The translations under genes and the position numbers were made by a program. A stretch of DNA of 34,228 nt from Gammaproteobacteria bacterium (lineage in GTDB: Bacteria; Pseudomonadota; Gammaproteobacteria; Pseudomonadales; Litorivicinaceae): positions 13,952 to 48,179 of the forward strand of contig PBZS01000008.1 in assembly GCA_002730235.1 (NCBI GenBank), read 5' to 3'. Shown here one piece after another: positions 1-34,228 of the stretch (positions are counted from its first letter, which is position 1; the number at the start of each line of letters is the position of its first letter). The notes under the pieces are model-generated. The model was not told the origin of the DNA. It made no database searches and saw only the letters and a program-made list of their open reading frames with translations.

Positions 1-920
1 TGAGCCGCGAACGGGTTAGCTTGGCTCACCTCATTGGTCGCGGATACAGTCACTGTGATCGGGCCATGTGTAACAGCAGCAGCTGTCACCCTAACATTTC
101 GACTTATCACAACCGTCCCGGTACGGCTATTAATCACGACCTTTGCTGCTGGCTCTCCTGGATTGACGTCTAAGTTCTCAATTAATGACAGAAAAGACAC
201 CCGAGAGTTTGGGTCCTCCGGTGCGCGGATCGCGATGGATACGCCGTCAAGCGCCTTCGCTGTTTCGTCGCCGAAAATAGTATTCACCTTGTCGACGATT
301 TCTTTGGCCGTCGTGAAGTCGCCGTCTCTTACGTTTAAAACAATGTGCTGAGAGCGATTGAAGGGGGACTCCACCATACGCTCCACGGAGGCGCCGTTCG
401 GGATTCGTCCTGCTGTGGGTACACCGATAACGACCTCGTCACCAGCGCCATTGACCTCAACGCCCGTTGAGGTCAATGCGCCCTGAGACACCGCGTAAAC
501 CTCACCATCGACACCCCGCAAGCGGGTCAAGATCAGCGTCCCGCCCCTCAGAGACTCGGCGGACCCGATGGTTGATACGTTGACATCAATTCTTTGCCCC
601 GGCTTAGCAAACGGCGGCAGATCCGCGGTAACCATCACCGCCGCGACGTTAGCCGCTTTAATGCTCGTCGCCTGAACACCGGCAACATCAAAATCTGAAA
701 TGACACCGTCTACGTTGACGCCTAGCCGGCTCAACACTGAACGAAGAGATTGTCCCGTGAATGGCACATTACCGCCGTCACCAGTTCCATTCAGCCCAAT
801 GACAAGGCCATAACCGATTAACTGGTTAGATCGAACCCCCGCAACATTCGTCAGATCCTTGATGCGATCGGCAAGGGTAGAGTTAGCTATTATTAACAGA
901 ATCGTTAGTAACCAGCGCAT
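1..920 (-). CDS. flgI: Flagellar P-ring protein FlgI (partial, C-terminus beyond left edge)
   Basis: Reverse-strand reading from ATG at 920: MRWLLTILLIIANSTLADRIKDLTNVAGVRSNQLIGYGLVIGLNGTGDGG...; signal peptide and FlgI hallmark RIKDL..VxGVRxNQLxGYGLVVGLxGTGD; adjacent to flgH. Confidence 0.95.
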   Translation of the reverse strand, partial: MRWLLTILLIIANSTLADRIKDLTNVAGVRSNQLIGYGLVIGLNGTGDGGNVPFTGQSLRSVLSRLGVNVDGVISDFDVAGVQATSIKAANVAAVMVTADLPPFAKPGQRIDVNVSTIGSAESLRGGTLILTRLRGVDGEVYAVSQGALTSTGVEVNGAGDEVVIGVPTAGRIPNGASVERMVESPFNRSQHIVLNVRDGDFTTAKEIVDKVNTIFGDETAKALDGVSIAIRAPEDPNSRVSFLSLIENLDVNPGEPAAKVVINSRTGTVVISRNVRVTAAAVTHGPITVTVSATNEVSQANPFAA

Positions 921-931
921 GATATTCCCCT

Positions 932-1603
932 TTAAAACGGCCACAGACTGAACAATAAATTAGTGCCCCAAGGAGTGCGCTGAGCGTTTGCGCTAGACCC
1001 CACACCCTTGTATGTAATCTGCGCACTCGCTATCCGCTTCGATTGCACTGAGTTATCAGGTTGAACGTCACCGGGGCGAATGATTCCCTTCACCTGGATC
1101 ACCTCTGATCCTGTTGAGAAGTTGACGATCTTTTCGCCGCGGATAAGCAGATTTCCGTTGGGGTAAACCTCGACGACCTGCGCTGTCATAGTTCCCTTAA
1201 AGGTCGCGCTCTGGTCCAGAACTCCTGATCCCTCGGAACTTATCTCGTTCTCTTCCTGAAGATCCTTGGACAAGAAGCCGCCGGGGCTGCCCCACTTCGC
1301 TATCTGCAAAGGCGAGAACACGTCGTTCTTAGTTTTCTTAGACGCCTTGTTGCTGGCTGTTGCATCGGCGTCCATTGACTCGTCTAGCATCACCATGATC
1401 ACGTCGCCGACCTGGTAACTCTTCTTCTCACCAAACCAACTGTCAGCGTTAGAGCGACTGAAAATTGAGCCCGTCGGAATAGAAGACGCTACCCTAGGCT
1501 GAGGGATCACCGGCGCATACTCTGGCGACGGACCGGCTACCTGCTGTGAGGCGCAACCTGTCACCAAGAATATGAGATAGATAAGGATAAACAAACGCAT
1601 CAA
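932..1603 (-). CDS. flgH: Flagellar L-ring lipoprotein FlgH
   Basis: 223 aa, lipobox LVTGC, FlgH motifs (SYQVGDVIMVMLDESMDADATAS, VVEVYPNGNLLIRGEK, VKGIIRPGDV). Confidence 0.96.
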   Translation of the reverse strand: MMRLFILIYLIFLVTGCASQQVAGPSPEYAPVIPQPRVASSIPTGSIFSRSNADSWFGEKKSYQVGDVIMVMLDESMDADATASNKASKKTKNDVFSPLQIAKWGSPGGFLSKDLQEENEISSEGSGVLDQSATFKGTMTAQVVEVYPNGNLLIRGEKIVNFSTGSEVIQVKGIIRPGDVQPDNSVQSKRIASAQITYKGVGSSANAQRTPWGTNLLFSLWPF

Positions 1604-1611
1604 TCAGTTCC

Positions 1612-2397
1612 TTATAGGTTCTGGTTCAGGAATCGGAGCATTGAGTCGACTGAAGAGATAGCCTTCGAATTGATCTCGTAGGCACGCTGGGTCTCGATCA
1701 TGTTCACCATCTCTTCAACCACGTTTACGTTAGCCGCCTCGAGTGAACCCTGCGAAATCCGGCCAGCGCCATCGCTATCTGGGTTTGTAACGGTAGGTGC
1801 TCCCGAAGCTGACGTTTCTCTGTAAAGATTCTTACCCATCGGCTCTAGGCCAGCGTAGTTCACGAAACGCGTCAACTGCATCTGACCGATTACCTCCTCA
1901 GCCGCGTTTCCGTATGGCTGAATCGAAACCGTCCCGTCCTCCCCGACGCTAATGGACTCCGCATTTGCTGGGATCACTATCGATGGCTGGATGGGCATAC
2001 CATTCGCTGTAACCAACTCTCGGTCGACAGATAATTTAAACGAACCGTCACGGGTATATGACATCGTTCCGTCGGGTTGCAGTACTTGGAACATACCCTC
2101 ACCTTGAATCGCAAAATCCAACGCGTTCTTGGTCTGGATCATCGATCCTTGGTTGTAATTTTTCTCCGTGGAAACAATCCTCACCCCAGTACCAATCATG
2201 AGACCCGTGGGAGAGATATTGTCTCCACCGGTCGAACCACCGGCCTGACGTATGTTCTGATACAACAAGTCCTCGAAAACAGCTCGATCTTTCTTGAATC
2301 CAACAGTATTCACGTTAGCGAGGTTGTTCGATATCACACTCATGCGCATCTGCTGCGCATCAAGTCCGGTTTTACTTACCCAGAGTGAGGCTTCCAT
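1612..2397 (-). CDS. flgG: Flagellar distal rod protein FlgG
   Basis: 261 aa; SLWVSKTGLDAQQMRMSVISNNLANVNTVGFKKDRAVFEDLLYQ and C-terminal NVVEEMVNMIETQRAYEINSKAI. Confidence 0.97.
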   Translation of the reverse strand: MEASLWVSKTGLDAQQMRMSVISNNLANVNTVGFKKDRAVFEDLLYQNIRQAGGSTGGDNISPTGLMIGTGVRIVSTEKNYNQGSMIQTKNALDFAIQGEGMFQVLQPDGTMSYTRDGSFKLSVDRELVTANGMPIQPSIVIPANAESISVGEDGTVSIQPYGNAAEEVIGQMQLTRFVNYAGLEPMGKNLYRETSASGAPTVTNPDSDGAGRISQGSLEAANVNVVEEMVNMIETQRAYEINSKAISSVDSMLRFLNQNL

Positions 2398-2407
2398 TTG
2401 GTGTCTC

Positions 2408-3175
2408 CTATGACAAACTCAGCATGCTCTCGCCGCTGGTATCGTTATCTTTCATTTCACGGATGATCTTGGTTTGCATCTCGAACGAACGCATGTGATC
2501 GATGAACTTGACCAAAGTGTGCACTGGGCTTACGTTTGAACCTTCGATAGTCCCAGGTGTTAACGACGCGACACCCGTCCCGGGCTCAAAAACTTGACTG
2601 TCTTGCGTGTTGGTCATTGGCTTAAAAAGGCCATCCGTCCGTCGAGCGAGGTCAACATTTGTAGCGTCTCGGATACCTAAAACCGCGAGTTCTTGGAATC
2701 CATTGGCGGGGAGCATCGAATCAAAACCTGTAATCCTCCCATCAGTATTGATCTGGTAGGAAATACTCCCCTGTGGGAGTTGTATCGGCTTTAGCGAGTC
2801 ATCTAGGACCAGGTGTCCCTCTTGTGTTCTGAGGAAACCCTCCGGATCGAGAGTCATATCACCACGTCGAGTCCATGCGACCTCTCCATTATCCGCCAAC
2901 ACCGGCAGAACAGTTTTATTGTCCATCGCGATGTCGAGCGGCTTATTCGTTACGATCCTTGGTCCATGCTCCAGGTCAATGAGTGGCGACGTCACTGCGC
3001 GAGGAAGGTATCTTGTATCGAAACCATCGCCCTCGGTTCGGATCGCACGGTTCGCTAGTTGGAATGCCTTCTTGAAACCCGGCGTGGACACGTTCGCAAG
3101 TTCATGCGTCATGTTTTGCCGGTCAAGTCGGTACTCCGACATCGCCATATTTGCTGTGAATACCAAACGATCCAT
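2408..3175 (-). CDS. flgF: Flagellar proximal rod protein FlgF
   Basis: 255 aa; MDRLVFTANMAMSEYRLDRQNMTHELANVSTPGFKK, C-terminal rod-family domain; between flgG and flgE. Confidence 0.93.
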   Translation of the reverse strand: MDRLVFTANMAMSEYRLDRQNMTHELANVSTPGFKKAFQLANRAIRTEGDGFDTRYLPRAVTSPLIDLEHGPRIVTNKPLDIAMDNKTVLPVLADNGEVAWTRRGDMTLDPEGFLRTQEGHLVLDDSLKPIQLPQGSISYQINTDGRITGFDSMLPANGFQELAVLGIRDATNVDLARRTDGLFKPMTNTQDSQVFEPGTGVASLTPGTIEGSNVSPVHTLVKFIDHMRSFEMQTKIIREMKDNDTSGESMLSLS

Positions 3176-3200
3176 AATGAATTCCCGCTAGCTCTCGCTA

Positions 3201-6200
3201 TTAGCTCCTGATGTTGATAATGGTCGAGGTCAAGGTCGATGACGTCTCAATCGCTTTTGCGTTGGCCTGGAAGTTCCGCTGTGCGGTAATCAGGTCAACC
3301 AGCTCTGACGTCAAATCGACATTAGCCCTTTCCCTTGCACCAGCACGGATCGTGCCAAATCCAGCACCGCCTGGCTCACCGAGTGTCGGACGCCCAGATT
3401 CATTGGACTCTAGGAAGGTTGAGTCCCCCAACTGACGTAACCCATTAGGTGTCGAGAAAGTGGACAATACGATTTTTCCTTTGAGACCCTGGGTGCCATT
3501 CGAGTACGAAGCTGTTACCAAGCCGTCATCTGCGATGTCCACCGCGACCAAAGAACCATTCGGCTGACCATTCTGGCTCTGTGAGTTCACAGAAAAGTCA
3601 CCTGAGAACTGAGTAGATCCAGCGTAGTCGATATCAATGTTGAGGGTATTACCCGAGCCACCGATCACGACGTTATCGAGGGATATTCCACCGAGTGGAG
3701 ATATCAGGTTACCAGCCGTATCGAAGGTCAACTCACCCTTGTCTAAGAACAGGGGACGAAACTCTGGATCGTTCGTAAACTCGCGGCTCCCAGGTAATTC
3801 GGAAAAACCGGAAGTTATGTCAGTACTGTACTCCCGGAATACCCCGTTCTCGTCCTTTGTCACGTAGATTGGCCGCCCGTTCGATGTCTGCTCCGAGACT
3901 GGTGGTCGATACGTTGAGGTCTGACCAACACTCGAATCAATACCTTCGAGGCCATACCGCGATGACCCTGATACCTGGAAGAACGAAGAATCCCCGCTGG
4001 TTCCAGAAGTGAACGTGAATATTTCGTTCGTCTGGTCAAAATCGACCACAACGCCGGATATTGAATTTCCACGGTTGTCCTGCATCGCGTTGATTCTGTT
4101 CTGAAGCGCTGTCTTGAAACTGTTCAAGTTGTAGTTTCCAACAGGCAGACGAAACGTTTCCGTTACATTATCGACGGTTACTGTAAATTGGTTGGATAAA
4201 TCGTCGGTGAAAAACGTCTCGTCCGGGTCGATACTAACGGGCTTACCAAATACCTTTGCGGCAGTCGATACCACCCCTCGAACAGCCGTTGAGCCCTCCT
4301 CTGCGACTACCTCAAGTACGGCCGACGGGTTATCGGAATCAAAGCCAAATAATGTTTTAGCATCAGCAGAAACGTTTGTGATTCGCATCGCGGATGTATC
4401 ACCTGTCTCGCCGCTCGCGATGGTAAAGGTTCCACCAACTCCTCCCTCTTCCGTATTGGGAAGAAACTCAACCAATACACCATACCGCTGCTGACCCGAG
4501 TCTCTCGAAAGCTGCTCAGAACCGTTTGGAACAACCTCAGCCGGATACCGGCCTCTAGAGTCAATCGTAAAATCAGAGGATTGGGTCGTCAGGCCGAATA
4601 ATGTATTGGGCACCAAGCTGCCAGTGAGTGAGGCTTCCGCTGGTACGTTTGTGATACGGAGCTTGCTTGAGTCATCCTCAGGTGAGAAGACGAAGCCCTT
4701 AGACGCTCGGCTGTACTCTACCGAGATGTGTGTATTTGTTGCCTCGCGGATTTGACTTGTAATCTCAGCCGCCAACGATTCCTCTGTATATTGAGTGCTC
4801 GCAGGGATAAATACATCAACCACCTGTAATGGTGTGGAGGTTTCCTCGGTCCCGGTCACATCATCACCGTCCGCGTCAAATAAAATACGGAATTGACGGT
4901 TCGCATCGGAACTGACGTTAAAGAAACGCTGGTCACCAAACTGACGATTAATCTCCTGTGTCATTAGCGCCGCAACCTCTTCTCCAGAAAGCGCAGAATT
5001 CTCGGGACGGGTCATCGCTGAGAGATCGACCATAATCGCATCAGTCGCGTTGGCGTCATTGGGGTCCTCGTCGATGGTTAGCTCGAAGGCCTGTGAAAGG
5101 TCAAATGCCTCCACTCCATTGGTCGAGATCTGAGTAACGTCACCTGAAGCTAGGGCAGTCACTACGTCAGACACAACACCACTCAACAAGTTCTGACCAG
5201 TGCTCAGACCCGTCGGCTCCTCGTCAACTGTGACCGTGAAATCGGTTCCATCGATCCGGCTCACCACAAACTGGAATGCGTCGGTAGTGGATGCAGAGAT
5301 TCGATATCCTGTCCCTGCTGCTGAACCATTCAGAGCCTCTACTATCTCCGCAGTGGTTGGGGTCGACGCTAGTACTGAACCATTTGTTGTTGATGCCGAG
5401 TAAGAGGTCGTTAGCTGGTTTGAATTTGTGGATATGTGCTCGTGCAAGGCCGCATCACCACTAAGAGCGTGGTCGCCTCCGAGCGCTACTTTGAAGTTGG
5501 TGCCGTCAGCACGAATGGCCTTTATCAGATTGGTATTCAAGGTGTTGCCACTCGTATCCTGCTCCAACTCAAAAGAGTATTCCGTATTGGTCAGGCCAGT
5601 TGCGGTTGCTGATAGTGCCGTGCCGCTTACCGACGAGATATTTTCGGTCAAGGCGACGTCCCCCGACGCGATCGAGTTCCTAGCACCAAGCTTGAGTGTA
5701 AATTGTTGCGAAGTACTGTAGTCCGAGTCTCCGTCAGACAGCGACGCACCGGCACTATTCCAAGTCATCGCAAACGTAGAAGTCTCATCCACCGAATGAG
5801 AGGTCATGAAGCCTACTTTAAATGAGTTAGTCTCGTCGAATCTGTTGTCACCCGAAACACCATTGGTGATGATAAGTTTGGTGCCCGCCGTGTTAGTCGC
5901 AAATACGAGACTTGAATCGGTGGCAGGGTTTGCGTTGAGGTAACTAACAAGCGTCGCCAAGTCGACATCGTCTGACGCGACTCCAACAATCTTCTCGCCC
6001 ACGCCGTCGCCCGTCAATGCGACGGCTGCGCCAGCAGTAGCATCGGTCGATGATGCGGCCAATTGTATAGTGTTTGCGTCAACGGCTATCACATAGTAGG
6101 TGCCCGCCGCAAGTCCCGTATCGGCGGCCGTCGCGCTGTAGGTTACCTGGTCACCCGTACTGTAACCATGACCGGCTAATGTAATGCGATCGGTCAGCGG

Positions 6201-7919
6201 AGCGACGTCGGTTCCACCGGTCCAAGAAACCGGACTAGCTTCGAGTGCCTCGAGATCGTCGGCATTGACTGAATGGGTAAAAATGTCACCCGCCTCAGTA
6301 GTAAACTCCAGACCAATTACACTCGGCGTCTCGCCACCAGTCGTATAGCTGAGGTCATTCATCCCCGTGACCGACAAAGTCCTGCTGGGCCGATCTTGCG
6401 ATACCACAATGCCACTGCTTGTTGCTGACAGTGTGAATGGGGAGACGGCCGGTCCATTCAGTCCAGCCACAACATCCGCGAGAGTTGCTGCGTCACCAAG
6501 GGAAGTCAAAGTAGCTGGCGTCGTTCCGTCAGCCGCATAGGTTGCGACGTTATTGAAGGTGTATTCCTGGCCTTCAGCCGACGTAACAGTAAACTCAAGA
6601 AGGTCGGTTGAAATGAGATCCTCCACGCTCGACACCCCGATCACAGCATTCGCGCTGTTCAGAGACGTAACGATTTGAGCTGCCGAGGCATCTGCGGGTA
6701 ACGCAGCTGTTGTAAATATAGCGGCATCTGCCCCAGAAGTTCCATCCTCTTGCAGTTTGATGGACACTACGTCCCCAGACTCGACGTCCCCTGAGTTAAC
6801 AAACCCGACATATCCGCGGGCAGCCGTCGTGGTTTTGAGTGTTGTAGCCTCAGAGAGGCCTCCACCGAGGTCCGCCGTCAACGTCATCTGAATCGATGCA
6901 TTGGTGCCAACATTTTCTAACTCATCACGGTTCACGGTGAGAGTCTGTGACGCAACTATCGGGGCAAAATTCTGGCCCGCCTCGTCACTCAAATACGGTA
7001 ATTCTACAAGGCCTCCCTTTGCTTTCGCTGGCTCAGAGACGTTGGGTGACGAGAGGTCGTCAAGGTTATACTTTTGGAAGACGAGGTTATCGTTCAAGAC
7101 TACAGGTAGCTCGTTCTCTGGCACGATGTTCCCGTATTTATCTACAAACAGCGGGGTCCCACTTTGAGCGGTTGCCTGGCCTAGTGCTGGTGTAATCTCC
7201 TGTCCATCGAGCACCACATGCGTCTGCCACTTGTTGAATGGCTCGTTGGCTGAGGCTACACCTACCCTGCGGTAGAAGAATGTCAGCAAGAAGTCGTTAC
7301 CATTCTCATCAAAAATTGTTATGGCTGCCGACTTCGCATAGGTCGACGAATCTTCTGGGTTGAATGGCTTTATCTGCTCGAGGTTATTCTCGTCGATTGT
7401 TGTCAACGGCAACGACTCGGCAGGAAAGTTAATCGCAAAGTCAATGTTATCGGTGGCAACAGCCTCGCCAGTCGTCTTCGGTGCGATAAGTAACGGAATC
7501 AGCTCGGCCTTAAAGTCGGCCTTACCGAGTGAGTCAACCGATGCAACTTTTAGAAACTGGCCAGCCGAGTTGACGACCGTATTCTGTTCGTCTAGCAGAA
7601 ATGAGCCGTTACGAGTAAATAGATCCTGACCGTCGGCTGATCGCAGGGGGAAGAAACCCTCACCTGTTACCGCGAGGTCTAGCGAATTTCCGGAGAGCTC
7701 GATGTTGCCCTGCGAGAACTCCTGGGTCACCTGCTTCAGTGCTGTACCCTGACCAACGACGGTCGACGCTTTCTGTAATGGGGAGGTGGCAAAAATGTCA
7801 CCAAAGTCAGACCGTGACCGCTTAAAGCCTGTCGTTCCTGCGTTGGCAATGTTGTTTGATGTCACAGACAGCTGTGTTGTTGCAGCGTTTAGACCAGTCA
7901 ATGAGGTAAAGAACGACAT
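3201..7919 (-). CDS. flgE: Flagellar hook protein FlgE, unusually large (1572 aa)
   Basis: N-term MSFFTSLTGLNAATTQLSVTSNNIANAGTTGFKRSRSDFGD and C-term ERANVDLTSELVDLITAQRNFQANAKAIETSSTLTSTIINIRS are canonical FlgE; the centre is greatly expanded. Confidence 0.95.
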   Translation of the reverse strand: MSFFTSLTGLNAATTQLSVTSNNIANAGTTGFKRSRSDFGDIFATSPLQKASTVVGQGTALKQVTQEFSQGNIELSGNSLDLAVTGEGFFPLRSADGQDLFTRNGSFLLDEQNTVVNSAGQFLKVASVDSLGKADFKAELIPLLIAPKTTGEAVATDNIDFAINFPAESLPLTTIDENNLEQIKPFNPEDSSTYAKSAAITIFDENGNDFLLTFFYRRVGVASANEPFNKWQTHVVLDGQEITPALGQATAQSGTPLFVDKYGNIVPENELPVVLNDNLVFQKYNLDDLSSPNVSEPAKAKGGLVELPYLSDEAGQNFAPIVASQTLTVNRDELENVGTNASIQMTLTADLGGGLSEATTLKTTTAARGYVGFVNSGDVESGDVVSIKLQEDGTSGADAAIFTTAALPADASAAQIVTSLNSANAVIGVSSVEDLISTDLLEFTVTSAEGQEYTFNNVATYAADGTTPATLTSLGDAATLADVVAGLNGPAVSPFTLSATSSGIVVSQDRPSRTLSVTGMNDLSYTTGGETPSVIGLEFTTEAGDIFTHSVNADDLEALEASPVSWTGGTDVAPLTDRITLAGHGYSTGDQVTYSATAADTGLAAGTYYVIAVDANTIQLAASSTDATAGAAVALTGDGVGEKIVGVASDDVDLATLVSYLNANPATDSSLVFATNTAGTKLIITNGVSGDNRFDETNSFKVGFMTSHSVDETSTFAMTWNSAGASLSDGDSDYSTSQQFTLKLGARNSIASGDVALTENISSVSGTALSATATGLTNTEYSFELEQDTSGNTLNTNLIKAIRADGTNFKVALGGDHALSGDAALHEHISTNSNQLTTSYSASTTNGSVLASTPTTAEIVEALNGSAAGTGYRISASTTDAFQFVVSRIDGTDFTVTVDEEPTGLSTGQNLLSGVVSDVVTALASGDVTQISTNGVEAFDLSQAFELTIDEDPNDANATDAIMVDLSAMTRPENSALSGEEVAALMTQEINRQFGDQRFFNVSSDANRQFRILFDADGDDVTGTEETSTPLQVVDVFIPASTQYTEESLAAEITSQIREATNTHISVEYSRASKGFVFSPEDDSSKLRITNVPAEASLTGSLVPNTLFGLTTQSSDFTIDSRGRYPAEVVPNGSEQLSRDSGQQRYGVLVEFLPNTEEGGVGGTFTIASGETGDTSAMRITNVSADAKTLFGFDSDNPSAVLEVVAEEGSTAVRGVVSTAAKVFGKPVSIDPDETFFTDDLSNQFTVTVDNVTETFRLPVGNYNLNSFKTALQNRINAMQDNRGNSISGVVVDFDQTNEIFTFTSGTSGDSSFFQVSGSSRYGLEGIDSSVGQTSTYRPPVSEQTSNGRPIYVTKDENGVFREYSTDITSGFSELPGSREFTNDPEFRPLFLDKGELTFDTAGNLISPLGGISLDNVVIGGSGNTLNIDIDYAGSTQFSGDFSVNSQSQNGQPNGSLVAVDIADDGLVTASYSNGTQGLKGKIVLSTFSTPNGLRQLGDSTFLESNESGRPTLGEPGGAGFGTIRAGARERANVDLTSELVDLITAQRNFQANAKAIETSSTLTSTIINIRS

Positions 7920-7922
7920 CTC

Positions 7923-8666
7923 TTATTCTCCAGTGTTTACAGTTTTAGTGGATTCAGCAGGCTCACTGCCTGCCTCTTGACCAATTCGTGTTACCTGGTC
8001 CATCGGGATCACAGCCCCGCCAGCCAGGTTAAGGTTTAGGTCACTGTTTAGGGCGTCCCAAGATACGGTCTCGACACGCGAATAAGTTGAAGGAATAACG
8101 GCTTCCGATTTTCCACTAACAACAACGTTACCTCGGACAACATAGGAGCCAGCCTGCGCCGATGTTCCGTCGGCTTTACGACCATCCCAAGCGATATTCA
8201 GCGTACCCGAGCCCTGGGGCCCGACCACCATCGAACGCATCAGTGCGCCCGACACAGGATCATAGATACCCACCTCGACCTGATCAGCTCCATACGGAAG
8301 ATTGAATTCAATAGCAGACGCGGTAGAGCCATCGGTGGTGATGCGACCCGTCTGTCCAAACACGGATTTCCCGACCAAATTTGCGCCCGTCATGATGCGA
8401 TCTGACCGGATGACATCGGCAACATCGGATAAAGAGGTCGACATGTTCGTTATCCCTTCCAGTTGCGAGAACTGTGCTAGCTGCGCAACAAACTGCTCAT
8501 TTTTCATTGGATCAAGTGGGTTCTGGTTTTGAAGTTGAGTCGTCAACAACGTCAAGAACGCATTCCGATCCAACCCATCATCTCGCACAGTTTTCACTAA
8601 ATTGGCTTCGTCATATTCCTGTTTTGTCAATATGCCCGTGTTGGCAAATGAGATATCTGTTTCCAT
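7923..8666 (-). CDS. flgD: Flagellar hook cap/assembly protein FlgD
   Basis: 247 aa; DRNAFLTLLTTQLQNQNPLDPMKNEQFVAQLAQFSQLEGI is the FlgD signature. Confidence 0.97.
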   Translation of the reverse strand: METDISFANTGILTKQEYDEANLVKTVRDDGLDRNAFLTLLTTQLQNQNPLDPMKNEQFVAQLAQFSQLEGITNMSTSLSDVADVIRSDRIMTGANLVGKSVFGQTGRITTDGSTASAIEFNLPYGADQVEVGIYDPVSGALMRSMVVGPQGSGTLNIAWDGRKADGTSAQAGSYVVRGNVVVSGKSEAVIPSTYSRVETVSWDALNSDLNLNLAGGAVIPMDQVTRIGQEAGSEPAESTKTVNTGE

Positions 8667-8668
8667 AG

Positions 8669-9091
8669 TTAAGCCTTCGTAATATCTAGAGTACGCATCA
8701 TCAGCTGTTTCGCTGTATTGACCACTTCAACGTTGTTTTGGAATGAGCGAGAGGCTGCAACCATTTCAACCATCTCGGTAACTTCATTAACATTCGATAA
8801 CCAAATGAAACCTTCCTCGTTCGCTTCGGGGTTACCGGGATCATGAACCTGCCGGACTGGGTCTATCGTATCTACGATCTGATTGACCTTTACTCCACCG
8901 AGACTTTGGAAACCTGCATTAAGATCAGCTTGATCCACCAACGCTTTAAAAACAGGCCGCTTAGCTCGATAGGCTTCTTCTTCCACACCAGAGACGGAGC
9001 CAGCGTTAGCTAGGTTCGAAGCTGTGGTATTCAAACGGATTGTCTGCGCGTTCAACGCTGTCCCAGCAATCCCAAAAACATTCTTAAGCAT
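8669..9091 (-). CDS. flgC: Flagellar proximal rod protein FlgC
   Basis: 140 aa; AGTALNAQTIRLNTTASNLANAGSV..., EMVEMVAASRSFQNNVEVVNTAKQLMMRTL. Confidence 0.96.
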   Translation of the reverse strand: MLKNVFGIAGTALNAQTIRLNTTASNLANAGSVSGVEEEAYRAKRPVFKALVDQADLNAGFQSLGGVKVNQIVDTIDPVRQVHDPGNPEANEEGFIWLSNVNEVTEMVEMVAASRSFQNNVEVVNTAKQLMMRTLDITKA

Positions 9092-9102
9092 CAGAGACCT
9101 CC

Positions 9103-9486
9103 CTAATCACCGCGCAATGACTTCCGAATCCCGGAAATACGACTTTCTAAAAACTGAAGAGTTGCTTGGTAATCTGCTGCCGCTTGACCGTACTGAGCCT
9201 GTTCGACAGAAATTTCTACCGTATTGCCGTCTACCGATGAGTTGTACGGCACACGATAGAGAAGACCGTTTGAGCTCTCAGTTTCACCGGTTCCAAAATG
9301 ACGGGCATTAGTCGCGGCCATCGGGGTAGGGTCAGATGCCGCCATGATCTTCTTAAAGTCAAGATCACGCGCTTTAAAATGCGGTGTATCCGCGTTCGCG
9401 ATGTTTGCTGCAATCAACTCCATTCGCTTGTTACGAACAGATACTGCCTGCTCATGGATTCCTAATGGGTTTTCAAACAATTTCAT
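9103..9486 (-). CDS. flgB: Flagellar proximal rod protein FlgB
   Basis: 127 aa; GIHEQAVSVRNKRMELIAANIANADTPHFKARDLDFKK. Confidence 0.96.
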   Translation of the reverse strand: MKLFENPLGIHEQAVSVRNKRMELIAANIANADTPHFKARDLDFKKIMAASDPTPMAATNARHFGTGETESSNGLLYRVPYNSSVDGNTVEISVEQAQYGQAAADYQATLQFLESRISGIRKSLRGD

Positions 9487-9556
9487 GTTCGGCCTCTAAA
9501 GTTCCCCGTCACTTAACCGATTCTTGTCGAATAAATGACATTTACAGGCTCACTAA

Positions 9557-9572
9557 AGCAATTGATGTGCCA
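9557..9572 (-). promoter_or_regulatory. Sigma-54 (RpoN) -24/-12 promoter for flgB operon
   Basis: Minus-strand TGGCAC-atcaa-TTGCT matches TGGCAC-N5-TTGCW exactly, about 70 bp upstream of flgB start. Confidence 0.85.
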
Positions 9573-9697
9573 AGTGTTTCAAAGCGAGAAAGACCGGCAG
9601 GTTCTGATTCGGTGCGGCAATAAACACTGCCCGTTTCCGGCAAAAGCTTGCCGAGATTTGCAGTTGCAATTCGTGACACGCGCTACATACTGGATGG

Positions 9698-10756
9698 ATG
9701 CAACTCACGCGCGTTATTTCAATCTTATATATCGGCGTTTGGGCGCCTCTCGCTAGTGGTGCGTTTCCCGGTGGTGGGGTCGCGCTTGTCAATGAAGCGA
9801 CCAGTTGGGTCAGTCAAGAGACTGGCTTGCCGAGCGGTGTGATACAGATGTCAGCGCCCGATCGACGAGTTCCTATTAAGCACTGTGAAAAGACTTTGAA
9901 GTTTAGGTTCCCATTCAAAGGAAACCAACGGACTATTGAGGCCGTTTGCCAGGAACCCTCATGGAAACGATTCATTCGTGTCAAAGTCAATGCAAATACA
10001 GAGGTAGTAGCAGCAGCACAAGACTTGCCACATGGACATATTTTAAATGCGTCAGACTTGAAGCTTGTCCCCTATTTGATGAGTATCGACGGAAGCTATG
10101 CGGATCCCAACGTTCTCGTCGGTTTAAAATTAGTTAGCCCCATAAATACAGATACCATCATCGATCAAAGTATGGTGATTAACCAGATGGCCGTATTTAC
10201 AACAAACCGAACGTATGAAGCTGGTGAATTAATTGAACGAACCGGCTTAACTCGTGTTGAAACAGAAAATCCGCCAGAAAATGCCCTCACCAAGTGGCCC
10301 ACGGGTGTGATTACGGCGTCAGATTATCTTGAGGCCAACCAGACGCTATCAAAATCAAACATTGAACAATCCGAATACGTTGTTGTCGCCTCTACGAATA
10401 TTATCAGGGGTCAGGTAATTAACCGGAACTTAATCATTAGAACTCTTCAGCGCAAAAAGCAAATCGGAACTCAAACGTTATCAATGCTTGAGGAGGCCAT
10501 CGGTCTAGAGGCGACACGCACTATTCGATCTGGAACCACTTTATCCGTGTCAGACGTAGCGGCTGCGGATCTAGTCCGTAAAGGTGAAAAAGTAACGCTA
10601 GTGGTGACACGGGGCGCCTTAACTATCACAGTCGATACAATCGCAATGGAGGACGGAAAAATTGGTGAACAGGTTGAGCTAACCAACGCCGAGTCAGGAA
10701 AAGTTATCCGGGGGATAGTGTCAGGCCGTCATCAAGCGAGGGGAATAGGCCCTTAA
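9698..10756 (+). CDS. flgA: Flagella basal body P-ring formation chaperone FlgA
   Basis: 352 aa with signal peptide; AAQDLPHGHILNASDLK and C-term VRKGEKVTLVVTRGALTITVDTIAMEDGKIGEQVELTNAESGKVIRGIVSG (SAF/FlgA C-terminal signature); divergent from flgB and upstream of flgM. Confidence 0.92.
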   Translation: MQLTRVISILYIGVWAPLASGAFPGGGVALVNEATSWVSQETGLPSGVIQMSAPDRRVPIKHCEKTLKFRFPFKGNQRTIEAVCQEPSWKRFIRVKVNANTEVVAAAQDLPHGHILNASDLKLVPYLMSIDGSYADPNVLVGLKLVSPINTDTIIDQSMVINQMAVFTTNRTYEAGELIERTGLTRVETENPPENALTKWPTGVITASDYLEANQTLSKSNIEQSEYVVVASTNIIRGQVINRNLIIRTLQRKKQIGTQTLSMLEEAIGLEATRTIRSGTTLSVSDVAAADLVRKGEKVTLVVTRGALTITVDTIAMEDGKIGEQVELTNAESGKVIRGIVSGRHQARGIGP

Positions 10757-10789
10757 ATGAACCCGAGTTATTTTTTTTAAAAAAAATGT

Positions 10790-10816
10790 TAAAGTTTTCA
10801 TTAGTGAAGCCGATTC
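10790..10816 (+). promoter_or_regulatory. Sigma-28 (FliA) promoter upstream of flgM
   Basis: TAAA-N15-GCCGATTC, exact spacing of TAAA-N15-GCCGATAA, 38 bp upstream of the flgM ATG. Confidence 0.85.
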
Positions 10817-10854
10817 TTTGATCGTATAGGAATTCCGACAGTGAGGAGACGGAT

Positions 10855-11148
10855 ATGGCAGATTCAGTTACAGGAGTAGGAGGGCGTCCGCTTACTTCGA
10901 TTAAATCAGAACAACCAAAGGGAGACGTGGCTGGTGTTCGTTCCGACAATAACGAGGCTTCGGTAAACGTCGAAAAGCCGGATACAGATCGTGTCGAACT
11001 AAGTACTGCAGCCCAAACTGAGCTCGATAAGGCCGGCTTTGATGCAGAGAAAGTTGAGCGTATCAAGCAAGCACTAGCTGACGGAAACTATCCAATTGAT
11101 ACGCGTCGGATCGCTGAAGGATTCTCTGATATCGAAAAACTGCTCTAG
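10855..11148 (+). CDS. flgM: Anti-sigma-28 factor FlgM
   Basis: 97 aa; DRVELSTAAQTELDKAGFDAEKVERIKQALADGNYPIDTRRIAEGFSDIEKLL matches FlgM C-terminal region; sigma-28 promoter upstream, flgN downstream. Confidence 0.93.
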   Translation: MADSVTGVGGRPLTSIKSEQPKGDVAGVRSDNNEASVNVEKPDTDRVELSTAAQTELDKAGFDAEKVERIKQALADGNYPIDTRRIAEGFSDIEKLL

Positions 11149-11156
11149 GGAGTGAA

Positions 11157-11582
11157 ATGCACCTGCCGGACCTGCAAGTTCTCTTTAATTCGGTAAAGCG
11201 TTTGGACTCGCTCCTCACAGATGAGTATGAAGCGCTTAAAACCCAAAAGCTTGATGCGTTCGAGGCCTTGCAGCAGGAAAAGATACCCCTACTCCAGGCC
11301 CTCTCTTCAAGTGGTATCGTACAAAATCCTGATCAACCAAAAGATCCATCGCGGCTTGAAGATCTTGCTAAGAATCCGCTATGGGACGACATCACCGACG
11401 TTTTAGAACGATGCAAGAAGTCTCATCAACGAAATGAACTTTTAATCTCCAAGCAGCTAGACGCTATAAAAGGCGCACTTTCAACACTTCAAAATCAAGA
11501 TCCTGCCGGCTCTTTAGAGCTCTACACAAAACTCGGGCACGTAAAATCCTCCCGACGTTCGATCCTGTCGGACGATGCGTGA
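11157..11582 (+). CDS. flgN: Flagellar export chaperone FlgN-like protein
   Basis: 141-aa helical protein immediately downstream of flgM (LDSLLTDEYEALKTQKLDAFEALQQEKIPLLQAL...); identity from synteny and FlgN-like pattern. Confidence 0.82.
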   Translation: MHLPDLQVLFNSVKRLDSLLTDEYEALKTQKLDAFEALQQEKIPLLQALSSSGIVQNPDQPKDPSRLEDLAKNPLWDDITDVLERCKKSHQRNELLISKQLDAIKGALSTLQNQDPAGSLELYTKLGHVKSSRRSILSDDA

Positions 11583-12135
11583 TTTCCATAATACACAAGC
11601 CAGTGGGCTACCCCGCATCTCAATTGCGGTATTCGGGATGTTCCTGGCAATTGCGTTACTCAACCTAAGCCAAACGAGTCTGAGGCAATGGGCTCCTCGA
11701 CCAAACATCGAGTGCGATAATGGAGAAACGGTTCACCGCTATGCAGAAGTGAATGCAACTCGAGTAAATATCAGAGACCTGCCCACTGTCTTCTCAAACG
11801 TTTTGACACAAAAATCGGCTCCAGATCGGATAACTGTTGTTTGTGAATTTGGAGTCTGGTCACGGATTGAACTCCTTGACCTTGGACCCGAAACCTGGAT
11901 TTCAATGGGGCTTATTACCCTGGTTGCGAAGCAACCGCTCACGCCTCGCATGAGGTTCGTCTACTTGGGCCTCCTAGTTATTGGGGCAATGGGTCTTTTG
12001 ATCGCTTTATACCGACCAGGTTGGATCGCTAAAACCATCGATTTGTTGCTACAAACCCAAGACCTGCCAGCACACGCCAAACCGTTGATTTCTGTCGTAC
12101 CCCAGTACCATCCCATTAGGGACAGAAAGAGTTAA
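11575..12135 (+). CDS. Uncharacterised membrane protein: TM, SH3b-like periplasmic segment, TM
   Basis: 186 aa; TM1 ISIAVFGMFLAIALLNL; SH3b-like ATRVNIRDLPTVFSNVLTQ...CEFGVWSRIELLDLGPETWISMGLI; TM2 VYLGLLVIGAMGLLIALY; overlaps flgN by 8 nt. Confidence 0.65.
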   Translation: MRDFHNTQASGLPRISIAVFGMFLAIALLNLSQTSLRQWAPRPNIECDNGETVHRYAEVNATRVNIRDLPTVFSNVLTQKSAPDRITVVCEFGVWSRIELLDLGPETWISMGLITLVAKQPLTPRMRFVYLGLLVIGAMGLLIALYRPGWIAKTIDLLLQTQDLPAHAKPLISVVPQYHPIRDRKS

Positions 12136-12398
12136 CCATCTGGCTTAAGTCCGTTCATCCAGTAGGCCCATGACAGCATTACAGCAACAGCATGGTAGAG
12201 CTCTTCTGGAATCTCTTCAGAAAGACCAACGTTTGATAGTGCCGCAACCAATTGTGGATCTTCAGCAATAAAAATATCATGCTTTTTTGCTTCCTCGATA
12301 ATCTCAAACGCAAGCTCTCGAGATCCCTTTGCAAGAACAGTCGGTGTCTCTTGTTGGCCATATTCGAGCGCAATGGCCTCTTTTTCGAATCGCTTCAT
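12132..12398 (-). CDS. FlhB C-terminal-domain paralogue (FlhX-type, EscU/YscU family cytoplasmic part only)
   Basis: 88 aa; AIALEYGQQETPTVLAKGSRELAFEIIEEAKKHDIFIAEDPQLVAALSNVGLSEEIPEELYHAVAVMLSWAYWM aligns by eye with FlhB after the cleavage site; no TM domain. Confidence 0.88.
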   Translation of the reverse strand: MKRFEKEAIALEYGQQETPTVLAKGSRELAFEIIEEAKKHDIFIAEDPQLVAALSNVGLSEEIPEELYHAVAVMLSWAYWMNGLKPDG

Positions 12399-14098
12399 GC
12401 TTTAGCGTCCAAATGAGGCATCCCCTCAGACGACAGCTTTTCAAAGCCTGGTCGCGGTGACGCGAAAATCTGCATCGACTTCACACGTAAATCGTGCTCC
12501 ATTAATGCTTCTTTTAAATCCATCTTCGATTTCTTTGCCAACGCTGCAGTTTGCTCTTCTTTGGCCCAAAATGTGAGTTCAACATCTGTTCCCGAAAATG
12601 AAGATTTCATCCAGACCTCACCTAGGCTATCGAGAGATGTATGTAAATTCAGAATCCATAAACGCTTGATCTTGTCCCCGTCGGTGACATTTTTTCTCTC
12701 AAATAACAACTCAACCGGCGGCTGATCACGCAGCAACAATAGGGCTACCAAACCGGATTCACGAATATGTGATTGCGGAAGTGCCTCAATTTGCAGACTC
12801 TCAATCTCCGTAACAAGCCCGGCAATACGCGATGTCAACTCAGATTGTTGCGGAAGAAGCCGCAAAATCTGCCGGAGCCATGGCTTCAGCATACCGCCCC
12901 GAAGAGCCACACCTTCTAGTAAGGCTTTTTCATTACCCAATGCACCAAACTGAATCGCATTCTTGATGAGATCACCCGTAAGCTGATTTGACGGCAAGCG
13001 ATTTGTGTTTAATCTCTTCGCTTCATCGGTCAAGCCGACTGCTATCAAAAAACTCTCAAGACCCTGAGGAGCAAAAAGACTCTGTATCTGGGGTCTCGCC
13101 ATATTACGGGTCAAAATCGCAGCCAAAGCTGCAGATAATCCTGATGTCGAAAGCGCCTGACTAGCTTGTGGCTGCTGCGACAGCTGCGGAACAAAAGCAA
13201 GTCCTTCCTTGGTTTGAATCACGCGCAGTAAAACCTGGCCCTCAGGGAGTTTCATGTGGGACGGCAGCGGAAGCCTATACTGGCCGAGCTGCAATGCCAT
13301 CTTATCACCGCTTGATGCAACTAGCGCTTGCACCACCTCACCTGGCTTCAGACCAAGCTCACCGGCAATTGGCTGACGGATTGGCACACTGGTTGGTAAA
13401 GCGTCAGGTGCTATCGCACGTGGAACAGCTGCGGAAATATCTGGTATCAGCATCGGTTTCTCACCCCCTATAGTCTGTATCGACCGCGCTACTGATTTTG
13501 CCAGCTCTGAGGGTAATTTGGCATACCCTAGTGATTCGCCGGATGAGACCGATGTACCAAGGTATTGGTCAACATTTAAATAATTTACTGCCAATGTCTG
13601 CGACACCTGATGAGCGTCAACTCGGGAGATCGCTTGCAGCAATGGTGGTAGTGGCGATGCTGGAACTTTCCCGACGACTGGAGAAGGCCGTGATGCACTA
13701 AAGTTCATGGGCTCGTTACGCAATACAATCTGCATAGGTTCGGGTCGAGCTACCTGGCCCATCATCACTAATTGCTGATCGGATATCACACGAATGTGTA
13801 AATTTATCTGTGGATTTACCTCCAGAATACGCAAAAGCTCGGGAATTGATGGCACACGAAGTCTGTATTGATTGGGATATACTTGCCCCCAGATGATCGG
13901 TTCCCGCGAAACTGGATCTATGGTGAGAACGGCTGTCTCTGAACGGGTGCGCAAAATCGCGCGTGCTACTGGGTCAGCCAGGGTAATTCGTAGTGTGTGC
14001 GTAAGTTGTCGAGCAGTATTTTCTGAACCAATACCGCCCGGTGCAGCCAAATCCATATCAAGGGTACCGGACCCATCCGGCCTTCTTATCCGATACAT
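12395..14098 (-). CDS. FliK-like hook-length-control domain protein (second FliK paralogue); probable true start ATG at 14056
   Basis: 567 aa; long low-conservation N-term, C-term LWILNLHTSLDSLGEVWMKSSFSGTDVELTFWAKEEQTAALAKKSKMDLKEALMEHDLRVKSMQIF resembles Flg_hook domain. ATG 14056 (MDLAAPGG) directly follows the upstream gene's TGA. Confidence 0.8.
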   Translation of the reverse strand: MYRIRRPDGSGTLDMDLAAPGGIGSENTARQLTHTLRITLADPVARAILRTRSETAVLTIDPVSREPIIWGQVYPNQYRLRVPSIPELLRILEVNPQINLHIRVISDQQLVMMGQVARPEPMQIVLRNEPMNFSASRPSPVVGKVPASPLPPLLQAISRVDAHQVSQTLAVNYLNVDQYLGTSVSSGESLGYAKLPSELAKSVARSIQTIGGEKPMLIPDISAAVPRAIAPDALPTSVPIRQPIAGELGLKPGEVVQALVASSGDKMALQLGQYRLPLPSHMKLPEGQVLLRVIQTKEGLAFVPQLSQQPQASQALSTSGLSAALAAILTRNMARPQIQSLFAPQGLESFLIAVGLTDEAKRLNTNRLPSNQLTGDLIKNAIQFGALGNEKALLEGVALRGGMLKPWLRQILRLLPQQSELTSRIAGLVTEIESLQIEALPQSHIRESGLVALLLLRDQPPVELLFERKNVTDGDKIKRLWILNLHTSLDSLGEVWMKSSFSGTDVELTFWAKEEQTAALAKKSKMDLKEALMEHDLRVKSMQIFASPRPGFEKLSSEGMPHLDAKA

Positions 14099-14537
14099 TC
14101 TTTTTCAGACGGCCCGGCATATTCTTAAAAACCACACGACGAAGATCATCAATATCAGGTACCTTCAACACGACGCCTGCATACATCCAATTTGGATTAT
14201 TGCGACGGAAAGCGTGCGGATTTGCCCTCACAAAGGCTTTTCTTAGCAAATCACGTTGAAGCGGTGAATTGGGCGCAACCTTTCGAATTACCATGTCCAA
14301 CGTTTCGCCCCGACGAACTCGATAAGTTCCTCCGGTCTTTATAGTATCTGGTAAGGTCTGTTTACCGGTTGAAACATCATGCTGAGATGCACTAGGAACT
14401 GGGACTCGCATAATCTCAACATCTTTAATGTCCTTCAATAAACGACTCACGGCCTTGTCTACGGACATATCAGTTGCCGCCACGGACCCAGCGAACACAA
14501 ATGTTACGATTGCTAAACACCAACGCATCATATTCAT
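14058..14537 (-). CDS. Small exported FimV/LysM-like protein
   Basis: 159 aa; signal peptide MMRWCLAIVTFVFAGSVAAT; GGTYRVRRGETLDMVIRKVAPNSPLQRDLLRKAFVRANPHAFRRNNPNWMYAGVVLKVPD resembles the LysM-like region of FimV N-termini. Confidence 0.65.
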   Translation of the reverse strand: MNMMRWCLAIVTFVFAGSVAATDMSVDKAVSRLLKDIKDVEIMRVPVPSASQHDVSTGKQTLPDTIKTGGTYRVRRGETLDMVIRKVAPNSPLQRDLLRKAFVRANPHAFRRNNPNWMYAGVVLKVPDIDDLRRVVFKNMPGRLKKNVSDKKAGWVRYP

Positions 14538-14542
14538 CCTTC

Positions 14543-15679
14543 CTAAAACGGCAGCGCGACTTTACCAGTCGCGTCTGTCAGTTGAGCACCGGCGGCATAT
14601 TGAATGGTCGCTGAATCAGCTTCGACACTTACCACCTGGGCAAGTGATAATTCGGCCAATGTACCAGGTTCTAGCACACGGCTAGGGATTCGCTCTCCAT
14701 CAATAACAAGCAATCGATCACCTGCCGCTAGACCAGCAGTAATCCCACCATCGATTTCGACCCTACCATCCGTTTCAGTAAGTTGAAAATTAACAGGCTG
14801 GCACATCGCGTACTCATCTAAAGTGTTTGCCCAGTCGTTAACTACTGCTTGGATCTGACTCATCATCGCATCAGGCAATTGCTGGCTGGTGTAGGTTACT
14901 GGTCGCAATGGAACACGAATATTTGAAGTGGCTGACCATATGACTTCGCCCGTTTTAACTTTCGTTAGATGAACTGCCATAAACATCCAGTCTTCAGTAA
15001 AAACCGATGGTTTTCCTCGAAAGAATAGACTTACAGGATCTGATCCCGGAACGCGTTTTTTCTTATGATCTTTTGGTTTTGTACCCTTGGTTACGGCGAC
15101 AACCAACTCAAAGCGAGCTGGGTTGGGCCGAATCCCGGATACAAGACTCTGATAATGCCCCGTCTTGTGTAACTGTCCTTTTCCATACCAATAATCTGAT
15201 TCATTAAAATAAGTAAATAATTTGCTGCTTAATAATGACGCGCTCGCAGCCAAAGTTTGATCCAACCCTGTCACAGCGCCCTGTGGCATTTCTGCAGGTA
15301 ATATTCGAACAGTTCGTCGCAGGTGATCATCTTTAATAAAGCACTCGGGCAACAAGCCTTGTTTGTCATTAAGCGCAATTTCAACCCTCGGCTTTTGTAT
15401 CTCGTCAAGATATCTCTGGACTTGGATACCGCGCACTCGCATCGAAGATTGAACCATTAGGCTCTCATGTAATTGCCCCTGAGCATCAAGCCAGGAGGTA
15501 TTTATAACCTTCGATTCTGTTGCTTGCGCCTCTGATACAAGGGCCTCCTTAATTGCAACCAAAGTGGATTGGTCTGAGCTGAAGTCAGGATTCCCAGCAC
15601 CGTGACTACCGGCAACAGATGTTAAAGGGAGTAGCGCACCGGAAAATAACACCCCGATAAACCAATCTAGGCGATTCAT
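14543..15679 (-). CDS. flgT: FlgT-like flagellar assembly (H-ring) protein
   Basis: 378 aa with signal peptide; directly downstream of the FlgP-like gene; C-terminal barrel-like segment GLAAGDRLLVIDGERIPSRVLEPGTLAELSLAQVVSVEADSATIQY as in FlgT C-terminal domains. Confidence 0.75.
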   Translation of the reverse strand: MNRLDWFIGVLFSGALLPLTSVAGSHGAGNPDFSSDQSTLVAIKEALVSEAQATESKVINTSWLDAQGQLHESLMVQSSMRVRGIQVQRYLDEIQKPRVEIALNDKQGLLPECFIKDDHLRRTVRILPAEMPQGAVTGLDQTLAASASLLSSKLFTYFNESDYWYGKGQLHKTGHYQSLVSGIRPNPARFELVVAVTKGTKPKDHKKKRVPGSDPVSLFFRGKPSVFTEDWMFMAVHLTKVKTGEVIWSATSNIRVPLRPVTYTSQQLPDAMMSQIQAVVNDWANTLDEYAMCQPVNFQLTETDGRVEIDGGITAGLAAGDRLLVIDGERIPSRVLEPGTLAELSLAQVVSVEADSATIQYAAGAQLTDATGKVALPF

Positions 15680-15682
15680 CGA

Positions 15683-16186
15683 TTACGACCGGTTACTGGT
15701 GAGAGAGGCCAGATACAGTGCTCGAAGATCATCCACCACGGTTTGATCCAACGACATCGTAGTCTCGTAAGTGTCTTCACCGACGGGCGCGATACTCACC
15801 ACCTTCGCGCCATAAATAACACCCTCGACTTGAGTACGGAACGTATCACTCAAAACAGCCATATCAGCAACAGTGGTTGTTGCGTCAAGGTATTGGCCAT
15901 AGACCTGCTCAGTCAGACCCCGGTATGCGTCAAGCTTAGACGCCCTAATGGCCAACAAACGCTGTTGCGCATCAACATCTGAGGGCTGCACACTGATCAC
16001 TGCATACCCCGTCGAACGAATGGCGCTTCTGCGTTCAACAACAGGAATCACTTTCGTTTCGACTCGTGTTTCAACGGGTGGTTGCATCAGGGCGGCAGTA
16101 TTTTGCCCCGGCGGCGTCATAGTGACGCTACATCCTGAAACCAGCACTACTATTGCTATAGCAGCCAATCTAACCATATTACGCAT
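15683..16186 (-). CDS. flgP: FlgP-like LPP20-family outer-membrane lipoprotein
   Basis: 167 aa; lipobox VLVSGC; STGYAVISVQPSDVDAQQRLLAIRASKLDAYRGLTEQVYGQYLDATTTVADMAVLSDTFRTQVEGVIYGAKV is characteristic of FlgP/LPP20. Confidence 0.85.
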   Translation of the reverse strand: MRNMVRLAAIAIVVLVSGCSVTMTPPGQNTAALMQPPVETRVETKVIPVVERRSAIRSTGYAVISVQPSDVDAQQRLLAIRASKLDAYRGLTEQVYGQYLDATTTVADMAVLSDTFRTQVEGVIYGAKVVSIAPVGEDTYETTMSLDQTVVDDLRALYLASLTSNRS

Positions 16187-16237
16187 GTCGTAATCCTCAA
16201 TTTAAATTGCCGAATTCGGTGTCAATACATCCAATGA

Positions 16238-16253
16238 AGCATGATTGGTGCCA
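16238..16253 (-). promoter_or_regulatory. Sigma-54 promoter candidate for flgP operon
   Basis: Minus-strand TGGCAC-caatc-ATGCT; -24 exact, -12 GC dinucleotide at correct spacing, about 50 bp upstream of flgP ATG. Confidence 0.6.
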
Positions 16254-16278
16254 ATGCATATATTGCCTCTGACAATGT

Positions 16279-16305
16279 ATATCGGCAGATCCTCGAAAAA
16301 TTTTA
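16279..16305 (-). promoter_or_regulatory. Sigma-28 (FliA) promoter candidate upstream of flgP
   Basis: Minus-strand TAAA-N15-GCCGATAT, one mismatch to TAAA-N15-GCCGATAA. Confidence 0.6.
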
Positions 16306-16349
16306 CGACAGGGCGATTAGTTTCCGTTGGCATTGAAAACGGCAAAAGT

Positions 16350-16365
16350 TGGCACTCGTCTTGCA
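16350..16365 (+). promoter_or_regulatory. Sigma-54 promoter for flhA operon
   Basis: Plus-strand TGGCAC-tcgtc-TTGCA, exact match to TGGCAC-N5-TTGCW, about 72 bp upstream of flhA GTG start. Confidence 0.85.
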
Positions 16366-16437
16366 ACCTTATACGAAACACGTACTCATCCATCGTATAT
16401 AGATTTTTAAATAACTGAAAAATAGGGGATTTTTATC

Positions 16438-18546
16438 GTGCAACTCGCTCTGTCAGATATCCGACAGTCAATTCCACAAGTAGATTGGAAGGCTTTGGGT
16501 ATTCCAGCACTTGTGCTTTTGATTATAGCGATGTTGATCCTACCCCTACCGACATTCTTACTCGATATCCTCTTCACGTTAAATATCATGATCGCCTTGA
16601 TTGTCATTATGATCGCCATTCACACAGAAAAACCATTAGATTTTTCAGCATTTCCAGCAGTACTGCTTTTCGCGACGATGCTACGTCTTTCCCTCAACGT
16701 GGCATCGACGCGTATTGTTTTAGTCAATGGTCACGAGGGAACGGATGCTGCAGGAAAAGTTATCGAAGCCTTTGGTAAGTTCGTGATCAGTGGTAACTAC
16801 CTCGTTGGGTTTATCATCTTTGGTATCTTAATGATTATTAACTTTATCGTTGTAACCAAGGGTGCAGGCCGTGTATCTGAGGTCATCGCGCGTTTCACGC
16901 TTGATGCGATGCCTGGAAAACAAATGGCCATCGATGCAGATTTAAATAGTGGCGTGATTGATCAAGATGAGGCAAAAAAACGTCGCACTGAGATATCTCA
17001 AGAATCGGATTTCTTTGGCTCCATGGATGGGGCTAGTAAGTTTGTTCGCGGCGATGCTGTAGCTGGTTTATTGATACTTATTATTAACATCCTGGGCGGC
17101 CTGATTATTGGTATGACTCAATATGACATGTCTTTCAATGATGCTGGTGAAATCTATGTACTCTTGACCATAGGCGACGGTCTAGTCGCACAAATTCCGT
17201 CTTTGATACTGTCTCTTGCGACCGCTATTGTCGTGACACGCGTGACAACGAGCGAATCCATGACTGACCAGACAACAGGACAATTAGCGAACCCAAGCGC
17301 ACTGTTCATCACGGCCGGCATTTTGACTCTTCTCGGCATCATCCCAGGAATGCCATCAACGGTCTTTATTATGTTGGCGTCGATCTGCGCTGCTATAGGA
17401 TATCTAGTATATCGTTCAAATCCAGCGAGGGATGAGTCTGAGGACGAGATGCCCCTCGATAATGCATTTCAAGCAAACGAAGAACAGGAAATTAACTGGG
17501 AAGATGTGAGCCAGGTTGATCTTATCAGTCTTGATATTGGGTATGGCCTGATTCCACTGGTAAATACAGAAACCGGTGGTCAACTATTGACTCGTGTGAA
17601 AGGTGTTCGTAAAAAATTATCAACAGAACTTGGATTCCTCGTTCAACCTGTCCGCATCCGAGATAACCTAGATCTTGAACCAAACACCTATCATCTGATG
17701 GTAAATGGTGTTGTTCGCGGCCGAGGTGAAAGCCATGCTGGAAAAGAACTAGCTATCAATCCGGGCCATGTCTCAACGCCGCTTGAGGGAATTGCAACCA
17801 AAGAGCCCGCATTCGGTCTAGATGCGTACTGGATTGAGCCGTCTCAGCGTGATTACGCAAGAACACTCGGCTACACCGTCGTGGATGCGCCAACGGCAAT
17901 CGCAACACATTTAAACAGTATCTTGTACCAAGCAGCGCCCGAGTTATTAGGTCATGATGAAGTTCAACAATTACTGGACAAAACCGCCGAGCGCTCACCT
18001 AAACTTATAGAGAACTTGGTCCCGAATAAACTGAGTCTCGCTACTGTGACGCGGGTACTCCAAAACCTCTTGCGTGATGGTGTCTCAATCCGGGATATGC
18101 GAACAATTCTCGAGGTGTTAAACGAAGAGAGTATAAAGATTCAGGACCCGGATGAACTGACTGCGCTTGTCAGACCAAAACTTGGCCGGATGATCGTACA
18201 AAATCTTGTAGACATGACCGACGAAATGCCTGTCATGACTCTGGACCCACAACTTGAACAAATGTTACATAACGCTGTTCAGCAGTCGCACCAAACGAAA
18301 ACCTTGACTATCGATCCAGAACTAGCTGAAAGCCTGTTTAGGTCAATACGTCAGGAAACACAAAAAATTGAGGAACAAGGCAAGCCAGCAATCTTAGTTG
18401 TATCACCTGCAGTACGCGCGTGGTTGGCAAATCTGGCTCGTCCAAGAATCCCAGATCTCACGGTCTTATCATATACAGAAATCCCAGAAGATCAGGCCGT
18501 CAATGTGATAGCCACCGTGACAGCTCAAGTCGGACAAACAGAGTAA
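16438..18546 (+). CDS. flhA: Flagellar export apparatus protein FlhA (GTG start)
   Basis: 702 aa; multi-TM N-term, FSAFPAVLLFATMLRLSLNVASTRIVLVNGHEGTDAAGKVIEAFG, VTKGAGRVSEVIARFTLDAMPGKQMAIDADLNSG. Confidence 0.98.
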   Translation: MQLALSDIRQSIPQVDWKALGIPALVLLIIAMLILPLPTFLLDILFTLNIMIALIVIMIAIHTEKPLDFSAFPAVLLFATMLRLSLNVASTRIVLVNGHEGTDAAGKVIEAFGKFVISGNYLVGFIIFGILMIINFIVVTKGAGRVSEVIARFTLDAMPGKQMAIDADLNSGVIDQDEAKKRRTEISQESDFFGSMDGASKFVRGDAVAGLLILIINILGGLIIGMTQYDMSFNDAGEIYVLLTIGDGLVAQIPSLILSLATAIVVTRVTTSESMTDQTTGQLANPSALFITAGILTLLGIIPGMPSTVFIMLASICAAIGYLVYRSNPARDESEDEMPLDNAFQANEEQEINWEDVSQVDLISLDIGYGLIPLVNTETGGQLLTRVKGVRKKLSTELGFLVQPVRIRDNLDLEPNTYHLMVNGVVRGRGESHAGKELAINPGHVSTPLEGIATKEPAFGLDAYWIEPSQRDYARTLGYTVVDAPTAIATHLNSILYQAAPELLGHDEVQQLLDKTAERSPKLIENLVPNKLSLATVTRVLQNLLRDGVSIRDMRTILEVLNEESIKIQDPDELTALVRPKLGRMIVQNLVDMTDEMPVMTLDPQLEQMLHNAVQQSHQTKTLTIDPELAESLFRSIRQETQKIEEQGKPAILVVSPAVRAWLANLARPRIPDLTVLSYTEIPEDQAVNVIATVTAQVGQTE

Positions 18547-18555
18547 GGACATTAC

Positions 18556-19854
18556 ATGGAACTGAAACGCATACTCGGAAAAGATAACAGACAGGCGATG
18601 GAAGAAGTCGTTCGACTATACGGACCCGACGCATTGGTCGTCTCTGGTCACAAATTAAATGGTAAATTTGAGCTGATCGTTGCTGTTGATATAGAAGCAG
18701 ACTCGAATCTAATAGATGTGCCCGACACAGAACTTACGATGGATGCTCCAAAATCACCAGCACAAAAAGTTGCAGAGATATCATTCAAGAAAGTGCTACA
18801 TGACCGCGAAGAACCTACTTTCACTGAAGAATCATCAACAACTCACGAGTCAGTCCGCGCGCACGAAATCGTTGAATTATTTCGCGAAGAGATCCAAGTA
18901 TTGAAGCGGGAAATTCAAGAGACAAGAAAAGCATCTTCGTGGCATATGCAAGTCGCTAACCCACAGGCACTGACGGCTTGGCAAAGGGCCCTCATGGATC
19001 ATCCTATGCCCAGCCGGTTGAGAACATTATTGATCGATTCATTGGCGGACGTTAGTGACACGGACGAGGCGGAAGCGCAATTACATGCCATTCTGAACGA
19101 GAGTCTGAACACAGTTACTGAGTTACCTGACGATATTTCTGGAATACACGTATTTTTTGGCCCATCAGGATCCGGTAAGACGACGCTTCTCGGAAAACTA
19201 GCCCGTATGGTCATCGATCGTGTAAATCCAGAGCAAGTTGCGATCGTGAGTTACTCAGATCAAAAAATTGGCGCATGGAATCAAATGCAACTAATGGCAT
19301 CTCAGTGGGGCATTAATTGTTATCGAGCAAATTCACCAGATATGCTGAAAACGGTCCTGCGAGAAGTAGCGGACTTTGATTGCATTCTAATCGATACCAG
19401 CGGCGTAAATATTGCACGGCATCATGCTGAGATTTCCCAATATGCGCCGGAAGCACTGATGCATTTGGTTGTAACAACTGAGATTTCTCGGTCATCAATC
19501 GAAAGACTCTTCAACAAGGCTCTATCTTGGGATAGCGTGAATATGACCAAACTAGACGAATCCAACGATGCTTGGATACTAATTGATGCTCTACTACAAC
19601 GCAGTGATCTGCAGCTTTGGTTGCAATCTACATCGGATCAGATTAACCGTCCCGCAGCACTCATCAATACAGCAAAATGGTTGGCTGATGTGATCAAAAC
19701 CGTAACGGTTACGGCCCCTGATAGCGAGATTAGTTCATTAGATGATACTGATGGTCGACAAGAAACCGAATCAGTGTCTACACTTGAGTTTTTGACGGGT
19801 ATACGCGCGCAACGCTCCGACGGCTCCGAAATAACACTAGAGTCTGTGCTTTAA
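18556..19854 (+). CDS. flhF: SRP-type GTPase FlhF (divergent G motifs)
   Basis: 432 aa; N-term MELKRILGKDNRQAMEEVVRLYGPDALVVSGHKLNGKFELIVAVD, P-loop GPSGSGKTT, DTSG, TKLDE; between flhA and flhG. Confidence 0.93.
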   Translation: MELKRILGKDNRQAMEEVVRLYGPDALVVSGHKLNGKFELIVAVDIEADSNLIDVPDTELTMDAPKSPAQKVAEISFKKVLHDREEPTFTEESSTTHESVRAHEIVELFREEIQVLKREIQETRKASSWHMQVANPQALTAWQRALMDHPMPSRLRTLLIDSLADVSDTDEAEAQLHAILNESLNTVTELPDDISGIHVFFGPSGSGKTTLLGKLARMVIDRVNPEQVAIVSYSDQKIGAWNQMQLMASQWGINCYRANSPDMLKTVLREVADFDCILIDTSGVNIARHHAEISQYAPEALMHLVVTTEISRSSIERLFNKALSWDSVNMTKLDESNDAWILIDALLQRSDLQLWLQSTSDQINRPAALINTAKWLADVIKTVTVTAPDSEISSLDDTDGRQETESVSTLEFLTGIRAQRSDGSEITLESVL

Positions 19855-19866
19855 CGGATAATTAAA

Positions 19867-20691
19867 ATGAGTGACCTAAAAATCATTGGTATCGCAAGCG
19901 GTAAAGGCGGAGTTGGGAAAACAACCATTTCCACCAACCTAGCTGTTGCGCTTGCAGAAGCTGGAAACCAAGTCATGCTATTTGACGGAGACTTGGGATT
20001 AGCTAACGCGCAACTCGCGCTTGGGGTCCAAACTGAATACAACTTTAGCGACGTCATTAGCGGCGAAAAGTCATTACAAGATATTGTAGTCCGCGGTCCA
20101 AGTGGAATCTTCGTAGCCCCAGGAGCCTCAGGAATGGGCAAGATGGCTGGTCTGAACGAAGCGGAACTTCGTGGTGTTGTGCAAAGCTTCTCAGAATTCC
20201 AAGAGCCTCTCGACTATCTCATTGTTGATGCTGCTGCCGGAATTGCACCTTCTGTGACCACATTTTTGAAAGCCTGCCATCAAACGCTGGTGGTCGTTCG
20301 TGATGAGCCCTCATCCATCGCTGACGCTTACGGAATAATCAAGGTCCTGACCACAGAACACAACTACACTAATATCGGGTTGATACCCAATGGGGTAACT
20401 AATCAACGCTCAGGCCAGCTTTTATATCAACGATTAAATGCGGTCTGCGTCAAGTTCCTTAATCTGGACTTAGAATATACGTATTCAATCGAATCTGATG
20501 AGACGATTCTGGAAGCGGCCCGCAAGTACGCGCCGGTGATGACGCATTCACCTGGATCAATGGCAGCACGTGATTTTCGAAAACTTGCAAAAGAAATAAA
20601 AATGCTTCCGGTGACCCTCCGAGCATCCGGTGGCCTACAATTTTTTGTTGAGCGGATGCTGACTCCGGAAACTGAGGTGAGTAATGGCTGA
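19867..20691 (+). CDS. flhG: MinD-like ATPase FlhG/FleN
   Basis: 274 aa; IASGKGGVGKTTISTNLAVALAEAGNQVMLFDGDLGLANAQLALG, DYLIVDAAAGI; between flhF and fliA. Confidence 0.95.
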   Translation: MSDLKIIGIASGKGGVGKTTISTNLAVALAEAGNQVMLFDGDLGLANAQLALGVQTEYNFSDVISGEKSLQDIVVRGPSGIFVAPGASGMGKMAGLNEAELRGVVQSFSEFQEPLDYLIVDAAAGIAPSVTTFLKACHQTLVVVRDEPSSIADAYGIIKVLTTEHNYTNIGLIPNGVTNQRSGQLLYQRLNAVCVKFLNLDLEYTYSIESDETILEAARKYAPVMTHSPGSMAARDFRKLAKEIKMLPVTLRASGGLQFFVERMLTPETEVSNG

Positions 20692-21397
20692 TCTCGATTT
20701 ATACAATCAAGTTGCGCAGAGTGGACGTGATCCAATACTTGCACATGTTGGGCTCGTTAAACGAACGGCACTTCATCTTAAGGCACGTATCCCGCAAGTG
20801 ATGGATGTTGATGAACTAATCCAAGTAGGCATGATTGGTTTGATTGAAGCATCCCAAAGTTTTGATACGACCCGAGGTGTCGATTTTGAAATTTTTGCAA
20901 GAACAAGGATTCGTGGAGCTATTCTTGACGAGGTACGCAGAATTTCCGTACTCCCACGCTCCGCAATTTCACACATCCGCGAGACTAATGAAGCCACCCA
21001 AGAACTGGCCACGGAACTTGGTCGCGCGCCAAGGCAGAGTGAACTTGCAGATTTTATGGGCAAAGAAGCAGTCGAATATCAAAAAGAACGCTCTCACGCG
21101 CATCGGATGTTGATGGTAGATTCCGAGGCCGCAGAAGACGAAATGCTCAATACCCCCGCCCAATACGGCTATGAGCCTGAGCAAGAGGTCGGAGACGCTA
21201 TGATGATGGATTCGCTGACCCGGGCAATTGAACAATTACCCGAACGTGACCAGATCATCATGGCTCTGTATTACACAGAGGATTTAAATCTAAAAGAGAT
21301 TGGTGCGGTACTCGATATCAGCGAATCGCGCGTTAGTCAGCTTCTGTCAGCCAATGTCAAAAAGCTTAGAAAAATACTAGCTCTGTCGGACCGGTGA
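20684..21397 (+). CDS. fliA: Flagellar sigma-28 factor FliA
   Basis: 237 aa; MDVDELIQVGMIGLIEASQSFDTTRGVDFEIFARTRIRGAILDEVRRI, LPERDQIIMALYYTEDLNLKEIGAVLDISESRVSQL. Confidence 0.97.
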   Translation: MADLDLYNQVAQSGRDPILAHVGLVKRTALHLKARIPQVMDVDELIQVGMIGLIEASQSFDTTRGVDFEIFARTRIRGAILDEVRRISVLPRSAISHIRETNEATQELATELGRAPRQSELADFMGKEAVEYQKERSHAHRMLMVDSEAAEDEMLNTPAQYGYEPEQEVGDAMMMDSLTRAIEQLPERDQIIMALYYTEDLNLKEIGAVLDISESRVSQLLSANVKKLRKILALSDR

Positions 21398-21942
21398 TCG
21401 CTATGCCCATATTTGGTCCAAACGAACAACAGCTCAAGGAAATTGCCAAAAAGGATTATGATAAGGCTGTCGCTCTCAAAGGCGATTCTCGAAAGGAAGA
21501 CGCCTATCGAATGCGTATCGGACTCCGTGCACGTGGGCACATCGATAAATTATTCGTTGAGGCCGCACAAAAAGCTGAGAAATTCAATGACATCGCGATG
21601 ATCCATATCGCACAAGGGAAACCAGCACCTGAACCGCCCAAACCCTCCAATTTTATGAAGCTTATGACAGCCTCGGGTGAGGTGTGGTCGTACATCCCAG
21701 AAGAGTATTCAGTACTCGTATTCAAGTACGGGATGCTATATCAAAGTATGAATGTGTCGGGTCCGAAGGCTATTTTTAATGTTCAGAGAATTATTGATTC
21801 CATCTCAAACGAACTAAAACTCCCCAATCAATTAATGGCTCTCGAATTCCTCCGCACGCAACTTGCTGAGGAGGGTATGGATGTCGATGCCGAAATTATA
21901 GCACTTGAACCCGACGACGGAGCTGACCTCGAAGAGGTTTAG
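21394..21942 (+). CDS. Uncharacterised cytoplasmic protein; GTG 21394 or ATG 21403 start
   Basis: 182-aa ORF overlapping the fliA stop and followed 9 bp later by another ORF; no family recognised by eye. Confidence 0.8.
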   Translation: MIAMPIFGPNEQQLKEIAKKDYDKAVALKGDSRKEDAYRMRIGLRARGHIDKLFVEAAQKAEKFNDIAMIHIAQGKPAPEPPKPSNFMKLMTASGEVWSYIPEEYSVLVFKYGMLYQSMNVSGPKAIFNVQRIIDSISNELKLPNQLMALEFLRTQLAEEGMDVDAEIIALEPDDGADLEEV

Positions 21943-21951
21943 AAGACTAAG

Positions 21952-22641
21952 ATGGAGTGGATTCTCGGCATATTAATTCTTACCTTGGGCGGAGCAGCTA
22001 TCGTCGTTATTTACTTGAGTGAACGGATTAATGTTTTTGAAACCATTTTAGGACTGAATCCCAAGGTAACCAGTGATAAATTAGCCGAGCATGTTACTTT
22101 CGGTCCGAATCCTTTCGGCGATCTATCCGGCGAAAATCTCTGGAAAGCAATGGCCGGAGAAGAGATTGAGGACGAAAATATCGATGTTAGCGACATTGAG
22201 TCTAAGCGACCACGTTATGAACTCGTTATCACGCGTCACATTGAAATGATTTTGGAAGATGGTCGCTTTGATGCTCGGGCAAAAGAAAGAACGCCTGTCA
22301 AACCCATCCTGCGAATTCCCATGTTGCGAGGCTCAGTCGAGTCATTTATCCCATTTAGCGAAGCATCCCGCTTTTACGAAATCGGCCAAGAGGTTGAGAC
22401 CAATCCCGAGAGCATCGAAAAACTAGCCACTGAAGTAGATGAAATTGTTGATGATCTTTTCAGTCGGGTGCAAATTGTTCGAACGACATCGTTCGGGCAA
22501 GCTCTGCTGCCAGTGCGCGATAGCAGTAACGATGAGATTGACGGAATTGACGATTTGGAAGAGTCAGATATATCAAGAAACAACGATCAGCTCGCATTAC
22601 CCCCTAGTGTCGAGCCTCCTGGCAAAACAGAAGATAGCTAA
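21952..22641 (+). CDS. Uncharacterised N-terminally membrane-anchored protein
   Basis: 229 aa; N-terminal TM WILGILILTLGGAAIVVIYL then soluble acidic domain; co-directional with fliA. Confidence 0.8.
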   Translation: MEWILGILILTLGGAAIVVIYLSERINVFETILGLNPKVTSDKLAEHVTFGPNPFGDLSGENLWKAMAGEEIEDENIDVSDIESKRPRYELVITRHIEMILEDGRFDARAKERTPVKPILRIPMLRGSVESFIPFSEASRFYEIGQEVETNPESIEKLATEVDEIVDDLFSRVQIVRTTSFGQALLPVRDSSNDEIDGIDDLEESDISRNNDQLALPPSVEPPGKTEDS

Positions 22642-22653
22642 CCATCCTAATCG

Positions 22654-23703
22654 CTAGTTAGCAGTCTCTGGCATTGGTAATGGTGCCTCAGGATTTGGAT
22701 ACTGAATCAATACCTTTTCGCTAGTTTCTGCAGCACTCACTTTTTTAGCCTGTGATTGTAAAAGCTCGTAGTAGCGTTCGCGTTGTAGCGTCACCAATGC
22801 TTGGACATCCTTATTCAATTCACCAACGTTCGAAATCTGCTTCCGAAGCGAGGAGACTTGTCCAGCCAAACCTTGCATAGACTTTGCGAGATCCACGGTA
22901 GTCTTTTGTTGTGCCTTGATCTGTGTTTCCACTTCACCGACTCGTGCTGTGAATGCCTCACTTTGACGACCAACGGACTCTGCTGCCTTCGCGGGCAGTT
23001 CGGTTTGAACGATTTGTAACGAACCATTAAGCTCGTTCATGCGCTCGGTTAACTGAATCTGAGCATCACGAAATGCTTCCTGCGTAAAACGTAACTGCTC
23101 GATCGAATCATTAATCATCTGAAATTGCTCAAGTCCTATATTCATTTCAACAACCCGTTTCCCTACTGCAAGGATCATGCTTTCGAGATCGGCTGATCGC
23201 TTGGATAATTGCGCAGCCATGAAACCAAATACAGCAACTGAAATAAACAACATCGCACCACCTACCGACAGCACTATTGTTGAGGTTTTGGAACTTCGAT
23301 ACGACGAATCATCTAGTTTCCTCGCAGCCCTCACCAAGTTCCCAGTCGACACATTAGCGGTCGCTGAAGCTTTGGTGGCCGCTTCCGCAGAATCCAATAC
23401 TGAGCCCATCAGAGTTTCCATGGACTGGACTGCCTGAGTAACAGACCGTTCGCCAGCCTCATGAATTTTCTCAATTCGCGTTTTTACAAGCTCATCTGCT
23501 AAATGAATCGCTTCAGCCAATGTTGCATCTGCCGCCGCAACTGCGACGCCACTGACTGCCTCCTGATTTTCCTCGTCTATCGCCTCACCTTCCTCATTTG
23601 AGATTTCGACTAATTCTTCAGCATCGTCAACCGACTTAGAATTCTCTTCTGAAGAGACCTCTTCATTCAGGTCCTCGTCTTTTGGTGTCTCGTTCTCACT
23701 CAT
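22654..23703 (-). CDS. Uncharacterised single-TM coiled-coil protein with acidic N-terminus
   Basis: Track ORF 22654..23778; likely start is MSENETPK ATG at 23701-23703, overlapping the upstream gene stop (23696-23698). TM TIVLSVGGAMLFISVAVFGFMAAQL then long heptad-like coiled coil. Confidence 0.78.
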   Translation of the reverse strand: MSENETPKDEDLNEEVSSEENSKSVDDAEELVEISNEEGEAIDEENQEAVSGVAVAAADATLAEAIHLADELVKTRIEKIHEAGERSVTQAVQSMETLMGSVLDSAEAATKASATANVSTGNLVRAARKLDDSSYRSSKTSTIVLSVGGAMLFISVAVFGFMAAQLSKRSADLESMILAVGKRVVEMNIGLEQFQMINDSIEQLRFTQEAFRDAQIQLTERMNELNGSLQIVQTELPAKAAESVGRQSEAFTARVGEVETQIKAQQKTTVDLAKSMQGLAGQVSSLRKQISNVGELNKDVQALVTLQRERYYELLQSQAKKVSAAETSEKVLIQYPNPEAPLPMPETAN

Positions 23704-24223
23704 CTTCTGTCTCTTCCGTTTTATCTTCAGCGAATGTCCCGTCGCTACCCTGGGCCCTCTTCGGTTTTTCGACTTCATACAAGCCGTTGACCTGCACGCC
23801 CAAAGAATCGGATGCTTTCATGACGACTTTAAGCTGATCAATTGTCTTGGAGAGTTTTTCTAAAATTTCCCGGCTCAGTTGGGTTGAGCGCCACGCCGGC
23901 AAATCCCAAGCTATGGGTTCTAACGACGCAATCTCATTAATCTCAGCTTTCAAGGCGTCAGCACTAGAGTGAGCTGCTATTTTTTGGGGCATAGCCTTTG
24001 AATCGAAATCTTTATATCGACGCCTACCCGACTCTACATGCTCGAAACGATCGTTATAAGAATCCACATCGATCGCTGGACCCTCATATTGTTCTTTTTC
24101 GGCTCCCTCATTGACTGAAACGATATCAGACGATTTATAACTAGGCCTGGACTCATCTTTTCCCTGAACAACCGCACGCTCGCCTTTGCTTTTACCATCC
24201 TGTCGGAAAAGTTCGTCAGACAC
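23696..24223 (-). CDS. Uncharacterised small hydrophilic protein; revised GTG start at 24223
   Basis: Track ORF 23696..24289; GTG at 24221-24223 (VSDELFRQDGKSKGER) lies 4 nt after the upstream stop with GGGGAG Shine-Dalgarno 7 nt before it. Confidence 0.65.
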   Translation of the reverse strand: MSDELFRQDGKSKGERAVVQGKDESRPSYKSSDIVSVNEGAEKEQYEGPAIDVDSYNDRFEHVESGRRRYKDFDSKAMPQKIAAHSSADALKAEINEIASLEPIAWDLPAWRSTQLSREILEKLSKTIDQLKVVMKASDSLGVQVNGLYEVEKPKRAQGSDGTFAEDKTEETEDE

Positions 24224-24227
24224 TTGT

Positions 24228-25781
24228 TTACTCCCCGTCTTGCAGGATCCTTTGCAGTGAGCCCGCTGTCCTAACCCAATAATCGGCACTAGTACCTAAT
24301 CCTTGAATGTAACCTTGGCTTTCTGACCGATTTAGGAACGGACCGCTCACTACAGCATAACGGGCTTTTCCATTGACTCTAACCGGAACGACGATTGCTT
24401 TGGTTAGACCCGTTTGCGTAGTTATCCAAGCTTCTGCTCGAGCCTTTGAAGCAAGCACAATATGCTGTACGAATTGATTTTGAACCTGTGCATTTTTTAC
24501 AATCTTAATGGCGGGATCGTCGGGTATCGGACCGACTGCACTCAAGTCAGGTTCAGAGGCTGTTGGTTCTTCCGAAACCACTTCGGCTATATCGGTTTGT
24601 CCAGATTCGGTAACCGGATCAGATAACTGAGTCTGACTCTCCATTGCCGAAAGATTGCGTGTATCCGTAATCTCTTGTGTCGTTTCAGTCACAACATATG
24701 TCGATTGTGCAATTTCGGTCGCAAGTTCCTTCCGAGCAGCTTCCTTGTCAGTTAATTCATTTTCTACCGGGGGCAAAGGAAGAGGTTTTGAAGTTTCAAT
24801 CTCCTCAGAACGCAGCACTTGTGGTGTCGTTTGTACTGAGGAATCGTATGCAGCATCAATGACAGACTGCCCTCGGTCTTTTCGCGTAAAAATACTTGTC
24901 TCAAACCCCACGAATTGAAGGCCCCGATCTATCTGTTGTCCAATCTCAGGGCTTACAAACCCTGCCATCGTTGTGCCACATATGGCCACCATGGCAATTA
25001 AAAGAATAGGACCGAGCCTGCCTCGTTTCTGGGATAGCTCTTCCTCTTCAAACAAGGCCCGCATATCGTCAGCCTCACGCTCACCAGCTTCAGACGTAAT
25101 ACCAAGAGCATCGTCGACGTTTACTTGCAAGGACATTGATACTTCATCAGCTGATAAACTTGGTTCCAATTGCTGTGAGACGGTTTGATTTATTCTCGAT
25201 AAGACCCGTTCCACTTGGAACTCGAGGCCCTCAGCCATGCCCTCTCTGCGAAGAGCTATTTGCTCATCAGCGGTTGGTGGCTCGACTTCCCACCGAATCA
25301 GTCGTGACCCTAATCGATCAAGCGCTTTTTCCACGGCAGGCGGTAATCGATCCAAGAGGAATACTAACCGCATGTTAAGTCCAGGAAAGTCGGCGACCAT
25401 GCGCGACAACAATGCCCATCCGTCACTATCAATCGCCTTGGGATCATTAACAACAACGATCCGGCCAGGAGCGTCTGACTCAGTTTCCCCGCGCGCCTCC
25501 TCGACAGACATTGAATCCACGAGTTCATTGAAACGGGTTACCAAAGCTTCTGTACTCGTTGGCATATACGTTTCCACAGCAAGACCTGATCGCATTTTCA
25601 GACGATTCAGTATTAGCTTACCGTAGTGATCAATCACACCATCGTAGTGACTCGTCACTAATAAATGTTGCGAATCGTCAACAACTGCACTGAAGACGCG
25701 CTGAAAACGCTTGATATCAGAATCCCGAAAAAATATTTCACCGTTGTCCTGGCAGAGTTTCGCGGAAAGTTCGTCATACAT
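24228..25781 (-). CDS. DamX-like protein: degenerate AAA-like N-terminus, TM, C-terminal SPOR-like domain
   Basis: 517 aa; AAA/ExeA-like fold text (RIVVVNDPKAIDSDGWALLSRMVADFPGLNMRLVFLLDRLPPAVEKALDRLGSRLIRWEVEPPTADE), TM LGPILLIAMVAICGTTMAGFV, SPOR-like FVQHIVLASKARAEAWITTQTGLTKAIVVPVRVNGKARYAVVSGPFLNRSESQGYIQGLG. Confidence 0.72.
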   Translation of the reverse strand: MYDELSAKLCQDNGEIFFRDSDIKRFQRVFSAVVDDSQHLLVTSHYDGVIDHYGKLILNRLKMRSGLAVETYMPTSTEALVTRFNELVDSMSVEEARGETESDAPGRIVVVNDPKAIDSDGWALLSRMVADFPGLNMRLVFLLDRLPPAVEKALDRLGSRLIRWEVEPPTADEQIALRREGMAEGLEFQVERVLSRINQTVSQQLEPSLSADEVSMSLQVNVDDALGITSEAGEREADDMRALFEEEELSQKRGRLGPILLIAMVAICGTTMAGFVSPEIGQQIDRGLQFVGFETSIFTRKDRGQSVIDAAYDSSVQTTPQVLRSEEIETSKPLPLPPVENELTDKEAARKELATEIAQSTYVVTETTQEITDTRNLSAMESQTQLSDPVTESGQTDIAEVVSEEPTASEPDLSAVGPIPDDPAIKIVKNAQVQNQFVQHIVLASKARAEAWITTQTGLTKAIVVPVRVNGKARYAVVSGPFLNRSESQGYIQGLGTSADYWVRTAGSLQRILQDGE

Positions 25782-25799
25782 GACTTTACATACCTTTTA

Positions 25800-26948
25800 T
25801 TATTCAGGGTTACCTTCGGCGTCGAAGCGGAAGTTCGGTGGAATTTCAGGATCCGGCTTATTAGCAGTTTGCCCGTCACGGCGGACGCTTGCCAGACTAA
25901 ATACATAAGCAATCACCTGGGCAACCGCATAATAGAGTTCCTCTGGGATCGCAGAATCGATATCAGCAGTAAAATAGAGAGCCCTCGCAAGTGGTGGTAT
26001 TTCAACCTGAACAACACCATGATCTTTGGCTTCGTTCCGAATTCTAAGGGCGAGATGATCAAGGCCCTTCGCCACAACAATTGGGGCACCATCAGATTCT
26101 GGATCGTATGTTAAAGCGACAGAAAAGTGCTCCGGGTTAGTAATTACAACATCTGCTTCTTTCACTTGTTCCATCATACGCTGTTCAGCCATTTCACGCT
26201 GTTTGCGACGGATTTGAGCTTTCACCTCTGGGCGACCCTCAACATCCTTGTATTCGTCTTTGACTTCTTGCTTCGTCATACGCATGCGTTTATTGAATTC
26301 GAACGCCTGAAAAGGCACATCGATCGCGGCGATCAGGACTAACGTAGCTGTTACAACAAGAGTTGTCAGCCCGATCATTTGACCTGCCGCAATAAGTGCT
26401 GGCTCGATAGCCATACCAGATAGAGCGACAAGTTCATCAGCGAAGTCATAAACGAAATATGCTAAGACGCTGGCGACTAGAAAAAATTTCAAGATCGACT
26501 TAGTGAGTTCAACCAAAGCCTTCAGACCGAACATCCGCTTAAAACCATTTAATGGGTTTATCTTAGAGCCCTTCGGAGTTATCGCTTTCCAAGAGAAGTT
26601 TAATCCCCCCATAGCGGAAGACGCCAAAACTGCGACAACAAGGGTGAGAACTAGAAGGGGAATTATTAAGAGAAATGATTCCGTACCAATATCTGCAAAT
26701 TGAACCATCCCAAGGTTTTCAGAATAAATTTCACGTCGTTCAATTATAAATCCAGACGCAAAGATATCCGCGAGATTACCAATCAGCCATCCACCCATCA
26801 AATAAAGAGCCGACATTGAACTAATCATCACAGCAGCAACAGTGAGTTCCTGAGAGCGCGGTACCTCTCCATCTTCGCGCCCCTTCTCTAAACGCCGAGC
26901 GGTGGGCTCTTCGGTTTTTTCTTCTTCTGGCGTATCTTCGGCCATCAC
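25800..26948 (-). CDS. flhB: Flagellar export apparatus/switch protein FlhB
   Basis: 382 aa; DTPEEEKTEEPTARRLEKGREDGEVPRSQEL, TKQEVKDEYKDVEGRPEVKAQIRRKQREMA, NPEHFSVALTYD. Confidence 0.97.
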   Translation of the reverse strand: MMAEDTPEEEKTEEPTARRLEKGREDGEVPRSQELTVAAVMISSMSALYLMGGWLIGNLADIFASGFIIERREIYSENLGMVQFADIGTESFLLIIPLLVLTLVVAVLASSAMGGLNFSWKAITPKGSKINPLNGFKRMFGLKALVELTKSILKFFLVASVLAYFVYDFADELVALSGMAIEPALIAAGQMIGLTTLVVTATLVLIAAIDVPFQAFEFNKRMRMTKQEVKDEYKDVEGRPEVKAQIRRKQREMAEQRMMEQVKEADVVITNPEHFSVALTYDPESDGAPIVVAKGLDHLALRIRNEAKDHGVVQVEIPPLARALYFTADIDSAIPEELYYAVAQVIAYVFSLASVRRDGQTANKPDPEIPPNFRFDAEGNPE

Positions 26949-27727
26949 AGAACCCCTGGAACCAAAACAAAGTCTTGCACGCGTTCAATACCTTCCATCC
27001 AAAGCCACTGGATACGCGCACCAATTCCTGCCATCGATAGGATTAAGACAGCATATCCCGTTAAAAAAAATACAGGGAACCCGACCGCAAAAATGTTCAA
27101 ACTCGGCGCTGCCCGAGCCATCACCCCGACTCCTATGTTAACCAAAAGGAGCGCTACCAAAATCGGAAGAGCCATAAGCATCCCTCCAAGGAAAATTATG
27201 GCGCTCCACTCGATTAATGCGGCAAAATTTGCTCCACTGATGAATGCCACCCCCACAGGAAAGGTCTCAAAACTTCGTAATAGAATTCCTATCATCAATA
27301 TGTGACCGCCAATACCCAAGAAAATCAGTGTCGCAAGTATCAGTAAAAATTGGGACATCAATGGGACCGTACCAATACCGGGGTCTACCATGGTCGCCAT
27401 CGCTAAGCCCATCGAATTTGCAATAGCCTGTCCTCCCAGTACGACCGCAGCCGTAACAATTTGCAAAAAAAACCCCATCAAGACACCAATTAGAATCTGA
27501 TTAAAAATTTCTGACAAACCTGCCGCGGAAACTGGGTCAATAGTGGGCCAATCAACTAATGGATAGATCATTAGCGTCAGTGCGAGGGTCAAAATAATCC
27601 TGATTCGAACGGACACCGCATCAATGGACAGAACAGGCACCGCAATCAACATAGCCCCGATACGCAGAAAAGGCCAAAGCGCTGTGTAAAAACGCTCAAT
27701 CAAATCTGCAACGAGGAGCTCCATCAA
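26945..27727 (-). CDS. fliR: Flagellar export protein FliR
   Basis: 260 aa multi-TM; PFLRIGAMLIAVPVL, ILIGVLMGFFLQIVTAAVVLGGQAIANSMGLAMATMVDP. Confidence 0.96.
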   Translation of the reverse strand: MMELLVADLIERFYTALWPFLRIGAMLIAVPVLSIDAVSVRIRIILTLALTLMIYPLVDWPTIDPVSAAGLSEIFNQILIGVLMGFFLQIVTAAVVLGGQAIANSMGLAMATMVDPGIGTVPLMSQFLLILATLIFLGIGGHILMIGILLRSFETFPVGVAFISGANFAALIEWSAIIFLGGMLMALPILVALLLVNIGVGVMARAAPSLNIFAVGFPVFFLTGYAVLILSMAGIGARIQWLWMEGIERVQDFVLVPGVL

Positions 27728-27732
27728 TTCAC

Positions 27733-28005
27733 CTAGAAAAAGAGAGTGGGTATTCGCTCATATATTTTACGAGTGAAGTCAACGATTACTGATACCTGCC
27801 AAGAACCGAAGAGAATTAATACTGCAACCAAAGCGGCAATTTTTGGAATAAACGAAAGCGTCATCTCGTTGATTGAAGTTGCCGCCTGAATAATTCCTAT
27901 TATCAAACCGACAATCAGCGCAATACCAAGCAAAGGACCCGCGATCAAAACGGCCACCCAAAGCGCTTCTCTACCGAGACCAATAACCAATGCAGTATCT
28001 AACAT
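27733..28005 (-). CDS. fliQ: Flagellar export protein FliQ
   Basis: 90 aa, two TM; GLIIGIIQAATSINEMTLSFIPKIAAL. Confidence 0.96.
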   Translation of the reverse strand: MLDTALVIGLGREALWVAVLIAGPLLGIALIVGLIIGIIQAATSINEMTLSFIPKIAALVAVLILFGSWQVSVIVDFTRKIYERIPTLFF

Positions 28006-28017
28006 GAGAGAATCCTC

Positions 28018-28746
28018 CTAAGGCATCGCAAAGCTAGCTGCTAGCGAACCTACCACCAGTGTCCAACCATCCACCAAAACAAACAACATTAACTTGAACG
28101 GCATCGAAATCATCATTGGTGACAACATCATCATGCCCATCGACATCAACACACTCGCGACAATCAGGTCAATGACAACAAACGGAATATAGATCATGAA
28201 CGCAATAATGAACGCACTCTTTAGCTCAGAAGTTATGAATGCTGGTGCCAAGATTGAAAATGGAACCTCTTCCGGGGCCGGTATCGCTTCCATCCCAACA
28301 ATCTCCACAAACATTCCAATGTCTTCCTGTCGCGTTTGATTCAACATGAATCCACGAACAGGAACTTCAGCAGCGGCTATAGCTACTTCAATCGATATCT
28401 CCTCATTTAAAAACGGGAGGATGGCAGTGTCATAAACACTATTGAAAACCGGAGCCATCACGAAAAACGTCAAAAATAAGGCAATCCCTACAAGCACAGT
28501 GTTGGGTGGTGTTTGCATGGTACCGAGTGCCTGCCGTAACAGTGAAAGCACAATGATGATTCTTACAAAAGATGTAAGCCCAAGGAGCATCGCCGGCAGA
28601 ACCGACAACAAGGTCATTAGCGCCAGTAATTGAAGTGTTAGACTATATTGTGTCGCTCCTTGTTCTTCAGTCACGGTAACGATCGGAAGCGCGTCACCAA
28701 GTGCTGGTATGGAGAATAAAGAAAGCAGGATTAGGAGTTTAATCAA
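28018..28746 (-). CDS. fliP: Flagellar export protein FliP
   Basis: 242 aa; TSFVRIIIVLSLLRQALGTMQTPPNTVLVGIALFLTFFVMAPV, GMMMLSPMMISMPFKLMLFVLVDGW. Confidence 0.97.
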   Translation of the reverse strand: MIKLLILLSLFSIPALGDALPIVTVTEEQGATQYSLTLQLLALMTLLSVLPAMLLGLTSFVRIIIVLSLLRQALGTMQTPPNTVLVGIALFLTFFVMAPVFNSVYDTAILPFLNEEISIEVAIAAAEVPVRGFMLNQTRQEDIGMFVEIVGMEAIPAPEEVPFSILAPAFITSELKSAFIIAFMIYIPFVVIDLIVASVLMSMGMMMLSPMMISMPFKLMLFVLVDGWTLVVGSLAASFAMP

Positions 28747-29063
28747 GGAAAATGCTCCGCTGAATCCCCTGCGTCGCGGAGCAAGTCCGAAAACTCCGGT
28801 GCTTGATCCTTAGGCCATTGGCCGAGACCAGATATTGCTTGTGGAGAAACACCCACCAGTATCCTTTGGTTATCTGCTTCAACCAATATGATACGTTGTC
28901 TAGCGCCTAAGCTAAATGTATCAATGACTTTAATCGAAGATTGGCCCGACCTATCCTGTAACTGCATTCTGCCAAATCGCTTGAGTCCCCAAAGGGTTGC
29001 ACCCAGCAGCGCTATAACGAACAGAAAACTTAAGACAAAAGAAACCCAGTCAACGTATTCCAA
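28743..29063 (-). CDS. fliO: Flagellar protein FliO
   Basis: 106 aa; single TM then KVIDTFSLGARQRIILVEADNQRILVGVSPQAISGL; between fliN and fliP. Confidence 0.92.
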   Translation of the reverse strand: MEYVDWVSFVLSFLFVIALLGATLWGLKRFGRMQLQDRSGQSSIKVIDTFSLGARQRIILVEADNQRILVGVSPQAISGLGQWPKDQAPEFSDLLRDAGDSAEHFP

Positions 29064-29088
29064 TCAAAAACCTCCGCAATTTTAGTGC

Positions 29089-29439
29089 TTAGAGGTTTTT
29101 AATCCGGTCAGCCGCTGAAATTACCTGCGTCAAGCGAACACCATAACGGTCATTCACCAGAACCACCTCTCCTTGGGCTACAATCGTATCATTTACAACG
29201 ATATCTAGGGGCTCTCCAGCGAGACGATCTAATTCAACCACACTACCCTGAGTCAAACGCATTAAATCACGAATCTTTAGTGACGCGCGCCCCACTTCTA
29301 TTGCTAGAGTAACGGGAATGTTTTCGATAACTTCTCGGTTCATTTTCGAAGGGACTTTTTCCTCATTCTCCTCCGTCGGCTCCTCAGTGCCCGCTGAAAC
29401 TTCCTTTTCTAAAGCGTCATCTGCTTCAATTTCACTCAC
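29089..29439 (-). CDS. fliN: Flagellar motor switch protein FliN
   Basis: 116 aa; IPVTLAIEVGRASLKIRDLMRLTQGSVVELDRLAGEPLDIVVNDTIVAQGEVVLVNDRYGVRLTQV. Confidence 0.97.
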   Translation of the reverse strand: MSEIEADDALEKEVSAGTEEPTEENEEKVPSKMNREVIENIPVTLAIEVGRASLKIRDLMRLTQGSVVELDRLAGEPLDIVVNDTIVAQGEVVLVNDRYGVRLTQVISAADRIKNL

Positions 29440-29465
29440 AATCCACCTCCATCAGTGGGATCCAC

Positions 29466-30461
29466 TTATTCGTTTGTCTCTTCAGGCTTGATCGGATTTT
29501 CGATTTTTATCGCTACTTGCGTACCATGCGCTCCTACAGAGGATTCGAATATCGGTACATCATTCACAATCAAACGCGCATAATCTGGTTTCTTAAAGAA
29601 GAGCACCTGGCCCTCCTCGAAATTCTCAAAGTCGCGAACGGGAATTTTCATCTTGGCTAGCTCCACTTTTGCCTGAAGTTGCGCATCGCCAGAGGCTAGT
29701 TCCATGTTTTCGAGCCACAACCGGTCGGATTCTTCATTACCATCACCCGTTTGCAAACGACTCCTTAACAACTCACGGAATGGTTTCAATGCTGCATAGG
29801 GATAGACAATATCAATAAACCCTTTCACCTCATCACCGAGCTCAGCCTCAAAACGCGATAGAATGATCAAGTCATTTTCATCAACAATTTGCGCAAACTG
29901 TGGGTTAATCTCGGAACTGACTGTCTCAACCTCAACTGGCATCAATGGCGCCCATGCTTCTTTTAATGACATGAATAGCTGGTCCAACATCATTTTGATG
30001 ATACGCGTCTCGGTCGGCGTAAATAATCGACCAGGCGGCAGAGCACCGATCCCTCGGCCAAATCCACCAAAAAAATTGTCAAGTGCAGAGAAAATAATAT
30101 TAGGCTCAATCAGAACCATCGATGATCCGCGAAGTGGAGGAGTCCGAACTGTAGTGACCGACAAAGGTGGCTTAAGATCTGGAAGATAATCACCAAACTT
30201 CATAATACGCACACGCGCTGGATTGATCCGTGGGCTTGTTCTCAGTACATCTAACAAGCCTAGGCGAAACATCCGAATAAACCGCTCATTAATCATATCG
30301 ATCGACGAAAGATTTACACCAAGCGTTGAATCCTCGGATGCAAGATCATGCTTGACCACTCGGGCCTGCATATTGAATCCGGTATCTGTTTCTAGATCCC
30401 CGGAATCAACGCTCCCAGCAAGCGCTTCGAGTTCTTCTGGTGTTAACAGACTCTCAGCCAT
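29466..30461 (-). CDS. fliM: Flagellar motor switch protein FliM
   Basis: 331 aa; LLTPEELEAL N-terminal motif, INERFIRMFRLGLLDVLR, FFGGFGRG. Confidence 0.97.
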   Translation of the reverse strand: MAESLLTPEELEALAGSVDSGDLETDTGFNMQARVVKHDLASEDSTLGVNLSSIDMINERFIRMFRLGLLDVLRTSPRINPARVRIMKFGDYLPDLKPPLSVTTVRTPPLRGSSMVLIEPNIIFSALDNFFGGFGRGIGALPPGRLFTPTETRIIKMMLDQLFMSLKEAWAPLMPVEVETVSSEINPQFAQIVDENDLIILSRFEAELGDEVKGFIDIVYPYAALKPFRELLRSRLQTGDGNEESDRLWLENMELASGDAQLQAKVELAKMKIPVRDFENFEEGQVLFFKKPDYARLIVNDVPIFESSVGAHGTQVAIKIENPIKPEETNE

Positions 30462-30474
30462 GATACTCCCCTAG

Positions 30475-31056
30475 TTACTGCACGATAAATTCAGAAAAGT
30501 ATACTTTCTCAATGCCACCGAAATCCTCAAACTCCTCAAGAGTGGCATTCATCGCCAACCGAATATCTTCAGCCATGTTTGTCCGGAAGTCCTCTTGGGT
30601 AACGTCTTGCTCGGTCACCTGCCGCATGATATCGAGAATCGACGAACGAATAGCAAATGTGTGCTTTTCTATATTCGAAATCACTTGCTCATCATAATGA
30701 GTCATAATCGCTAGCTTGATTTGCATGACTTTACGAGAATTCGCAACGTTAGCGAGAAACTCCCGTTCGAGTTCGTAGTAAACAGTCTCAAATTTCTCAA
30801 CCGCAGGCGCCTCAAGTTGAATTTTCGCCGGTTGCTGCGCAACCTCGTCTGCTGCTGCAGCCGCTTCAGTCTCAAGTGCGCTAATTTGCTCTTCGGCGAC
30901 CTCTTCTGCCCCTGGATCGAAGAATCCAGTGAAATATAATGTCAGTCCGATGGTTAATACAACCACAAGAACAACACCGACCACTAGCATGATGATCTTT
31001 ACAAGACCACCTTTCTTGCCACCGCCTTCTTCTTCTTCAATCTGTTCGTCAGCCAT
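30475..31056 (-). CDS. fliL: Flagellar basal-body associated protein FliL
   Basis: 193 aa; N-terminal TM IIMLVVGVVLVVVLTIGLTLYFTG; C-terminal IRSSILDIMRQVTEQDV...VYFSEFIVQ. Confidence 0.95.
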   Translation of the reverse strand: MADEQIEEEEGGGKKGGLVKIIMLVVGVVLVVVLTIGLTLYFTGFFDPGAEEVAEEQISALETEAAAAADEVAQQPAKIQLEAPAVEKFETVYYELEREFLANVANSRKVMQIKLAIMTHYDEQVISNIEKHTFAIRSSILDIMRQVTEQDVTQEDFRTNMAEDIRLAMNATLEEFEDFGGIEKVYFSEFIVQ

Positions 31057-31071
31057 GCTGAATCCCCTTCA

Positions 31072-32343
31072 CTAAACGCGTATATCTAATCTCGTTAACC
31101 CGTCATTCGTTAACTGATCATGACCTAAGTCGGACGAATCTTCAGATTCTGTGGTCTGGACGTCCGATTGAGTATTTTGCTCTCGTGTCGATTTTTCGCC
31201 ATTCTTTGCCCCAGAATCTTGGGTCAATCCTGTATATGCAACATCAATGCCACCTTCTTCAAACCAACTTTTTAAGCGCGGCATTGATTCCATCAAAAGA
31301 TCCCGCGTCACTGACTGGCTTGCTCTAAAGCTCGCTTCCAGGCCTCGTTCGGTCATTTCCATTTCAATTTCGATCGAGCCCAATTCAGCGGGATGCATCG
31401 CGATCTCCAGACTCCATCGGCCACGACCTATTTGACCGGCAATTTGACGAGCGATCATATTACCAAGCTTATCTGTCAAACCTCGCAAAGATTCGGCGCG
31501 CCTCAGATGCTCAGCGAGAAACTCCCTAAATTCCTGTGTTTCAGAGCCTTGAGAAATCTCTGAAAGATTCCTTCCATCAAGCTGACTCGGTGAAAGTGAA
31601 CCCGAATCGGTTGATCCTCCAAAATTAGATGACGAACCACCTGTGGGCTTTTTCATAAATGACGGCACCAAATCAGTAAATTTGATGGTCATCTGATCCG
31701 ACGATTCGGAAGCCAACCTCGCTTTTAATTGTTGCGAAATATCATTTACGGCTAACACCTCAATAATTCTAGACGACTTGGCCGAGATCGGTGATTCAAG
31801 AAGTTGAACAGCTAATGCCTCAGCCAAATTCTTTGGTTTCAGTCCTTCGGTGTTTGGTCCAGAATCCGTCGACTCCAAGTGGCTCGAAACTTCCTCTCCA
31901 TCCCTATGCTTTAGCCAATAAGCTGTCGACTGTGCCTTTGGTGAGTATTCCTCATTCTCCGCCACAAACAACTGCATCATTTCAGCTCTCGACAATCCCT
32001 GATCCTGCATAAATATAACGAGTGAGTCATCTGACACTGTAGAGCTAGTTTCGGTCACTGTAATCAAATTAAGCTTGCCCGCGGTGCGGCTCTGTAAAGA
32101 ATTGGAATGAATCTCGCACAACTTACCTTCGAGTGATCTTGCTTCGCTCATGGAATCCCCCTGCGGCAAATCTTTGCCGGTCCCGGGTAACTGATCCGAT
32201 TTTGCTTTCTCCAACGCCTTGTCAAACCCATCCTCATACATATCATCGTCTAGCCCCCTATTTTCTTGGGATTTATTAACGTTAATACCTTCCGAAGATG
32301 TAGGTGATTGCAGCGAAATAGTGATATTTGAAGTAGACGACAT
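31072..32343 (-). CDS. fliK: Flagellar hook-length control protein FliK
   Basis: 423 aa; C-terminal RWSLEIAMHPAELGSIEIEMEMTERGLEASFRASQSVTRDLLMESMPRLKSWFEEGGIDVAYTGL; between fliJ and fliL. Confidence 0.92.
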   Translation of the reverse strand: MSSTSNITISLQSPTSSEGINVNKSQENRGLDDDMYEDGFDKALEKAKSDQLPGTGKDLPQGDSMSEARSLEGKLCEIHSNSLQSRTAGKLNLITVTETSSTVSDDSLVIFMQDQGLSRAEMMQLFVAENEEYSPKAQSTAYWLKHRDGEEVSSHLESTDSGPNTEGLKPKNLAEALAVQLLESPISAKSSRIIEVLAVNDISQQLKARLASESSDQMTIKFTDLVPSFMKKPTGGSSSNFGGSTDSGSLSPSQLDGRNLSEISQGSETQEFREFLAEHLRRAESLRGLTDKLGNMIARQIAGQIGRGRWSLEIAMHPAELGSIEIEMEMTERGLEASFRASQSVTRDLLMESMPRLKSWFEEGGIDVAYTGLTQDSGAKNGEKSTREQNTQSDVQTTESEDSSDLGHDQLTNDGLTRLDIRV

Positions 32344-32391
32344 TGCCGACTTAGTCCTTTCAAAATAAACCTAGAAAGATATGAGCAATGT

Positions 32392-32832
32392 TTAGGCCAG
32401 TTTCGATTTCCGGTAGTGGAGTTGTACGCTAATTTCATCCATTTCTCGCGCTTCTTGACGCGCGACTACTTTTGCCGTCCTCTCTTTCTCGCGCTCGACA
32501 AGCTTTTGATATTTTTGTCGCTCGATCTCAACTTGAGTCAACACCCTCTGCTTCCGAGTTAGCTCCGCTTGTAGTACCGCGATCTGCTTGCGAATGGAGC
32601 CGACTGCGTGCTGCATATCCTTCAGGGACGTTCGGTATAACTGGATATCACCAAAGTGCGTAGCCGATCCCTGGGTTGCTTTAATTTTCTCTTGGTACTG
32701 TTCAGCTATTTTCTGAACTCGTTCGCACAGCGTTTCCTGCTCGTCGAGCCTACGTCGAACTTCAGAGATAGCTTCAACAGCTTTATCCCATTCCGTCTTT
32801 GCGCGTTTTTCGAGGATGTCCCAGCGCTTCAT
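32392..32832 (-). CDS. fliJ: Flagellar export chaperone FliJ
   Basis: 146-aa coiled coil directly downstream of fliI. Confidence 0.9.
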   Translation of the reverse strand: MKRWDILEKRAKTEWDKAVEAISEVRRRLDEQETLCERVQKIAEQYQEKIKATQGSATHFGDIQLYRTSLKDMQHAVGSIRKQIAVLQAELTRKQRVLTQVEIERQKYQKLVEREKERTAKVVARQEAREMDEISVQLHYRKSKLA

Positions 32833-34145
32833 ATCACCACCTTATTCAAAGCAGTTCGAGTGGCATCGGCATCAAAATGTTCGGTCGCATCCTGCCGCAT
32901 AAATGCCTCGAAAAGTGGTTTTTTATGAATCGCTTCATCAAGTTCGGGATTTGTTCCGTGCTCATAAGCACCAACCTGAATCAGGTCTTTATTCTGCTGA
33001 TAGAGAGCCCATAACCGCCTAAAATGATTAGCTTTTTCTAATTGATCTGGTGCGATTAGCTGATTCATAAGACGACTAACCGAGCCTGTCAGATCAATTG
33101 CTGGATAAAAAGCCGCATCAGCAAGCTCGCGCGACAACATTACCTGACCATCAAGCGATGCGCGCGTGATATCAATAATAGGATCCGAACGATCGTCGCC
33201 CTCCGCCAGCACAGTATAAATGGCGGTAATTGAGCCATGACCATGTCGACCCACGCCCGAGCGCTCGATCAACTTGGGTAATAAAGCAAAAACAGAAGGC
33301 GGATAGCCTTTTGATGTCGGCGGCTCCCCCACTGCTAACCCAATTTCTCTTTGTGCATGCGCAACTCGCGTCATCGAATCGACTAAGAGCAGAACGTTTT
33401 TGCCCTGATCTCTCCAATACTCAGCAACCAAGTGAGCTAGTAATGTTGCACGCAAACGTAATACTGGTGACTCATTTGCAGGAGACGCAACCACAATTGA
33501 CTTGGCTAGGCCATCAGGTCCCAAAATCTGTGTGATAAACTCTTTTACCTCGCGTCCTCGCTCACCAATCAAACCAATCACAACGATATCGGCGTTGGTG
33601 TATTTGGTCATCATGCCTAACAGAACGCTCTTACCAACACCAGACCCCGCCATCAAACCGACACGCTGACCACGACCAATCGTCAAAAGGCCATTAATTG
33701 TTTTGACACCCACATCTAAAGTGGTCTCAATGGAACCTCGCTCCATCGGGTTGATGATTAGACCCTGAAGCCCTAATAATTTGTCTGCAACGGGTGCTGG
33801 CTTACCGTCTAAAGGTCGTCCAAGCCCATCCAAAATTCGTCCAAGTTGGGCATCCCCGACAGAAGCTCTAGCTGTTGAGCTTAATAGCCGTACACGCGCA
33901 CCAGGTCCTGCACCAGAAGGATCTGTGAAGGGCATTAAATACAAGATTTCGTCGTGAAACCCGACTACTTCGGCATCAAAACTTTCATGGTTTGCACTCT
34001 CGATCCTACAGAGTGCGCCAACCGGCGCCAAAATTCCGCGCGCTTCAAGCGTCATTCCAACAACACGAACAAGGGTTCCTGTTCGCTCAGGAGCCGGACT
34101 TTTTAGATCTGAACAAACCGAATCTACGACTACTGAAAAGTCCAT
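32829..34145 (-). CDS. fliI: Flagellum-specific ATPase FliI
   Basis: 438 aa; Walker A GLMAGSGVGKSVLLGMM, VIGLIGERGREVKEFI, LLLVDSMTRVAHAQREIGLAVGEPPTSKGYPPSVFALLPKLIERSG. Confidence 0.98.
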   Translation of the reverse strand: MDFSVVVDSVCSDLKSPAPERTGTLVRVVGMTLEARGILAPVGALCRIESANHESFDAEVVGFHDEILYLMPFTDPSGAGPGARVRLLSSTARASVGDAQLGRILDGLGRPLDGKPAPVADKLLGLQGLIINPMERGSIETTLDVGVKTINGLLTIGRGQRVGLMAGSGVGKSVLLGMMTKYTNADIVVIGLIGERGREVKEFITQILGPDGLAKSIVVASPANESPVLRLRATLLAHLVAEYWRDQGKNVLLLVDSMTRVAHAQREIGLAVGEPPTSKGYPPSVFALLPKLIERSGVGRHGHGSITAIYTVLAEGDDRSDPIIDITRASLDGQVMLSRELADAAFYPAIDLTGSVSRLMNQLIAPDQLEKANHFRRLWALYQQNKDLIQVGAYEHGTNPELDEAIHKKPLFEAFMRQDATEHFDADATRTALNKVVI

Positions 34146-34228
34146 TATTTGGGTTTCTCTTCGTTTTTGGCTTCGGCTTCGGCTTCGGCTTCGGCTTCGG
34201 CTTCGGCTTCGGCTTCGGCTTCGGCTTC
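34145..34228 (-). CDS. C-terminal end of a gene directly upstream of fliI, probably fliH (partial)
   Basis: Reverse strand reads (EA)n-KNEEKPK-stop, with TAATG overlap to the fliI start; synteny suggests fliH. Confidence 0.6.
   Translation of the reverse strand, partial: EAEAEAEAEAEAEAEAEAEAKNEEKPK
34169..34228. repeat. Tandem hexanucleotide repeat (GGCTTC)x10, running to the window edge
   Basis: 60 nt of perfect GGCTTC repeats; encodes Glu-Ala on the minus strand. Confidence 0.95.

Follow-up and report, generated by a model that had tools for sequence, protein, structure and literature searches.

A giant FlgE hook protein in a Litorivicinaceae bacterium and its size relation to other external flagellar proteins

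We analysed a 34,228-nucleotide stretch of contig PBZS01000008.1 from a small marine gammaproteobacterium of the Litorivicinaceae (assembly GCA_002730235.1; hereafter, the window), which carries flagellar genes in the normal order flgB-C-D-E-F-G-H (Table 1). Between flgD and flgF lies a flgE frame that starts with ATG downstream of a GGAG motif and contains zero internal stops, and whose acidic, serine- and threonine-rich product is almost four times the usual size of a hook protein. Pfam matches above cut-off were obtained for the rod domain (Flg_bb_rod, residues 5-33), D1 (PF22692, 83-125), the C-terminal domain (Flg_bbr_C, 1527-1570) and D2 (FlgE_D2, PF07559, 182-285 plus a second stretch), the last being split by an insert. 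The nearest PDB chains in a sequence search were FlgE hook proteins, and the FlgE/F/G subfamily model TIGR03506 was passed (259 vs 70). The best NCBIfam FlgE equivalog, NF004238, scored 338, below its cut-off of 400, which is an annotation threshold and not a defining biological feature; on such models, matches that a long insert divides in two have lower scores. Together with the operon position, these domains bear out the original prediction of a FlgE with canonical ends, and we take the frame to encode a working hook protein, predicted to polymerise.

Table 1. Features of the window and of the FlgE product, with window positions and the basis of each assignment
Feature	Positions	Strand	Basis
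flgG, distal rod, 261 aa, normal size, non-scaling control	1612..2397	-	profile matches
flgF, rod, normal size	2408..3175	-	profile matches
flgE, giant hook protein, 1572 aa, ~164 kDa, no cysteine	3201..7919	-	ORF, Pfam and NCBIfam FlgE matches, kept in relatives, composition
FlgE residues 1394-1572, remaining D2, D1 and C-terminal D0 helix	3204..3740	-	Pfam, PDB match, profile
Insert inside D2, residues 253-1393, 1,141 aa	3741..7163	-	gap between two profile matches
Inner shell, residues 921-1393, conserved throughout the giant FlgEs of the genus	3741..5159	-	alignment
Hypervariable distal block, residues 321-920	5160..6959	-	alignment of 11 genus FlgEs
GHGYSTGD module, ~85 aa, residues 561-645	5985..6239	-	sequence comparison
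FlgE residues 161-252, first D2 part, before the insert	7164..7439	-	short-FlgE profile, Pfam FlgE_D2
FlgE residues 1-160, D0/D1 core of the N terminus, polymerising, almost invariant across the genus	7440..7919	-	Pfam, alignment
flgD, hook cap	7923..8666	-	Pfam
Sigma-54-like candidate promoter site 5' of flgB, TTGGCACATCAATTGC	9558..9573	-	pattern scan only
Second protein with weak FliK C-terminal (Flg_hook) domain, 567 aa	12395..14098	-	
ORF with weak FimV/HubP polar-landmark core match	14058..14537	-	match under curated cut-off
Lipoprotein, FlgP homologue	15683..16186	-	E 2.8e-13 to FlgP chain of PDB 8z5n
fliK, hook-length ruler, 423 aa, normal size	31072..32343	-	Pfam

Three further frames of the window touch on the type of flagellum. 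The FlgP homologue suggests an outer-membrane ring or disk (H-ring or basal disk) of the Vibrio/Campylobacter type, and its presence would fit the large-motor type of these bacteria. The candidate FimV/HubP-like frame would fit a polar flagellum. Matches to the Flg_hook domain, as seen in fliK and in the 567-aa protein, occur in twos in many genomes of the order.

To delimit the insert, we used five short FlgEs of the order (393-431 aa) to build a profile, which matched residues 1-252 (profile positions 1-233) and 1394-1571 (227-405). Since the profile covers only these two stretches, the 1,141 residues between them are extra, in agreement with the earlier claim of more than 1000 additional residues. 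In an alignment of 11 FlgEs from the genus, 971-1572 aa long, residues 1-160 and 1440-1572 proved near-invariant and residues 161-320 and ~921-1440 conserved, and the distal block ranged from almost nothing, in the 971-aa relative, to ~600 aa. An internal-repeat search returned two modest duplications only. AlphaFold2 models of residues 250-1440 of the window FlgE (pLDDT 36.6) and of 1200 residues from a relative (pLDDT 33.2) were too low in confidence to use.

A size survey of FlgE homologues, proposed along with the original prediction, gave the genus range above and graded sizes within the order. Across the order (146 genomes sampled), FlgE frames (measured stop to stop, and hence slightly overlong) spanned ~394 to 1593 aa, with giants of more than 1,000 aa in the Litorivicinaceae (family f1) and in families f6 (1437-1593 aa), f39 (1215-1242 aa), f10 and f38. 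Outside the order, the largest FlgE among the matches listed for class and phylum samples was 865 aa, and a check of 80 genomes with unlisted or weak FlgE matches gave a maximum of 799 aa.

These large proteins fall into two types by the site of their insert. Profile position ~227-240 is the insertion site in the Litorivicinaceae (~227-233 in the window FlgE) and in three genomes of other families (G063, G104 and G152); the other site, at ~165-170, is that of f6, f39 and the majority of the remaining large FlgEs of the order. By Salmonella alignment, the latter is the site of the Campylobacter D3/D4 domains (PMC5069557); the window insert thus does not occupy the D2 position that corresponds to Salmonella residues 167/168. 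A tree of the FlgE core parts the same two types, with 100/100 support for the f1-type clade. Given the two D2 sites, giant FlgE probably arose at least twice independently in the order, and as G063, G104 and G152 belong to other families, lateral transfer is possible.

The survey also brought up genomes that depart from this pattern. Five genomes of genus g1 (G002, G009, G012, G019 and G020) gave no FlgE match at 90-98% completeness, their sisters having giant FlgEs; the flagellum may have been lost in them, perhaps more than once. The flagellar cluster of another genome, placed in that genus (G018; L049, L050), is a different one: its hook-like protein has 573 aa, its FlgK-like protein 913 aa and its flagellin 271 aa. 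Elsewhere in the order, FlgE_D2 was matched ten times in G081 (C16, C129, C135), in several cases with two matches inside a single frame (990-1017 aa).

FlgE is not the only enlarged protein of the source genome, which also encodes a 1151-aa FlgK, a 527-aa FlgL and, just beyond the window (G000:C8:3222-7991, L040), a 1589-aa FliC with Pfam Flagellin_N and Flagellin_C domains, which places it among the giant flagellins of more than 1,000 aa. Two further flagellins of this genome have frames of only ~295 aa. Using protein lengths taken from the search tables, we found that FlgE length correlated with that of FlgK (rho 0.90 over 45 genomes; 0.95 over 24 family means) and with that of the largest flagellin frame (rho 0.75 over 77 genomes; 0.79 over 32 family means). 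Both relations held in independent contrasts of log length (25 contrasts on an rpoB tree), with r=0.86 and p=2e-8 for FlgK and r=0.70 and p=7e-5 for flagellin; the tree is a quick one with one anomalous row (G084, with a very long end branch), without which the results were unchanged. Two entries rest on sisters: the length of the G001 FlgE, which is split over two contigs, and the flagellin value of G010, at least 661 aa, from G008. The G010 gene itself (G010:C1 near 89599; L047 13600-15547) lies in two frames of 136 and 527 aa, through a frameshift that is either real or a sequencing error. The match with flagellin is imperfect, as a 476-aa FlgE occurs with a 1247-aa flagellin and a 1054-aa FlgE with a 509-aa one.

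The rod and the ruler behaved differently. FlgG stayed at 261-285 aa among the 20 genomes listed and did not track FlgE, and FliK was near-constant within the genus (412-433 aa) and only weakly related to FlgE in order-wide contrasts (r=0.35, p=0.09). Taken together, these lengths suggest that whole flagella, i.e., hook, junction and filament, thicken as a unit, although correlation alone is no proof of mechanical matching. A broader proposition, which we regard as evenly poised, is that the three form one size-coupled system, in which outward domains were added in step to FlgE, FlgK and flagellin, repeatedly, at different FlgE sites and sometimes with shared modules; flagellar diameter would then be an evolvable multi-protein trait, with rod and ruler fixed.

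We arrived at the hypothesis that the outward domains of FlgE thicken the hook to fit the enlarged junction and the thick filament. The conserved D0/D1/D2 core would polymerise as in other hooks, and the insert would leave a D2 loop and fold outward as a stack of additional domains, with the genus-conserved inner shell followed by the variable outer shell. The outer shells would add radius and probably lateral contacts, giving a hook whose width matches the large FlgK and the giant flagellin, such that hook, junction and filament, thick together, may provide a thick flagellum with a strong universal joint. A rough mass-per-length estimate, which assumes a subunit rise of 0.41 nm and a packing of 0.4-1.0, puts the window hook at ~28-38 nm across. 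In previous studies the FlgE core D0-D2 was found to provide the basic hook contacts and to tolerate inserted domains, and Salmonella FlgE that had been given the D3/D4 domains of C. jejuni formed a thicker, functional hook (PMC5069557); hooks are 28 nm wide in C. jejuni and 18 nm in Salmonella (PMC5097172). Thick filaments, in turn, are built by giant flagellins in related marine bacteria (PMC6248924). The original suggestion that the insert would thicken the hook therefore fits both the Campylobacter precedent and the co-scaling of lengths; the thickness itself we infer, as we do the outward folding, diameter, stiffness, polar high-torque role and mechanical matching as the cause. We assign this explanation a probability of roughly 0.75, a joint figure that includes the working hook protein.

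The distal block contains an 85-aa module, marked by the motif GHGYSTGD, that raises another possible role for the insert. It matches three places in the flagellin of the same genome (62%, 59% and 44-46% identity), with no other copy in the source genome beyond these two proteins; in relatives, it is found in FliC and FliD as well. The module resembles PHROG tail-fibre and baseplate families (best E 8e-12), and a tblastn comparison with phage records gave zero matches. For the rest of the insert, sequence searches detected no relative in flagellin, Pfam or the PDB. A similarity of 500-700 residues between insert and flagellin, seen without composition correction, shrank to the module once correction and masking were applied, and concerted evolution of the module was rejected, as FlgE and FliC copies within a genome (62% at most) are less alike than FlgE modules of different species (86-91%).

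Such a tail-fibre-like module, in the block that changes fastest, could mean that the insert serves mainly for surface binding or as an adhesive display, touching particles, algae or polysaccharides along hook and filament, with thickness as a by-product. We consider this unlikely: the insert had zero matches to Pfam families or PDB chains of known binding function, the hook, with about a hundred subunits, offers a small display area beside the filament, and binding alone does not predict the correlation with FlgK.

Selection on the frame bears on the remaining alternatives. Compared with a homologue from another metagenome assembly (L006), dN/dS rose from 0.007 for the N-terminal core through 0.02-0.03 for the inner shell to 0.05-0.08 for the distal block, ratios that are approximate as dS is near saturation. 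Purifying selection is strong along the whole length of FlgE, insert included. The weaker constraint on the outer block, which is gained, lost and diverging inside one genus, would agree with a masking layer whose fast turnover evades flagellum-dependent phages or grazers while length, weakly constrained, drifts. However, all ratios are far below 1, diversifying selection was not seen in them, and masking does not predict the tight coupling of FlgE and FlgK lengths, all of which makes this reading improbable.

Slightly less probable again is a neutral ratchet, whereby axial proteins gather tolerated domains by insertion and recombination with no functional gain, their lengths being linked by a shared mutational tendency. 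The graded FlgE sizes and the occurrence of one module in FlgE, FliC and FliD of the genus are what such a process would leave behind, but the length correlations hold in phylogenetic contrasts, the rod proteins have not lengthened, purifying selection acts on the insert, and a small genome would be expected to shed useless coding DNA. Finally, although the metagenome assembly behind the window is fragmented (109 contigs), an assembly error or chimeric frame is close to negligible in probability, given that the gene recurs in other assemblies (L004-L007; 1570-1572 aa, 92-94% identity over the compared region), that low-contig genomes of the genus hold homologous giant FlgEs, and that dN/dS is low throughout; rather than lacking the insert, close relatives carry it in graded form.

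With thickening of the hook as the preferred reading, the closest known counterpart is the FlgE of Campylobacter jejuni (865 aa with D3 and D4; PDB 5jxl), which likewise bears big D2 insertions on the FlgE core, in a species with a wider hook. It is about half the size of the window FlgE, and its insert precedes the segment matching window residue 183, whereas the window insert comes after that segment; no sequence similarity was detected between the two inserts. For Campylobacter FlgK, divergence to suit the enlarged hook has been proposed (PMC5691160), the same coupling as seen here, but here across an order. Judged from sequence, the window FlgE is a real, conserved and extreme member of the FlgE family, with an insertion site unlike the known Campylobacter one, and is part of a graded, recurrent enlargement of the external flagellum in its order. 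In the open-licence literature we found no earlier report of hook proteins this large.

Bermanella and Oleibacter, which are related marine gammaproteobacteria, offer a second parallel, with outward domain growth of an axial protein and a thick filament, in work that covers flagellin (PMC6248924). There, Thomson et al. (2018) ask whether the other parts of a thick flagellum are enlarged to match, and our data provide a sequence-based answer: hook and junction proteins are enlarged, and the rod protein is not. Within the order itself, the giant FlgEs of f6 and f39 resemble that of the window in their comparable length, intact core and large FlgK and flagellin, and differ from it in their Campylobacter-type D2 site, their separate clade in the core tree and inserts without BLASTP similarity. 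The survey also points to giant hook proteins having been reached by two independent routes, so that mechanical matching of hook and filament becomes testable by comparison between species.
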